Of a stretch of DNA of 64,000 nucleotides, positions 1-64,000 are shown piece after piece. Below the pieces are notes generated by a model. It saw nothing but the letters and a program-made list of their open reading frames with translations. It was not told the DNA's origin and did not search any database. The position numbers and the translations under genes are program-made. Source of the DNA: Bacteroidales bacterium (GTDB lineage Bacteria > Bacteroidota > Bacteroidia > Bacteroidales > FEN-979); contig JANXZO010000048.1 of NCBI GenBank assembly GCA_025355465.1, positions 22,869 through 86,868 on the forward strand, given 5' to 3'. Every line of letters begins with the position of its first letter. The first letter of the stretch is position 1.

Positions 1-1254
1 CTCGTTGATTGCAATGCGCAGTCCCATTCCGGTGCAAAGGTGCAGGCGGTCGGCGCTTTTGTTAAAATAGAAGCTTTGTTTCTCAACCGGTACCGAGTTG
101 ATGTTTACAGGATGATCCTGCACCACCATCCCACCATCCAGGAAACCTGTGAGTCCAAGATAGATATTTTGTTTCAGGATCGTGCTTCGCAGAAATTTCC
201 ACCGGAGTTCCACATTGCCGAATACCACCCCGTCGCCCACCACCCTGTTGCGCATCATGCCACGAATGGTGCGTGCACCGCCCAGTCCGTCGGGTTTGGT
301 GGTGAGTGAATAGGAACTGTAGATGTAAGGCATGATGTAATACGGCGTAGTGCCCCCGATGGTGCCCTGGTAGCTCAGCTGATAGGCCGCAACCAGCTTC
401 TTTTTCACCAGCGGGATGTATTGACGCTGGGTAAGTACCAGTTTTACAAAGGCATAGGGGTTGTTTCCGAGGAATGTGGGTGCCATGAGAAGCATGGCCT
501 CAGACCAGAAACCTTTGTCGGGTGCGGCTTCACTGTTACGGGTGTCGTAAACGAGTCCTACCTTCAGATACACAGTCGTTCCGCCGTTTACCTCGTCGGG
601 TTTGATGAGTTGATAGCCTACATAATCATCATAGAGCAAGGCCGTATCCGGAAGCTTGTTTTCGTCGCTCTTTCCTTTATTGATACGGTTGATATCCACA
701 GTAGCTGTACGGATATCAATGACATTTATCCCGGCCAGCCAGCGAAGTTTCTGCCCGGCAAGGGGACCCTGAAAGTCGACCAATGCACGAAGCATCTTTC
801 GTTCCTGCTTGTAAAACACCCGCGAAATATAATCCGCTGCACCTTGTTGTGTGATTGAGTTGATGTAATTTGCCTCTGCGCCATTAAAGCCATAAAAATC
901 GAGTGCTCTTTCGGTAAGGTAATCCACATCGGCCGTAACCCTGATCCTGCCGGGAATGAGGTATTTCGAATCGTAGAAGAGCTGGTAAACCGCGCTCCCC
1001 TTGGTAAACCAGGAGGCTTCGGCATAGATGGTGTGTTTGTATTCGGGGTAGGTGGAGCCGTCGCCGTAATTGAATACCTGTCCGAGGGCTCCAAGCTGCA
1101 ACCCCTGATCGGCATCGTAGGCTACTACAGGCAGGGCAGCCCAGGTCCACCCTTTCCGCTTCTTTTCCCGGGTAGGCAACGAGGCGGAATCTGCCTGCGA
1201 AAACAGTGAAAGGGTAAAACTCAGCGCGGTAAATAACAGGAGGTATCTTTTCAT
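1..1254 (-). CDS. Outer membrane beta-barrel protein, Omp85/BamA-like surface antigen family (3' end runs off window)
   Basis: Reverse strand from ATG at 1254: MKRYLLLFTALSFTLSLFSQADSASLPTREKKRKGWTWAALPVVAYDADQGLQLGALGQVFNYGDG...; signal peptide then barrel-like strands; open to the window edge, so absent from the ORF track. Confidence 0.65.
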   Translation of the reverse strand, partial: MKRYLLLFTALSFTLSLFSQADSASLPTREKKRKGWTWAALPVVAYDADQGLQLGALGQVFNYGDGSTYPEYKHTIYAEASWFTKGSAVYQLFYDSKYLIPGRIRVTADVDYLTERALDFYGFNGAEANYINSITQQGAADYISRVFYKQERKMLRALVDFQGPLAGQKLRWLAGINVIDIRTATVDINRINKGKSDENKLPDTALLYDDYVGYQLIKPDEVNGGTTVYLKVGLVYDTRNSEAAPDKGFWSEAMLLMAPTFLGNNPYAFVKLVLTQRQYIPLVKKKLVAAYQLSYQGTIGGTTPYYIMPYIYSSYSLTTKPDGLGGARTIRGMMRNRVVGDGVVFGNVELRWKFLRSTILKQNIYLGLTGFLDGGMVVQDHPVNINSVPVEKQSFYFNKSADRLHLCTGMGLRIAINE

Positions 1255-1264
1255 TGCTTCCGTA

Positions 1265-2695
1265 TTATTTCTCATCCGGCTTACCCGGGAACATCTGGAA
1301 TATGAATAAAAAGAGGGTAGATATGCCAATGGAAATGATAGCCAGGTCGGCATTGTCCTTGAAAAATTCAAAGGGATGCGGCTGGAAGGTGGCAATGATC
1401 AGCAAAACCAGAATATAGGCTGTTCCGCTGATGAAACTGGCGAGGGCGGCCACCGGTTTTATTTTCCAGTGAAAAGAGGCCACTGCTGCAGGGATAATGG
1501 TAAACCCCACACCGGTAATAAAGACGATCACCGCCACCAGGTCGCGCAGGAAATAGGCTCCCAGAAAGCTCAATAAAGTGAAGGCGACGATGCCAATACG
1601 GGTGATCTTCATCCGTCGTTTGTCGTCGGACTTCTTTCCGGAGAGTTTGTCGAACCAGTCAACAGCCACAGAAGAGGCAAGCACAAAGATCTGGGTATCA
1701 GCAGAGCTCATGATGGCCGCAAAGATCAGGATCAGCGCGGCGCCAAGCAGCTTGTCGGGCATCAGCAGGGTCAGTCCTTCGGCAAAGGCATCTTTGGCCT
1801 CGATACCCTGAACGTGCACATGGGCTGCCAGTCCCACCATGGTAATGGCAATACCCGTGATGACCGTAAATATTGCTGCGCCGATAAAACCCTTATGTAC
1901 CACCTGGTCTGACTCTGCACCATATACACGCTGCCAGTATTCGGCACTCTGGAAGATGATCAGGATTCCGAAGAGCGTGAAGGCAATGGTCATCCCTACA
2001 TTCATCCGCGAGAAATCGACCAGTTCGGCCGCAAATGACCGCCGGTCGCCCATCATAACCACCCCAAGCAATACCACCATCACGAGGATCACAAGGTACT
2101 GAAAGATGTCGGTGCGGATCACGCTGCGGAAACCTCCGGCCAAAAGGTAGGTGGCGATGATGGAGCTGGAGATAAGCAGTCCGGTTTCATACGACCAGCC
2201 GCTGATGTTGGCCAGGATTGAGCTCCCGGCGATGAACTGGTTGAGCAGCATTCCCGAATAAACGAAAAGCAGGATTACCGCCGAAGCCAGCCCCACCTGC
2301 TTGCTGATCCTGAAGTTAAACCAGTCGGAGAGTGTATAGAATTGCTTTTCGCCGCTGAATTTCCGGAGTTTCATTGCATACGGGATGAAAATGATAAAGC
2401 CGATAGCGGTTCCTGCAAAAACGGCAATAGCCGAGATTCCGAAGCGGTAAACATACGCTGTATAAGCCACCAAAGCCGCTCCCCCGATATAACTGGCCAC
2501 CACCGAAGTTACGAATCCGATGATTCCGATCTTTCTCCCGGCGATCATGAAATCGGAGTCGGTCTTCCGCCGTGAGGCATAAAGTCCGATACCGAGGCAG
2601 GTTAGTGCATACAGGACCAGCAGGATGATGTCAAACGGGCAGAGCCGGCTGTCTGGAAGATCGATAAAGAGTTTGTCCATCGATTCTGAAGGCAT
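1265..2695 (-). CDS. Sodium:solute symporter (SSS) family protein
   Basis: 476 aa, multi-TM, SSS-type N-terminus (GIGLYASRRKTDSDFMIAGRKIG) and ILIFAAIMSSADTQIFVLASS motif. Confidence 0.85.
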   Translation of the reverse strand: MPSESMDKLFIDLPDSRLCPFDIILLVLYALTCLGIGLYASRRKTDSDFMIAGRKIGIIGFVTSVVASYIGGAALVAYTAYVYRFGISAIAVFAGTAIGFIIFIPYAMKLRKFSGEKQFYTLSDWFNFRISKQVGLASAVILLFVYSGMLLNQFIAGSSILANISGWSYETGLLISSSIIATYLLAGGFRSVIRTDIFQYLVILVMVVLLGVVMMGDRRSFAAELVDFSRMNVGMTIAFTLFGILIIFQSAEYWQRVYGAESDQVVHKGFIGAAIFTVITGIAITMVGLAAHVHVQGIEAKDAFAEGLTLLMPDKLLGAALILIFAAIMSSADTQIFVLASSVAVDWFDKLSGKKSDDKRRMKITRIGIVAFTLLSFLGAYFLRDLVAVIVFITGVGFTIIPAAVASFHWKIKPVAALASFISGTAYILVLLIIATFQPHPFEFFKDNADLAIISIGISTLFLFIFQMFPGKPDEK

Positions 2696-2697
2696 CT

Positions 2698-3612
2698 TTA
2701 AAGTCGTTTTCGTATGAGGAAGAGGATCATGGCGGAGATCACAGAACTTACGAGGATCACAGACAAGTTGTCGGAGGCACCAAAATTCTCATAATTCCCG
2801 ATGAACAGGTTATGCTGGGCAAGGTAGGCGAAGATGATGACCGATCCGTTGTTGATGAGGTGAGCCCAGATGGGGAGCCAGAGCGATCCCGACCAGTAGA
2901 AAAGATAGCCGAAAAACATGCCCAGTATCATGCGCGGAAGGAATCCATAGAACTGCATATGCATGGCGGAGAATAAGAAGGCAGACAGGAAAATGGCGGT
3001 GTGCGCATTCCCGAGCCAGTCGCGGAGCAGTCGTTGCAGTACACCGCGGAAAAGCAGCTCCTCTCCTACAGAGGGCAATATGGCGATCATGAAAAAATTG
3101 AACAGGAAAATACCGAAGCTGTCCATTTTCATGAAGGCCTCCGTTAGTTTTGCTGCCTCTGCTTCCGTCGTCTTCATCCACTCCTCAACGCCGTGAAGGG
3201 CAGCCGGCAGCTTCATCATTTCATTCACGGAAACCATCCAGTTGATCAGGGGCAATGCCGTGAACAGGAGGGTTAACACCAGCAGGTAAACCAGGGGCCG
3301 GGTGGGCTTTTCAAGTCCCAGGAAGGAACGGCTGCTTCCTCCGAAGAGGTATCCGGCGAGCAGGGCGGGGAGGATGAAAAGGCCGAACGCCTGGATCACC
3401 TGAAGGTACCTGAGCAGGTTCATGGTATGCGGGTCGCCATAATTTGAGAAACTACCTGTCAGGTCATTGAACCCTTTTCCGAAAAGCGGTACTGCCAGTA
3501 GCAGACCGATGATAAAGATGATCGAAAAGACGGCGATAATCAGCAGGATGGTAAAGAGTAAACGACTAACCGGGGTCAGTCCGCTGAGCATTGGTGTTTT
3601 GGCAACGTGCAC
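2698..3612 (-). CDS. CPBP family intramembrane metalloprotease
   Basis: EELLFRGVLQ motif plus downstream H-bearing TM segments (SAMHMQFYGFLPRMILGMFFGYLFYWSGSLWLPIWAHLINN). Confidence 0.85.
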   Translation of the reverse strand: MHVAKTPMLSGLTPVSRLLFTILLIIAVFSIIFIIGLLLAVPLFGKGFNDLTGSFSNYGDPHTMNLLRYLQVIQAFGLFILPALLAGYLFGGSSRSFLGLEKPTRPLVYLLVLTLLFTALPLINWMVSVNEMMKLPAALHGVEEWMKTTEAEAAKLTEAFMKMDSFGIFLFNFFMIAILPSVGEELLFRGVLQRLLRDWLGNAHTAIFLSAFLFSAMHMQFYGFLPRMILGMFFGYLFYWSGSLWLPIWAHLINNGSVIIFAYLAQHNLFIGNYENFGASDNLSVILVSSVISAMILFLIRKRL

Positions 3613-3622
3613 GTATTTTGGC

Positions 3623-3630
3623 TATTTTTG
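3623..3630 (+). promoter_or_regulatory. Bacteroidetes-type -7 element (TATTTTTG) upstream of dusB
   Basis: Matches TAnnTTTG about 20 bp before the TTG start at 3649. Confidence 0.45.
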
Positions 3631-3648
3631 CTGCTAAATTAGCACAAT

Positions 3649-4626
3649 TTGGCAAAGATTGAAAATATCGATGTGGGTACTTTTCCACTCTTCCTGGCCC
3701 CGATGGAAGACATTTCCGACTCACCGTTCCGCGCCATCTGTAAGGATTACGGTGCCGATGTACTCATCAGTGAATTCATCTCTGCCGAGGGCCTTATTCG
3801 CGATGCACTGAAAAGCAAACTGAAGATGGGTTATGAGCCAAAGGAGCGTCCCATCGGGATCCAGATCTTTGGCAGCAATGTAGCGTCCATGATGCGGGCT
3901 GCTGAGGTGGCGGAGGCGGCCATGCCTGATTTCATCGATCTGAACTTTGGTTGCCCGGTGCGCAAGATCGTGATGAAGGGCGGTGGAGCAGCGCTGTTAC
4001 AGGATATTCCAAAAATGATCTGCATGGCCGAATCGGTGGTGAAAACCATCCGCCTTCCGGTTACCGTTAAAACCCGTCTGGGGTGGGACGATGCGCACAA
4101 GGACATTGTGGACATTGCCGAACGGTTACAGGATGCGGGGATTTCAGCCATCGGAATTCATGGTCGAACGAGGGCACAGCTCTATGGCGGTGCGGCCGAC
4201 TGGACACTCATTGGCGAGGTTAAGAACAATCCGCGAATGACCATTCCGGTGTGGGGTAACGGCGACATTGATTCAGGGAGCAAGGCGCTGGAGATGAAAA
4301 ACCGTTTCGGTGTTGATGGCATTATGATTGGTCGCGCGGCAACCGGTAATCCATGGATTTTCGGTGAGGTGAAACGGGCTATTGCACAACTTGAACCCCC
4401 ACCGGCCCCGCCTATGTCGGAGCGTCTTGCGGTGGTTCGCCGGCACATCGCCAACTCCATAATCTACAAAGGCGAACGCACTACGCTGTATGAGCTGCGA
4501 CGTTTTTATGCCCCCTATTTCCGCGGCGTTCCCGACTTTAAAAAATACCGTATGCGGCTGGTAACGGCCAACGATTTTGAAATAGTGGAGGCTGTTTTGG
4601 CTGAGATTGAGAGAGAGAATTGTTGA
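3649..4626 (+). CDS. dusB: tRNA-dihydrouridine synthase (DusB-like), TTG start
   Basis: APMEDISDSPFRAICKDYGADVLISEF, NFGCPVRKIVMKGGGAALLQD, GIHGRTRAQLYGGAADW. Confidence 0.88.
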   Translation: MAKIENIDVGTFPLFLAPMEDISDSPFRAICKDYGADVLISEFISAEGLIRDALKSKLKMGYEPKERPIGIQIFGSNVASMMRAAEVAEAAMPDFIDLNFGCPVRKIVMKGGGAALLQDIPKMICMAESVVKTIRLPVTVKTRLGWDDAHKDIVDIAERLQDAGISAIGIHGRTRAQLYGGAADWTLIGEVKNNPRMTIPVWGNGDIDSGSKALEMKNRFGVDGIMIGRAATGNPWIFGEVKRAIAQLEPPPAPPMSERLAVVRRHIANSIIYKGERTTLYELRRFYAPYFRGVPDFKKYRMRLVTANDFEIVEAVLAEIERENC

Positions 4627-4627
4627 A

Positions 4628-5383
4628 TCAGAACCTGCGTTCGACAAGCTCCTTCAACTTTGTAAATGCCACCGATCCTGTATCCCAGAAATTTTTGCGT
4701 TTGACCAGATCGAGGAATTCACCAGCCTGGCCGAGGGTGCGGAAGCCATTGAGTGTTTCGATGGTTTCGTTGTATTCACGCAGGTTGCCTTCGAAAAGCT
4801 CATTGATGAACATGAACTTATCGTTGATGGTAATGGCAGTTTTCAGGTTGTCGATCCGTTGCGCGGGGATTTTGGGTTCGAATGTTTTGTTGCGGGCCTC
4901 TTTGAGTTTAATATTGAAAGTCGGCTCCTCCACGGCAAAAAGGTCCATCGTTTCAGGTTTTTGTACCCGCTTTACAGGCGCCTCCTTTTTTATCTCCCGT
5001 GAAACAGGTTTAAATGGCAGATCTGCCGGAACAACCGGAGCAGCGGGTGGATCTTCCTTTTCCGAATCAGGTCCGGCAGGTTTGTCGAACCTGATGGTCA
5101 CGCCGGTGCCTGTGGTTTTGGCAGATATTCCGGCCATTGATCTTGTGCCGTCAGACGCCTCATTTCTCATCTCGGCACGTCCACCGGTACGCAGATCAAC
5201 AGGCACCACATCATTGAGCCGTTCCAGTACCCGCATGCTTTCATACATTTTGCGTACGTTTTCCATGAGGATGTCGAATTCGATCTGGGGGATCTTCGTG
5301 TCGTATTTCCGGATGGCTTCGAACTGCTCATTGATTGCTTCCAGCAGCCAGCGAAGCTCATCTTTAATGATTTCCTTATTCAT
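4628..5383 (-). CDS. Conserved hypothetical protein
   Basis: 251 aa intact ORF, charged N-terminal helices, P/K-rich middle; no family recognised. Confidence 0.6.
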   Translation of the reverse strand: MNKEIIKDELRWLLEAINEQFEAIRKYDTKIPQIEFDILMENVRKMYESMRVLERLNDVVPVDLRTGGRAEMRNEASDGTRSMAGISAKTTGTGVTIRFDKPAGPDSEKEDPPAAPVVPADLPFKPVSREIKKEAPVKRVQKPETMDLFAVEEPTFNIKLKEARNKTFEPKIPAQRIDNLKTAITINDKFMFINELFEGNLREYNETIETLNGFRTLGQAGEFLDLVKRKNFWDTGSVAFTKLKELVERRF

Positions 5384-5417
5384 GTGCCGTTGATTATCGG
5401 GAAGGCGGAAAAAGTTG

Positions 5418-5425
5418 TATTTTTG
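5418..5425 (+). promoter_or_regulatory. Bacteroidetes-type -7 element (TATTTTTG) upstream of tdk
   Basis: Matches TAnnTTTG. Confidence 0.45.
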
Positions 5426-5500
5426 CGATCAACCCAGCCATAAAGATACATCATTTGCAAGGTGTCCTGGTTGCGCACCGCCATAAAAGTTATCCACAGG

Positions 5501-6073
5501 ATGCTCCTGGAAAAAAATAAATCAGTTAACCGCCTTGGGTGGATCGAAGTGATCTGCGGCTCCATGTTCTCAGGCAAAACCGAAGAGCTGATACGTCGGC
5601 TGAAACGGGCCCGTATCGCCAGACAGAAGGTTGAGATTTTCAAGCCTGCCATCGACACCCGTTACGACGATGTAAACGTGGTGTCGCACGACACCAACTC
5701 CATCCTGTCGACCCCGGTCGAAGCTTCCTCCCAGATCCTGCTACTCACCAACGATGTGGATGTGGTAGGCATAGACGAGGCACAATTTTTCGACAACGAG
5801 CTCGCCTCCGTGTGCAACACCCTTGCCAACCAAGGCATCCGCGTTATCGTGGCCGGTCTCGATATGGATTACCTGGGCAAACCTTTCGGTCCTATGCCGT
5901 CGCTCATTGCCATCGCCGAAGAGGTGATCAAGGTGCACGCTATTTGCATGAACTGTGGCGACATTTCACAATACACTCACCGGAAGGTGAATGACGACCA
6001 CCTCGTCATGCTCGGCGAAACCGACAGCTACGAGCCGCTGTGCCGACGGTGTTACCTCGAAAAAACGAGTTAA
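5501..6073 (+). CDS. tdk: Thymidine kinase
   Basis: [25 protein letters not shown] Walker [12 protein letters not shown]-terminal Cys pairs CMNCGD...CRRCY; start set at ATG 5501 rather than 5462. Confidence 0.93.
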
Positions 6074-6114
6074 TGTAGTAATGTGGTGATGTGGTAATGT
6101 GATGATGTGGTAAT
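6071..6114 (+). repeat. Degenerate 8-bp tandem array, unit ~TAATGTGG, 5+ copies
   Basis: TAATGTAG|TAATGTGG|TGATGTGG|TAATGTGA|TGATGTGG|TAAT; begins at the tdk stop codon. Confidence 0.9.
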
Positions 6115-6131
6115 TGAGAAGACTGTTGGGA

Positions 6132-6482
6132 TTATTTAATTGTTGATTTTACAGTAGCAATAATTTTTGATAATACTTTTTTAATAGCAACTACTTTCTC
6201 TTGCAGTATCATTGGGGAGGGATAGGCTTTTGATTCATTACAAAGCAAAAGCCAATATTCCGTCTCGCTGGCTTCCTTGGCAGCAATTTTCATTTTATGA
6301 ATAAAGTCGGCCTTACTTTCAGAATTTTGTGCCTCCCTGACATTTGCCCCAATCGATGTTCCTGATTTTAATAGTTGACTGGCAATAACATATTTCCTTC
6401 TCACCTCAAGAATTTCACAATAAGCTATAATTTCAACCGAAAACTCAAAAGAGAGTTCTTGTATTACATTCCTGCTTTCCAT
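6132..6482 (-). CDS. Four-helix-bundle protein, S23 / 23S rRNA intervening-sequence protein family
   Basis: SQLLKSGTSIGANVREAQNSESKADFIHKMKIAAKEASETEYWLLL is the S23 family signature. Confidence 0.88.
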   Translation of the reverse strand: MESRNVIQELSFEFSVEIIAYCEILEVRRKYVIASQLLKSGTSIGANVREAQNSESKADFIHKMKIAAKEASETEYWLLLCNESKAYPSPMILQEKVVAIKKVLSKIIATVKSTIK

Positions 6483-6584
6483 TTCAGATGATTTTGATTA
6501 AGAAATAAACTGAAAACTGATATTTACTTAATCAGAAAAATGGAAAAAGGTAAACCTGATTTTCAAAATAAAATCATTTTACCC

Positions 6585-6644
6585 CATCAACACATTACCA
6601 CACTACCACATTTTCACATTGGCACATTGGCATATTGGCACATT
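6585..6644 (+). repeat. Degenerate 8-bp tandem array, unit ~CATTACCA/CATTGGCA, 7 copies, inverted relative to 6071-6114
   Basis: CATCAACA|CATTACCA|CACTACCA|CATTTTCA|CATTGGCA|CATTGGCA|TATTGGCA. Confidence 0.9.
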
Positions 6645-6649
6645 TTTTT

Positions 6650-6657
6650 TAACTTTG
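6650..6657 (+). promoter_or_regulatory. Bacteroidetes-type -7 element (TAACTTTG) upstream of the PPIase gene
   Basis: TAnnTTTG match; TTG within the repeat array at 6627-6629 is about 20 bp upstream. Confidence 0.5.
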
Positions 6658-6681
6658 CATACGCTAAAAACCATACGTCCT

Positions 6682-7266
6682 ATGAAAAAAATTGCCATCC
6701 TGTTATTTGCAACTATATTAGTCAGTAACCTATCCTTGTTTTCTCAAACCAAAACCCAGCCAAAAGTGGTAAAATTCGTGATTCATACCGATTTAGGTGA
6801 CATGAAGGGACAGCTCTACAACGAGACTCCGCAGCACCGTGATAATTTTGTTAAACTGGCCAAGTCGGGTTTCTACGACGGGACACTGTTCCACCGTGTG
6901 ATCATGGGGTTCATGATCCAGGGCGGCGACCCCGATTCGAAGAATGCAAAACCCGGACAGGCGCTGGGCATGGGCGGACCAGGATATACGGTTCCGGCGG
7001 AAATCAAGCCCACCATCACCCACAAACGGGGAGCGCTTGCCGCAGCCCGCATCGGGGGGCCGTCAAATCCGCAGAAAGCCTCTTCCGGCTCGCAATTCTA
7101 CATCGTGCAACCTCAACAGGGTACCCATTTCCTCGATAATGATTACACTGTTTACGGTGAAATCACAGAGGGTTTCGATGTGATCGACAAGATTGCAGCA
7201 GCCCAGAAAGATGAAAGGGACCGCCCGCTGAAAGATATCAAAATGACGATCAAAATTGTTGAATAA
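6682..7266 (+). CDS. Peptidylprolyl isomerase, cyclophilin type, exported
   Basis: Signal peptide MKKIAILLFATILVSNLSLFSQ; FHRVIMGFMIQGGDP, GSQFYIV. Start set at ATG 6682. Confidence 0.92.
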   Translation: MKKIAILLFATILVSNLSLFSQTKTQPKVVKFVIHTDLGDMKGQLYNETPQHRDNFVKLAKSGFYDGTLFHRVIMGFMIQGGDPDSKNAKPGQALGMGGPGYTVPAEIKPTITHKRGALAAARIGGPSNPQKASSGSQFYIVQPQQGTHFLDNDYTVYGEITEGFDVIDKIAAAQKDERDRPLKDIKMTIKIVE

Positions 7267-7274
7267 CCAGATCC

Positions 7275-8297
7275 ATGAACGATAAAATCCAGCACCTTCT
7301 TGATGAGATCCGTAAGGCTTCTGCGTTGAATGCCGACGAGGTGGAACAGATCCGCCTGAAATTTCTCAGCAAGAAGGGGCTGATTTCAGTTCTCTTCGAT
7401 GAATTCAAAACCGTTCCCGCTGAGAAGAAACGGGAGGTGGGATTGCTTCTCAACGACTTAAAGAGCAAGGCCCAGGAGCGTATTGACGAACTGAAAGCAC
7501 GGTTTGATGGTGTGGAGGAGAAAGCTGCTGCCGGCCTTGATCTCACCCGTCCGGTGGTGAACTCACAACCTGGAACGCGGCACCCGCTTTCGGTGGTACG
7601 CAACCAGATCATCGACATTTTTGCGCGCATCGGATTTACCGTTGCGGAGGGACCTGAGATCGAGGATGACTGGCACAATTTCGGTGCCCTTAATTTCGCT
7701 GCCGACCACCCTGCCCGCGACATGCAGGATACCTTTTTTATCTCCACCAATCCCGAGATCCTGCTGCGTACCCATACCTCGTCGGTGCAAATACGCACCA
7801 TGGAAGAGAGCTCACCTCCGCTGCGGATGATCTTCCCCGGAAGGGTGTTCCGGAACGAAGCCATATCGGCTCGTGCCCATTGCATTTTTCACCAGGTGGA
7901 AGGACTTTATATCGCCAGGAACGTATCCTTTGCAGACCTGAAGCAAACACTCTTGTATTTTGCCAAGGAGATGTTCGGAGAGCAAACTCAGATCCGCCTG
8001 CGCCCTTCTTATTTTCCATTTACCGAACCCTCGGGCGAGATGGATGTAAGCTGCCTGATATGCGGAGGCAAAGGGTGCAATATCTGCAAATATTCAGGAT
8101 GGGTGGAGATTCTTGGCTGCGGCATGGTAAACCCGGCCGTTCTCGAAAACTGTGGCATCGACCCTGACGAATACACCGGTTTCGCCTTCGGTATGGGAAT
8201 TGAACGCATTACCATGCTCAAGTATCAGATCAAAGACCTGAGGCTCTTCTTCGAGAATGATGTGAGGTTCCTGAAACAGTTTACAGGAGCCCTCTAA
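7275..8297 (+). CDS. pheS: Phenylalanine--tRNA ligase alpha subunit
   Basis: GTRHPLSVVRNQIIDIFARIGF, RTHTSSVQIRTM, FRNEAISARAHCIFHQVEGLY, GFAFGMGIERI. Confidence 0.95.
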   Translation: MNDKIQHLLDEIRKASALNADEVEQIRLKFLSKKGLISVLFDEFKTVPAEKKREVGLLLNDLKSKAQERIDELKARFDGVEEKAAAGLDLTRPVVNSQPGTRHPLSVVRNQIIDIFARIGFTVAEGPEIEDDWHNFGALNFAADHPARDMQDTFFISTNPEILLRTHTSSVQIRTMEESSPPLRMIFPGRVFRNEAISARAHCIFHQVEGLYIARNVSFADLKQTLLYFAKEMFGEQTQIRLRPSYFPFTEPSGEMDVSCLICGGKGCNICKYSGWVEILGCGMVNPAVLENCGIDPDEYTGFAFGMGIERITMLKYQIKDLRLFFENDVRFLKQFTGAL

Positions 8298-8301
8298 AAT
8301 G

Positions 8302-8325
8302 GCGAAATAGCGAAATAGCGAAGCG
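8302..8325 (+). repeat. 8-bp tandem array GCGAAATA x3
   Basis: GCGAAATA|GCGAAATA|GCGAAGCG just after the pheS stop. Confidence 0.8.
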
Positions 8326-8378
8326 GAGTTCGGCGGAGTCAACTGGTAAGATCGCGAGTTGGGAGTTACATCAGCACA

Positions 8379-10028
8379 TTAAAACTTATTCCTGCGCAAT
8401 AGCTTCACCACCAGCCAGAAGCCAACCACCCCGGCGAGGCTGAACACGATGCCGCCGATCCAGCGGATCTGTTCCCACTGAGAGATGATGGAGGCGCCGA
8501 TGATGAGTGCGGCGAGAACGATGGCGATGGATATGCGGTTGCTGGCACTGTCGATATGCTCCATCATGGGCTCCAGCCCTTTCACCTCGATCTGTGTCTT
8601 GAAGCGCCCCTCTTTGATCTTGAAGATGATCTCGTTGAGGTCGGAGGGGAACTCCTTTACCAGTTTGTAATACTCCTTCAGCGATTCAAACACCTCCAGG
8701 GCAATGGTTTTGGGATCGAACTGCCGGGCGAGAAGCTGAATGGCGTAGGGCTGCATTTCGCGGGCAAAGTCGATGTGTGGATTCAGTTCAACTGCCACCC
8801 GTTCGATCGACATCAGCGCTTTAACCAACAGGTATATTCCCGGCGGGATACGCAATCCGAATCTGACAAGGATATCCACTGATTCGTTCATGACCTTGCC
8901 AAAATCCATCTCATCGATGGAGAGATACTTGTAATGTGCCAGCATCTCCCCGATCTGGAACTCCAGATCTTTGTACCGGGCCGGATTTCGTTTCCCGGAA
9001 ACCAGCACCAGGGCTTCTGTCATAGAATGTGCATCGCGGTCGAGATAGCCGAGAACATACTTCCCCAGGAACTGTAAATGCTCGGGACGCAAGGAACCCA
9101 TCATCCCGAAATCGATAAAGGAGAGTACATCCCCTTTCATGGCAAAAAGGTTACCGGGATGGGGGTCGGCATGGAAAAACCCGTGGTTGAAAATCTGGTC
9201 GAAAACCAGTCGTACCGCACGCCGTGCCAGGAGTTCCAGATCGTTACCTTCCTGCAGCAGATGTTCCAGGTCGCTTACCTTTATTCCGTCAATAAACTCC
9301 TCCACCAGGATCCGTTTGGAGGTATATTGCTGGTAAACTCTGGGGACTTTGATATCCGGATCGTTCGCAAAACTATGTCCGAACCGGATAAGGTTCGCCG
9401 CTTCATGACGGAAATCGAGTTCGAACCGGATCGTTTTGCCAAACTCTCTCACCACACCCAGGATGTTAATAGCTTCCAGTTCGGGGTTGTTCTTCTGGAT
9501 GCGGCCGGCAAAATAATTCATCAGGTGAAGGTCGAGTTCAATCTTGCGGTCGATACCCGGACGTTGAATTTTTACGCACACCGCATCTCCATTGAGCAGG
9601 GTGGCCTTGTAGGTCTGTGCCATCGATGCAGAGGCGAGCCTGCTTTTGTCGAAATCGCGGAAAATCTCACCGACGGGCCGTCCGAGCTCCTTTTCGATCT
9701 CGTGCAGGGCCAGATCATCGGGCATCGGCTGGGCTTCGTCCTGCAACTTCTTAAGTTCGGCTCTGAGCTCTTCCGACACAACGTCGGGGCGGTCGGCAAG
9801 GATCTGACCGAATTTCACATATGTTGGACCCAGTTCCTCCACCGCCATGCGGATTCTTTCCCACTGGTTGAATTTTCCGATTCGTGCCAGCCGCTTTTTC
9901 GAAACAAGGTACTTGCCTAAACCGCCTTTGCTGACCCAATCGCTGAGTCCATACTTTACAACAATACCAAGCATCTCGCGTGCCCGACCAATTTCGTGCA
10001 CGGCGAGGCCGATTTTAGATAACCTCAC
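8379..10028 (-). CDS. ABC1/AarF/UbiB family atypical kinase
   Basis: LGPTYVKFGQILADRPDVVSEELRAELKKLQDEAQP, ASMAQTYKATL, HADPHPGNLFAM, FIDFGMMG. Confidence 0.92.
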   Translation of the reverse strand: MRLSKIGLAVHEIGRAREMLGIVVKYGLSDWVSKGGLGKYLVSKKRLARIGKFNQWERIRMAVEELGPTYVKFGQILADRPDVVSEELRAELKKLQDEAQPMPDDLALHEIEKELGRPVGEIFRDFDKSRLASASMAQTYKATLLNGDAVCVKIQRPGIDRKIELDLHLMNYFAGRIQKNNPELEAINILGVVREFGKTIRFELDFRHEAANLIRFGHSFANDPDIKVPRVYQQYTSKRILVEEFIDGIKVSDLEHLLQEGNDLELLARRAVRLVFDQIFNHGFFHADPHPGNLFAMKGDVLSFIDFGMMGSLRPEHLQFLGKYVLGYLDRDAHSMTEALVLVSGKRNPARYKDLEFQIGEMLAHYKYLSIDEMDFGKVMNESVDILVRFGLRIPPGIYLLVKALMSIERVAVELNPHIDFAREMQPYAIQLLARQFDPKTIALEVFESLKEYYKLVKEFPSDLNEIIFKIKEGRFKTQIEVKGLEPMMEHIDSASNRISIAIVLAALIIGASIISQWEQIRWIGGIVFSLAGVVGFWLVVKLLRRNKF

Positions 10029-10061
10029 AGGGTGGAGTTTTAATTGCCCGAAAACGGGTTA

Positions 10062-10418
10062 CTAAACAGCTTTCTTTTTCGCGTTCGGTGAGCCTGCCTT
10101 CTTTACCACTTTGGCTTTAGCCGGTGTTTTACCGGTACCTTCCAGCTTCTTGATCCGGTCTTCCAGCTTCTTCATGTCCGCGGCAGTAGGAATGTTCATT
10201 TTTTTCATCGAATTCTGCACAAACACATGAAGATCAGCCTCCACGGTTTTGCGGGTCTCCTCCGATTTCTTTATCAGATGTTCGTACAATTTTTTAGCCT
10301 CCTCTTTGGTCAGCTTATTTTCTTTTGCCAGATCCTGGGCAGCCTTGGCAATTTTTTCGGTAGTCGCAAAAGCATAATCTATGCCTTTATCGATCGATTT
10401 CTTTAATTCTTCGAGCAT
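10062..10418 (-). CDS. Phasin-like coiled-coil protein with Lys/Ala-rich tail
   Basis: 118 aa, helical, phasin-like spacing, C-terminal PAKAKVVKKAGSPNAKKKAV. Confidence 0.6.
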   Translation of the reverse strand: MLEELKKSIDKGIDYAFATTEKIAKAAQDLAKENKLTKEEAKKLYEHLIKKSEETRKTVEADLHVFVQNSMKKMNIPTAADMKKLEDRIKKLEGTGKTPAKAKVVKKAGSPNAKKKAV

Positions 10419-10429
10419 GGTAGTACCTC

Positions 10430-10921
10430 CTATTTTTTAAGGGGTGAATATTTAACTTTTGAATCACGGGTGAGGGTCATAAAATGAATCTCCAGGTCCG
10501 TGAGAAAATTTTCGTAGTTACGAATAGTTTCAAAACGGATCTCAAAGGCGGTTAGTACATTCGGTATCGATTTTATTGTTGTGAGGAATCGATCTTTCTG
10601 TGCCTTTTTGCAAGGACCTTCCATCAGCAGCAGGAAGTCTGTTTGCCTAAGTTCGGGCAGCAGCACGGATTCTTCTCCCCGGTTGGCCAGCAGGTAGTAA
10701 GCATTGAAGCGGTCTTCGTCGCGGTAAAAATAGAATGAGAAGCCATCTGGTTCCTTCTTCGGGGCGATTGCAGTGCGAAAATCCTCCATTTTGATGAACT
10801 CCAGGTCAAGGATCTGGTTAAGCAGGTACGAAAGGCGGTAATCCTTCAGGTGGCAGGAGATGCCAAAGAGTGTGTAGAGGGCAGGTTCAGACCTTGTTTC
10901 GAGAATGATCTTTCGGGCCAT
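10430..10921 (-). CDS. IPExxxVDY family protein (Bacteroidetes conserved, next to rnc)
   Basis: Fold pattern and position immediately after rnc. Confidence 0.6.
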   Translation of the reverse strand: MARKIILETRSEPALYTLFGISCHLKDYRLSYLLNQILDLEFIKMEDFRTAIAPKKEPDGFSFYFYRDEDRFNAYYLLANRGEESVLLPELRQTDFLLLMEGPCKKAQKDRFLTTIKSIPNVLTAFEIRFETIRNYENFLTDLEIHFMTLTRDSKVKYSPLKK

Positions 10922-10973
10922 TGCGGATCCGCTTTGTTAATTCAAACAAAGTTAATCGTTTCACAGGCAAAGG

Positions 10974-11786
10974 TCAACTGTTTTCGCCAATTATTTTTTT
11001 CCAGGCCTTCTCTGCTGCATTCTGTTCCGCGCCTTTGATGGAATAATCCTGACCTGTGGCAAGTGTAGTCTCCTCAATATTCAGCTCCACCACATATTGC
11101 TTTTTAAAACCCGACCCGGTCTCCTCCAGCATCCTGAAATTCAGTTGCTTTCGTTCGCGCTGCGCCCATTCGATCATCTTGCTTTTGAAGTTCATCTCCT
11201 GGCTCACCAGTTCATCCATGTCGAAGTAGTTCCGGAAGATGCGATCGAGGATTATTTTGCGGGTAAAATCATAGCCTTTGTCGAGGTAAAGCGCTCCGAT
11301 GAGGGCTTCGAAAGCATCTCCTTTAAAAGAGCGCAACTGTCCGCCAGAGGTTCCATTGAGTTGAATAAAATGGTCGATCCCCATTTTCTGCGAAAGCTGG
11401 TTAAGCTGCTTCCGGCTGACGAGCTTGGAGCGCATTTCGGTGAGAAAGCCTTCGTCTTTGGCCGGGAACGTTCGGAAGAGGTAGTCGGCGGCTACAGCGT
11501 CGAGGATGGCATCCCCCAGAAATTCGAGGCGTTCGTTGTTAACATGCACACCCTTTACGGTTTCCTGGGTGGCCGATTTATGGAGAAAGGCAAGCCGGTA
11601 CAAAAAAATATTTCCGGGCTTGTACCCGAAAATATTTTTAATCGCATGTCTAAGCTGTTTATCGGACGAAAAATCTGGTTGATCCGGTTTGTAAGGTCTC
11701 AGCCTCAATGGATTACTATTCCTTAAATTTTTTGAAGATGATGGAGGCGTTGTGGCCGCCAAATCCAAAGGTATTGCTAAGGGCAT
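10974..11786 (-). CDS. rnc: Ribonuclease III (start uncertain; ORF overlaps the end of fabF)
   Basis: NNERLEFLGDAILDAVAADYLF, KGDAFEALIGALYLDKGY, C-terminal dsRBD AEQNAAEKAWKKI. Confidence 0.9.
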   Translation of the reverse strand: MPLAIPLDLAATTPPSSSKNLRNSNPLRLRPYKPDQPDFSSDKQLRHAIKNIFGYKPGNIFLYRLAFLHKSATQETVKGVHVNNERLEFLGDAILDAVAADYLFRTFPAKDEGFLTEMRSKLVSRKQLNQLSQKMGIDHFIQLNGTSGGQLRSFKGDAFEALIGALYLDKGYDFTRKIILDRIFRNYFDMDELVSQEMNFKSKMIEWAQRERKQLNFRMLEETGSGFKKQYVVELNIEETTLATGQDYSIKGAEQNAAEKAWKKIIGENS

Positions 11787-12966
11787 AGTTTACCTCGCGC
11801 TCCTGAGCCTCATTAAAGGTGAAGTTCAGGGCTGGGATTTCGGGGTCATCGGTAAAATGGTTGATGGTTGGGGGTACGATGTTGTTCTTCGTGGCGAGCA
11901 GGGTGGCAATGGCTTCGATAGCGCCGGTGGCACCCAGCAAGTGGCCGGTCATGGATTTTGTTGAGTTGATGTTCATCTTAAAGGCGTTATCGCCAAAAAG
12001 GCTTACGATGGCTTTGGGTTCTGCAATGTCGCCGGCGGGTGTGGAGGTTCCATGGGTGTTGATATGATCCACCATGTCGGTCGAAATCCCGGCATCCTCT
12101 ACAGCCATTTTCATGGAGAGGATGGCCCCCAATCCTTCGGGGTGGGGGGCTGTGATGTGATGGGCATCGGCCGATAAGCCGGCACCAACCACCTCACCAT
12201 AAATTTTGGCACCCCGTTTCAAGGCGTGACCGAGTTCTTCGAAGATGAGTGCGCCGGCACCTTCACCCATTACAAAACCATCGCGATCCATGTCGTAGGG
12301 TCGTGAAGCGGTGGTTGGATCGTCATTCCGGGTAGAGAGTGCGTGCATGGCAATAAACCCGCCCATTCCGGCTGTTGTAATAGAGGCTTCCGAGCCACCC
12401 GTAACAAAAATATCGGCCTTACCCAACCTGATGTACATCAGCGCATCGGCGAGGGCATTGGTGGAGGAGGCGCAAGCTGAAACAGTGGCGAAGTTTGGAC
12501 CGCGAAAGTTGTATTTCATGGAAATATGGCCTGCGGTAATGTCGGAGATCATCTTGGGGATAAAGAACGGGTTGAAGCGCGGTGTTCCGTCGCCCGAAGC
12601 AAAAGCGGAAACCTCCGTGATGAAGGTCTCTAGTCCGCCGATACCGGAAGCCCAGATGACCCCAACCCTGTTAACATCCACTCCGTCTATTTCAATGCCG
12701 GCATCCTTCACGGCCTGGTCGGCGCAAACAATCCCATATTGAGAGCAACGGTCGAACTTCCGGGCCTCTTTGCGGTCGAAATAGTCCTCCGCATTGAAAT
12801 TTTTCAGTTCACAGGCAAACTGTGTCTTGAATTTGGAAGTATCAAACCGGGTTATCGGACCGGCACCACTGACTCCGCGGATGAGGTTGTTCCAGTATTC
12901 TGTGACTGAATTCCCCAAAGGAGTAAGTGCGCCAAGACCAGTTACAACAACTCGCCTTAATTCCAC
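11716..12966 (-). CDS. fabF: 3-oxoacyl-ACP synthase II
   Basis: RRVVVTGLGALTPLG, ACASSTNALADA, NTHGTSTPAGD, SNTFGFGGHNASIIFK. Confidence 0.95.
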   Translation of the reverse strand: MELRRVVVTGLGALTPLGNSVTEYWNNLIRGVSGAGPITRFDTSKFKTQFACELKNFNAEDYFDRKEARKFDRCSQYGIVCADQAVKDAGIEIDGVDVNRVGVIWASGIGGLETFITEVSAFASGDGTPRFNPFFIPKMISDITAGHISMKYNFRGPNFATVSACASSTNALADALMYIRLGKADIFVTGGSEASITTAGMGGFIAMHALSTRNDDPTTASRPYDMDRDGFVMGEGAGALIFEELGHALKRGAKIYGEVVGAGLSADAHHITAPHPEGLGAILSMKMAVEDAGISTDMVDHINTHGTSTPAGDIAEPKAIVSLFGDNAFKMNINSTKSMTGHLLGATGAIEAIATLLATKNNIVPPTINHFTDDPEIPALNFTFNEAQEREVNYALSNTFGFGGHNASIIFKKFKE

Positions 12967-13001
12967 TTGCTACAGATTTTATGGTTCATCGATTAACAGA
13001 G

Positions 13002-13023
13002 AACCCCGCAATAGTGCGGGGTT
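13002..13023. terminator. Hairpin between acpP and fabF (AACCCCGCA ATAG TGCGGGGTT)
   Basis: Perfect 9-bp stem, 4-nt loop; no clear U-tract, so attenuator/stabiliser rather than confirmed terminator. Confidence 0.45.
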
Positions 13024-13056
13024 GTAATGTAAAATTCAAACGATAGCGTAAGATTT

Positions 13057-13293
13057 TTACTTTGTATTATTCTCGATGTAAGCGATCGCTTCGCCTACGG
13101 TGCTGATCTTTTCTGCCTGATCGTCGGGAATGGCAATATCGAATTCCTTTTCGAATTCCATGATCAGTTCAACGGTGTCAAGAGAGTCAGCACCAAGATC
13201 ATTGGTGAAGCTTGCTTCAGGCGTAACTTCACTTTCATCAACACCAAGCTTATCAACGATGATAGCTTTAACTTTTGCTGCAATGTCAGACAT
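13057..13293 (-). CDS. acpP: Acyl carrier protein
   Basis: [25 protein letters not shown]. Confidence 0.96.
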
Positions 13294-13520
13294 GTTTTAC
13301 TTTTTTTTGGTTAAACGGACTGCAAAGGAAAGAATTTTATAATTACCCACCAACACAATTTAAGAAATTTTAACATTATTAAATTTTTAAGCATTGAATA
13401 TCTGATAGTTGCAAAATGTGTTAGGGTTAAGCCTATTAAATTTCACTATTTCTTCCCCCTTAATTTCAGGGGAATGAGCCGATTTGAAGTTAGGTTCAGC
13501 CGGAATCGGCAGCACTTTTG

Positions 13521-13528
13521 TATTTTTG
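13521..13528 (+). promoter_or_regulatory. Bacteroidetes-type -7 element (TATTTTTG) upstream of purN
   Basis: TAnnTTTG match 20 bp before ATG 13548. Confidence 0.45.
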
Positions 13529-13547
13529 CCGTTCAGCACCTCAAAAC

Positions 13548-14114
13548 ATGCATCGTATAGCCATACTTGCCTCCGGCAACGGATCAAATGCCCAGCGCAT
13601 CATCGAATATTTCGAGAACAGTAAACTTGTTGACATTACGCTTGTTTTGTGTAACAAACCCGGGGCCTATGTAATCACGCGTGCCAAAAATCTCGGTATT
13701 CCTGCAATCACCTTCAACCGTGATGCATTTTATGAAAACGGCACCGTGGTAAAAACGCTTGCCGATCATCAGATCGATTTTCTCGTACTCGCCGGTTTTC
13801 TCTGGCTGATTCCGCAAAACATACTGAAACTATATCCCGGCAGGATCATCAACCTTCATCCGGCGCTCTTACCCAAATACGGTGGAAAAGGGATGTACGG
13901 GATGAAGGTTCACGAGGCTGTTATTGCAGCCGGCGAACGTGAGTCGGGGATCACCATTCATTTTGTGAACGAATTCTACGACGAAGGGCAGATCATCTTC
14001 CAGTCCCGGTGCCCGGTATTGCCATCTGATACGCCGGAACTGTTGGCCGATAAGATACACGCGTTGGAGTACCGGTATTTTGCAGAGGTTGTGGAGAAGG
14101 TCGTGGCAGGGTAG
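13548..14114 (+). CDS. purN: Phosphoribosylglycinamide formyltransferase
   Basis: RIAILASGNGSNAQRIIEYF, INLHPALLPKYGGKGMYG, GITIHFVNEFYDEGQIIFQ. Confidence 0.93.
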   Translation: MHRIAILASGNGSNAQRIIEYFENSKLVDITLVLCNKPGAYVITRAKNLGIPAITFNRDAFYENGTVVKTLADHQIDFLVLAGFLWLIPQNILKLYPGRIINLHPALLPKYGGKGMYGMKVHEAVIAAGERESGITIHFVNEFYDEGQIIFQSRCPVLPSDTPELLADKIHALEYRYFAEVVEKVVAG

Positions 14115-14152
14115 CAAAAAAAATCAGGGGTAACCTTTCCGGTTACCCCTGA
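14115..14152 (-). terminator. Intrinsic-terminator-like hairpin oriented for minus-strand transcription
   Basis: TCAGGGGTAACC (14124-14135) TTTCC GGTTACCCCTGA (14141-14152), perfect 12-bp stem; A8 on + strand at its left gives a U-tract only on the minus strand. Confidence 0.6.
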
Positions 14153-14339
14153 CACTAATCAATAAACAAATGATATTTCACTCAAACCTCAATTACTGTC
14201 GTCTGCTTATAACGAAGTATTTTATTTCATTAATCTTTGAAAAACTCGCAGGGCAAAGGTAATCGTAAGATGGTGCGGGAAATGTTAAGGAAAATTAATT
14301 TACGTTAAAATTTGTTAAAAGTCTCATTTCAATTTATGG

Positions 14340-14347
14340 TAACTTTG
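14340..14347 (+). promoter_or_regulatory. -7 element (TAACTTTG) just upstream of histidine kinase ATG 14353
   Basis: TAnnTTTG match five bases before the start codon. Confidence 0.5.
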
Positions 14348-14352
14348 CGTAA

Positions 14353-15639
14353 ATGAACCGCAGGATAATAATATTCACCATCATTGCCATGACCCTTGCC
14401 CTGGTGGGGCTTATGGTAATCCAGATCTACTGGATCAAGAATGCTTCGTCGGTGAAGGAGGCGAATTTCCGGCGCAGCGTAAATGAGGCGATGACCAAGG
14501 TGGTGATGAAAGTTGAGCGGTTGGAAAAGAAGAAGGCGCTGACGGTTTATCAGTACGAAAGCATGCTGAATTTCAACCGTCACCTGCCCTACGCTGAGTT
14601 CATCACCAAGGCTGCCCTGGATTCCCTTATATCACTGGAGCTCAATATTCGCGGTGTCGATACACGTTTTGAATTCGGGGTGTACAAGCCGGAGGGAAAT
14701 GAGTTTCTGATAGAAAAATCGATCAATTACAGCAAGGAGCTGATCGAGAAAGGTTATGCGTACATCCTGTTCCCGACCGACATTTACACCAGCCCGGAAT
14801 ACATTTGTATTTATTTCCCGCATGAAAAGCAGTTTCTGCTCACTGAACTCTGGGGGATGCTGCTAATCTCCATCATCCTGATCATTGTGGTGGTCTATTC
14901 ATTTTCGTACATGGTGACGACGATATTCAGGCAGAAGCGGCTTTCGGAGATGAAAAACGACTTCATCAATAACATGACCCACGAATTCAAGACGCCGATC
15001 TCGACCATTTCGCTGGCATGCGAGGCACTGAGTGATGCAGATATGCGGAAATCGGAGGATACGGCCCGCGGATATGTGAATATGATCATGGATGAAAACA
15101 AAAGGCTGGCGGGAATGGCCGAGAAGATCCTGCAAACAGCGGTGATCGACAAGGGGCAGCTCACCATGCGGAAAGAGGCGATCGACATGCATGAGGTCAT
15201 CTCCGATGTGATCAAAAACCTGCGCATCCAGGTGGAGATCAAAGACGGGGAGTTCATACGCAGGTTCGGCGCGGCCAATCCCCGAATCGAGGGAGATCGT
15301 GTACATCTTACAAACCTTGTATATAACCTCCTCGACAATGCCAACAAGTATACCCCCAAAAGGCCCATGATCAGGGTAAGTACCGAAAACACCGGCAACG
15401 GTATCCTTCTCATCATCGAGGACAACGGCATTGGCATCAGCAAGGCCGAGCAGAAGAAGGTTTTCGATAAACTATACCGCGTTCCTACAGGCAACATCCA
15501 CGAAGTTCGCGGTTTCGGACTGGGGCTGAGTTATGTAAAAGCGATCGTTGAAGAGCACCGCGGAAAGATCAGCATTGAGAGTGAAGTAGGCAAAGGGAGC
15601 AAGTTCAAAGTCTTCCTTCCGTTTGTGATCAAAGAATAA
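14353..15639 (+). CDS. Sensor histidine kinase
   Basis: Two TM segments, HEFKTPISTI H-box, LVYNLLDNANKYTP N-box, GFGLGLSYVKAIVEEHRG G-box. Confidence 0.93.
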   Translation: MNRRIIIFTIIAMTLALVGLMVIQIYWIKNASSVKEANFRRSVNEAMTKVVMKVERLEKKKALTVYQYESMLNFNRHLPYAEFITKAALDSLISLELNIRGVDTRFEFGVYKPEGNEFLIEKSINYSKELIEKGYAYILFPTDIYTSPEYICIYFPHEKQFLLTELWGMLLISIILIIVVVYSFSYMVTTIFRQKRLSEMKNDFINNMTHEFKTPISTISLACEALSDADMRKSEDTARGYVNMIMDENKRLAGMAEKILQTAVIDKGQLTMRKEAIDMHEVISDVIKNLRIQVEIKDGEFIRRFGAANPRIEGDRVHLTNLVYNLLDNANKYTPKRPMIRVSTENTGNGILLIIEDNGIGISKAEQKKVFDKLYRVPTGNIHEVRGFGLGLSYVKAIVEEHRGKISIESEVGKGSKFKVFLPFVIKE

Positions 15640-15675
15640 ATAGCGTAATTTTCACGTTTGAAAGTTAAAAAGCCG

Positions 15676-16374
15676 ATGGAGAAAAATACGATCCGCATTC
15701 TGCTGGCCGAGGACGACCGGAACCTGGGCAACATTCTGAAGAATTACCTGGATGCCAAAGGCTATGCCACCACACTCTGCGTAAACGGTCAGGAAGCGAC
15801 GGATACCTTTGCCAAAAAGGAGTTCGATTTTTGTATCCTCGACATCATGATGCCTGTTAAAGATGGCTTTGCCGTAGCTACCGAGATCAGGGCTGCAAAC
15901 AGGAGGCTTCCCATCCTCTTCCTCACCGCCAAGGCCTTTCAGGAGGACAAACTGAAGGGGTTCGAGATCGGTGCGGATGATTACATCACGAAACCGTTCA
16001 GTATGGAGGAGCTGTTGCTCCGGATACAGGCCATCCTTCGCCGCACGGATGAAAACAAGGCGGGAACCCCGGACAACAGCTACAACATCGGCCAGTATAC
16101 CTTTGATTACAACCGCCAGGTGCTCACCATTCGCGGTAAAGAGCAGAAGCTTACCTCCAAGGAGGCCGGACTGCTCAAGTTGCTCTGCACCCACTCCAAC
16201 GAAGTGCTCGACCGCAGCACTGCGCTCAATCAGATATGGAACGACGACAGCTATTTCAATGCCCGCAGCATGGATGTTTATATTGTGAAGCTTCGCAAAT
16301 ACCTCAGAGACGACCCCAAAGTGGAGCTCATCAATGTGCACGGTGTTGGGTTTAAACTGGTAATGAACCATTAG
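15676..16374 (+). CDS. OmpR/PhoB-family response regulator
   Basis: ILLAEDDRNLGNIL, DIMMPVKDGF, C-terminal winged helix; start set at ATG 15676. Confidence 0.93.
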   Translation: MEKNTIRILLAEDDRNLGNILKNYLDAKGYATTLCVNGQEATDTFAKKEFDFCILDIMMPVKDGFAVATEIRAANRRLPILFLTAKAFQEDKLKGFEIGADDYITKPFSMEELLLRIQAILRRTDENKAGTPDNSYNIGQYTFDYNRQVLTIRGKEQKLTSKEAGLLKLLCTHSNEVLDRSTALNQIWNDDSYFNARSMDVYIVKLRKYLRDDPKVELINVHGVGFKLVMNH

Positions 16375-16383
16375 CCGTTTGCG

Positions 16384-17070
16384 ATGGAAACACAACTCTT
16401 CATCGTACCCACACCCATTGGCAACCTCGAAGACATCACCCTCCGCGGGCTGCGCATTCTCCGCGAGGTTGATTTTATTCTTGCTGAAGACACCCGTACC
16501 ACGGGCCACCTGCTGAAGCATTACGACATTGTAAAAAAACTGGTACCGCATCACCAGTTTAACGAACACAAAGCGATTGTGAACGTTATCAGCAGGCTGA
16601 AGGAGGGTGCAAAGGCAGCCCTTGTGAGCGATGCCGGCACCCCGGCCATCTCCGATCCGGGTTACCTCCTGGTGCGGGAGTGCATCAAGGAGGGAATTCA
16701 GGTTGAATGTCTGCCGGGTCCCACAGCCTTTGTTCCTGCACTGGTAAATTCGGGCATTGCTGCCGACCACTTTGTTTTTGAAGGATTTCTGCCGCATAAA
16801 AAAGGGAGGCATACCCGTCTTAGCGTCCTGGCGGAGGAGGAGAAAACGATGATCTTCTACGAATCACCCCACCGGCTTGTAAAGACCCTGTTGCAGCTTG
16901 CCGACTACCTTGGAGCGGATCGCTATGCCAGTATTTCGCGTGAGCTCACCAAGCTCTTCGAAGAGAATGTTCGTGGCAGTTTAACCGAACTCGCTGCCCA
17001 TTTCGATAAAAAACCGGTGAAGGGAGAAATTGTGATCGTTGTGGAAGGGAAGATGAATGTTAAGGCCTGA
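16384..17070 (+). CDS. rsmI: 16S rRNA (cytidine(1402)-2'-O)-methyltransferase
   Basis: LFIVPTPIGNLEDITLRGLRIL, AEDTRTTGHLLKH, VSDAGTPAISDPGYLLVRE, PGPTAFVPALVNSG. Confidence 0.94.
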   Translation: METQLFIVPTPIGNLEDITLRGLRILREVDFILAEDTRTTGHLLKHYDIVKKLVPHHQFNEHKAIVNVISRLKEGAKAALVSDAGTPAISDPGYLLVRECIKEGIQVECLPGPTAFVPALVNSGIAADHFVFEGFLPHKKGRHTRLSVLAEEEKTMIFYESPHRLVKTLLQLADYLGADRYASISRELTKLFEENVRGSLTELAAHFDKKPVKGEIVIVVEGKMNVKA

Positions 17071-19132
17071 CCGTCTTGTGATGACGGCTGTGCCGCCGGT
17101 GCAACCGATGTGAGTCGCGACTGAAAAGGTGCCTGATTTTGGAATAAAAGAAAGAGATCACCAGGGTAGCCGTTCCAAGAACAAATAACAAGGCGATCCT
17201 GCCGGACCCTTCCAGCGAGCGCATATCGGTATAAAGCACTTTTAGCAGTGTACCTGCCATGATAACCAGTGCGATGGTCCGGAGGAATCTGAGGCGAAGC
17301 AGCAGTCCGGCAGCCAGGAGGGTTAAAGAATAGCCCATCAACAGCAGGGTATATGGAAGCTTTTTGTCGGCGTTGGCAATATCCTCGATCCTGACCCCTC
17401 GTTTCAATCCGTTTACAATCATCAGGTGATCAAATTCGGAGAGTAGCAGAAATAGTCCCATCAGGATGAAATAGCCCCAGATGACCTTCACCAGGAGTTT
17501 GTTTTCACCGAAGATACGTGGTATGAAAAGACCTGTTACAACCAGGTTAAGAACAAGCAGAAAAACCGCCACGTAGTGAAAATAAAATCCCGTGGAGGTG
17601 AAGGACTGATGGGTAAGAAACTCATTCCGGAGTTCAACAACAAAGAGGTGAACGATTAGCGGGTAGGCTAAAGTGAGAATCAGGGAGAACCAAACCATCG
17701 GTTGCAACAATGAAGATTTCCGGAGGCCGATGACAGGAATGGAGATGATGAAAAAGAGGGCGGAACAGGCAAACCAGCTGAGGTATTTGGCATCGTCGTT
17801 GGCAAACAGGTTCATGAGCGGGTAATTTACCATCCAGAAAGTGCTCAGATAAATTACGAGCAGCAGCACACCTTTCAATAATCGTTGGTAGGTGCGGCGT
17901 GTGAACCATTTTTTGGAAAGGGTGATCTCTACCTTTTTCAGCAGATAGATGTTGGCGGCGAGGGCCGGAATGATCACCAGGCTGGCAATAAGTCCCTTTT
18001 TCACAAGGACCGCCTGCAAGGTTATATCGCCCAGAAAACTGGCCGGGAAATACTGAAATATCCAGTTTTGGCAATAGGCAAGAAACATGATGGTCATGGA
18101 AACCAGCGAGATAATGACAGCTACCTGGTCTTTGGAAAACTTTGCATAAAGCATGAGGAAGACCGACAGCACGGCGAAGAACAGGATGATGAAGTTGAGC
18201 GGAACGAGCAGGGGCAGTGCAAGGCTGACCAGAACGATGCCTGAAAAAAGGTAAGGCTTCCTGTTGTAGCCAAGCTGCGAACCGTCGGTGAGGGCAATCA
18301 CTGCGAGGATCAAGAGGCCAAGGAGAAGTGTAAACAGCCACAGATACTCCTGCAGACCGAATTTAATAAACACCACACAATTCAGTGCAAAGAACAGGAG
18401 GATATTAAGGACGGCAACAATGACCTCGGTATATTCCGACGATTTGTGATGGCCCTTAAACCCTTTGTGAACGCCGGTGCCAAGAAAAGCGATGAAGAAA
18501 AGTCCGGAGTAAACGAAAAATTGTGGCAGCAGTTTCCACTCACCGCCCAAAACAATTTTCAGCAGCCACCACACCCCGAAAACCGTCCAGGCGAGCAGCA
18601 CATTTGCTTTGATTACCAGGGTGGAGTGCAACTTCACGCCATTCATGTAAAGGAGTGCGGAGAAAAGCAGGATGAGCGGAAACAGTATATTTATCTGCCA
18701 CCCGGATTGTTTGGCTAACATCAGCACGGCAGCATAAAAGGCAGGCAGCAGGATTCTGGGCATCTCGCGCCAGCGGAACCTGACAGAGAGGTATAAGGAT
18801 ATGAGTACAAGAACCCCGGCCATGGCAGCCCATAAGATCGTGGTAATTGTTTCAGCCGGTGGAATCACCACGGCCGGTGCAGCTTGCATACCCGCGGCGG
18901 GGGCGGGTGCCAGAACCTTCTCCGACGACTTCAGTCCTTTTGCCAGTCCGATCAGCTTATCGGCAGAACTTACAGCATAAAACAGACTTGCAAGGATAAA
19001 CAGCACCCCGAAAATGCGGAGAAGCCTTTTAATAATGACCGATTCAACCTTATTCATGAGGTCGGACTTATTGGCATCCTCGAGCCTTATTTTTTTCCGG
19101 GGTTGCCGGCGACGTGTATTCCGTTCGTCCAT
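17060..19132 (-). CDS. Large polytopic membrane protein (DUF2339-like)
   Basis: 690 aa, many TM segments, basic termini. Confidence 0.6.
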   Translation of the reverse strand: MDERNTRRRQPRKKIRLEDANKSDLMNKVESVIIKRLLRIFGVLFILASLFYAVSSADKLIGLAKGLKSSEKVLAPAPAAGMQAAPAVVIPPAETITTILWAAMAGVLVLISLYLSVRFRWREMPRILLPAFYAAVLMLAKQSGWQINILFPLILLFSALLYMNGVKLHSTLVIKANVLLAWTVFGVWWLLKIVLGGEWKLLPQFFVYSGLFFIAFLGTGVHKGFKGHHKSSEYTEVIVAVLNILLFFALNCVVFIKFGLQEYLWLFTLLLGLLILAVIALTDGSQLGYNRKPYLFSGIVLVSLALPLLVPLNFIILFFAVLSVFLMLYAKFSKDQVAVIISLVSMTIMFLAYCQNWIFQYFPASFLGDITLQAVLVKKGLIASLVIIPALAANIYLLKKVEITLSKKWFTRRTYQRLLKGVLLLVIYLSTFWMVNYPLMNLFANDDAKYLSWFACSALFFIISIPVIGLRKSSLLQPMVWFSLILTLAYPLIVHLFVVELRNEFLTHQSFTSTGFYFHYVAVFLLVLNLVVTGLFIPRIFGENKLLVKVIWGYFILMGLFLLLSEFDHLMIVNGLKRGVRIEDIANADKKLPYTLLLMGYSLTLLAAGLLLRLRFLRTIALVIMAGTLLKVLYTDMRSLEGSGRIALLFVLGTATLVISFFYSKIRHLFSRDSHRLHRRHSRHHKTVRP

Positions 19133-19208
19133 TACGAATCAGGTAAATCTGGTTTTCAAAAGTAATAAGAAAAAAACAACTTATCTTTATCCGATCAAAG
19201 TTCATATT

Positions 19209-19865
19209 ATGTGCGGCAGATATTCTTTTGCAGTTGAGGATGCGCTGATCAGGGAAAGGTTCGGACTGCGTGTTGGTACGGCCATTTACAAAGCCCGGTA
19301 TAATTGTGCTCCCGGGCAGATGCTGGCCGTGATCGCGAATGATGCACCGGACGACCTGAGTTATTTCCGCTGGGGGCTGATCCCCGCCTGGGCCAAAGAT
19401 CCGGCCATCGGTAACAAACTGATCAATGCCAGGGCGGAGACCGTTTCGGAAAAACCCTCCTTTCGGAGTTCCTTCAAATCGCGACGTTGCCTGGTGCCGG
19501 CCGATAGTTTTTTTGAATGGAAAAAAGATCGTGAAAAAACGCCTTACCGGATCCTTATTAAAGACAGAAATCTCTTTTGTATGGCGGGGATCTGGGATCG
19601 CTGGACAACGCCGGCCGGCGAGCAGATATGTACTTTTTCGATCCTCACCACCCAGCCGAATGAGATGATGGCTCCCCTGCACGACAGGATGCCGGTGATC
19701 TTAGAACCTGAAGCAGAAAAGCGTTGGTTAACGGCAACTTCAGCGCCTGAATTGCTCGAACTGCTCAAACCTTATCCTGCAGCAGCGATGGATGCCTACG
19801 CAATCTCTAAAAAGGTGAACTATCCTGCGAATGACACACCGGATATTTTCTCACCCGATCATTAG
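19209..19865 (+). CDS. SRAP family protein (HMCES/YedK-like, SOS response-associated)
   Basis: MCGRYSF with catalytic Cys2, NARAETVSEKPSFRSSFKSRRCLVPADSFFEWK, HDRMPVIL. Confidence 0.93.
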   Translation: MCGRYSFAVEDALIRERFGLRVGTAIYKARYNCAPGQMLAVIANDAPDDLSYFRWGLIPAWAKDPAIGNKLINARAETVSEKPSFRSSFKSRRCLVPADSFFEWKKDREKTPYRILIKDRNLFCMAGIWDRWTTPAGEQICTFSILTTQPNEMMAPLHDRMPVILEPEAEKRWLTATSAPELLELLKPYPAAAMDAYAISKKVNYPANDTPDIFSPDH

Positions 19866-20831
19866 CGAACACCCTCTGACATCGCTGAAGTCAAATCTAC
19901 CCAGAACCTCAAAACGGCCATCGGGATGAAGACGGCCAAGGTCCTGTGTTGCGATGAAAGAGCAGGAGTGAATGTTGGCAAGGTCGATGATGTTGATCCC
20001 GCCATTTTTTCCCGGGCCGATATAGGTAAACGGATCATTTGCATCACGCACAAGGATCCGCATCCAGGGCGGGCTGGAGAAAAGCCCATCGCCAGGTGAA
20101 TAGGCCTGTGACAGGAGTTCTGTCATGCCATATTCCGAATGGATCTTTTCGATGCGGAAGGCTGGGCAAAGTGTAGCATGCAACTCCTCGCGTGTCATCT
20201 CCTTGCGTTTTCCTTTCATCCCGCCGGTTTCCATCACGATCAGGGGTCCGTATGCGCCCGGGTAAGCCTCTGCAAAATCGAGCAGGGCGTAAGTGAGACC
20301 CAGGAGAAAGACTTTGCGTCCGGTAGAGCGGGCCTGGATGAGCCTGGCGTGCAACCCGGTGAAGCTGCTGAGGAAATACCCGCTTTCGGCACTCTGACTA
20401 AGATCCATGAGCCGCTGCACCATAAACACGAGGGATGAATCGGGACTTTGTTCAGGCGTTGGTGTAAGTGCCAGAAACTGGTAGTCGTCAGGTGACCCAT
20501 AGCATCGTTCAAATCCCTTCTGCAGAGAATTCCGGTAAAGGTTAAGATCGCTGATGAGGTGGCGGCTTCGTTCTGCTCCTGTTGTTCCGCTACTGCGAAA
20601 CGTCCGCTGGGTGGGCTTCTCACCGCATACCACATCCTGGGTTTTGAACAATGATATCGGCAGAAACGGGATTTCGTTTATTGATTTTACCGTTTCGGGC
20701 CTGACTTTGCGCAAATCAACATATTCGCGGTAAACCGGATTCATCTGATACTGAAACTTGAAAATGGCCAGGGCCTGGGTTCTGAATTCTTCTTCGGTAG
20801 CTATATTGAAGGGGGAATGTAGTATTTCCAT
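19851..20831 (-). CDS. LuxE/PaaK-family acyl-protein synthetase-like
   Basis: FRSSGTTGAERSRHLISDLNLY, HSEYGMTELLSQAYS; start set at ATG 20831. Confidence 0.75.
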   Translation of the reverse strand: MEILHSPFNIATEEEFRTQALAIFKFQYQMNPVYREYVDLRKVRPETVKSINEIPFLPISLFKTQDVVCGEKPTQRTFRSSGTTGAERSRHLISDLNLYRNSLQKGFERCYGSPDDYQFLALTPTPEQSPDSSLVFMVQRLMDLSQSAESGYFLSSFTGLHARLIQARSTGRKVFLLGLTYALLDFAEAYPGAYGPLIVMETGGMKGKRKEMTREELHATLCPAFRIEKIHSEYGMTELLSQAYSPGDGLFSSPPWMRILVRDANDPFTYIGPGKNGGINIIDLANIHSCSFIATQDLGRLHPDGRFEVLGRFDFSDVRGCSLMIG

Positions 20832-20866
20832 CTGCTGTTTTTCAATGGTATATGCCGAAAATTTCC

Positions 20867-20874
20867 TAATTTTG
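20867..20874 (+). promoter_or_regulatory. -7 element (TAATTTTG)
   Basis: TAnnTTTG match upstream of the 20891 ORF. Confidence 0.4.
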
Positions 20875-20890
20875 CGACCTTTCAAAGATA

Positions 20891-21442
20891 GTGCTTTTTA
20901 CCCTTGATTCCGGTCCTATGTTCCGCAAACTTCCAATATTAATGCGCATCACACTGGCATTGGGACTGTTCCCGGGAATTTTTTCAGTTTCATCATGTAT
21001 GAAAAAGGAGAGCTATCCCGACACCCCGCAAATCGCCTTCGAAGGATTTTACCTGGCGTTTGATACCGGCAAGGTTGCCAAACGGGGAATTCTCACCATC
21101 TCTTTCAAAGACGGCAACGGGGATATCGGCTTACGTGCAGCCGATACACTGCCACCGTATAACCGCAACGGAGACTACTATTATAATTACGTGATCCGGT
21201 ATTACGAAAAACAGATGGGCCGGTTTGTGCTGGTGCCGCTCGACCCCCCGTTCAGTGCGAGGATACCCTATCTGACCCCGGAGGATCCTGGCCGTGCAAT
21301 CAAAGGAATAATCGTGGATACCCTCTTGTTAAATCCGCAACCCGTTTTCGACACGGTTAAGTTCATCTTTTTCATTTACGACCGGGCGTTGAACAAAAGC
21401 AACGTAGATTCCACACCCCCGATCATTCTCAGGAGACCCTAA
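20891..21442 (+). CDS. Predicted lipoprotein of unknown function
   Basis: Hydrophobic N-terminus with lipobox-like SVSSCMKK; start uncertain (20891 or an internal ATG). Confidence 0.6.
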   Translation: MLFTLDSGPMFRKLPILMRITLALGLFPGIFSVSSCMKKESYPDTPQIAFEGFYLAFDTGKVAKRGILTISFKDGNGDIGLRAADTLPPYNRNGDYYYNYVIRYYEKQMGRFVLVPLDPPFSARIPYLTPEDPGRAIKGIIVDTLLLNPQPVFDTVKFIFFIYDRALNKSNVDSTPPIILRRP

Positions 21443-21448
21443 ACGCGG

Positions 21449-23314
21449 ATGGAAAGGTTATATTCTGATCGTAAATACATCATCATCGTTTTCTTTCTCG
21501 TGATCGGACTGCTTTACATTGCCCGTCTGTTTTATGTACAGATCCTTGTGGACAAATACATCCTTTCGGCCAACAACAACGTGCTAAGGTATATGACCCA
21601 ATATCCAGCTCGAGGGCTGGTCTTTGACCGGAAAGGAAAGTTGCTGGTTTACAACGAAGCTGCCTACGATCTGATGGTTATTCCGAGGCAGGTGAAGAGT
21701 CCCGACACTGCTGCACTGTGCGAACTCATCGGCATCGACCGCCAGGAATTTACCGACCGGTTAAAACGGGCCCGGAACTATTCGCCTTACCGTCCTTCCA
21801 TTTTTGAGGCACAGATTACCCGCGAAAACTACGGTTTTCTTGAAGAAAAGTTGTTCCGGTTCCCTGGGTTTTTCGTTCAGTCGCGAACCCTCCGCAAGTA
21901 CACCTATCCGGTTGCTGCGCATACCCTGGGTTATATCGGCGAGGCAAGTCCGGAGGTTGTTGCGAAGAGTTCATATTACCGTCCGGGCGACTACATCGGT
22001 ATTAGCGGCATCGAGAAGTCCTATGAGGAGATCCTTCGTGGGAAAAAGGGGATGAAAATCCGGGTGGTGGATGTATTCAACCGGGATAAGGGAAGCTTTC
22101 AGGAGGGGAAGTACGATACCACCTCAATAGCGGGAACGGACCTTTACGCTTCGCTCGATGCCGACCTCCAGGCTTACGGGGAGATGCTGATGGTAAATAA
22201 GAAAGGGAGTATTGTGGCCATTGAGCCGCAGACCGGCGAGATCCTCTGCATTGTTTCCAGTCCTTCGTATAACCCGAACCTCCTGGTTGGAAACATCCGC
22301 AAGAAAAATTACGGGATGCTGCTTGCCGACAGCGTTCTTGTACCTCTTTTCAACCGGGCAGAAATGGCAAGTTATCCTCCGGGTTCTACCTTCAAACTTG
22401 TGGATGCCCTTGTAGGTCAGCAGGAAGGGGTGATCACCTCCGACACCCGTTACGCCTGTGGGGGAGGGTTCAGTCTGGGTAACGGAAAAGTAGTGGCCTG
22501 CCATCCGCATCCATCGCCACTCGACCTGGTGGGTGCGATCCAGGTATCCTGCAATACCTATTTCTGCAGGGTATTCAGGGCGATCATCGATAAAAAATCG
22601 GCGCTTAGCGTAAGACAATCCTTTGAGGGGTGGCGCAAATACATGCTCAGTTTCGGGTTCGGGCGGAAACTGGGCATCGACCTTCCGGGGGAACTCAACG
22701 GGAACATCCCAACCGCCGCTTATTACGACAAATATCACGGAAGAGACCGTTGGAAATCGATGACCATTATTTCGCTCGGGATCGGGCAGGGTGAAATTGG
22801 CATCACCCCCATTCAGCTGGCCAATATGGCTGCCATCATCTCGAACCGGGGATGGTTTTACACCCCGCACATCGTGCGGGCGATCGGGAAGCGGGACAGT
22901 CTTAACCAGGCTTTTGTCCAGAAAAGAGCCTGCGGCGTGGATCCGAAATATTTTGATGTGGTGATTGAAGGCATGGCCAATGTGGTGACCGGAGGAACCG
23001 CACGCGCTGTGCAGATCGACAGTGTGACCATGTGTGGAAAAACGGGCACAGCGCAGAATCCACACGGCAAGAACCACTCTATATTTATTGCCTTTGCCCC
23101 GCGTGAAAACACGAAGATCGCCATCTCGGTGGTGGTTGAAAACGCCGGGTTCGGAGCTGCCTGGGCTGCACCTATCGCCAGTTTGATGATTGAAAAATAC
23201 CTCAAGGGAAAAGTAACGCGCAAAGACCTTGAAGAGTGGATGATCCGCGGAGATATTATACACGGCATAACCTTACCTGATGCGGGAAGAACGGAGCATA
23301 TTTTACAAGATTGA
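21449..23314 (+). CDS. mrdA: Penicillin-binding protein 2
   Basis: PPGSTFK, SCNTYF, KTGTAQN transpeptidase motifs; followed by rodA. Confidence 0.93.
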   Translation: MERLYSDRKYIIIVFFLVIGLLYIARLFYVQILVDKYILSANNNVLRYMTQYPARGLVFDRKGKLLVYNEAAYDLMVIPRQVKSPDTAALCELIGIDRQEFTDRLKRARNYSPYRPSIFEAQITRENYGFLEEKLFRFPGFFVQSRTLRKYTYPVAAHTLGYIGEASPEVVAKSSYYRPGDYIGISGIEKSYEEILRGKKGMKIRVVDVFNRDKGSFQEGKYDTTSIAGTDLYASLDADLQAYGEMLMVNKKGSIVAIEPQTGEILCIVSSPSYNPNLLVGNIRKKNYGMLLADSVLVPLFNRAEMASYPPGSTFKLVDALVGQQEGVITSDTRYACGGGFSLGNGKVVACHPHPSPLDLVGAIQVSCNTYFCRVFRAIIDKKSALSVRQSFEGWRKYMLSFGFGRKLGIDLPGELNGNIPTAAYYDKYHGRDRWKSMTIISLGIGQGEIGITPIQLANMAAIISNRGWFYTPHIVRAIGKRDSLNQAFVQKRACGVDPKYFDVVIEGMANVVTGGTARAVQIDSVTMCGKTGTAQNPHGKNHSIFIAFAPRENTKIAISVVVENAGFGAAWAAPIASLMIEKYLKGKVTRKDLEEWMIRGDIIHGITLPDAGRTEHILQD

Positions 23315-24539
23315 CTGGGTGCTTGTCGGACTGTACCTGGCGCTGGTCCTGATCGGCTGGCTCAATATCTATGCCGCCGTGTATGACGAGAACTACAACC
23401 ACATCATTGATCTCAGCCAGAAGTACGGCAAGCAGATGATCTTTATCGTGGCTGCTTTGCTATTGGCGATGGGAACCCTGATCATCGACCCCAAGTTCTT
23501 CTCGCAGTTTGCCTATTTCATTTACGGCACGTTTCTCATCATGCTGATCCTCGTTATTTTCGGGGGCCGTGAGATTTCAGGCTCGAAAGGGTGGTTTGCC
23601 ATCGGGGGCTTCGGGGTGCAACCGGCCGAATTCGCCAAAATGGCAACCTGTCTGGCCCTGGCCAAGTATCTCAGCACCCTGGATGTGGATATCCGCAGGT
23701 TCAGAACGCTCATCATCGCCTCGGTCATTATCCTGGCTCCGGCCGTGATTGTGCTGCTTCAGCATGATACCGGCTCTGCGATCGTATTTTTCGCCCTCAT
23801 CATTGTTTTGTACCGTGCCGGACTGACCGGGTTTGTACCCCTGGCGTTCATTGTATTGCCAGTGCTCGGGATCCTTTCCTTGTTGCTGCCCAAGATGATT
23901 CTGGCCGCCATTCTCCTGGCCGTTGCAGGAATTTTCTACCTCTACAGCAACAGAAAAATCCGCGTCATCATCATCATTGCTGTGGTTTTTATCGGTTCCG
24001 TTGGCTTTGTTTTTTCCGTTGATTACAGCGTAAACAACATTCTTGAGCCTCACCAGCGAAACCGGATCCATGTGCTGCTTGGCCAGGATACCGATCTTAA
24101 GGGGGCAGGATACAACGTCAACCAGTCGCTGATCGCCATTGGTTCGGGGAAATTTTTCGGCAAAGGGTTTCTGCAGGGCACCCAGACCAAATACAATTTC
24201 GTTCCCGAACAAAGTACCGACTTCATATTCTGCACCGTGGGCGAAGAGCAGGGATTTTTAGGTTCCTCGCTGCTGGTGATCCTCTATACCAGTTTGTTTG
24301 TGCGCGTTCTGTTAACTGCAGAGCGGCAGCGGTCGCGCTTCAGCCGGTTTTACGGATACGGTGTGGCTTCCATTCTGTTCTTCCACTTTGCCATTAATGT
24401 CGGGATGACCCTCGGGTTGGTACCTGTTATCGGCATCCCGCTGCCATTCGTCAGTTATGGCGGTTCGTCGCTTTGGGCGTTCACCTTATTATTGTTTATC
24501 TTTATCCGGCAGGATTCCTACCGTTACGATCTGATTTGA
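23280..24539 (+). CDS. rodA: Rod shape-determining protein RodA (SEDS)
   Basis: GAGYNVNQSLIAIGSGKFFGKGFLQGTQTKYNFVPEQSTDFIFCTVGEEQGFLGS, LPFVSYGGSS. Confidence 0.94.
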   Translation: MREERSIFYKIDWVLVGLYLALVLIGWLNIYAAVYDENYNHIIDLSQKYGKQMIFIVAALLLAMGTLIIDPKFFSQFAYFIYGTFLIMLILVIFGGREISGSKGWFAIGGFGVQPAEFAKMATCLALAKYLSTLDVDIRRFRTLIIASVIILAPAVIVLLQHDTGSAIVFFALIIVLYRAGLTGFVPLAFIVLPVLGILSLLLPKMILAAILLAVAGIFYLYSNRKIRVIIIIAVVFIGSVGFVFSVDYSVNNILEPHQRNRIHVLLGQDTDLKGAGYNVNQSLIAIGSGKFFGKGFLQGTQTKYNFVPEQSTDFIFCTVGEEQGFLGSSLLVILYTSLFVRVLLTAERQRSRFSRFYGYGVASILFFHFAINVGMTLGLVPVIGIPLPFVSYGGSSLWAFTLLLFIFIRQDSYRYDLI

Positions 24540-24544
24540 TTCCC

Positions 24545-25138
24545 ATGCCAGAGAAGAAAAAATCAGCTTGGCTAAAAAAGACCATCCATGTGAAGAACAT
24601 GGTTTGTAACTGTTGCATACGGCTCCTGAAGAAGGAGCTCGATATTGACGGGATCAGGGTAAATAGCATTAAGCTGGGCACTGTTGAAATTTCCTACGCA
24701 CCGGAGAAAGTTACCCTGAAAATGGTTGAGGCGATGCTGGAGGAGTTTGGGTTCGAGATCATTAGCGATAAGGAGAAGATACTTGTAGAGCAGATCAAGC
24801 TGGCCATGATCGAGCTGATCCATAACTCCACCTATAATGCAATGGTTCGCAATTCCGACTTCCTGGTAGAGCGTTTTAACATGTCATACCCATACATCTC
24901 GGCTCTTTTCTCAAAACATGAGAAGACCACCCTGGAGAAATTCACCATCCTTCATAAAATCGAAAAAGTAAAGGAGCTCATCCATTACGGAGAGCTTACC
25001 CTGAGCGAGATTGCTTACATCATGGGTTACAGCAGCGTTCAGTACCTCAGCACGCAGTTTAAATCGGTAACCGGCATCTCCGTCACCGATTTCAAAGCCA
25101 ATCCCGTGATCAAGCGCAAATCACTGGAAAACCTGTAA
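24545..25138 (+). CDS. AraC-type HTH regulator with degenerate N-terminal HMA-like domain
   Basis: N-terminal NMVCNCCIRLLKKEL, C-terminal TLSEIAYIMGYSSVQYLSTQFKSVTGISVTDFK. Confidence 0.85.
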   Translation: MPEKKKSAWLKKTIHVKNMVCNCCIRLLKKELDIDGIRVNSIKLGTVEISYAPEKVTLKMVEAMLEEFGFEIISDKEKILVEQIKLAMIELIHNSTYNAMVRNSDFLVERFNMSYPYISALFSKHEKTTLEKFTILHKIEKVKELIHYGELTLSEIAYIMGYSSVQYLSTQFKSVTGISVTDFKANPVIKRKSLENL

Positions 25139-25183
25139 GCAGGTTGAAAATAAACCCCTCAGAAAAGCGTAAGATTAACCCAG

Positions 25184-25242
25184 GCACCTCAACCCCCGGC
25201 CCCTTCTCCTTAAGGAGCAGGGGTGAAGGGGATGAGGTGGGT
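25184..25242. repeat. Nested palindromic REP-like element
   Basis: Outer CACCTCAACCCC / GGGGATGAGGTG (11/12), inner CCCCTTCTCC-TTAA-GGAGCAGGGG (9/10). Confidence 0.65.
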
Positions 25243-25366
25243 AAATTAAAATCTTATACAACTAAAAAATAATATCGTAACGGCCGGGCCCTTTTATCAT
25301 CCTAATATTGCACGGCAGATATTTCGTAAAGCCGCACAGCAGTGCGTCTCAACCAAAAGAAAAAAT

Positions 25367-25627
25367 ATGAAACTGAACAAAAACGTCGCCGTCAGCGAAT
25401 CCGGGCTGCTCTTCAACCCGGTAACCGGTGAATCCTTCTCGGTAAACCCGATCGGGATTGAGATCCTGAATCTTATCCGGGATGAAAAACCGGAAGAGGA
25501 GATCGCCGAGGCCATCATGGCAAAATACAACACAGATAAACCCACCTTCGAAAAGGACTACCAGGATTTTATCGGTATCCTTTCACACAATAACCTCGTG
25601 GAAAGCCATGAAAAAACCAAAGCTTAA
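25367..25627 (+). CDS. PqqD-like (RiPP recognition element type) small protein
   Basis: LNKNVAVSESGLLFNPVTGESFSVNPIGIEILNLIRDEKPEEEIAEAIMAKYNTD matches PqqD/RRE pattern. Confidence 0.72.
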   Translation: MKLNKNVAVSESGLLFNPVTGESFSVNPIGIEILNLIRDEKPEEEIAEAIMAKYNTDKPTFEKDYQDFIGILSHNNLVESHEKTKA

Positions 25628-26654
25628 TATTGCCGTAACCGGTCTGAATGCCATTGACAGCCCTGGTCCGGGTGTTTCGGTGATCAGGGGGCTGCGCGAG
25701 GCTGCCTCCTTCGATGTCCGCATTATCGGCATGTCGTATGAGTCGCTTGAACCCGGCATCTTCATGCACGACCTGATTGACCGCACGTATTCAATACCCT
25801 ATCCAACGGCAGGTACCAACACCCTGTTGGAGCGAATTGAATATATCCACAGCCGGGAAAAACTCGACGTGATCATTCCCAACTTCGATGCGGAACTCTA
25901 CCCTTTTATCAAACTGGAGCCGAAGCTGAAGACGATGGGGATCCATATGTTCCTGCCAACGATGCATCAGTTTGAGGAGCGACACAAGGTGAATCTCAAC
26001 GATTTTGGCAAGAAATATGGCATCAGCGTTCCGAAAAGCAAGGTGCTTTACGACCTCAACACGGTTCACAGCCTGGTTTCCGAATTTTCTTTCCCGATGA
26101 TTGTGAAGGGAAAATTCTATGATGCATCGATTGCCTACAGCATTGAGCAGGTGAAGAGCTACTTCAACAAGATCAGCGCCAAGTGGGGGCTTCCGATCAT
26201 CATCCAGGAGTTCGTTCACGGTACGGAGTTCAACGTAACCGGACTGGGCGACGGCAAGGGCAATATGATGGCCGCGGTTCCGATGCGCAAGCAGTATATC
26301 ACGGATAAAGGCAAAGCCTGGGGCGGCATCAGCATCTCTGATGAAAAGATGCTCGACATGACGCGGAAATTTCTCCGCAACACCAAGTGGCGTGGTGGTT
26401 TTGAGCTGGAGCTGATGAAAAACAAGGATGGCGAACTCTACCTGCTTGAGATCAATCCCCGTTTGCCAGCCTGGATCTACCTGGCTGTTGGTGTAGGGCA
26501 AAACATTCCCGAAGCGCTGGTCAACCTGGCACTCGGAAAAAAGGTAAAACCCTACTCCGAATATGCTGTAGGCAAGATGTTCGTGCGCTATTCGTGGGAC
26601 ATGATCGTGGACCGTGCGGAGTTTGAGCAGATCAGCCTTTATGGGGAACTCTGA
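25608..26654 (+). CDS. ATP-grasp family ligase
   Basis: FPMIVKGKFYDAS, IIQEFVHGTEFNVTGLGDGKGN, GGFELELMKNKDGELYLLEINPRLPAW; start at ATG 25608 overlaps pqqD-like end. Confidence 0.85.
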   Translation: MKKPKLNIAVTGLNAIDSPGPGVSVIRGLREAASFDVRIIGMSYESLEPGIFMHDLIDRTYSIPYPTAGTNTLLERIEYIHSREKLDVIIPNFDAELYPFIKLEPKLKTMGIHMFLPTMHQFEERHKVNLNDFGKKYGISVPKSKVLYDLNTVHSLVSEFSFPMIVKGKFYDASIAYSIEQVKSYFNKISAKWGLPIIIQEFVHGTEFNVTGLGDGKGNMMAAVPMRKQYITDKGKAWGGISISDEKMLDMTRKFLRNTKWRGGFELELMKNKDGELYLLEINPRLPAWIYLAVGVGQNIPEALVNLALGKKVKPYSEYAVGKMFVRYSWDMIVDRAEFEQISLYGEL

Positions 26655-26660
26655 ACCAAT

Positions 26661-26683
26661 GCACGAATGGACGAATGCACGAA
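26661..26683 (+). repeat. 8-bp tandem array GCACGAAT x3
   Basis: GCACGAAT|GGACGAAT|GCACGAA right after the ATP-grasp stop. Confidence 0.7.
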
Positions 26684-26721
26684 AAAATAAATATTAATTG
26701 TCAATGATTAATTAGCAGGCG

Positions 26722-28080
26722 ATGACCAAATTAAGATATGAACGTCCGGTGATCAAGAAGCTTGAGACCGGGATGCCCAATAAATTCGGAACCAGAACAG
26801 AATACCAGCCTCTGACCCACATTGATGGCGTGGCTGTGGCAAAGCTGATCAAAGATTACGGTTCACCACTCTTCGTGATCTCCGAGAAGACCATCAGGAC
26901 CACTATCCGCAAGGCAAAGAAAGCCTTTGAAACCCGATACCCGCGGGTTCAGTTTGCCTGGTCGTACAAGACCAACTACCTGAACGCCGTTTGCAGCATT
27001 TTCCACCAGGAGGGCTCCTGGGCCGAGGTGGTGTCGGGATTTGAATACGATAAGGCGATCAGCCTGGGGGTGGATGGAAAAAAGATCATCTTCAACGGAC
27101 CCGAAAAAAGTACGGAAGATCTGACCAAGGCCATTTCCAACGACTCGCTCATCCATATCGACCACCTTGATGAACTCTATTCGATCACCGATCTGGCAAC
27201 AGAACTGAAAAAACGTCCGCGTGTTGCCATCAGGGTGAACATGGATACCGGCATTTACCCCATGTGGGACCGGTTCGGTTTTAATTATGAGAACGGTCAG
27301 GCCTGGGATGCGATCAACAAGATCATGCATTCGGGGAAGATGGAACTGGTTGGCTTACATTGCCACATCGGGACCTTCATGTTATCTCCGTTCGCCTATG
27401 GTATCGCAGCAACCAAACTGGCAGAACTTGCACTTTCGGTGGAGCAGAAATTCAAACACGAATTAAAATACATTGATCTGGGTGGCGGATTTGCCTCCAA
27501 GAACACACTAAAAGGCTCCTATCTACCGGGTTCCGACACCAACCCCACCTTCGATGATTTTGCCGAAGCGATCTCCTCCGCCCTTTTGAACAGCAACTTC
27601 AAACAGGATAAATTGCCTCTCCTCATCCTGGAGACCGGCCGTGCCATGATCGATGAAGCAGGATACCTGCTGGGATCTGTTATTTCGAACAAACGTTCCA
27701 GCACCGGCCGCCGCAATACCATCCTCGACATTGGTGTAAACATTCTCTTCACCTCCTTTTGGTACGACCACAAGATCACGCCGGCGCAACCCTTTACCCA
27801 ATATGCAGAAGACACCTGTGTTTATGGTCCGTTGTGCATGAACATCGATGTGATCCGTGAAAGTACCAGTTTACCATTGCTCAACCGGGGCGACCAGGTA
27901 GTTATCCACAATGTAGGGGCTTACAACATGACCCAATGGATGCAGTTTATTGCCCTGCGGCCTCATGTAGTGCTCATTGACACAGAGGAAAAGCCGCATG
28001 TGATCCGGCTTAGGGAGACACTCGACAACATGAACAGCATGGAAAAGGTTCCCGGGCACCTGCATAAATTTAATTTATAA
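26722..28080 (+). CDS. Fold-type III PLP-dependent decarboxylase (Orn/DAP/Arg decarboxylase superfamily)
   Basis: FAWSYKTNYLNAVC (PLP Lys), GLHCHIGT, DLGGGFASKN, LETGRAMIDEAGY, CVYGPLCMNIDV. Confidence 0.85.
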   Translation: MTKLRYERPVIKKLETGMPNKFGTRTEYQPLTHIDGVAVAKLIKDYGSPLFVISEKTIRTTIRKAKKAFETRYPRVQFAWSYKTNYLNAVCSIFHQEGSWAEVVSGFEYDKAISLGVDGKKIIFNGPEKSTEDLTKAISNDSLIHIDHLDELYSITDLATELKKRPRVAIRVNMDTGIYPMWDRFGFNYENGQAWDAINKIMHSGKMELVGLHCHIGTFMLSPFAYGIAATKLAELALSVEQKFKHELKYIDLGGGFASKNTLKGSYLPGSDTNPTFDDFAEAISSALLNSNFKQDKLPLLILETGRAMIDEAGYLLGSVISNKRSSTGRRNTILDIGVNILFTSFWYDHKITPAQPFTQYAEDTCVYGPLCMNIDVIRESTSLPLLNRGDQVVIHNVGAYNMTQWMQFIALRPHVVLIDTEEKPHVIRLRETLDNMNSMEKVPGHLHKFNL

Positions 28081-28104
28081 ATTTACAAGCCTAATTTATT
28101 TCTT

Positions 28105-30300
28105 GTGTTGAAGCTGAAGTCCCTCTTTCCATCATTCCTTTCGGGCATCATTAACAGCTATACCCAGATCTTTTTTTCGAACAGCAGAATATTTGCGCTG
28201 ATCCTTGTCGGGGTAACGTTTTTTGATGTGTGGGCCGGGCTGAGTGGGCTTATTGCCGTGATGGTTACCAACATTCTGGCCTACCTCATTGGCTTTAACC
28301 GGGCGAATATAAAGAAAGGGTATTACGGGTTTAACAGTTTGCTGGTTGGACTGGGGTTCGGGGTTTATTACCAGCCCGGTACCGTATTTTTCATCGTTCT
28401 TGCCTTTGCCGCCATACTCACGCTGTTTCTCACACTCTGGTTCGAAGGGGTGATCGGGAAATACGGGCTCCCGTTTCTAAGCCTCTCCTTTCTCGCCGGC
28501 ACCTGGCTGGTAAGTCTGGCTACCCGCCAGTTTACCGCGCTGCAAGTGAGTGAACGGGGCATCTATATGACCAACGAAATGTTCACCCTTGGCGGGCACA
28601 GTATGGTGCAATCCTACAACTGGCTCACCAACCTGGGCATTCCCGACTCGGTGAGGCTTTACTTCACTTCGCTGGGAGCCATCTTTTTTCAGTATCATCT
28701 CTTTGCCGGATTCCTTGTGGCTGCCGGACTCCTGATCTATTCGCGGATCGCCTTCATCCTATCGCTGGCAGGTTTCTTTTCAGCCTACGCTTACTATCAT
28801 TTTATCGGAGCCGATATCCATGAACTCAGCTACAGTTATATCGGTTTCAATTTTATCCTTACATCCATCGCCGTCGGCGGTTTTTTTATCATTCCGTCGC
28901 GCTGGTCATTCCTGTGGGTCATCCTGCTCACACCGCTGGTTTCTATCATTCTTACCAGCACACAGGTAATCTTCGCCATGTTCCAGCTATCGGTCTATTC
29001 ACTGCCATTCAACATGGTGGTGCTGATGTTTCTCTATGCGCTAAAGTTCCGAGAGCGGTTTTTCGACAAACCCGAGCTGGTGACCTATCAGCAGTTCTCT
29101 CCGGAACTTAATCTTTATGCACACCTGAATTATCGTTCCCGTTTTGGCAAGGCACGCTATTTCCCTTTCATTCTGCCCTTCTGGGGCGAGTGGAAAGTGA
29201 CTCAGGGCCACAGCGGAAAACTTACCCACCAGGGCGACTGGCAGCATGCCTGGGATTTTGAGGTGGTTGACGAAAAGGGGAAGACATTCAGCGGTACCGG
29301 CGGGGTGTGTGAAGATTATTTCTGTTATAATAAACCTGTGATCGCACCGGCTGATGGGCGGATCGAAGAGATCGTGGACAACGTGGAAGATAATGAGGTC
29401 GGAAAGGTTGATCTCGAAAATAATTGGGGCAACACCCTGATTATCCGGCATGGAGATCTGCTCTTCTCTAAGCTCTCCCACCTGAAAAAGGGGAGTTTTA
29501 AAGTTGCTCCGGGCGAAACCGTAAAGAGAGGTCAGGTGGTGGCTGCGAGCGGAAATTCAGGCAGGTCGCCGGTTCCCCACATCCATTTCCAGTTGCAGTC
29601 GACCCCGTATATCGGATCGAAAACCCTCGATTACCCGATCAGCCATTATATCCGGCACAAAAATGGCCTTTTTGAGCTCACCTCGTACGAAAATCCCGAA
29701 AACGGAAACCTGGTCTCCAACATCAACAAGAATAATTCACTGGAAAAAGCGTTTCAGTTTATCCCGGGTCAGAAACTCGTCCTCCTCGTGGCTCCGGCGG
29801 GAGAAACTCCGTATAAACTAACCTGGGAAATAGAACTGAGTGCTGTGAACACGACCTGTATCTTCTGCCAGAAGACAAACTCGCGGGCCTGGTTCCGGAA
29901 CGATGGCGACATCCATTATTTTACCTTTTTTGAAGGAGACAAATCCTCCATACTTTTCCGCTTTTTCCTCGGGGCATACAAAATAATGATGGGCTACTAT
30001 CCCGGGCTTCTTGTGAAGGACACCTTCCCGGTTTATACCTTCAGCAACAGGCTTTTGGGTCTGCTCCAGGACTTCACAGCACCCTTCTTCATTTTTCTGA
30101 GGTCGGAATATAGACTGAATTACCTCGGGATGGATGATGACTTGCAGCAATCAGGCATCAGGCTGAAGTCGGTTACCAGCGCAAGCATTGGCCGACAGGA
30201 GGTGAAAAGAATGGAGTGTGAAATGTTTATCGGGGCAAACGGACTTGAACAATTCATAATCCGTGAGAAGCAGCAAATCACGGAAATAAGACTGGCGTGA
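28105..30300 (+). CDS. Urea-transporter-like membrane domain fused to M23 (LytM) peptidase domain
   Basis: N-terminal UT signature GFNRANIKKGYYGFNSLLVGLGFG; C-terminal HQGDWQHAWDFEVV and SGNSGRSPVPHIHFQLQS M23 motifs. Confidence 0.82.
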   Translation: MLKLKSLFPSFLSGIINSYTQIFFSNSRIFALILVGVTFFDVWAGLSGLIAVMVTNILAYLIGFNRANIKKGYYGFNSLLVGLGFGVYYQPGTVFFIVLAFAAILTLFLTLWFEGVIGKYGLPFLSLSFLAGTWLVSLATRQFTALQVSERGIYMTNEMFTLGGHSMVQSYNWLTNLGIPDSVRLYFTSLGAIFFQYHLFAGFLVAAGLLIYSRIAFILSLAGFFSAYAYYHFIGADIHELSYSYIGFNFILTSIAVGGFFIIPSRWSFLWVILLTPLVSIILTSTQVIFAMFQLSVYSLPFNMVVLMFLYALKFRERFFDKPELVTYQQFSPELNLYAHLNYRSRFGKARYFPFILPFWGEWKVTQGHSGKLTHQGDWQHAWDFEVVDEKGKTFSGTGGVCEDYFCYNKPVIAPADGRIEEIVDNVEDNEVGKVDLENNWGNTLIIRHGDLLFSKLSHLKKGSFKVAPGETVKRGQVVAASGNSGRSPVPHIHFQLQSTPYIGSKTLDYPISHYIRHKNGLFELTSYENPENGNLVSNINKNNSLEKAFQFIPGQKLVLLVAPAGETPYKLTWEIELSAVNTTCIFCQKTNSRAWFRNDGDIHYFTFFEGDKSSILFRFFLGAYKIMMGYYPGLLVKDTFPVYTFSNRLLGLLQDFTAPFFIFLRSEYRLNYLGMDDDLQQSGIRLKSVTSASIGRQEVKRMECEMFIGANGLEQFIIREKQQITEIRLA

Positions 30301-31814
30301 GAGAAATGATAAAGAGACTTGCATTGATAATTTTACTGATCGCTACAGCAAGTGGCTTTTCGGCGCAGGGTGCCACAACCCTTGATTTTGCCACGGTGGA
30401 CAGACTCACCTACAACTGTTATAACCAGCAGAAGTGGGACAGTGTGATCCTGGTCGGCAAACAGGCGCTGAGGCAGGATATTGACTACTACTACCTAAGG
30501 GTCAGAATGGGTATTTCCTATTTCGAAAAGCAGCAGTATTATCAGTCATCAGCACATCTTGAAATGGCAAGAAAATTCAACTCCGGTGATCCTTATGTAG
30601 CCGATTACCTTTACCGGGCATATCTTTTTACCAACCGCGAAGATGAGGCGCACAGGCTCCGGTCGTCCCTGCCCCGGGAGGATCAGGAGATACCGGGTAT
30701 ATTGAAGGAGGCGGGCGACGGGTTTCTCAAAAGTGTCCACTTCGAGAGCGGATATACCCTGAGCAGTGATGCCAGGCCAGACAACCTTTCCACCCTGATA
30801 GGCCACGACAGTGTTTACGGCGAACAGGATCTTTATGGGAACAACATTTATGAGAACCTCGGGTTACAACTCAGGATCGCCAAAGGGTTCTCGGTTACCC
30901 TGGCTTACAATTATCTTAATTTTCAGAAAACAAAATATATCCAGTACGGAATGGGAGAGGCGCAGCGCGATACCATCATCGAGAATGGTGCCAGCCGGGA
31001 TTATTACTACTCCTTTCCCTTCAAAATCCATGATACTTCGTTCAGATACAATGTGCACCAGCATGAAGCCTATCTCAGCGCCACCGTTTCACTTCCCTGG
31101 GGGATCAAACTGATTCCCGCTTTCCACTGGATCCATGCGGGTTATACCAAAGTAAGCGCCGACACAGGAATGGTAACCAAAAGCGATACCGCCTATTACT
31201 CTTATATCGACAATACCTATCACACCTTCACCTATCGGCAGCTCGCCTACAACTTCAGCCAGACCGACACCAGTTTTAACAATTACCTGGCATCGCTGCG
31301 GATCTCGAAAGATTGGGGGATATTTAACATTGCGTTAACAGGAAGCTGGTCAAAACTGAATGGAAAACAACAAAAACAGATCGGTGTTTCGTTAACCTAC
31401 TATCCGCTGGGAAATCTTAACCTATACGGAACCACCACGGTAACCGGCTTTTTCCAGGGAAAATCAAACCGGCTTCTGCTCAGCCAGGTGGTTGGGGCGA
31501 GGATCACACCCTGGATGTGGGCCGAGGGAAATTTTTACTACGGCGATTACACCAATTCCAATATTTTCAACGGAGCGATCGTTTATAACAACAGCGACAA
31601 GATCGATTACCGCGCTGGGGCCACCCTGTTGTTTCTGGTGGGCAAACATATCCAGCTATCCCTGATCTACCAATATTTCAGAAAAGAGAGCCTGCAAACG
31701 AATTACATCAAGGTCGAAGATCCTTCTTCACATAATATCAAAGAAACACCCCAAACAATCTACAATCCATACAATACAAATTCAATCATCGGAGGAATCA
31801 CATGGAAGCTATAA
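30297..31814 (+). CDS. Exported TPR/beta-barrel-type protein
   Basis: Signal peptide, helical repeat region, then aromatic alternating strands. Confidence 0.6.
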   Translation: MREMIKRLALIILLIATASGFSAQGATTLDFATVDRLTYNCYNQQKWDSVILVGKQALRQDIDYYYLRVRMGISYFEKQQYYQSSAHLEMARKFNSGDPYVADYLYRAYLFTNREDEAHRLRSSLPREDQEIPGILKEAGDGFLKSVHFESGYTLSSDARPDNLSTLIGHDSVYGEQDLYGNNIYENLGLQLRIAKGFSVTLAYNYLNFQKTKYIQYGMGEAQRDTIIENGASRDYYYSFPFKIHDTSFRYNVHQHEAYLSATVSLPWGIKLIPAFHWIHAGYTKVSADTGMVTKSDTAYYSYIDNTYHTFTYRQLAYNFSQTDTSFNNYLASLRISKDWGIFNIALTGSWSKLNGKQQKQIGVSLTYYPLGNLNLYGTTTVTGFFQGKSNRLLLSQVVGARITPWMWAEGNFYYGDYTNSNIFNGAIVYNNSDKIDYRAGATLLFLVGKHIQLSLIYQYFRKESLQTNYIKVEDPSSHNIKETPQTIYNPYNTNSIIGGITWKL

Positions 31815-32482
31815 AGAGTCACAGAGTCACAGAGTCACAGGGGCACAGGGTCACAAATATTTTTTCACTATTTCGCCATTTCGCCATTTCGCTATCTCTT
31901 TTAACTGCATTTACTGCCTTTGGCCAAACAAACTATGCGCAACAACAAGATGCATTTTCAAAAAGCTATGCCTTCGAATCGCGGGGTAATTTTTCGGATG
32001 CCATCACATCCATGAAGAGCATTTACCAAGAGGATTCCTATGAGATCAACCTGCGACTTGGATGGGTTACCTACCTGGCCGGGCTTTTTACCGAATCCTC
32101 TGCATATTATCAAAAGGCCATTAAACTGAAACCCTACGCCATTGAAGCCCGGATCGGGTTTGCCAACCCGGCCTCCGCCCTGGGTAATTGGGATCAGGTA
32201 GTGGCAGTATACAATGAAGTACTGGCCATCGACCCCCAGAACACGACGGTGAATTATCGCCTGGGGTCGATCTATTACGGGAGAAAGGATTACGCGAAAG
32301 CTGAAAAATATCTTGAAAAGGTGATTAACCTATACCCGTTTGATTTCGACAGCATGTTACTCTTTGCATGGACCAATTACCGTCTTGGAAAAATGCGCGA
32401 AGCCCAGGTGTTGTTCAACAAGGCCCTGCTTTCAAGGCCCAACGATACCTCGGCCAAAGAGGGACTGGGACTGATCAAATAG
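31802..32482 (+). CDS. Exported TPR-repeat protein; N-terminus encoded by repeat arrays
   Basis: TPR-type helices (YAKAEKYLEKVINLYPFDFDSMLLFAWTNYRLGKMREAQVLFNKAL). Confidence 0.75.
   Translation: MEAIKSHRVTESQGHRVTNIFSLFRHFAISLSLLTAFTAFGQTNYAQQQDAFSKSYAFESRGNFSDAITSMKSIYQEDSYEINLRLGWVTYLAGLFTESSAYYQKAIKLKPYAIEARIGFANPASALGNWDQVVAVYNEVLAIDPQNTTVNYRLGSIYYGRKDYAKAEKYLEKVINLYPFDFDSMLLFAWTNYRLGKMREAQVLFNKALLSRPNDTSAKEGLGLIK
31816..31855 (+). repeat. 8-bp tandem array GAGTCACA x5
   Basis: GAGTCACA x3|GGGGCACA|GGGTCACA. Confidence 0.92.
31866..31897 (+). repeat. 8-bp tandem array CGCCATTT x4
   Basis: CACTATTT|CGCCATTT|CGCCATTT|CGCTATCT; reverse-complement family of 8302-8325. Confidence 0.88.
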
Positions 32483-32518
32483 CACCTCCCTGCGCCACGG
32501 TCATTTTCAGGAGCAAAA

Positions 32519-33424
32519 TCACCTGCCGGAGTTGAGCAGGGAGTAGACCGGATATGGCTCCTGGCTCTGAAGGAAATAGATACTCAACGGATCGTCGGGC
32601 TTCACCTGCTGAAATTCGCGGTACAGTCCGTCGGAATTGGTGAAGTTTGGTCTCGGAACAACGCCCTGCATCAGTCCGGCAAAGCCCAGAAAGAGAGACA
32701 GATCCCTGGGTGTCGGAAAGGAGATTCTTGCAAAATAGATATCGGCAACCGGAGCCGGAAGAATAATAGAATACATGGAAAAATTGATGCCGATAAACAG
32801 ATCCTGCCAGGGGAACAGGCTGTTTTGAACCCCGATGGGTCCTTCGGCAAAGATCAGGTTCTTCCGGCTGGCCTTCATTCGGGGAGTGTCGAATGGTTCG
32901 GGTAATCGGAGTGACTTTCCGGGATTTTTCGTCATCACTTTCTGTGCCAATGGACAGTACTGCCGGATGGCGAATTCAGAACCCGTTTCGCTGGTAATAT
33001 TAATGTAGAGGTTACCGTAGGCCGTCTGGTACTGGTATCTGCTGGTACAGTCGTAAGGATTCATTGTATCGCGAACAATGCACTGAACGGTTGACAGCGA
33101 ATAGAGCCCGAAAGCAGCTTCGGGTGAGTTCATGCCATAAACCTCCAGTTTCAGCCGGTCGTCGGGGAAAGAAATTTCCTGTACAAGTAAACTCCCGAAT
33201 CCTAATTCAATGCAAAGATCGGATCCTCCACCACTCAGGTAGGTAAAGAGCCCCTGCTGATCGTAATTATCGGTGCGTGTGATGGCTGCACCGGCGATGT
33301 CACCGGCAGCCAGGGGGAACAGACCCTGTGATCTCAGTGGCAGCGGCAGAAGCAGAAGGAGTAAAACAGATCCGGACAAGATTCTGATCATCCTGGATAA
33401 TTCAAGGGAATAACCTTGTGTCAT
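32519..33424 (-). CDS. Exported protein of unknown function (DUF6599-like)
   Basis: Signal peptide; GLFPLAAGDIAGA..., conserved LKLEVYGMNSPEAAFGLYS; start may be internal. Confidence 0.5.
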   Translation of the reverse strand: MTQGYSLELSRMIRILSGSVLLLLLLPLPLRSQGLFPLAAGDIAGAAITRTDNYDQQGLFTYLSGGGSDLCIELGFGSLLVQEISFPDDRLKLEVYGMNSPEAAFGLYSLSTVQCIVRDTMNPYDCTSRYQYQTAYGNLYINITSETGSEFAIRQYCPLAQKVMTKNPGKSLRLPEPFDTPRMKASRKNLIFAEGPIGVQNSLFPWQDLFIGINFSMYSIILPAPVADIYFARISFPTPRDLSLFLGFAGLMQGVVPRPNFTNSDGLYREFQQVKPDDPLSIYFLQSQEPYPVYSLLNSGR

Positions 33425-33486
33425 GGGAAAAGTATTTGGAACGGAGAGTAAAAATAAAAATAAATAATAATATTGCAGGAAAAACT

Positions 33487-34083
33487 ATGGAGACTCCTGT
33501 TGCCGCAATCATCCTTTCCGCAGGCAATTCAAGCCGGATGGGGCGCGAAAAAGCTTTGCTCCCCTACGGGAACGGGTTGACATTTGCGGGCCAACTTATC
33601 AGAACCTATACGGGCTTTGGTTGCCGTCCGGTCACCATCGTGGTGAATGAAAGCTACAATCAACCGATGGCCGGGGACGGGGTGGTTAATTTTATACTCA
33701 ACTGTAATGTGGATATGGGCCGGTCCCACTCGATCCATCTCGGATTACAGGAGATCCCGGCTGGCCTCCCATGTTTCATTCAGAATATCGACAACCCCTT
33801 TACAGACGGACTTCTTCTACAGGAGATGATTGTTAACTTAACCACAGAAGGCTATGTAGTTCCTGAATACAACGGCAAAGGCGGACATCCTGTTCTGCTG
33901 AGCAGCCGGATCACAGACCATTTGCGAAAAATGGACGACATCGGGAACCTCCGCGAGGAACTCCGCCATTTTTCACGTACGGCGATTGCCTCGAAAGATG
34001 AACGGATCCTCCGGAATATAAATACCCCCGGAGATTACCTCAAATTTGTTAACTTTACCCATCCATCGGAGGAGGTTCATTAA
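33487..34083 (+). CDS. MocA/MobA-like molybdenum cofactor nucleotidyltransferase
   Basis: AAIILSAGNSSRMGREKALLPYG; start set at ATG 33487. Confidence 0.85.
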   Translation: METPVAAIILSAGNSSRMGREKALLPYGNGLTFAGQLIRTYTGFGCRPVTIVVNESYNQPMAGDGVVNFILNCNVDMGRSHSIHLGLQEIPAGLPCFIQNIDNPFTDGLLLQEMIVNLTTEGYVVPEYNGKGGHPVLLSSRITDHLRKMDDIGNLREELRHFSRTAIASKDERILRNINTPGDYLKFVNFTHPSEEVH

Positions 34084-34098
34084 ATATATTCCGTTACC

Positions 34099-34875
34099 AT
34101 GCAAAGTATTTTTTCAAAAGCCGAGGAGCTCAAAAACTCACCGCAGCGGGCAGCACTCTGCATCGTTGTTGCAACGAAAGGGTCTACTCCCCGCAAAGAG
34201 GGATCAAAAATGATCGTTTTCGCCGATGGAACTATTTACGGTAGCATTGGCGGGGGTTCAGTGGAAAAAAAGGTGACTGAAAAAACAGTGGAGCTCATTG
34301 CCCAGGGAAAGCCAGCCAAATGCTCCTTCAACCTCGAAGATGACCTCGGCATGCACTGCGGCGGATTTATGGAGGTTTACATCGAACCCATCAATCCTTC
34401 CCAGAAGCTCTTCATTTTCGGTGCAGGTCATATCGGAAAAGCATTGGCACGTTATGCCCGGGAATTTGATTTTTCCGTCACGGTTTTCGATCCCCGCGAA
34501 GGGATCTTTGCTGATCCTGAATTCGCGGCATACACCTGTATAGGCAAGGATTATTTCGAGGCTATCGGCGAGGCGGTTTTCGATGAGAACACCTACATCG
34601 TGATCGTAACCCCGAAACATAGCTATGACGAGGAGGTGCTTGTGAAGGTGGCTCGAAAACCCCACGCCTACGTTGGCATGGTGGGCAGCACGCGCAAGGT
34701 GGAGCAGGCCAGGAAACGTTTCCTGGAGGAGGATCTGCTCACAACCGAAGAGATAGATAAAATAGATATGCCGGTCGGTATTAAATTCCAGGCGCAGACT
34801 CCGCAGGAGATCGCCATCAGTATACTTGCCAAGCTGATCGACGTACGCAACAGTATCTTGAATAACAACAGCTAA
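34099..34875 (+). CDS. xdhC: XdhC/CoxI family molybdoenzyme maturation factor
   Basis: VVATKGSTPRKEGSKMIVF, GGGSVE, FGAGHIGKALARYAREFDFSVTVFDPRE, YVGMVGSTRK. Confidence 0.92.
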   Translation: MQSIFSKAEELKNSPQRAALCIVVATKGSTPRKEGSKMIVFADGTIYGSIGGGSVEKKVTEKTVELIAQGKPAKCSFNLEDDLGMHCGGFMEVYIEPINPSQKLFIFGAGHIGKALARYAREFDFSVTVFDPREGIFADPEFAAYTCIGKDYFEAIGEAVFDENTYIVIVTPKHSYDEEVLVKVARKPHAYVGMVGSTRKVEQARKRFLEEDLLTTEEIDKIDMPVGIKFQAQTPQEIAISILAKLIDVRNSILNNNS

Positions 34876-34879
34876 ATTC

Positions 34880-36328
34880 ATGTCGCAACAGACTATCCGG
34901 TTCCTCCTTGATGAAAGGGCAGTGGAGGTCGGTTTTAATGATTCTCCTGAGCTAAGCCCCACAACTACCCTGCTCAAATACCTCCGTTCGCTGCCCGGTC
35001 ATAAAGGGGTTAAAGAGGGCTGCGCCGAAGGGGATTGCGGAGCCTGCACTGTTGTAGTGGCCGAATCAGGTGAAGATGGCAAACTTGTTTACAAGGCCCT
35101 CGACTCGTGCCTTGTCTTCCTTCCCATGATCCATGGGAAACAGGTCATCACCGTCGAAAATCTTGCCGTGCGAAAAAACAATCAGGTAATACTTCACCCG
35201 GTACAGCAGATGCTGGTCGAGACCAACGGAACCCAGTGCGGATACTGCACCCCGGGTATCGTCATGTCACTCTTCGCACTTTATAAAAATCATCACGAAC
35301 CATCCCGTGAGGTAATTGAAGATGCGCTTACCGGTAACCTTTGCCGCTGTACGGGCTATCAACCCATCGTGGAAGCCGCCCTGAAGGCTTGCACCAATCA
35401 TGGGAAAGATCAGTTTTCTGACAAGGAGAAAGAGACTTCGGATCAGCTTTCCGCCATCTGCCGCAACAAGTCGACCCTTACGTTAAAAACACCCACCCAT
35501 ACCTACCTGAAGCCCTTCACCCTGGCGGAGGCCCTCAGTTTGCGGGGTCTTCATCCGGGAGCCCTCGTGATCAACGGCGCTACCGACATTGCGATGAGGC
35601 AGACCAAAAGCAGGGAGCTGCTCACAGAGATCCTGGACCTGTCGGCCGTTGATGAACTGAAAACCTGGAATGCCGGACCGGATGGCTTCATTTTTGGAGC
35701 AGGTCTGTCGATGGAACAATTGAAAAAATTTGCAGCCGGTAAACTCCCTGCGTTGTACGATATTTTATCCGTTTTTGGCTCCCTGCAAATCCGCAACCTG
35801 GCTACGCTCGGTGGCAATATCTGCTCAGCCTCACCCATCGGCGACCTTCTTCCGCTGTTTTATGTATTGGATGTAGGTGTGGTTTTAAAGTCAGCAGAAG
35901 CAGAAAGAGTGGTTCCCATTTCCGGATTCATCACTGGCTACCACCAAACCGTTCTGCAGCCCGACGAACTCATCACCGCCCTTACAGGACCCAGGCATTC
36001 GGTCGGGACCCTGCTGAAAACCTACAAGATATCCAAGCGGAAGAACCTGGATATCGCCACAGTAAGCGCTGCCTTCAGGCTGAACCTGAACGATGGAATG
36101 GTTGCCGGCATAGCCCTTGCCTATGGCGGCATGGCAGAAACCACGAAGCGGGCTACGTTAACTGAACAATACCTGAGCGGCAAAAAATGGTCGAGGGTGG
36201 TGGTGGAAAATGCGATGAAAATTATCGAATCAGAGTTCAGTCCCATTTCTGATGTCAGGTCTGGAGCGGAGTTCCGGAAAATAGTGGCAAGAAACCTTTT
36301 ATTGAAATTCTATGTCGAAACCGCTTAG
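34880..36328 (+). CDS. xdhA: Xanthine dehydrogenase small subunit ([2Fe-2S] + FAD domains)
   Basis: GCAEGDCGACTVVV, GTQCGYCTPGIVMS, LCRCTGYQPI, FAD-domain LATLGGNICSASPIGD. Confidence 0.9.
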   Translation: MSQQTIRFLLDERAVEVGFNDSPELSPTTTLLKYLRSLPGHKGVKEGCAEGDCGACTVVVAESGEDGKLVYKALDSCLVFLPMIHGKQVITVENLAVRKNNQVILHPVQQMLVETNGTQCGYCTPGIVMSLFALYKNHHEPSREVIEDALTGNLCRCTGYQPIVEAALKACTNHGKDQFSDKEKETSDQLSAICRNKSTLTLKTPTHTYLKPFTLAEALSLRGLHPGALVINGATDIAMRQTKSRELLTEILDLSAVDELKTWNAGPDGFIFGAGLSMEQLKKFAAGKLPALYDILSVFGSLQIRNLATLGGNICSASPIGDLLPLFYVLDVGVVLKSAEAERVVPISGFITGYHQTVLQPDELITALTGPRHSVGTLLKTYKISKRKNLDIATVSAAFRLNLNDGMVAGIALAYGGMAETTKRATLTEQYLSGKKWSRVVVENAMKIIESEFSPISDVRSGAEFRKIVARNLLLKFYVETA

Positions 36329-38552
36329 TCATGACAGCGCCACAGGCCACGTAACCGGCGAATCGATCTATATAAACGATATGCCGGTGAACGGACAACT
36401 GCTTACAGGAAGGGTTGTGACGAGTTGCCATGCCCATGCCCGAATCATCCGGATCGACATCTCCGAAGCCCTGAAAACAGCGGGTGTTCATACGATCCTT
36501 ACGGCCCGAGATATCCCCGGTGAAAACCAGATGGGACCGGTCATTCACGACGAACTCTGCCTTGCCGAAACAGAAACAACCTTTATCGGGCAGGCGATTG
36601 CCCTGATTGCCGCCGAAAGTGAGGAGGCCGCCATTATAGCCGAAAAGCTGATCAGAATTGAGTATGAGCCGCTGGAGTCCATCCTCAGCATCGAGTCGGC
36701 CATGGCCGCTAACAACATCATTGCACCCGTCAGGAGGATTACACGGGGCGAGGTTGAACCGGCCCTCCGGAAAGCACCTCACAGGCTGAGTGGTGAAATG
36801 AGAACCGGGGCCCAGGAGCATTGGTACCTCGAAACCCAGACAGCACTGGCCATTCCCGGTGAAGGCAGGGAGATGAAGGTTTTTGCCTCGAGCCAGAATC
36901 CTGCCGAAACGCTGGCCATCGTAGCCGAAGTACTCGGCCTGCAGAAAAACGAGGTAGAGGTTGAAGTAAAACGCATCGGTGGCGCTTTCGGGGGCAAAGA
37001 GACCCAGGGAAACCACGTGGCAGCCTGGGCGGCGCTGCTGGCTGATGCCACCCGGCGGCCTGTAAAGATCCACCTCTTCCGCGACGACGATCAGGTGATG
37101 ACGGGGAAGCGTCACCGCTTCTTATCAAAGTACGAGATCGGTTTCGATGACCAGGGAATGATCCTTGCCTATAAGGTGGAACTGAACTCCGATGCAGGTT
37201 CCGCAACTGACCTCTCCCGGGCGATCCTGGAAAGATCTATGCTGCACGCCGAAAATTGCTACTACCTTCCGGTTGTCAGCATCACAGGACAGGCCTGGAA
37301 AACAAACCTTCCCTCCAATACAGCTTTCCGCGGTTTCGGCGGGCCGCAGGGGATGGCTGTCATCGAGAACGCCATCGACCGCATTGCCCGCTTCGTGAAA
37401 AAGGATGCCGCCTCGATCCGCTTCCTGAACTTCTACCGGCATGAGGAGAATAACGTCACCCCCTACGGACAGAAGATCGGAAACAACCGCCTTTTTCTCT
37501 TATATGAACGGTTGATGAACTCATCGGAATACTTAGGGCGGCGGGCCTTGGTTGATGAATTCAATGCCACCAATGAATTTTATAAGAAAGGGCTGGCGTT
37601 GATGCCCGTAAAATTCGGGATATCCTTCACGACAGCCTTTCTCAACCAGGCCGGAGCCCTGGTAAATGTTTACACCGACGGCACTGTTCTGGTCAACCAC
37701 GGCGGTACTGAAATGGGACAGGGACTGCATACCAAGATCAAACAGGTGGCTGCTTCTGAGCTCGGCATCTCACCAGACCGGGTCAGGGTTAATGCGACCA
37801 ACACCTCAAAAGTTCCCAACACATCTCCAACAGCCGCCTCCTCGGGCAGCGACCTCAACGGGATGGCGGTGAAAAATGCCATCGATACCATCAAATCGAG
37901 GCTGGCTGAACTTGCCCGAAAAGAGGACATTCCGGCTGACACCCCCTTTGAAGAATTATGCCGGCTGGCCCATCTGAACCGGGTTAGCCTGAGTGCAACC
38001 GGTTTCTATAAAACACCGGGCATTTACTTCGACCGTGAAACCGGGCAGGGGAACCCGTTTCATTACTTCGCCTATGGAATGGCCGTGTCGGAGGTGATGA
38101 TCGACACGCTTACGGGTAGCCATTCCCTTTTACGAAGCGACATTCTGCAGGATGTGGGAGATTCCATCAATGCAAGTCTTGACCGCGGACAGGTAGAAGG
38201 GGGATTCATTCAGGGCGTTGGTTGGTGCACCACAGAGGAGATCAAATGGGACAGCCGCGGAAACCTCCTCACCCACTCACCCGACACCTATAAAATTCCA
38301 ACCATTAACGATATACCGGCCGATTTCAGGATTGAGCTTTTGCCCAACGTGCCCAACGACGGGACCATCCGCAGAAGCAAAGCGGTTGGCGAGCCGCCCT
38401 TCATGCTGGGAATATCAGTCTGGCTGGCCATAAAAGATGCCATTTCGGCTGCCGGCAATCATCTTTCAGAACCCGCATTAAAAATCCCGGCAACCCACGA
38501 GGATATCCTCCTGGCGGTCAACTCATTACCACTAAAACAACCACTATTGTGA
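36312..38552 (+). CDS. xdhB: Xanthine dehydrogenase molybdopterin-binding subunit
   Basis: GGAFGGKETQ, FRGFGGPQGM, GGTEMGQGLHTK, SKAVGEPPFMLG. Confidence 0.92.
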   Translation: MSKPLSHDSATGHVTGESIYINDMPVNGQLLTGRVVTSCHAHARIIRIDISEALKTAGVHTILTARDIPGENQMGPVIHDELCLAETETTFIGQAIALIAAESEEAAIIAEKLIRIEYEPLESILSIESAMAANNIIAPVRRITRGEVEPALRKAPHRLSGEMRTGAQEHWYLETQTALAIPGEGREMKVFASSQNPAETLAIVAEVLGLQKNEVEVEVKRIGGAFGGKETQGNHVAAWAALLADATRRPVKIHLFRDDDQVMTGKRHRFLSKYEIGFDDQGMILAYKVELNSDAGSATDLSRAILERSMLHAENCYYLPVVSITGQAWKTNLPSNTAFRGFGGPQGMAVIENAIDRIARFVKKDAASIRFLNFYRHEENNVTPYGQKIGNNRLFLLYERLMNSSEYLGRRALVDEFNATNEFYKKGLALMPVKFGISFTTAFLNQAGALVNVYTDGTVLVNHGGTEMGQGLHTKIKQVAASELGISPDRVRVNATNTSKVPNTSPTAASSGSDLNGMAVKNAIDTIKSRLAELARKEDIPADTPFEELCRLAHLNRVSLSATGFYKTPGIYFDRETGQGNPFHYFAYGMAVSEVMIDTLTGSHSLLRSDILQDVGDSINASLDRGQVEGGFIQGVGWCTTEEIKWDSRGNLLTHSPDTYKIPTINDIPADFRIELLPNVPNDGTIRRSKAVGEPPFMLGISVWLAIKDAISAAGNHLSEPALKIPATHEDILLAVNSLPLKQPLL

Positions 38553-39742
38553 AAGATTTGTTATTGAAGATCCACCAGCTGGCGGAAAAGTACACGGATT
38601 ATACTGCCGTTAACCTCTCGGAACTCGTAAAAATAACTTCGCTGAGCACGAAGGAGAAGGCGGTGGCCGAAAAGCTGCAGCATCAGATGCTGGAAGCCGG
38701 CTTCGACGAGGCCCGCATCGACGGGCTCGGCAACGTGATCGGCCGCATCGGGAATGGCAGCAAAACCCTTGTATTCGACGGACACATCGACACGGTGGAT
38801 GTTGGAAATATTGCCAACTGGAGCAGCGAACCCTTTTCGGGTGAGATCAGCAACGGCTTTGTGCATGGCCGGGGCACGGTGGACCAGAAGGGCGGACCCG
38901 CAGCATTTGTCACGGCAGGCAGGATTCTCAAGGAGCTGGCCTTCGACCGCGATTTGACAATTTACTTTACCGGAACAGTGATCGAAGAGGACTGTGACGG
39001 TCTTTGCTGGAAATACCTCATTGAGGAGGAGAAGATAAAACCCGATTTTGTTGTCATTACCGAACCCACAAACCTTAATATTTACCGGGGTCACCGCGGC
39101 AGGATGGAGATCGAGGTCACTTTCCGCGGACTCTCTTCGCACGGATCTGCTCCGGAGCGCGGGAAAAACGCCATCTACATGGCCTCATTCTTCTGTCTTG
39201 AGGTAGAGGACCTCAACGAACGCCTGAAGCGCGATGACTTTCTGGGAAAAGGGAGCGTAACAGTGACCGAATTTGTATCCGGAAGTCCCTCCCTGTGTGC
39301 TGTAGCCGATTATGCAAAAGTTCACCTCGACCGGCGGCTTACCTGGGGTGAAACCAAAGAATCGGCCGTGAACGAGATCCGCGGAATCCTGCACGGGATG
39401 GATGCTGAGGTGGTTGTGCTGCATTACGAAGAGACCGCCTGGACAGGAATCCGGTATGGCATGGAGAAGTACTATCCCACCTGGAAAATTGAGGAGCATG
39501 AGCCCCTTCTGGTAAAAGCCCAGGCTGCATTCACAGCGCTTTTTGGGAAAACGCCCGTCACCGACAAGTGGACCTTCTCAACCAACGGGGTTACCATAAA
39601 TGGCTTCTATAAAATTCCCTGCATTGGATTTGGCCCGGGGAATGAAGTACTTGCTCACGCCCCCGACGAAAAGGTACCGGTAGGCGACCTGGTGGCCGCA
39701 TCCGCATTTTACGCAGCATTGGCATATTATATTTCCGAATAA
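38549..39742 (+). CDS. ygeY: YgeY family M20 metallohydrolase (selenium-metabolism linked)
   Basis: M20 motifs FDGHIDTVDVG, GRGTVDQKGG, EEDCDG; order with ygeW/hydA/ssnA/ygfK. Confidence 0.88.
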   Translation: MKDLLLKIHQLAEKYTDYTAVNLSELVKITSLSTKEKAVAEKLQHQMLEAGFDEARIDGLGNVIGRIGNGSKTLVFDGHIDTVDVGNIANWSSEPFSGEISNGFVHGRGTVDQKGGPAAFVTAGRILKELAFDRDLTIYFTGTVIEEDCDGLCWKYLIEEEKIKPDFVVITEPTNLNIYRGHRGRMEIEVTFRGLSSHGSAPERGKNAIYMASFFCLEVEDLNERLKRDDFLGKGSVTVTEFVSGSPSLCAVADYAKVHLDRRLTWGETKESAVNEIRGILHGMDAEVVVLHYEETAWTGIRYGMEKYYPTWKIEEHEPLLVKAQAAFTALFGKTPVTDKWTFSTNGVTINGFYKIPCIGFGPGNEVLAHAPDEKVPVGDLVAASAFYAALAYYISE

Positions 39743-39759
39743 ATCCGAAAAAAAATCCC

Positions 39760-40950
39760 ATGAACGCAACATTCAACAACCTGCTCTCTCTGCTCGACAA
39801 CACCGAATCCGGACTTTACGGAAAAGATTTTCTACTCACCTGGGAAAAGACCCACAACGAGATTGAAACCATTTTGGCTGTTGCGGAGGCCCTGAAAAAC
39901 CTGCGCGACCGCAACATCTCCGCCCGCTGCTTCGACTCCGGACTGGCCATTTCGCAGTTCCGCGACAATTCAACACGAACCCGTTTCTCCTTTGCCTCGG
40001 CGGCCAACCTTCTCGGGCTGGCTGTTCAGGATCTCGATGAGGGAAAATCGCAGATCGCCCATGGCGAAACCGTGCGTGAAACCTCTGCCATGATCTCCTT
40101 CCTGAGTGATGTGATCGGCATCCGCGACGACATGTTCCTCGGGGCCGGGAATGCATACATGCGCGAGGTGGGAGCCGCACTCGATGAGGCCTGTGCCGAC
40201 GGGGTCCTGCCACAGCGCCCGGGCATTGTCAATCTGCAGTGCGATATTGACCATCCAACACAGTCGATGGCCGACCTGCTCCACCTGAAAACCCTCTTTG
40301 GCTCACTCGAAAACCTGAAGGGAAAAAAGATTGCCATGACCTGGGCCTATTCTCCCAGCTACGGCAAACCCCTCTCCGTTCCCCAGGGCATCATCGGCCT
40401 GATGACACGCCTCGGCATGAAGGTTGATCTAGCCTACCCCGAGGGTTACGGGCTCATCCCCGAAGTGGTTGAACTGGCCGGCATCCAGACTAAAGGGAGT
40501 GGCGGTGCGTTCCGGGTTGTCAATTCCATGGAGGAGGCATTTAAGGATGCCGACATCGTCTATCCCAAAAGCTGGGCCCCTTACCATGTCATGCAGCGCC
40601 GTACTGAACTTCTGCGAAGCAATGACCACGGAGGGCTGAAGGATCTCGAAAAGGAGGGCCTTGCCAACAATGCAAAATTTAAAAACTGGGAGTGCACCGA
40701 GGAGAAGATGAAACTGACAAAGGATGGAAAAGCACTCTACATGCATTGCCTCCCGGCCGACATCTCAGGTGTTTCGTGCGATGAGGGTGAAGTGGCTGCC
40801 ACCGTTTTCGAACGTTACCGGATACCGCTTTATAAACAGGCAGGATTCAAGCCCTATATCATCGCTGCCATGATCCTCACCAACCGGTTTGAAAATCCTG
40901 CCAAGGAGCTGAGAAACCTGGAACACCGAGGGAAAGAACGGGTTATCTGA
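39760..40950 (+). CDS. ygeW: YgeW family knotted carbamoyltransferase
   Basis: QFRDNSTRTRFSFASA, DIDHPTQSMADLLHL, MHCLPADISG. Confidence 0.92.
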   Translation: MNATFNNLLSLLDNTESGLYGKDFLLTWEKTHNEIETILAVAEALKNLRDRNISARCFDSGLAISQFRDNSTRTRFSFASAANLLGLAVQDLDEGKSQIAHGETVRETSAMISFLSDVIGIRDDMFLGAGNAYMREVGAALDEACADGVLPQRPGIVNLQCDIDHPTQSMADLLHLKTLFGSLENLKGKKIAMTWAYSPSYGKPLSVPQGIIGLMTRLGMKVDLAYPEGYGLIPEVVELAGIQTKGSGGAFRVVNSMEEAFKDADIVYPKSWAPYHVMQRRTELLRSNDHGGLKDLEKEGLANNAKFKNWECTEEKMKLTKDGKALYMHCLPADISGVSCDEGEVAATVFERYRIPLYKQAGFKPYIIAAMILTNRFENPAKELRNLEHRGKERVI

Positions 40951-42253
40951 TTACTAAATCCGCCTTTCCTATAATTTTTACACCTTGGTAAATTTCAGAA
41001 TCACACTGTTGTTTGTGATTCTTCACCGAAATTGTCGATTCATATTCCGGATCCCATATCACGATATCTGCATCGTAGCCGGGTTCAAGCTTCCCTTTAC
41101 AGGTGCCCATGCCGAAGATCTCAGCCGGTTTTGTTGAGACAAGGCGTACAAACTGATTGACCGAAATCCTTTTCTCCAGCACACCATAAGTATAAAGCAG
41201 TGGCAACCTGTGTTCGATGCCCCCCACTCCGCTGGGGATTTTCGTAAAATCATCGCTCCCTTGGTCCTTTTGTCCGAAAAGATTAAACGGACAATGATCT
41301 GTGGCCACCACGTCAAAGGTCCCGTCGCAAAGCCCCTCCCACAATCGCTGCTGATCATACAGGGTGCGCAGCGGAGGCGACATGATATAAGGCAACACCG
41401 ATTCATTGCTGAGGTTCAGGCCGTACCTTGACTCATCGAGTAGCAGGTAATGAGGACATGTCTCCGCAAATATTTTTATCCCTGATCTTTTTGCAGCGAC
41501 AATGGCATTTACACCGCCCCTTGTGGATATGTGAACAACATAGGTGGCACATCCTGTCTGCGCGGCCAGCCCGATGACCTTTTCTATGGCGACCACTTCT
41601 GTTTCCGCCGGACGGGAAATGGCGTGATAGGCCGGTTTTGTCTTCCCCTCTTTAAGGAGTCTTTGCTGCAAACTGTTTATCATCTCTCCCTCCTCGCAGT
41701 GGACCATCACCACAACGCCGGATCTGGCAGCCACCTCCATCAGCTCTTTCAGGGCCGGGTAGTCTATCCCGATCGAATCCCGGTATGCCAGATAGGCCTT
41801 CACAGAGCGGATCCCAAAGGTGCTGATGCATTGCTGAAGCTCCGTCCGAACCCCGGGGCTCCACTCACTGATTCCCAGGTGAAGCCGGCAGTTAACCACA
41901 CTTGCTGCCGATTCCGCAAGACGCAGCAGGTAAGCCTCAGCAAGTGGCTGACCGCGGCGGGGCGTGACAAAATCGATGATGGTGGTGGTACCCCCGGCCA
42001 GTGCGGCCCTGCTGCCGGAGAGAAAATCGTCGCACGAATTACCTGCAGGAACAGGCAATGCAAGGTGTACATGGGGATCAACGGCCCCTGGAAAAACAAG
42101 CTTACCCGAAGCATCAATGACCTCGTAACCGGGAAACAGTTGCGGATCAAAGTTGCCGATTGACCTGATCTTTCCATCAACAAGCTCAAGATCGGCGACT
42201 GTGGTTGAATCCGGTCCGACAAGCGTGCCGTTGATAATGAGTGTCGCGTTCAT
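40943..42253 (-). CDS. hydA: Dihydropyrimidinase/hydantoinase (D-phenylhydantoinase-like)
   Basis: GAVDPHVHLALPV, VMVHCEEGEMI, FAETCPHYLLLDES, ATDHCPFN. Confidence 0.88.
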   Translation of the reverse strand: MNATLIINGTLVGPDSTTVADLELVDGKIRSIGNFDPQLFPGYEVIDASGKLVFPGAVDPHVHLALPVPAGNSCDDFLSGSRAALAGGTTTIIDFVTPRRGQPLAEAYLLRLAESAASVVNCRLHLGISEWSPGVRTELQQCISTFGIRSVKAYLAYRDSIGIDYPALKELMEVAARSGVVVMVHCEEGEMINSLQQRLLKEGKTKPAYHAISRPAETEVVAIEKVIGLAAQTGCATYVVHISTRGGVNAIVAAKRSGIKIFAETCPHYLLLDESRYGLNLSNESVLPYIMSPPLRTLYDQQRLWEGLCDGTFDVVATDHCPFNLFGQKDQGSDDFTKIPSGVGGIEHRLPLLYTYGVLEKRISVNQFVRLVSTKPAEIFGMGTCKGKLEPGYDADIVIWDPEYESTISVKNHKQQCDSEIYQGVKIIGKADLVIR

Positions 42254-42261
42254 AAGGGTAA

Positions 42262-43560
42262 TTAATGCATCCGTGCCCAGAGTATCCTGGCCTGCCGTCT
42301 GGCCTCCGAAAGAATCTCATCCTCGTCGACGGTGAGGATTTGTCCGTTTTCAACAATCAGTCTCCCCCCGGAAATCACATGGCTGATATGACGTGAATCA
42401 AGCCCGAAAAGAAAGTGCCCGTAAAAATTTGCCTCACCAAACGGGGTGGGTGTATCGTAATCCAGCACCACGAGGTTGTTCTCACCGTCGCCCGAAAATT
42501 CATTGCCCGCAAGGTAATGGTGCACATTGCGGAATCGCTGATGGGCTCCAGGGTAGTCGATGGCATCGCTGCTGTGTCCCGCAAAAAACGCCGCCTTCGC
42601 ACTTCTCAGCAGATCGCTGTGCATGCCATCGGTACCAAGCATGACGTTCTTTCCAAACCCTTTTGAATTGAAAATTCCTACAGAATTATTGAGGTTGCTC
42701 TCCATGTTCTCAACCACCCATGCCGGTGATGCACCAACAAGACTTCTCTCCTGGTCATCGAGGTGCAGACAGTGTGCAAGAATGCTCTTCGGAAATTGCA
42801 AAACGCCTGCCTTGTCGAGCCTTTCGGCAACCCTCATGCCATGAGCCTGAAGGCATAGCTCCTGGTCGCACAGGTCTTCGGCCACATGCATATGAATTCC
42901 CGAATTTGCACTGGCTGCGATCTCCACGGCGCGCTTCAGGGTATCGTCGCCAACAGTAAAAGAGGCATGCAGACCCACCAGTCCCTGGTAGTTCAAAAGA
43001 TAGGCAGCTGTTTCATCAAGCCCCTGTCGGGCGATATCGGCACCGTCGCGGTCGGAAATCTCATAACATAACAGGTGGCTAATCCCCACTGAAGCAAATG
43101 CTTTTGCAATGATCTCAAGACTGCCCGCAACCGCAAATGGCGAAGCATGGTGGTCGATTACGAAGGTGACCCCGCTTTTGGCGCATGCCATGGCGGTAAC
43201 CAGGGCACTGTACCGAATGATCTCATAATTGAGTGCCTTGTCGAGCGGCCACCAGACATACTGCAGAATTTCAGCAAAGTTCGCCGGACTCTTTTTCGGG
43301 GCATGCATCCCCCTTGCCAGCGCCGAGTAGGCATGATGATGTCCGTTGGCAAAGGATTTGGTGATGAACTTCCCGGTACAGTCGATTTCCTTCATTATTT
43401 CCGGGGAGGGATTTTCACCGCTCACGTGGGAAGAGGAGCTGGCCGTAAGTGGCTCGATAAATTTAATAACACCATTTACACCCTCCTCCACAAGAAGGTC
43501 GGTTTGCCTGAATTCAAGGGTTTGCCAGTCGATAAAAGTGCCGTTTTTCAGAAGGAGCAT
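42262..43560 (-). CDS. ssnA: Putative aminohydrolase SsnA
   Basis: KSFANGHHHAYSALARGM, AHCLHLDDQE, MLGTDGMHSD; start set at ATG 43560. Confidence 0.9.
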   Translation of the reverse strand: MLLLKNGTFIDWQTLEFRQTDLLVEEGVNGVIKFIEPLTASSSSHVSGENPSPEIMKEIDCTGKFITKSFANGHHHAYSALARGMHAPKKSPANFAEILQYVWWPLDKALNYEIIRYSALVTAMACAKSGVTFVIDHHASPFAVAGSLEIIAKAFASVGISHLLCYEISDRDGADIARQGLDETAAYLLNYQGLVGLHASFTVGDDTLKRAVEIAASANSGIHMHVAEDLCDQELCLQAHGMRVAERLDKAGVLQFPKSILAHCLHLDDQERSLVGASPAWVVENMESNLNNSVGIFNSKGFGKNVMLGTDGMHSDLLRSAKAAFFAGHSSDAIDYPGAHQRFRNVHHYLAGNEFSGDGENNLVVLDYDTPTPFGEANFYGHFLFGLDSRHISHVISGGRLIVENGQILTVDEDEILSEARRQARILWARMH

Positions 43561-43589
43561 AGTAAACAGATTCAGATACCAGACAAATA

Positions 43590-44080
43590 TAAGGCTAATT
43601 CTTCCACCTGGATGCGGGAATTCAGACAAACCACAGGATACTACGCTATGGACAGTGGCCCGGTTTGCTGAAGAGGTTGCCCAGGTGAGATCGGCACTTG
43701 ATTTGAAAAGGGTAATTATTCTCGGACAATCGTGGGGTGGCGCGCTGGCGCTGGGTGACTATTCGGCACGGGCTTTTGGGAAACTGTCGACAACATTTTA
43801 CGGTTATATGTGGGGCCCCAGTGAGTTTACCGTCACAGGCACGCTGAAAAATTACGACCGCAGCAACCAGCTTGCCGGGATCACCGTGCCAACTTTGTTT
43901 ACCTGTGGTGAATTTGATGAGGCAACACCGGCTGCAAACAACTATTACAAGAGCTTGATTCCAGGCTCAGAAATCCATGTTTTTTCCGGGGCTTCCCACG
44001 CACATCATCTTGAAAAAAGTGCAGAATTTTTATCCGTGGTGCGTGATTTCATGCACCGTTGTGAAGCCGGGAAAAAGTGA
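43590..44080 (+). pseudogene. Proline iminopeptidase-like alpha/beta hydrolase remnant (N-terminus and cap domain missing)
   Basis: PPGCGNSDKP, ILGQSWGGALAL, then directly YMWGPSEFTVTGTLKNYDRSNQLAGITVPTLFTCGEFDEATP; expected cap segment absent. Confidence 0.65.
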
Positions 44081-44091
44081 CCCGCATCTTC

Positions 44092-46719
44092 TCAATCACC
44101 CCGATGGTTATTGGGTTTCATGGGAAGCCTGGTCCGTCTGACACCATCAAAAGTATATAAGGCATTGGCCACGGCAGCCGCGGTGGGAACCAGTCCGATC
44201 TCTCCGATTCCCTTAGCTCCGTATGGACCCACAGGATCGGCCTCTTCAATTCCGATCACCACAATCTCCGGAGTTTGTGCGGCTTTTAACACACCACAGT
44301 CGCGGAGGTTGGTACTGATCAAACGACCCTCCTGCATTGGCAGATCCTCAGTAAGCGCATATCCCAACCCCATATGAACCGCCCCTTCAATCTGTCCCTC
44401 AAACAGGATCGGGTTCATAATTTTCCCGGCATCGTGCGCAGCATACACTTTATCGATTTCACCCCGATCGTTCAGAACCACCAGTTGGGCAGCATATCCG
44501 TAGGAGTAGTGGGTGATGATCTTTTCAACTTCGGCCCCGGGTTTGGTGGTCCAGTCACAATAATATTTTCCCGTATAGGTGTTGCCTCCCAGGTGATAAA
44601 GGGCAACCTGCAAAGCCTTTCCGTTCAGGTCCAGGCATCCGGGGGTGTTCTGATCGAGGTCCTCGCGGATGGCCTTTGATGCATCAATGATGGCATTTCC
44701 CAGCAGGGCTGTGGCACGCGAAGAGGTGGTCATGCCGGTCGGGAGTTCCGCATTGGTATCTACAACAACATCGATCAGCGAGGCATCGATCCCCGTCTCC
44801 TGGTGCAGGGTCTGAATCGCCATGTTCTGAACCCCCTGCCCCATTTCGGTCCAGCCATGCTCAATCAGCACCCGCCCGTTCTTTAGAATATTGATCTTTA
44901 CATCACAGAAGTCGGTCATGCCGTTTCCGACACCCGAATTTTTTATCCCGGTGGCGATGCCTGCATATTGTGCCGCATAAAAATGATCCTTCAGGGCGAG
45001 CAGACAGGCTTTGATTCCAACCCCGTGGCCCAGGATCTGCCCCGTGGCAGTCATCTTCCCCTCGTCGAGCGCATTGTCGAAACGGAACTTCCAGCGGTCG
45101 AAATGGCCCTTTTCACAGAGTTCATCAACGCAGCTCTCAAGGGCAAATGCCGCCTGGTTGGCCCCGAAGCCACGCATGGCGCCAGACGGAATGTTGTTTG
45201 TGTATACAGCAAGCGACTCAATGTCGGCATGGGGAACATGGTAACCGCCGCTGGCATGACCGGCCACGCGCTCCATCACCTTGGCTCCCACAGAAGCATA
45301 AGCCCCCGTGTCGCCGATGGCACGCAACTTAAGTCCTGTAAGCATTCCCGCAGCATCGCAGGCCAGCGAAATATCCATTATTACCGGATGGCGCTTCGGG
45401 TGCATGATGATACTCTCTTCACGGGATAAATGCACCTTTACAGGGCGCTTCATGAGCCAGGCAAAAAGCGAGGTATGCCCCTGGACAGTCATGTCCTCAC
45501 GGCCGCCAAACCCGCCCCCGCAGGGAACAAGGGTAACCCTCACCTGATCCTCATTCAGCCCAAGCAGCGAAGCCACCTGCCGCTGGTCAACATAGATCCC
45601 CTGCCCCTGCGAATAGAGATGGATCCCCTCCCCCTCCGGGAGCGCTACAGCTGCCTCGGTTTCAAGAAAGGCATGCTCGATTCGTTGGGTCTCGTATCGT
45701 CCGGAAACGACGAATGCCGACGTGTTAAAAACAGTGTCTATATAATCCCCGCGACGGACCACGCACTTTTCAAGGAGGTTGTCGCGGCCGGGGTGAACCT
45801 CCGCAGCACCTCGCTCCAGTGCCTTTTCAGGATCCGAAACAGGAGGCATAACTTCATATTCCACCCTGATCATGCAGGTTGCCTTACGTGCGGTATCTTC
45901 ATCCCGGGCCACCACGCCGGCCAGCACGTCACCGATATAGCGGGTTACCTCACCCTCCGCGATCATCAATGGCCAGTCGCTGACGATTAACCCCGTAAAC
46001 CGTTCACCGGGAATATCCCTGGCAGTAAAGACCTGCTCAACGCCATCAATTTTCAAAGCTTCTGAAGTATGAATCGCAATCACCCTGGCCCGCGGATGAT
46101 CACTGAACCGGAGAGCACCGTACAGCATCCCTTCAAACTGCAGATCGTTCACAAAATGGCGCTTTCCGATAGCCGTCTCAAACGCCTGGTACTTACTCAA
46201 TGAATCGCCTACCCCTGCTTTATCCGAATGAATAACTTTATCTCCATGTCCCGCATCCTGCATCCTGCATCTTTTGGCCGCCTCCTCAATGGCATCCACG
46301 ATTTTAACATAACCAGTGCACCGGCAAAGATTGAGGTTGATGGCCTTCCTGATCTGATCGCGGGTGGGATCCGGGTTTTCGGTAAAGAGAATCCTGGTTC
46401 GCATAATGAGCCCCGGCGTGCAGAAACCGCACTGAACTGCCCCCTTCTCAACATAAGCCCTGGCTATCACATCACGAACCTCCCCGGGGATTCCCTCCAG
46501 GGTAATGACCTCCGCCTGATCCAGGAATTTCATCTTCTGTGTACACGCGAGCTTTGCCTTGCCGTTGATCTCCACCATGCAGGCTCCGCAGGCACCCTGC
46601 CCCGAACAGCCATCTTTTACCGAGGTGATTCCCTCCCCTTCACGCAGAAAATCCAGCAGTGTCCGGTTTTCATCTCCGGTATATTTGATCGCCCGATGGT
46701 TAAGGTTAAATCTGATCAT
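44092..46719 (-). CDS. xdhD: Xanthine dehydrogenase family fusion ([2Fe-2S] + molybdopterin domains), selenium-dependent type (XdhD-like)
   Basis: GCSGQGACGACMVE, QCGFCTPGLIM, LCRCTGYVKI, CGGGFGGREDM, MRGFGANQA, GWTEMGQGVQN; no FAD domain. Confidence 0.85.
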   Translation of the reverse strand: MIRFNLNHRAIKYTGDENRTLLDFLREGEGITSVKDGCSGQGACGACMVEINGKAKLACTQKMKFLDQAEVITLEGIPGEVRDVIARAYVEKGAVQCGFCTPGLIMRTRILFTENPDPTRDQIRKAINLNLCRCTGYVKIVDAIEEAAKRCRMQDAGHGDKVIHSDKAGVGDSLSKYQAFETAIGKRHFVNDLQFEGMLYGALRFSDHPRARVIAIHTSEALKIDGVEQVFTARDIPGERFTGLIVSDWPLMIAEGEVTRYIGDVLAGVVARDEDTARKATCMIRVEYEVMPPVSDPEKALERGAAEVHPGRDNLLEKCVVRRGDYIDTVFNTSAFVVSGRYETQRIEHAFLETEAAVALPEGEGIHLYSQGQGIYVDQRQVASLLGLNEDQVRVTLVPCGGGFGGREDMTVQGHTSLFAWLMKRPVKVHLSREESIIMHPKRHPVIMDISLACDAAGMLTGLKLRAIGDTGAYASVGAKVMERVAGHASGGYHVPHADIESLAVYTNNIPSGAMRGFGANQAAFALESCVDELCEKGHFDRWKFRFDNALDEGKMTATGQILGHGVGIKACLLALKDHFYAAQYAGIATGIKNSGVGNGMTDFCDVKINILKNGRVLIEHGWTEMGQGVQNMAIQTLHQETGIDASLIDVVVDTNAELPTGMTTSSRATALLGNAIIDASKAIREDLDQNTPGCLDLNGKALQVALYHLGGNTYTGKYYCDWTTKPGAEVEKIITHYSYGYAAQLVVLNDRGEIDKVYAAHDAGKIMNPILFEGQIEGAVHMGLGYALTEDLPMQEGRLISTNLRDCGVLKAAQTPEIVVIGIEEADPVGPYGAKGIGEIGLVPTAAAVANALYTFDGVRRTRLPMKPNNHRGD

Positions 46720-46732
46720 GAATGAATATTTC

Positions 46733-48019
46733 TTACCTGGATTTATGGGGAATGTCACTGAACAGGAGCTCAAGCGACCGGGTGTCCGGATCGATGGGCC
46801 CTGGCATTATGATGGATGATTGCACCGACTTAAGATCCTTCAGCCCGCTGCCTGTAAGCATCACGACATTTTTAGTACGGGGTTTCATTTTGTTCTCTGC
46901 TGCATACTTCAGCATGCCGGCGTATGCGGCAACAGCTGCAGGTTCGGAGAAGATCCCGGTGCTTTTGGAAAGTGCGACACTGGCGGTAAGAATCTCTGCG
47001 TCACTCACCGTAATCCACTCGCCGGCATACCGGGTGAGGTAATCAACCGACATGTAAAAATTCTGCGGAACATCCACCGAAATCGAGTCTGCTATGGTTT
47101 TCGAGGGGATAGCACTAAAATTTCCCGCCCCGATATTTCTTACAAGATTGTCGCTACCGGCCGACTGCACTGCAACAATGACCGGCATCCGGTCTGTAAT
47201 TCCAAGTTCCATCAAATCCTCGAACCCTTTGTAAACACCGGCAAGGATCACACCGTCACCGGTAGGCACAAAAACCCGGTCGGGCAACTGCTCATCAAGT
47301 TGTGCATAGAGTTCAAATGCCACCGTCTTCTTTCCTTCGATGGTAAAGGGGTTATAACCCGTGTTGCGGTTATAAAAGCCGAACATTTCGGTTGCCTTAA
47401 CGCTCAGGGCGAAGGCCTGGTCGTAGTTGCCCCGCACCGGCACGATCCGCGCACCGTACATCAGGATTTGCGTGAGTTTTGCAAGCGGTGCGGCAGCAGG
47501 AACGAAGATCACTGCCTGTTGTCCCTGTGCGGCACAAATCCCCGCAAGCGAACAGCCGGCATTCCCCGTGGAGGCGGCAATGATAGTATCGATCCCCTGC
47601 TCTTTCGCCCAGGCCGAAACCAGCGCCGAAGCCCGGTCCTTGAATGAGAATGTCGGATTCTGCGAATCATCCTTGAGATACACTTCAAACTCCATCCTTC
47701 CCGCCAATCCGGTCACTCCTTCACTCGTCAACCTGCTCACCTGATACAGCGGCGTATCCCCGATTCTCAACTGTGGCCAGCTGTTCATACCCGCTATCGG
47801 CAAAAGCTGAAGGAAACCTTCCGACTCCAGCCGGCTGAAAAGTGAGGAGGGGGTGGCGCTCTCTCTTATTTTTCCATACGGGTATACGGTCTTCAATACC
47901 CCTCTTGGCGGCTGTCCCGCTACATTGCCTGGGCCGCATGCCGGACAGAGGTACTGCGCTCCGTCCGCTTCATAACCGGCACCGCAATCAATACAGAGAA
48001 AATGAAATTTGTCAGTCAT
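46733..48019 (-). CDS. Threonine synthase-like PLP enzyme
   Basis: N-terminal Cys-pair segment CIDCGAGYEADGAQYLCPACG, NPTFSFKDRAS (PLP Lys), IAASTGNAGCSLAG. Confidence 0.82.
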   Translation of the reverse strand: MTDKFHFLCIDCGAGYEADGAQYLCPACGPGNVAGQPPRGVLKTVYPYGKIRESATPSSLFSRLESEGFLQLLPIAGMNSWPQLRIGDTPLYQVSRLTSEGVTGLAGRMEFEVYLKDDSQNPTFSFKDRASALVSAWAKEQGIDTIIAASTGNAGCSLAGICAAQGQQAVIFVPAAAPLAKLTQILMYGARIVPVRGNYDQAFALSVKATEMFGFYNRNTGYNPFTIEGKKTVAFELYAQLDEQLPDRVFVPTGDGVILAGVYKGFEDLMELGITDRMPVIVAVQSAGSDNLVRNIGAGNFSAIPSKTIADSISVDVPQNFYMSVDYLTRYAGEWITVSDAEILTASVALSKSTGIFSEPAAVAAYAGMLKYAAENKMKPRTKNVVMLTGSGLKDLKSVQSSIIMPGPIDPDTRSLELLFSDIPHKSR

Positions 48020-48049
48020 GATGATCTATTTCCCGGGTGGTTCAACAGG

Positions 48050-49522
48050 CTACTTCAATAACCCGGTGCGTTCATTGAATTCATTGATTAGCTGATCCCA
48101 GATAACAGGCTGACTGAAAATCGTGGGCCATATTGTATGGTCGTCCCACAACTGCCTGAGGTCTTCAACATCTTTGGCCTGCTGCTCTACCCAGGTAAAA
48201 TATTTCAGGTTGTGGATCTCTTTCTGATCATTGTAAGTGAGCTCCTTCATGCAGTCTGTTGTGGTTCCCAACATGCATTTCTCAAAGTCCTTCACAGCCT
48301 GAACCGTTGAGTAGGCGCCACGTTCCGCTGTGAGCTCCTCCAGCCGCGAACCGTACATCTCCGCCGAATCGGTGGCAATGGTCATGACCACATCATCGCC
48401 ATCCATGTCGAAATGCTTTGCCGTTTTGATGGCCGAAAGGATGTTGGCAATACCGGAAATGCCTATCATTCCAAGTTGCGCGATGAGCTCCTTTTCAACC
48501 CCGCACGATGCCAGGTATTCCCTCCCCTCCTTTTCATTGAAGAGACGGAAAAGCCGCATGCAGTATTCGTCGTCGATGGCAGTGACCACATTGGTGTTTT
48601 TCACATTGTGCACCCAGGGAACATGTTTGTCGCCGATGCCCTCAATGCGGTGACCGCCAAACCCGTTGCGAAGCAGGGTGGGACATTGCAGCGCTTCTGA
48701 GGCGACAACTTTCAGATGGGGAAACTTCGTACGCAGGTAATCCCCGGCGGCAATGGTTCCGGCCGATCCGGTGGCGGAGACATAGCCCGACAGGCGGGAA
48801 CTCTTCCCGGCAACAAGCCGGTACACCTCTTCCAGCGCATGGCCTGTCACCTCGTAATGCCAGCATGAATTTCCGAACTCGTCGAACTGGTTAAATATCA
48901 TGCAATCCTTACGGGTTCTGCGAATCTCCCAGCACTTGTCATAAATCTCTTTTACGTTTGATTCACAGCCGGGTGTGGCGATTACCTCCGCTCCGATCTC
49001 CTTCAGCCATTCAAACCTTTCACGGCTCATCTCCTCGGGGAGGATGGCCACCGCTGTAACACCCATCAGGTAGGAATCAAAAGCCCCGCCCCGACAGTAG
49101 TTCCCGGTAGATGGCCATACGGCCTTGTGATAGGTCGGATCGAACTGCCCGGTGATGATGCGCGGTGCAAGGCATCCGTAAGCTGCACCTACCTTGTGTG
49201 CCCCGGTCGGAAACCATTTCCCCAGCATCACTACGATGCGGGTATCTATTCCGGTCAGCGATTTGGGCAGTTCCAGAAAGTTCGGATGGCCGTACAGCCC
49301 ACCCGATTTTTTAGGTTCGTTCTTCCACGTAATGCGGAAAAGGTTGAGGGGATGCAAATCCCACAAGCCAATTCCCTTCAACTTCTCGCTGATCTTATCC
49401 GGCACCAGCTCCGGGTTCTGCATCTGGGCAAATGTCGGGAGAACAACCCCCTTCTCACGGAAACGTTCCACTGCCTTTTGCAGCACTGTCTGGTCAACAA
49501 TCTTATCTGTAATCGGAATCAT
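48050..49522 (-). CDS. Cysteine synthase/TrpB fold-type II PLP enzyme, 490 aa
   Basis: GKWFPTGAHKVGAAYG (PLP Lys), PSTGNYCRGGAFDSYLMGV, SATGSAGTIAAGDYL. Confidence 0.8.
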   Translation of the reverse strand: MIPITDKIVDQTVLQKAVERFREKGVVLPTFAQMQNPELVPDKISEKLKGIGLWDLHPLNLFRITWKNEPKKSGGLYGHPNFLELPKSLTGIDTRIVVMLGKWFPTGAHKVGAAYGCLAPRIITGQFDPTYHKAVWPSTGNYCRGGAFDSYLMGVTAVAILPEEMSRERFEWLKEIGAEVIATPGCESNVKEIYDKCWEIRRTRKDCMIFNQFDEFGNSCWHYEVTGHALEEVYRLVAGKSSRLSGYVSATGSAGTIAAGDYLRTKFPHLKVVASEALQCPTLLRNGFGGHRIEGIGDKHVPWVHNVKNTNVVTAIDDEYCMRLFRLFNEKEGREYLASCGVEKELIAQLGMIGISGIANILSAIKTAKHFDMDGDDVVMTIATDSAEMYGSRLEELTAERGAYSTVQAVKDFEKCMLGTTTDCMKELTYNDQKEIHNLKYFTWVEQQAKDVEDLRQLWDDHTIWPTIFSQPVIWDQLINEFNERTGLLK

Positions 49523-49536
49523 TATCTTGTCAGTTA

Positions 49537-52500
49537 TTAATTGTTAATTCTCAGTTGCATCGCCCCCTCCATAATAACCCGCATCTCCGCAGCAAAGGTA
49601 AAGCGAAACTCCTTTACACACGGGGTTTTAAAGGCGACCTCACGGAGCCTGAATGTTTCGGGATCCAGTACAGCCCTTACCTGCGCTGTTTCATAAATAT
49701 ATTGTCCGCCCTCCATCTCAAGGGTTTTGATAACCCCTTTCGCCTTGCAGATAAGTATGGTTTTCCCGGCAAGAACGCTGAGGTAATAACCCTCTTCCTC
49801 GCGGTTGAAGGATTCGATCGACAGGCAGAGGCCTGGCTTGTCGGCAAAGGGCCTGCCGCTGCCCGGACAGAAGGTGGTACAATTTCCGCATTCGTTACAG
49901 AGGTCGCGGATGTTGAGCACCTGGAATTTCTGTTCCACGCTGAAATCCTGGTCTTCCTCAAATCCTAAAGATCCATCCTCCCTCCTCATGGCTTTCTGCA
50001 GTTGGAACGACTTCGGTTCTGTCTGATAGGAAAAGTTAGCCAGGTTAGGACAAACCGTAACACAAATATTGCAGATCTCATCGCAGTAAAGACATCGGGA
50101 GGCCTCCTCTTTGGCCTCATCAGGCGAGTAGGAAGCCATCACCAGGTTGAAATTCTTCCGGTCATCCAGGGCCGTTTCCCGGGGCTTGTGACCATACTTC
50201 CGGATCGATTTGCGGCGCATCAGTTCAGCCTCACCAATCGACTTCACGACTTTTATGGATGGTGTCAGGGGCGGACAGCCCAGATCCGACAGCATCTCCG
50301 CTGCTGCTTTACGGCCATCGCCAATGGCGTTGATTGCCGTTGAGGCGCCACGCATGGCATCACCGCCTGTATAGACCTTTTCAATCCTGGTTTTATAACT
50401 GCCCGGATCGGTATTCATCTCCTCACGGGAGATAAAGTCAAATCCCAACACCTGTCCGATGGCAGGAATGACAGTATCGAAGGCTATTTCAAATTCAGAA
50501 TTTTCCACCTTCACCGGTGCAGGGCGGCCATCGGAACCTTTACCTGTCAGTGTGTTTCTCGAGAAGAGAACTGAGGTTACCCTTCCCCCGTTTGATAAAA
50601 TTCGCTCCGGATTTACCAATTCAATGATCGCAATACCCTCTTTGCAAATGGCATCGATTTCTCCCCTGTCGGCCGGCATTTCATGTATGGTACGACGGTA
50701 AGCGACAGTCACCTTTCCCTCCTCGCCGACAAGGCGGAAAGCAGTACGGGCGGCATCCATGGCGGTATTGCCGCCGCCGATAATCAGTACATTCATCCCG
50801 ATCCCGCAGGCAGGGTTCTCTTTAACCCTGAATAAAAATTCCAGCGGATCGAGAACCCCTTCCGAATCAACCCCCTCAATTTTCAGGGGCATCGATTTTT
50901 GTGCTCCGGCAGCCAGGAAAACCACATCGTGCTCATCCTTTATCGCTCCGAAATTGTCACCGGTAACCGCGAAATTATCGCGGAGCTTTACGCCGGAATC
51001 CAGGATCCTGCTTATGTCGCGTTCGATGGCCTCACCCGTAAGACGGAACGAGGGGATGGCTGCGGAAACCATGCCGCCGGTTACAGGTCTCGCTTCGTAA
51101 ACATCCACTGTAAGCCCGGCCTTGTTAAGAAACCATGCACAGGATAACCCCGCCGGACCCGCACCAACAATGGCAGCCCTTGGAATTCTCCCCTCCCCAC
51201 CCAGGGGAGGGGCCGGGGGTGGGGTACCAAAACATCCGGCCGGAGGTGAGGTATTTGCAACAAACCGCTTCACCTCCCTGATGTGCAGCGCTTCATCATA
51301 GTTGATACGGGTGCACTTCAGCTGGCAAAGATGATCGCACACCATACCTGTTACCGAAGGGAATGGATTGGTATTAAAGATTGTCTCAAAAGCTGCATCT
51401 GGCCGGCCATTGGCGGTTTGGTACAGGTATTCCGGAATATCCTGGTTCGTGGGACAGGTATCGGTACAGGGGGCATGAATGCAGTCGAAAAAGCCGAGGG
51501 GACGGCTTGTCTTGATGCCTGAACCGGTCAGTAAATTCTTATGATAGGCAACATTATCCGCCACTATGTCTGCATAATTTTCCAGGTACTGCTTTGCAGA
51601 TGGAGGGTCAGGGTGGTAATTTTTTTCAGCAGCCTTCTGTCTCAGGATGTCAATATACTGCCACAACCGCCCGTATCCACCGGGTTTCAACAAATCGCTG
51701 CAAACGGTCACAGGTTTTAATCCGCACTGCAGCACCTCTGCTATATTGAAGCAATCAACCCCGGCCGAAAACGAAATGTCCGGCTTCTCTCCCAGGTCGG
51801 CCCTGAGTTTTGCAGCCAGCCGGATGCTGATAGGATGAAGCGCTCGTCCGCTCATGTACATCATGGTCTCCCTCTTCCCGAAAACATCACGGTGGTTGTG
51901 ACTCTCCAAGGTGTTGGTCAGCTTGATCGCAAAATGAAGCCCCTGGCTTGCAGAAGCCTCAGAAAGTCTCCTGATAAGGTTCAGGGCATCGGGATATTTC
52001 AGGTCGTGCTCGAATGCGAGGTCGGGAACTACAGTGTCAAAGCCAAGCTTATCGTTAAGCAAAGTCCGAAGTTCATCAGGTCCGAGCAAGGTTGGATTGA
52101 GCTTGATGGTCGTGTGCAACCTCTTCTCCTGAATGAGGTAAAGTCCGATCTTTTCAATCTCTTCCGGCGGACAACCGTGCATTGTGCTGAGGGTGATATT
52201 GTTCGAAATGCAGGAGGGAATATCAATATCCTTTATGGCAGGATAATAGAAACCGAGCTCCTCCTTTGCAGCAACAAGTTCAGCTGAACAATCCGCCATC
52301 TTTGAAAAAAACCACTGGATGTTCTCCTTCAGGATACCCTCCATATTGTAACCGACACTCATGTTGAAGAGGGTTCCCGGAGTGCCGGCAAACTTAAGCT
52401 CCCTGTGAAGGATGTGAATCATGATCCACGCGTGGAGGTATTCCCGGAATGATTCATGAAGCTTCAGCTCTTGCGACCATTCACAATTATACCCTTCATC

Positions 52501-52806
52501 CTCCATGTCAATACAGGGTTTTGAAACCTCCAGCTCATCGAGGGTTTGCACGGTCTTGAGCTCTATATAGCGGGCGCCGCAAAGCCAGGCTGCTACAATG
52601 TTCTGCGCAAGTTGTGTGTGCGGACCGGCAGCTACCCCGATGGGTGTCGACAGAATTTGCCCATACCGCTCCATGCAGAAGGGGTCACGATTGTCCGGCC
52701 TGAAAAAAAGCGATGACGGGATACCCATGAATTTGCCGGTCCTGACGCCCGACAGGGTCAGTTGCAGAAGATGGGAAAGCGGAAGTGGAGAGAAGCCCTT
52801 AGACAA
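49537..52806 (-). CDS. ygfK: YgfK-family putative selenate reductase-type FeS/NAD(P) oxidoreductase
   Basis: 1089 aa; DHOD-like N-terminus (IGVAAGPHTQLAQNIVAAW), CIHAPCTDTCPTNQDIPEYL, AIVGAGPAGLSCAWFL, C-terminal ferredoxin cysteines; in this cluster. Confidence 0.9.
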   Translation of the reverse strand: MSKGFSPLPLSHLLQLTLSGVRTGKFMGIPSSLFFRPDNRDPFCMERYGQILSTPIGVAAGPHTQLAQNIVAAWLCGARYIELKTVQTLDELEVSKPCIDMEDEGYNCEWSQELKLHESFREYLHAWIMIHILHRELKFAGTPGTLFNMSVGYNMEGILKENIQWFFSKMADCSAELVAAKEELGFYYPAIKDIDIPSCISNNITLSTMHGCPPEEIEKIGLYLIQEKRLHTTIKLNPTLLGPDELRTLLNDKLGFDTVVPDLAFEHDLKYPDALNLIRRLSEASASQGLHFAIKLTNTLESHNHRDVFGKRETMMYMSGRALHPISIRLAAKLRADLGEKPDISFSAGVDCFNIAEVLQCGLKPVTVCSDLLKPGGYGRLWQYIDILRQKAAEKNYHPDPPSAKQYLENYADIVADNVAYHKNLLTGSGIKTSRPLGFFDCIHAPCTDTCPTNQDIPEYLYQTANGRPDAAFETIFNTNPFPSVTGMVCDHLCQLKCTRINYDEALHIREVKRFVANTSPPAGCFGTPPPAPPLGGEGRIPRAAIVGAGPAGLSCAWFLNKAGLTVDVYEARPVTGGMVSAAIPSFRLTGEAIERDISRILDSGVKLRDNFAVTGDNFGAIKDEHDVVFLAAGAQKSMPLKIEGVDSEGVLDPLEFLFRVKENPACGIGMNVLIIGGGNTAMDAARTAFRLVGEEGKVTVAYRRTIHEMPADRGEIDAICKEGIAIIELVNPERILSNGGRVTSVLFSRNTLTGKGSDGRPAPVKVENSEFEIAFDTVIPAIGQVLGFDFISREEMNTDPGSYKTRIEKVYTGGDAMRGASTAINAIGDGRKAAAEMLSDLGCPPLTPSIKVVKSIGEAELMRRKSIRKYGHKPRETALDDRKNFNLVMASYSPDEAKEEASRCLYCDEICNICVTVCPNLANFSYQTEPKSFQLQKAMRREDGSLGFEEDQDFSVEQKFQVLNIRDLCNECGNCTTFCPGSGRPFADKPGLCLSIESFNREEEGYYLSVLAGKTILICKAKGVIKTLEMEGGQYIYETAQVRAVLDPETFRLREVAFKTPCVKEFRFTFAAEMRVIMEGAMQLRINN
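51183..51227. repeat. REP-like palindrome inserted in frame in ygfK
   Basis: CCCCTCCCC-ACCCA-GGGGAGGGG (51190-51212) followed by GCCGGGGGTGGGG; shares ACCCCCGGCCCCT with 25184-25242. Confidence 0.7.
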
Positions 52807-52840
52807 TGCACGCTACTTTTAATAAGCAGGTAAGTAACAC

Positions 52841-53485
52841 CTACTTGGAAGTCCCCTGAAATTTCAGCAGGTTGTTTTTCTGCCAGTCAGCATAAACCTG
52901 CTGTGCAATTGAATTCGCAGCCTGATCAACATAATTCGGATCGGTAACCGTGACATCGGCAGTCCACACAGCCCCTTCGGCTTGCTTAACATAAAGACTG
53001 GCCTTGAGGTTTACCACCGATGTGGTGGTCCAGTAGCCCCCTGTAGCCACGCCACCACCATAGTAACCGCCACCCCAGTAGCCGCCACCCCAGTAACCTC
53101 CGCCCCAGCCACCACCATAATAGGTAGGGGGTATATAATTTTGCGTTTTATCGGTTCCCTTATAGTTGAAAACCAGAACTCCGTCGGCACCCACACTGTC
53201 GACAAGCCTTTTTACTTCATCGATCGGATACTTTACGGAAGGATTCAGGAAATCAAGCGATCCGAGTGCCTTCAGCCCCTGTGTTGCAAAATAAGCAACC
53301 ATCGACTGCTCAAAGGGCTTTGTATATTCAAGTTTATCGAACAAAGGCATCACGACTACCTTCGAAATCTGGGATGTGTTCTTGGGGTTCGTCCAACTGG
53401 TGAGTGTTACCGGCGAACTGCAGGAGGCGATGAAAAAGATTGCCAGGAGAAAAAATAACGCGGGGAGAAGGTTACGCTTTTTCAT
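52841..53485 (-). CDS. DUF4136-type lipoprotein with Gly/Trp/Tyr-rich repeat
   Basis: Lipobox FIASCSSP; GGGWGGGYWGGGYWGGGYYGGG insert; ADVTVTDPNYVDQAANSIAQQVYADW. Confidence 0.75.
   Translation of the reverse strand: MKKRNLLPALFFLLAIFFIASCSSPVTLTSWTNPKNTSQISKVVVMPLFDKLEYTKPFEQSMVAYFATQGLKALGSLDFLNPSVKYPIDEVKRLVDSVGADGVLVFNYKGTDKTQNYIPPTYYGGGWGGGYWGGGYWGGGYYGGGVATGGYWTTTSVVNLKASLYVKQAEGAVWTADVTVTDPNYVDQAANSIAQQVYADWQKNNLLKFQGTSK
53055..53125. repeat. 15-bp coding repeats (ccgccaccccagtag-type) encoding GGYWG
   Basis: Direct repeats within the lipoprotein gene. Confidence 0.7.
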
Positions 53486-53588
53486 AGTTGGAGATTTTGG
53501 ATGAGGTGAATGGTAGTGTGTTTTTTCAGAAGCTAAAGATAGTTAGATTTGAAAGATTTTATTTATCTTTAACATTAAATTTCGTGGT

Positions 53589-54008
53589 ATGAAATCACCG
53601 CTCCTGCTATTTCTGTTAATCCTGACAGGTTTCTTTTCAGCATCCGGACAAAAACCTCAATCGGAGGAACTTACAAATGCACAACACGCCAGAAATTTTA
53701 TCGACCGGATTGCCCCTAAAATGGAAATTACCAAAAGCCAGAAGGATTCCCTGACGACGATCTTCTGTCAGTTTATGGATGATGTTGAGAAATACCGTGC
53801 CGGCAATAACGCAAAGATCATTAACTACCTGATGAAGGCCAGGGATGAGAAAGTTAAAAGCCTGCTGCACGATGATGCAAAGTTTGACAAATACCTGCTC
53901 GCGATGGCCGACCTTCAGAAGCAGCGAGAGACGCAGCAAAAACAGGCACAGCAACAACAACAATTGGGTGGACAGCAAAGCCCGCAGGGGCCCGGCAGGA
54001 TGCAATAG
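53589..54008 (+). CDS. Small exported protein with Gln-rich C-terminus
   Basis: Signal peptide MKSPLLLFLLILTGFFSASGQ; QQKQAQQQQQLGGQQ tail. Confidence 0.65.
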   Translation: MKSPLLLFLLILTGFFSASGQKPQSEELTNAQHARNFIDRIAPKMEITKSQKDSLTTIFCQFMDDVEKYRAGNNAKIINYLMKARDEKVKSLLHDDAKFDKYLLAMADLQKQRETQQKQAQQQQQLGGQQSPQGPGRMQ

Positions 54009-54029
54009 TTTTCAAGGCTATGATGGCTG

Positions 54030-54905
54030 CTAGGCCGTAAGAACTTTCAGGAAAAGGATATTCCTCCCGTCTTCATATTGATAGTCCACCCTGCTGCAGC
54101 AACCGCGGATCAGCTTTAATCCGATCTCATGCTCGTCCAGGTTTTCATTCAGCAGATCAACAGGTGCTCCTTTACTGGAACAGAGAACCTCTTCGGTAAT
54201 GAGAGCCACGAATCCCGAAACCCTTTTTGTAAGCAGATGCTTTTCACAAAATACCTCCATCTCTCCCTGCATAGCATACAGGTCAAAATCCCGGCTGGAG
54301 ATATTTCGGGCAAATTCCATTTCGTGGGTTACAATGATCATCGTCATGCCCTCCCTCGAAAGCCGTCTGATCACCGCCAGAACCTCACTCACCATGGTGG
54401 GGTCGAGTGCAGAGGTGGACTCGTCGAAAAGCAGAATTTCAGGCTCCATGGCCATGCAGCGGGCAATGGCTACACGCTGCTTCTGTCCACCGGATAACTC
54501 ATCCGGAAAACTGTTGACCTTTTCTGCCAGTCCGACAAGTTTCAGCAGTTCACGGGCCTTTCGCTTTGCCTCATCTTCTTTCCATCCCAGGAGTTTTACC
54601 GGGCCAATGGTCAGGTTCTCAAGTACGGAAAGGTGTGCGTAGAGGTTAAACGATTGGAAGACCATGCCCATCTTTCGACGGAGTTTCGGCACGTTTGTAT
54701 GTTTGTCAAGCAGCGGAATGCCTTTGATAACGATGCTTCCGCCGGTGGGTGTCTCCAGCAGGTTCAGACACCGCAGAAGGGTGCTTTTTCCCGTTCCAGA
54801 CGGCCCGATGACCGAAATAACTTCACCTTTGTGAATATCCGCACTGATATCTCTGAGAACCACAAGAGAGCCAAAATGCTTAGAAAGATTTCTTATGCTG
54901 ATCAT
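54030..54905 (-). CDS. Amino acid ABC transporter ATP-binding protein
   Basis: [59 protein letters not shown]. Confidence 0.92.
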
Positions 54906-56183
54906 CTCATCCCCTCCTCTTTACGGTTTTTGCGCTTTCTTTTCGGGTCAACAGAAACTTCAATAAAACCAAGGGCCCAGGTGAACAACCCTGCGATCAG
55001 CAGATAGAGCACCGCCACCATCAGGAGTGGAAAAAACGCATCGAAGGTGCGGCTGCGGATAATATCGCTGGCTTTGGTGAGATCCTGCACGGCAATATAC
55101 CCTACAATGGAGGTCATTTTGATGAGTGAAATAAATTCCCCCTTGTAAACAGGTAAGATGTGTCGGAGCGCCTGGGGTAAAATGATATAAATAAAGGTCT
55201 GGATCTTCGTAAATCCACTGGCCGTTGCGGCTTCACGCTGTCCGTTGTCGATACTTTCCACCGAGGTTCTGAACATCTCGGAAACATAGGCCCCAAAATT
55301 CAATCCGAAAGCCACCACCGCCACCGATCAACGTTCCCAGCATGGCCGCAAACACCGAGATAAGGAGGGTTACCTTTAACCCCTCCAGAATATGCAGATA
55401 CCTTTTTTCGAGAATGATGTTGTTGTAAAAACTGTTGGATATCTTTTTAAAAAGAGAGAGGTTGCCTGCTCCGGAGATGGTACCGGAAGAATTTGCCAGA
55501 CTTGCTTTCCGCGCCAGGACGCTTACCACACCGGCCTTCAGTAAACCCCTGGCGTTAATGGCTTTGATGGCCGGCATCTCCTCCAGCCCTTTGCCCATCC
55601 AACGGGTCACCATATCCTGGTAAACCCCGTTCTGCCTGATCTCCTTAAGAAAGGTGTTAAACTGCTCACGCAGGACATCGTCCTCCTGTGATGTCTGATC
55701 AAAATAGCCCACATCCACTTTATCTGAACTCAGCGCGAACAGCAGGTCCGACAAATTCTGATACTGCAGAATTTTCGCCATGGGATAAGTCTTGGTCACA
55801 TAGGAATCATGAATGCTTCCCAACAGAACCCCGATCCGTTTGTCGCAGCCGTCCCAAACTTCAATACTCCGTCTTTTCCGGGAAATTCCATTTGAGGCAT
55901 GGGCGAAGGAGCTCCCTTATCAGGAAACCATCGCCTCTCCATTTCAGCATACCGCCCATTTGATTTTATCTCAGCCAGAACATCATCCATGGCCCTTTTC
56001 AGCAAGGTGTCCTGGAGCCTGACCGCAAACCCGTACTGGTCATCAACAAGCAGCTCCGGCAGGAACAGCAAAGGTTTTTCCGCCCTCAAGCATTCGGAGA
56101 TTGATGATTCTGAGCTCCCTGTTCCCACATCCCAAAAGGCTGATGAGGGTGCAAAGAGCAAGTATTTTTAAGCTGAACTTCAT
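54902..56183 (-). pseudogene. Amino acid ABC transporter substrate-binding/permease fusion, disrupted by several internal deletions/frameshifts
   Basis: Start MKFSLKILALCTLISLLGCGN at 56183; collinear family segments lie in successive frames (ORFs 55796-56161, 55233-55823, 54902-55324). Confidence 0.72.
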
Positions 56184-56294
56184 TTGTTATCCGGTTACTT
56201 GTGATACAAATATAGATTCTTTCAAAAGAATGGTAATTGCGCAATGGTAAACATCTTTATGAATTTGGGTGAATCATATTATTTATATTTAGTC

Positions 56295-56302
56295 TATCTT
56301 TG
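56295..56302 (+). promoter_or_regulatory. -7 element (TATCTTTG)
   Basis: TAnnTTTG match 30 bp before ATG 56332. Confidence 0.45.
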
Positions 56303-56331
56303 CATAAAACAATCATCTAAAACAACCAGCG

Positions 56332-57483
56332 ATGCGAAACTCATTTTTTTATCTGGCTTCGTCATTGACCCTGCTCAGTGTTTCCTGCAAAAAAGAGTCG
56401 ACCGACAACAACAACAATAATAATAATGGCAATACCCCCTGTGTTCGGACGGTAGTTGAAATAAACACCGACATAACCACACCAACCACGTGGGAGGACT
56501 GCCACACCTACATCATTTCTGTCAACCAGATCAGCGTGACCAGCAACCTGACAATTCAGCCGGGGGCAATTATTAAGTTTAAGGATGTTGTCAGCGACAA
56601 TGCCATTATCGTTACCAACTCGGGAACTATCAATGCCATAGGGACCAAGTTGAAACCCATTGTATTCACCTCTTTCAGGGATGATGCCAATGGCGGCGAC
56701 AATAACGGCGACGGTACCAATTCATTTCCGGCCCGGTTCGACTGGGGAGGGATCATTATCAACTCCAACAACTGCGTATTCAAAAACTGCAGCTTCCTCT
56801 ATGGGGGCAAGGGTCCTGGTGGTGGAGCCGGACAACCGACGCTTGAATTCTCATACTATTATGGTATCATTGATTCCTGCCTGTTTGCCCATTGTGGAGG
56901 CGAAACTACCTACAGCGGTTATGGCGTGGTTGATGCCGTATCGTGTCATGATCCGCGATTCAGTATCACCAATTCCACGTTTTACGGCTGCGTCAAACCG
57001 TTGTTCATCAATCCGTTTATCAGCATCGACAACAGCAACACCTTTCACAATCCCGCCAATCCTTCCGAGAAAAATGAGTTGAACGGCATTTTTATCACCA
57101 GCGAATCCAATGAAGCTACCAGCAATGTGAGCTGGCTGGAAACCGAAGTTCCGTTTGTACTCACCGGGTCTCTCTATGTTGGCGATGGACACAGCCTTGT
57201 CCTGGCGCCGAACGTGATCATCAAAGTTGCCACGCTCCCATCGCCGGGATATAATAAAATATCTATCCGTGAGGGATCTTCATTCATCGAAGGCCACGAC
57301 CAGGGCGGCGTATTTTTCACCAGCTACCTGGATGACAGCAAGGGTGGAGATACAAACGGCGACGGCACGGCTTCTGCACCATCGCAGGGAGACTGGTATG
57401 GGATTCAGGATATCTCAGCCACGATAACCACAAACAATTCCTGCTACGCCTGGAGTAATATCCTCTATGCCAAATATCCGTGA
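56332..57483 (+). CDS. Exported lipoprotein with parallel beta-helix-type repeats
   Basis: Lipobox LLSVSCKKE, poly-Asn linker, NSGTINAIGTKLKPIVFTSFRDDANGGDNNGDGT repeats. Confidence 0.75.
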   Translation: MRNSFFYLASSLTLLSVSCKKESTDNNNNNNNGNTPCVRTVVEINTDITTPTTWEDCHTYIISVNQISVTSNLTIQPGAIIKFKDVVSDNAIIVTNSGTINAIGTKLKPIVFTSFRDDANGGDNNGDGTNSFPARFDWGGIIINSNNCVFKNCSFLYGGKGPGGGAGQPTLEFSYYYGIIDSCLFAHCGGETTYSGYGVVDAVSCHDPRFSITNSTFYGCVKPLFINPFISIDNSNTFHNPANPSEKNELNGIFITSESNEATSNVSWLETEVPFVLTGSLYVGDGHSLVLAPNVIIKVATLPSPGYNKISIREGSSFIEGHDQGGVFFTSYLDDSKGGDTNGDGTASAPSQGDWYGIQDISATITTNNSCYAWSNILYAKYP

Positions 57484-57639
57484 AATGCTGAAAGAACACA
57501 CGTATAGATTCAATCCTCATTTCTGACGAGGGCCGAATCAATTAAGGATTTTCCATGCCTTTTCGATAAGGGGTTTTCACCAGCTGATCTTCCGTCAGGA
57601 TATAACATATTCCATGGCAATGATAGAAATGCAAAAACC

Positions 57640-58005
57640 CTCCTCACAAACCTGAATGTGGGAGCCGATATCGGCAGCAAGATCGCCCTGCCTGCCTTTT
57701 CCGGATACCAGATGGAAAAGATAAGCCAGATAGTTTATTGCGAAGCCGATGAGAATTATACGAAAATATATACCATCAGGGGAGAAATGATCCTGGTTTC
57801 ACGTACGCTTAAGGTGGTGGAGGAGATGCTGCCTGTCTCCCACTTCTTCAGAATTCACAAGTCCTTTCTGGTGAACATGAATTATGTGAAAAGTTTTAAC
57901 CGTACCGAGGGACATAAGATCATGCTCGAAACCGGAGTCGAACTTGAAATCGCTACCCGCCGCAATGAGGAATTTGTCAAAGCGCTTACTCAGGCCAGGA
58001 GTTAA
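57640..58005 (+). pseudogene. LytTR-domain response regulator remnant (receiver domain missing)
   Basis: KIALPAFSGYQMEKISQIVYCEADENYTKIYTIRGEMILVSRTLKVVEEMLPVSHFFRIHKSFLVNMNYVKSF; no REC domain upstream. Confidence 0.7.
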
Positions 58006-58844
58006 AACGGGTAACGTTTTCCTTCTTTGCCTTTTCCTGTTTTTATTCCTGCAGCCCTGTGCCATCAAGGCTCAGGTGATCCATGGCAAAAATTTTACCA
58101 TGGACGACGGGCTCCCTTCAAATACCGTAAGATCAATTTTTAAAGATTCCCGCTGCATCATGTGGATCGGAACCTCGGCCGGACTCTGCCGTTTCGATGG
58201 AAAGAATTTCACAATATACAACGGCCGAACCTTCATCAATTACACTACAAAGAACGGACTGGTATGCGATGAAGTTCGCCGCGTCTGGTGGTCCCGCAAG
58301 TTCCACTGTCTGATCATCGGTACCAATAAAGGTGTGAGCGTGTTTGACAACAGGAAATTCTATTCCTGTTCAGCCAAACAGCTGGGTTCGCCCTCGGGTG
58401 AATTGATCGGGATCAGTTACCTTGAGCAAAAAAACTGCATTGATATTCATATTTACGGCTGGTCAAAGGTAATTCACTATTACCCTTCAATCCATAAGTT
58501 CGGAGAACGACCGGCATCCATCTCCGATAACATAAACCCCGCCTGGGCCGAAGCGCCTTCCTACCCGGAAATGCCCGGCGGACTTTACAGTTACAATGGT
58601 AAAACCGTGGAGCGGATGAGCGAAAAGTTCGGGATCACCGACCCTTCCGTGTGGACTGTTTTTTATGATTCCGTTTTCCACACCCTGTTTGTTGGCACCC
58701 TCCGCCAGGGAATGTTCAGGATCCCATCGCCGGTGTTTGAGTGGTTTGAACCTGCATATTATGGTTTGAGATTACCGACCTGGAAGACTCGAACGGTAAG
58801 GCGCTTGGCACGAGAGTGGTGCTGGTGTTTCCAAGGTAGATGAC
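58005..58844 (+). pseudogene. Two-component regulator propeller sensor kinase, internally deleted
   Basis: N-term propeller repeats (FTMDDGLPSNTVRSIFKDSRCIMWIGTSAGLCRFDG); after SPVFEWFEPAYYG another frame reads EITDLEDSNGKALGTRVVLVFPR* resembling a kinase C-terminus. Confidence 0.6.
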
Positions 58845-58939
58845 AGCCCATAACCCGCCGCCCGGAATTCCATGTCGCTGAAAAATATCACTGCTTTCGG
58901 TAATACCTTTGACATTGACATCATAAGAAAGGAAAACAG

Positions 58940-60628
58940 TTACCTGGTTGGCGGTGTACCGTAGTTCTGTATTTTTGTCTGCATGGCAGGTGACAGTTGT
59001 TTGACAAGCTCTGCGTTATAGGCACCAGAAGGCGCATAGGGTATCTGATAGTTGAACAACTGGTAAGCAGCAATAGCATAAGTCCGCGCTAATGCGGGCA
59101 AAGACCCGGGGTTGGCAATCGGATCGACATCGGTAGCAAAGATTGAAATTGTATTGTCGGTGTTGCGGGCTATATCGAAGGTGCGGAACTGCTGAGGATA
59201 ATCCTTTAATGATGGGGTCTCAACGACCCAAAACCCAAGTTCAGGATGGGCGGGCTCAGGTGATGGTTGTACCGTCACCTGGCTGATATGCCGGTGTCCC
59301 GAGATCCACAAGATGAGATTGGGGTAACGATGAAGTGTAGCCAACAGCGTATCTTCGGTAACCGGAGCATCAGAATTCCACAAACCGGGGCCAATTCCAA
59401 CCGGTATGTGGGCTGCAATGATCATGAGCAATCCTTCGTTCTGCCCCTTGTCAAGTTCAGCAACCAGCCAATGAAAACGTTCCAGGTCGAGAGAACTGTG
59501 TGCATAGCCGCCCACATTGGGATCATCCTCCCGCTGGGTGTCATCAAGCACAATCATCCTGATGGGAATGTCCATCTTAGGTTCGAAGGTATAGCAAGCG
59601 AATCCGGAGCTTACATTAGCCTGGCTGAACCCATGTCCCACAGGATTTGAAGATGTCGTGAAAAATTCACTGATCCATTCCTCTCTTATCAATGAGCGGC
59701 GGTTTGCATCGGCGGCAAGAACCTGCGGAGGACTCGGGAAACTATCCGTAGCCCCTACCCCGATAATGTTACCGTAACGGGTTCGTCCATCAATCGATCC
59801 CATATAAAAACCCCTGCCTTCAAGGCCGGTCAGAGGATCGTCTAAATTTATGATATTCAACCCGGTATAATTTGGTCGAAAGTTATCGGTGACAGGATAT
59901 GAACCCTTCCAGAAATGATCGTGATTGCCGAGTGTCTGGTACCAGGGGATTGAAGTATTAAGCCCTTCCGCCTGAAATGGATCCTGATAATCATTACCCG
60001 GTCCCGGGATTGGATCATCCTTAACCCCGGAATCGGGGTCGATCATCTTGCCGTCAAGAATGTCGATGAACCATCTTAATTCATTGTACTGCGTGTTGTC
60101 GCAATCATCACCCAGGGAGATGCCAAAATCAAACTGGCTTTGCTTATTCAGGACGTTGACCGTTTGCACCGCGGCATTGAGCATCTGCGTTGTCAAAAGC
60201 ATTGACGGATTGTATCCTGAGGGAGAGCCACCTCCCTTATATGAGTAATAAATGGCTGATGTGGGTGTCTCTTCGTCGACAAGATGGATGTCCGACATGG
60301 TGAAGAACCTCAAAAGTTTTGCTGCGTTTGTTACCGAGGCCCCGGAGTATGTTTTTGGCATCAGGTCTAACCTTTTCTGGCAAGCCAATCCTGGTCCGTA
60401 TTGCCATCCCCCATAACCATATACTGGGTATTCTGCTATCTGGTATGGGTAAATGGGGGCGGGAAACGGAGAAATGGTATTCGGGATTATCGTTTTATCA
60501 ATGGTTGTGTTCGCAGTTGGAACTACGGGAACATAATTGCTATCATCCTTCTTGCAGCCATTGCTCAACAACAGGATAAATCCCACCGCTATCAAAGGAA
60601 AAATCCAGATTTTGAGTTTAGTACTCAT
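58940..60628 (-). CDS. Exported metallophosphoesterase lipoprotein (TIGR03768-like)
   Basis: Lipobox LLLSNGCKKD; TMSDIHLVDEE, LGDDCDNTQYNE, TLGNHDHFW, SGHRHISQ. Confidence 0.85.
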   Translation of the reverse strand: MSTKLKIWIFPLIAVGFILLLSNGCKKDDSNYVPVVPTANTTIDKTIIPNTISPFPAPIYPYQIAEYPVYGYGGWQYGPGLACQKRLDLMPKTYSGASVTNAAKLLRFFTMSDIHLVDEETPTSAIYYSYKGGGSPSGYNPSMLLTTQMLNAAVQTVNVLNKQSQFDFGISLGDDCDNTQYNELRWFIDILDGKMIDPDSGVKDDPIPGPGNDYQDPFQAEGLNTSIPWYQTLGNHDHFWKGSYPVTDNFRPNYTGLNIINLDDPLTGLEGRGFYMGSIDGRTRYGNIIGVGATDSFPSPPQVLAADANRRSLIREEWISEFFTTSSNPVGHGFSQANVSSGFACYTFEPKMDIPIRMIVLDDTQREDDPNVGGYAHSSLDLERFHWLVAELDKGQNEGLLMIIAAHIPVGIGPGLWNSDAPVTEDTLLATLHRYPNLILWISGHRHISQVTVQPSPEPAHPELGFWVVETPSLKDYPQQFRTFDIARNTDNTISIFATDVDPIANPGSLPALARTYAIAAYQLFNYQIPYAPSGAYNAELVKQLSPAMQTKIQNYGTPPTR

Positions 60629-60771
60629 AAGTCAACTTGATTAAGGGTTCGTATTATAATACAAATATAAAATCAATTTGATTCAGGAACAAAAGTTTGG
60701 AAAATACGCCCATATTGACCCCCACCGTACGTCTCTTAACTCTTAACTAATTTTCCTCCCAAAGCGGCTTA

Positions 60772-60803
60772 CCTTGTGCCCCTGTACCCCTGTGACCTTG
60801 TGA
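60772..60803 (+). repeat. 8-bp tandem array CCCTGTGA x4
   Basis: CCTTGTGC|CCCTGTAC|CCCTGTGA|CCTTGTGA. Confidence 0.8.
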
Positions 60804-60954
60804 CTTTTTTGCAATCGTCAATGGTTACTTTCTTCCTGAAACCCTTATTGTTATAGCTGTGTAAGGGGGTTATTTTAATTACGTTTAAGTTGTATCAGAT
60901 GTGATTATCAGGTTGTTATGTTTTTGCCATAACATGAAAAAATGTGAAAAAAAG

Positions 60955-60987
60955 TTTGACATTGTAAAAAATTTGTGAGTACATTTG
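60955..60987 (+). promoter_or_regulatory. Bacteroidetes-type promoter (TTTG ... TACATTTG) for the UpxY gene
   Basis: -33 TTTG at 60955-60958, 21-bp gap, -7 TACATTTG at 60980-60987. Confidence 0.55.
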
Positions 60988-61022
60988 TTACTCGAATCAA
61001 ATTGCGCAACTTGATAGAACCT

Positions 61023-61613
61023 ATGCTTGATACCAATAATGCACAGAGGCACAGAGGCACAGAGGCACAAGGGCACATTGCCACATTATCACATTATCAC
61101 ATTACCACATTACCTTCCCCTCAGTGGTTAGCCCTTTACACCAAGTCAAGACAGGAAAAGATTGTCATGAAGCGGCTCATCGAGGATGGGATTGAGGCGT
61201 TTGTTCCGTTGCACCGTGTGGTGCGGCAGTGGAGCGACCGGAGGAAGCTGGTGGAGGAGCCTTTGATCCGCTCCTACTGCTTTGTGCATGTGATCCCAAC
61301 GAAGCAGCACCAGGTGCTGAATACGCCGGGTGCCGTTCGTTACGTATGGTTCAGCGGCCGGCCGGCTGCCATACCGGCGAAGCAGATCGACCTTTTGAAG
61401 ATATTAACGGGGTATAATATCCCTGTAGAGTGCATACCGGGCACCATCAAGCCGGGCAGCCTGGTGAAGATCACGGCAGGACCTATGGCCGGTTATACCG
61501 GAGAACTGGTTTCGGTACTGGGAAAAAGCCGGGTAATTGTGCGGCTGACGGAGCTGGAAACGGCGATTTCGCTGACGATTTCGCCGATGCTACTGGAAAA
61601 AATTAGGAGTTAG
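61023..61613 (+). CDS. UpxY/RfaH-like NusG-family transcription antiterminator
   Basis: QWLALYTKSRQEKIVMKRLIEDGIEAFVPLHRVVRQWSDRRKLVEEPLIRSYCFVHV, KOW-like VKITAGPMAGYTGEL. Confidence 0.85.
   Translation: MLDTNNAQRHRGTEAQGHIATLSHYHITTLPSPQWLALYTKSRQEKIVMKRLIEDGIEAFVPLHRVVRQWSDRRKLVEEPLIRSYCFVHVIPTKQHQVLNTPGAVRYVWFSGRPAAIPAKQIDLLKILTGYNIPVECIPGTIKPGSLVKITAGPMAGYTGELVSVLGKSRVIVRLTELETAISLTISPMLLEKIRS
61041..61112 (+). repeat. Nine uninterrupted 8-bp units, GCACAGAG family grading into TCACATTA family
   Basis: GCACAGAG x3|GCACAAGG|GCACATTG|CCACATTA|TCACATTA x2|CCACATTA. Confidence 0.93.
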
Positions 61614-61644
61614 GAGTTAAAAGTTAAGAGTTAAGAGTTAAGAG
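61603..61644 (+). repeat. 7-bp tandem array TTAAGAG x6
   Basis: TTAGGAG x2|TTAAAAG|TTAAGAG x3; contains the upxY-like stop codon. Confidence 0.93.
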
Positions 61645-61655
61645 CTAGGCTAGGT

Positions 61656-61994
61656 CTATTGGGACTGAAAGGGCGAAGCTGTGGGAGTTAGTAACCCGGT
61701 TTCTCTAAGAAGTTTGATCCAAAAACTCGTTTCACGGGTTTCTTTATAGACAATCGTCATTTTAGCTATAACATCACGTTTTGAACATGCACCCAAGGCC
61801 TCTTCCATATTAGCGCCAATAGATGTTCCTGATTTTAAAACCTGCTTAGAGATTACAAACTCCTTCCTCTTCTGCAAATACTCAGAAAGTTTGACTATTC
61901 TCACAACAAACAGAAAAGCTTTCTTTTGAATAATACTGTCAGCCAGAAACCCTTTTATGCTTAATCGGGAAAAAAGCAAAAAGTAAACTCCCAA
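61656..61994 (-). CDS. S23-type four-helix-bundle protein, probably C-terminally truncated; start uncertain
   Basis: SIIQKKAFLFVVRIVKLSEYLQKRKEFVISKQVLKSGTSIGANMEEALGACSKRDVIAKMTIVYKETRETSFWIKLLRETGLL. Confidence 0.85.
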   Translation of the reverse strand: MGVYFLLFSRLSIKGFLADSIIQKKAFLFVVRIVKLSEYLQKRKEFVISKQVLKSGTSIGANMEEALGACSKRDVIAKMTIVYKETRETSFWIKLLRETGLLTPTASPFQSQ

Positions 61995-62055
61995 CTCTTA
62001 ACTCTTAACTCTTAACTCTTAACTCTTAACTCTTAACTCTTAACTCTTAACTTTT
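61986..62055 (+). repeat. 7-bp tandem array AACTCTT x10, inverted relative to 61603-61644
   Basis: AACTCCC|AACTCTT x8|AACTTTT. Confidence 0.95.
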
Positions 62056-62450
62056 GTTAGATACCCTCATCACCAACAAAACCCGCGTCAAACTGCTGCT
62101 CCGGTTCTTTCTGAACCCCGAAGCGAAGGCTTATCTTCGCGGACTGGAGGAGGAATTCGGCGAATCGACCAACGCCATCCGGATCGAACTCAACCGCTTT
62201 GAAGCGGCGGGTTTGCTGGTAAGCTGGGAGGACAAAAACAAGAAAATGTTTTCGGCGAATCAGCAGCACCCGCTGTTTACCGACGTCAGCAGCATCCTGC
62301 GACCCGATCGACAAGGAATATCTTATGTCCCTCACCAATAAAGCAACAGGCCTCATCAAGCGCAACATCAATTGTACCGCCCTTCCCGGAGCAGATGAAA
62401 CGGCATTTCTGAAAAATAACCGGGATGCAATGCTGGTGTGGAAAAAATGA
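62054..62450 (+). pseudogene. Winged-HTH regulator of EPS-locus type, internally deleted and frameshifted
   Basis: Frame 1 MLDTLITNKTRVKLLLRFFLNPEAKAYLRGLEEEFGESTNAIRIELNRFEAAGLL...DVSSIL then other frame DPIDKEYLMSLTNKATGLIKRNINCTALPGADETAFLKNNRDAMLVWKK*. Confidence 0.7.
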
Positions 62451-62506
62451 GACCTGAAACGAAAAATGAATAGTGTTTTCGCGTGAATTATATCACATTG
62501 AAGTTC

Positions 62507-62812
62507 ATGAATGAATTGGAACGACATACACTTTTAAAACAGATTCTCTGGGATTACGACATTCCCGTTGATAGTATTGAGGATGTTTTAAAAGGAGAAA
62601 AAAGTATGGCCGGGCATTATACCCGTGAAATGATCTTTCAAAAAATGATCGAATCTTTCTCATGGTTCACAATTGTCAATTTTTTTACACCCGGAGAGAT
62701 TCGACAACTGCTCACCCACAAGGTGATTAACAACCTCAGAGCTCCTTCATTAAGGAAAAATTATGAATTCGTCCGGAAAAGATTACAGGAAATTATACCT
62801 GCTGCAGGATAA
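62507..62812 (+). CDS. Small protein preceding AbiEii-like toxin (DUF6922-like candidate antitoxin)
   Basis: MNELERHTLLKQILWDYDIPVDSIEDVLKGE...; overlaps the next gene. Confidence 0.6.
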   Translation: MNELERHTLLKQILWDYDIPVDSIEDVLKGEKSMAGHYTREMIFQKMIESFSWFTIVNFFTPGEIRQLLTHKVINNLRAPSLRKNYEFVRKRLQEIIPAAG

Positions 62813-63494
62813 ATTTCTTGCCTGGTGGGTTTCCCTTGAACTTCCTTTCTATCTGACAGGAGGTACTGCGCTTGGGCGATTTTATCTGAATCACCGGTAC
62901 AGTGAAGATCTTGATTTTTTCGTCAATGCCAACAATCAATATCCCAGGTATATTTCAGAGATAAAAAAAAAACTTGGAACCGCGTTTTCATTCGATCTGC
63001 AACGATCACTCTTTGCGGAAGAATTCACCAGGCTCTTTATTTCCGAAAATGAAATCGACCTAAAAATAGATTTGGTGAATGATGTTGATTATTATCCCGG
63101 TAATCCAGCGAGTTATCAATTTGGCACGATTGACACACCCCTCAGCATCCTGTCCAATAAACTTGCAGCCATCATTGGACGTGATGAGCCAAAAGCTGTC
63201 TATGACATTGTTCATATTTCGTTGAATTATTCGTTTAACTGGCAGGAGATATTTTACCATTCCAAGCAAAAAACAGTCATTAATGAGTTGGATGTTGAAC
63301 AACGGATGTGCACTTTTCCTGTATCCTGGCTTGAAAACATCAATTGGCTGAACGCCGAGACTGACCTTGTTTTTTTTGATAAAATGCTGCATCAGATTGC
63401 AGATGACTTCATTCTGGGCAAAGACAATTCTCTTGGAATTGACAAAATGCCAATCGAACAAGCCAGACCCAATCAAAATCTATTCGCGTTTTAG
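62763..63494 (+). CDS. AbiEii/AbiGii-type nucleotidyltransferase toxin family protein
   Basis: FYLTGGTALGRFYLNHRYSEDLDFFVNA and KIDLVND motifs. Confidence 0.82.
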   Translation: MNSSGKDYRKLYLLQDKFLAWWVSLELPFYLTGGTALGRFYLNHRYSEDLDFFVNANNQYPRYISEIKKKLGTAFSFDLQRSLFAEEFTRLFISENEIDLKIDLVNDVDYYPGNPASYQFGTIDTPLSILSNKLAAIIGRDEPKAVYDIVHISLNYSFNWQEIFYHSKQKTVINELDVEQRMCTFPVSWLENINWLNAETDLVFFDKMLHQIADDFILGKDNSLGIDKMPIEQARPNQNLFAF

Positions 63495-63552
63495 CGCCTT
63501 CACGTTGAAACCAACCATTCAAAATCAACATTATATTGAATCTTGCCATTTA

Positions 63553-63587
63553 ACTTTTCACTTTTCACTATTCACTATTCACTTTCC
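63553..63587 (+). repeat. 7-bp tandem array ACTATTC/ACTTTTC x5
   Basis: ACTTTTC x2|ACTATTC x2|ACTTTCC; ends 2 bp before ATG 63590. Confidence 0.85.
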
Positions 63588-63589
63588 CC

Positions 63590-64000
63590 ATGTCCATCTA
63601 CGAATCGCTTCTCCAAAAACAGACCTCCCTCTCCGTGATCGGACTGGGTTACGTCGGACTGCCCATCGCGCTGGAATTTGCACGTAAAATCAAAGTGGTT
63701 GGCTTCGATATCAAACCCGACCGGGTGGAGATGATGAAAAACAGCATCGATCCAAGCGGGGAGCTGCCTTCAGAAGCATTTCAGGGAACTGATATCCTGA
63801 TCACGGCCAACCCGGATGATCTGAAATCATGTGCTTTCCATATTGTCGCAGTCCCGACCCCGGTTGATAAACACAACCTCCCCGATCTCACGCCGCTGCT
63901 GGCTGCTACGCGCACCGTGGGCAAGGTATTGAAAAAGGGTGATTATGTTTTGTATGAATCAACGGTATATCCCGGCGCTACGGAGGAAGATTGTGTTCCC
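63590..64000 (+). CDS. Nucleotide-sugar dehydrogenase (UDP-HexNAc/UDP-glucose 6-dehydrogenase family), runs off window
   Basis: MSIYESLLQKQTSLSVIGLGYVGLPIALEFARKIKVVGFDIKPDRVEMM..., VAVPTPVDKHNLPDLTPLLAA, YESTVYPGATEE. Confidence 0.88.
   Translation, partial: MSIYESLLQKQTSLSVIGLGYVGLPIALEFARKIKVVGFDIKPDRVEMMKNSIDPSGELPSEAFQGTDILITANPDDLKSCAFHIVAVPTPVDKHNLPDLTPLLAATRTVGKVLKKGDYVLYESTVYPGATEEDCVP

What the first reader, a model, noticed from the sequence alone, without database searches (positions are those of the whole stretch)
61603..62055. Second S23 gene also bracketed by inverted arrays, of a different repeat family, perfectly complementary over 26 nt
61619-61644 (AAAAGTTAAGAGTTAAGAGTTAAGAG) is the exact reverse complement of 62030-62055. 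The match includes the variant AAAAG/CTTTT unit, so the two arrays are not merely generic repeats. Sharing the architecture of the first S23 locus with an unrelated unit sequence (7 bp TTAACTC versus 8 bp TAATGTGG) suggests the S23-inverted-array association is structural rather than by sequence descent.
Basis: partly seen in the sequence, partly recalled or inferred. Interest (0 to 1): 0.82.

Follow-up and report, generated by a model that had tools for sequence, protein, structure and literature searches.

The report
S23 gene inside inverted tandem-repeat arms
A small gene family of unknown job (S23, 'four helix bundle') turns out, across many bacterial phyla, to sit between two mirror-image arrays of a 7-8 letter repeat whose spelling changes with each S23 lineage, and comparison with unoccupied sites shows the whole package inserting as one tiny mobile element; the copy in this window is a decayed one.

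Summary
It is also general. Inverted arrays (score >=30) flank 65/75 S23 genes in the host family and 73% of 75 S23 genes from many phyla, versus 2.5% of other genes in the same loci and 0/30 cold-shock genes. The outside-to-inside strand is G-rich in 119 of 125 scored loci.

Precise empty alleles in cyanobacterial plasmids and viral contigs show array-S23-array arriving as one block in spacers of 0-13 bp that carry no array. Non-syntenic relatives share exactly arms plus S23. Unit sequence tracks the S23 protein, not the genome. About half of this genome's S23-free arrays match units of resident S23 copies; a second genome gave only a weak trend.

Best reading: a compact mobile element with lineage-specific tandem-array arms and no recognised transposase; rRNA intervening sequences (IVS) may be its rRNA-resident form. 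S23 acting in mobility is inferred. RT and Y1 transposases are absent from several S23-rich genomes.

The window copy is decayed, and its left array lies across a conserved host motif from S23. A second family, GxxExxY, has the same architecture.

The parts
61603..61644 (+). Left array, ~6 copies of GAGTTAA (G-rich strand on +); its first unit overlaps the UpxY stop codon; lies on the UpxY side of the host spacer motif
   Evidence: TRF period 7; sequence
61661..61682 (+). Conserved host spacer motif GGGACTGAAAGGGCGAAGCTGT between upxY and the wHTH gene; not part of the element
   Evidence: present in the orthologous spacer of relatives with and without S23 or arrays, e.g. L235-L241, L246, L247, L249
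61683..61691 (+). GGGAGTTAG, one array-like unit directly abutting the truncated S23 3' end; probable remnant of the S23-downstream arm
   Evidence: sequence; inference
61656..61994 (-). S23 / 23S_rRNA_IVP / four helix bundle gene, decayed: no ATG at the expected place (CTG or upstream TTG instead), C-terminus lost, the last codons of the open frame read into host motif
   Evidence: PF05635 E=2e-18, TIGR02436 E=5e-21; alignment with L003, L004 and window 6135-6485
61961..61987 (-). Leader motif TTTACTTTTTGCTTTTTTCCCGATTAA upstream of S23, shared with other S23, ORF6N and GxxExxY genes of this genome
   Evidence: regex and reading
61993..62055 (+). Right array (S23-upstream arm), ~8.6 copies of TTAACTC (C-rich strand on +, G-rich on the S23 sense strand), ending in the variant CTTTT
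   Evidence: TRF period 7, 100% matches; exact 26-nt complementarity with 61619-61644
61128..61613 (+). Host gene upxY (NusG-like antiterminator), left neighbour
   Evidence: NF033644 E=1e-40
62054..62341 (+). Host winged-helix-type regulator start, right neighbour (orthologues in 21 other family genomes)
   Evidence: ORF; search in family genomes; assignment as wHTH is by resemblance
6071..6114 (+). First S23 element: S23-downstream arm, unit TAATGTGG
   Evidence: TRF; arms pair, score 49
6135..6485 (-). First S23 element: S23 gene, apparently intact
   Evidence: PF05635 E=1.7e-20
6528..6554 (-). First S23 element: leader motif TTTACCTTTTTCCATTTTTCTGATTAA
6591..6644 (+). First S23 element: S23-upstream arm, unit CACATTAC/CACATTGG
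   Evidence: TRF

Best explanation
The feature is a decayed copy of a compact mobile element (here called an S23 element). Layout, 5' to 3' on the S23 strand: an array of a G-rich 7-8 bp repeat, often a short leader, the ~120-codon S23 gene, then the inverted (C-rich) array of the same unit; about 450-500 bp in all. Shown: the block array-S23-array is present or absent as one unit at otherwise identical sites; it recurs at unrelated places with its arms; its repeat unit belongs to the S23 lineage; the arms are complementary and can fold into one long hairpin, as single-stranded DNA or as RNA. Suggested but not settled: arrays of the same units occur without S23, as solo arrays and short palindromes, in the window's genome; they look like non-autonomous or remnant derivatives. 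Inferred: the S23 protein (a homopentameric ring of four-helix bundles in the solved relative) recognises its own lineage's repeat or hairpin and brings it to a host enzyme that does the cutting and copying; arm pairing plus template switching or slippage keeps the two arms alike and lets units drift between lineages. Insertion mostly into short spacers between genes keeps it harmless; the same kind of element in a loop of rRNA would be an IVS. In the window the element entered the upxY-wHTH spacer and has since lost its start codon, its 3' end and most of one arm; the facing 61603-61644 array has the same unit but lies beyond a conserved host motif.
For: Association: inverted-arm score >=30 in 55 of 75 GTDB S23 loci vs 11 of 441 control ORFs, at least 4 of those 11 being S23 genes themselves; 65/75 in the host family; cold-shock genes 0/30; 6 of 6 cyanobacterial plasmid S23 genes show array flanks, 5 of them scoring 52-63; most S23 loci of viral contigs. 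Insertion as a unit: site A, L152/L155 vs empty L157 (98% identical); site C, L154 vs L163-L168; site D, L164/L167 vs L154, L163, L165, L166, L168; site E, L151/L169 vs L170-L172; site F, viral contigs L358-L360/L387 vs L384-L386, L388, L389. Arms travel with S23: the non-syntenic pairs L178-L182, L178-L209, L203-L211 and L197-L198 align over arms plus S23 only; arm similarity rises from 0.15 to 0.65 with protein identity and does not depend on sharing a genome. Polarity G>C in the upstream arm 63:2 and 56:3 with one tie. Dispersed cognate arrays in this genome: 31/64 S23-free arrays match resident S23 units vs a mean of 6.1 and maximum of 15 over 300 random unit sets from other genomes. Mirrored unit order, Fisher p=1.5e-9. 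Predicted hairpin: z=-6.4 (window) and -6.6 (L150). S23-less derivatives at sites A and B: L156, L158, L161.
Against: No movement has been observed, and neither an enzyme nor a constant target-site duplication was found (5 bp at site A, none at site F, unclear elsewhere). S23 has no recognised catalytic motif; its role in mobility is not shown. RT (RVT_1) and Y1 transposases are each absent from several S23-rich genomes, so no trans-acting partner is identified. The cognate-array test in a second genome (G028, only 9 of its 22 S23 loci in hand) gave 8/45 vs a mean of 4.6 and maximum of 13, not significant. About a quarter of GTDB S23 loci score below 30. In the window itself a host motif lies between the left array and the gene, so this pair may be one arm plus a separate same-unit array. 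Empty and filled alleles at site B differ by more than the insertion.
Confidence: 0.74

Rival explanations
1. RNA-level device: the arms exist to fold the S23 transcript into a long stem that is processed (for example by RNase III, as for rRNA IVS) or regulates S23 and its neighbours; mobility is incidental or absent.
For: Very stable predicted stem enclosing S23, z about -6.5; the IVS precedent is excised by RNase III (PMC4990558); insertion inside operons.
Against: Empty sites and non-syntenic copies show movement of the block. S23 is often opposite to the flanking genes, as in the window. Units track S23 lineage far more closely than pairing alone needs.
Confidence: 0.2
2. Target-choice model: palindromic or tandem arrays are host microsatellites, and S23 genes insert into the loops of pre-existing array hairpins.
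For: S23-free arrays are common in this genome and one short-loop array hairpin exists, C7:56502-56594; IVSs replace small loops of rRNA helices.
Against: Empty alleles at sites A, C, D, E and F have no array at all; arm units follow the S23 protein rather than the genome.
Confidence: 0.1
3. Retro-mobilisation: like the related Avd protein of diversity-generating retroelements, S23 works with a reverse transcriptase in trans that copies the hairpin RNA into new sites.
For: S23 is a relative of Avd (phrog_3206 E=1.5e-10; PMC10053308); short terminal tandem repeats are typical of reverse-transcriptase-made ends (general knowledge).
Against: Seven genomes at least 95% complete with 6-15 S23 copies have no RVT_1 match; correlation of S23 and RT counts rho=0.25, p=0.10.
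Confidence: 0.1
4. Ordinary: two unrelated variable-number repeat arrays happen to lie either side of a small gene.
For: Arrays are frequent in this genome, about one per 6 kb, TTAACTC is one of the common units, and the window's left array is separated from S23 by host DNA.
Against: Association at 73-87% of S23 loci versus about 2% of other genes and 0/30 cold-shock genes; exact 26-nt match with mirrored variant.
Confidence: 0.06

Closest known systems
23S rRNA intervening sequences (IVS) with S23 ORF (Leptospira, Coxiella; PMC4990558)
   Same: same protein family (PF05635); ORF bordered by complementary sequences forming a stem; sporadic distribution, regarded as selfish
   Different: IVS lie inside rRNA genes; these lie in spacers between protein genes. 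Arms here are tandem arrays of a lineage-specific 7-8 bp unit, with apparent relatives elsewhere in the genome
RAYT-REP / REPIN system (PMC3116915)
   Same: a gene flanked by inverted copies of a short repeat; the repeats dispersed as non-autonomous hairpin-forming elements; repeat families matched to particular gene lineages
   Different: no Y1 (HUH) transposase: S23 is an unrelated four-helix bundle; repeats are tandem arrays of variable unit, not one palindrome; Y1 proteins absent from some S23-rich genomes
Heptanucleotide repeats of cyanobacteria (STRR), Xanthomonas GGGAATC repeats (PMC4692102) and Beggiatoaceae TAACTGA repeats (PMC4679880)
   Same: G-rich 7-mers in spacers; 70-75 convergent pairs in Xanthomonas; Xanthomonas campestris also supplies a solved S23 protein, XCC0516 (2gsc)
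   Different: text searches of the two repeat papers find no mention of S23; here arrays are tied to S23 genes and to mobility. Whether XCC0516 is flanked by GGGAATC was not checked
Avd of diversity-generating retroelements
   Same: homologous fold and family
   Different: no reverse transcriptase or template/variable repeat seen in the loci read; array flanks instead
MITEs / insertion sequences
   Same: inverted ends, insertion in spacers, deleted derivatives
   Different: ends not conserved in sequence, no transposase, no constant target duplication

Membership tests
S23 / 23S_rRNA_IVP protein family (PF05635, TIGR02436) | profile match above curated cut-off | tested here: met
   67 bits vs 33.8 and 74.9 vs 24
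S23 / 23S_rRNA_IVP protein family (PF05635, TIGR02436) | complete ~115-aa reading frame | tested here: not met
   no ATG at the aligned start, C-terminus truncated; the first window copy at 6135-6485 is complete
rRNA intervening sequence (IVS) | located inside a 23S or 16S rRNA gene | tested here: not met
   no Rfam match anywhere in the window; flanked by upxY and a regulator gene
rRNA intervening sequence (IVS) | ORF bordered by complementary stem-forming sequences | tested here: met
   26-nt exact complementarity; predicted fold z=-6.4
rRNA intervening sequence (IVS) | excision by RNase III | not testable with these tools
   needs RNA from cells
RAYT-REP / REPIN | associated Y1 (HUH) tyrosine transposase | tested here: not met
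   the gene between the arms is PF05635; Y1_Tnp absent from 5 genomes >=95% complete with 7-16 S23 copies
RAYT-REP / REPIN | repeat dispersed in the genome and matched to the resident flanked gene | tested here: inconclusive
   strong in G000, weak in G028
Mobile element (general) | presence/absence as a unit at orthologous sites | tested here: met
   sites A, C, D, E and F; in other genomes, not for the window copy itself
Mobile element (general) | constant target-site duplication | tested here: not met
   5 bp at site A, none at site F, unclear elsewhere
Diversity-generating retroelement (Avd) | linked or resident reverse transcriptase | tested here: not met
   RVT_1 absent from 7 genomes >=95% complete with 6-15 S23 copies; none seen beside the window copies

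The most novel reading that the evidence does not exclude
S23 and GxxExxY genes define a new class of minimal mobile element found in many bacterial phyla, with no transposase of its own: the ends are not a fixed sequence but inverted tandem arrays of a 7-8 bp (S23) or longer (GxxExxY) unit that co-evolves with the enclosed protein, which recognises it. The scattered heptamer arrays of cyanobacteria, Bacteroidota and Xanthomonas would be their non-autonomous progeny, and rRNA IVSs their rRNA-resident form.
Probability: 0.42. Interest if true: 0.92.

Novelty: new variant of a known kind. Interest (0 to 1): 0.82.

Why it matters
The S23/IVP family has a solved structure but no known function, the origin of rRNA intervening sequences is unexplained, and the abundant heptamer arrays of cyanobacteria, Bacteroidota and Xanthomonas have no agreed cause. 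One element that ties the three together makes all of them testable: a protein paired with a lineage-specific repeat is a ready-made binding experiment, and empty/filled site pairs give exact ends. If the protein sets the repeat, it would be a mobile element whose ends drift freely as long as protein and repeat drift together. Tools that look for conserved terminal inverted repeats would miss such elements, which may explain why they have gone unnoticed although every one of 43 genomes of this bacterial family has 1-22 S23 copies.

Tried and rejected
(1) Chance: rejected. (2) Arrays as pre-existing target: rejected at five sites by empty alleles without arrays. (3) Reverse transcriptase or Y1 transposase as the obligatory partner: not supported, since both families are missing from S23-rich genomes; S23 count correlates with GxxExxY count (rho=0.54) more than with Y1 (0.37) or RT (0.25). 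(4) Leader motif (TTTAC[CT]T...GATTAA) as part of the S23 element: it also precedes ORF6N and GxxExxY genes, so it is more likely a shared regulatory signal; strict matches precede only 7 of 74 S23 genes. (5) Third class, ORF6N: only 2/33 with inverted arms, not counted. (6) Constant target duplication: not found. (7) Cognate arrays in a second genome: weak. (8) Rfam and PADLOC: nothing. (10) The first alignment was too diverse for the collection scan; a tighter one was used. (11) The first mirrored-order test shuffled only the best-aligned segment and was biased; it was repeated on whole arrays. (12) Literature: no open paper found linking S23 genes to repeat arrays; subscription journals and preprints were not searchable.

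Full report
Observation. The 26-nt exact complementarity of 61619-61644 and 62030-62055 is as described. Flanks of this length shuffled 1000 times never exceeded a score of 30 against the observed 75. The enclosed gene on the minus strand is S23/23S_rRNA_IVP. The first S23 locus of the window (6071-6644) has the same architecture with an 8-bp unit.

The window copy is decayed. Relatives begin with an ATG a few bases after a GATTAAG leader; here that position reads CTG, and the C-terminal ~20 residues are replaced by a short read-through. The orthologous upxY-wHTH spacer was read in relatives. Many share a motif, T(G)TGACYGAAAGGGCGAAGC. Some have no array at all (L240, L249), some have solo arrays of other units (L235-L238, L241), and one has its own damaged S23 element (L246). 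In the window this motif (61661-61682) sits between the left array and the S23 gene. So 61603-61644 is not the element's clean end; one unit, GGGAGTTAG at 61683-61691, is what remains directly beside S23. In L246 too, an extra array of the element's own unit lies on the upxY side of the motif.

Generality. All 9 S23 genes of this genome were read. Six have clear inverted arms of six different units, one (C72) lost a side next to a transposase-like gene, one (C43) reaches a contig end, and one (C54), a divergent copy, has none. In 43 genomes of the family every genome has 1-22 copies, and 65 of 75 loci examined score >=30. In 75 usable GTDB loci from Bacteroidota, Acidobacteria, Clostridia, Planctomycetes, Ignavibacteria, Anaerolineae, Proteobacteria, candidate phyla and others, 73% score >=30, against 2.5% of 441 other ORFs in the same loci; at least four of those eleven 'control' hits are themselves S23 genes. 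Cold-shock genes of the same family: 0/30. The S23-bearing plasmid records are almost all cyanobacterial, and the flanks are heptamer arrays such as AGGGAGT and AGGGAAC.

The block moves. Five sites give filled and empty alleles in otherwise closely similar DNA. At site A (98% identical flanks) the empty spacer is 13 bp without any array; the filled one carries array-S23-array, with GTAAT on both sides. At sites C, D and E empty gaps of 0-3 bp become 420-505 bp. At site F in viral contigs the empty ...GATT|AGACTCC... becomes GATT-[CCTTGAGG...S23...CCTTCCTC]-ACACTCC, without duplication. Related sites show degraded forms: an S23 fragment with one arm (L156), arms round a tiny loop (L158), and arms round unrelated sequence (L161). 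Within the Bacteroidota family, copies more than 70% identical but at unrelated genomic places (L178 with L182 and L209; L203 with L211; L197 with L198) align over exactly arms plus S23. These movements are shown in other genomes, not for the window copy itself.

The unit belongs to the S23 lineage. Over 2016 pairs of loci, arm similarity is flat at about 0.15 below 50% S23 identity and climbs to 0.65 above 70%, irrespective of whether the two loci share a genome. In this genome, 31 of 64 arrays that are not near an S23 gene match the flanks of a resident S23, against 6.1 on average (maximum 15 of 300 draws) for equal-sized sets from other genomes. The same test in G028, where only 9 of 22 S23 loci were in hand, gave 8 against 4.6, inside the random range. 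I therefore treat dispersal of cognate arrays as suggested, not settled.

Polarity and mirroring. Reading 5' to 3' on the S23 strand, the first arm is richer in G than C in 63 of 65 and 56 of 60 loci. Because the arms are inverted, this holds on both strands and is a property of the hairpin, not of transcription direction. Unit variants are mirrored between arms more than shuffled units (17/91 at p<0.05, Fisher p=1.5e-9, L006 p=0.042) but far from always. Unequal slippage plus repair of one arm from the other would give this; that is inference.

Mechanism. Nothing in the element looks catalytic. The solved relatives are 2gsc and 2rld; 2gsc is a ring of five four-helix bundles (PMC4990558). The family includes Avd, the partner of the reverse transcriptase in diversity-generating retroelements. 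I tested two obvious partners. RVT_1 reverse transcriptases are absent from seven genomes >=95% complete with 6-15 S23 copies, Y1 transposases from five, and both from G015 and G018. The most economical view is that S23 binds its own repeat or hairpin and a general host activity completes insertion. That step is inferred; the mobile block itself is shown.

A second family. GxxExxY (PDDEXK_3) genes, which are nuclease-like, show the same layout with a longer unit (for example ACACGAAG, ACACAGAG): 22/32 loci score >=30. ORF6N genes do not (2/33), though in this genome they share the leader motif. S23 and GxxExxY copy numbers correlate over 43 genomes (rho 0.54, p=0.0002). This supports a general architecture rather than a peculiarity of S23.

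Relation to known systems. It works like the RAYT-REP arrangement (flanked gene, dispersed inverted repeats) but is not a member, since no Y1 transposase is present. It shares protein family and stem-forming borders with rRNA IVS but lies outside rRNA, so by definition it is not an IVS; whether IVS derive from it is a proposal. Heptamer arrays of Xanthomonas (70-75 convergent pairs) and cyanobacteria have been described without reference to S23 (PMC4692102, PMC4679880). No open paper linking the two was found; subscription journals and preprints could not be searched.

Noticed in passing
L258-L260, L265-L293 (GxxExxY / PDDEXK_3 genes, this genome and 25 others of the family): A second, unrelated small protein family is flanked by inverted arrays in 22 of 32 loci, with longer units such as ACACGAAG or ACACAGAG.
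   Followed up: partly
window 61661-61682 and L235-L249: Conserved motif TGTGACYGAAAGGGCGAAGC in the spacer between the upxY antiterminator and the following regulator gene in many family genomes; possible leader RNA or antitermination site.
   Followed up: no
window 6528-6554 and 61961-61987 (-); L224:6442, L227:1131 (+); L259, L262: Leader motif GGTTTACCTTTT..N..CCGATTAAGCA precedes S23, ORF6N and GxxExxY genes alike, so unrelated small genes share one upstream signal.
   Followed up: partly
L390:12008-12663: A CYTH-domain-like gene (12084-12557) sits between inverted arrays of unit AGGCACGA, the same unit as the resident S23 locus L046; possible capture of a host gene between arms.
   Followed up: no
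L263: ORF6N gene between two direct copies of a palindromic array pair plus a duplicated piece of neighbouring gene (TTCGAAGCTCATCACCACATTGCCCTCCAT).
   Followed up: no
window 61041-61114, 31815-31892, 63549-63585: Solo arrays without an inverted partner (GCACAGAG/CACATTAC, AGAGTCAC/ATTTCGCC, TTTCACT) in spacers or gene starts.
   Followed up: partly
G000:C7:56502-56594 (L033; L232:16503-16594): Array hairpin without S23: GAGTTAA array, 5-bp loop, then TTAACTC-like array; MITE-like form of the window's unit.
   Followed up: no
L246 (upxY-regulator spacer, G032): Truncated S23 element in the same spacer as the window's copy, with a third array of the same unit upstream of the host motif; the spacer may be a recurrent insertion site.
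   Followed up: partly
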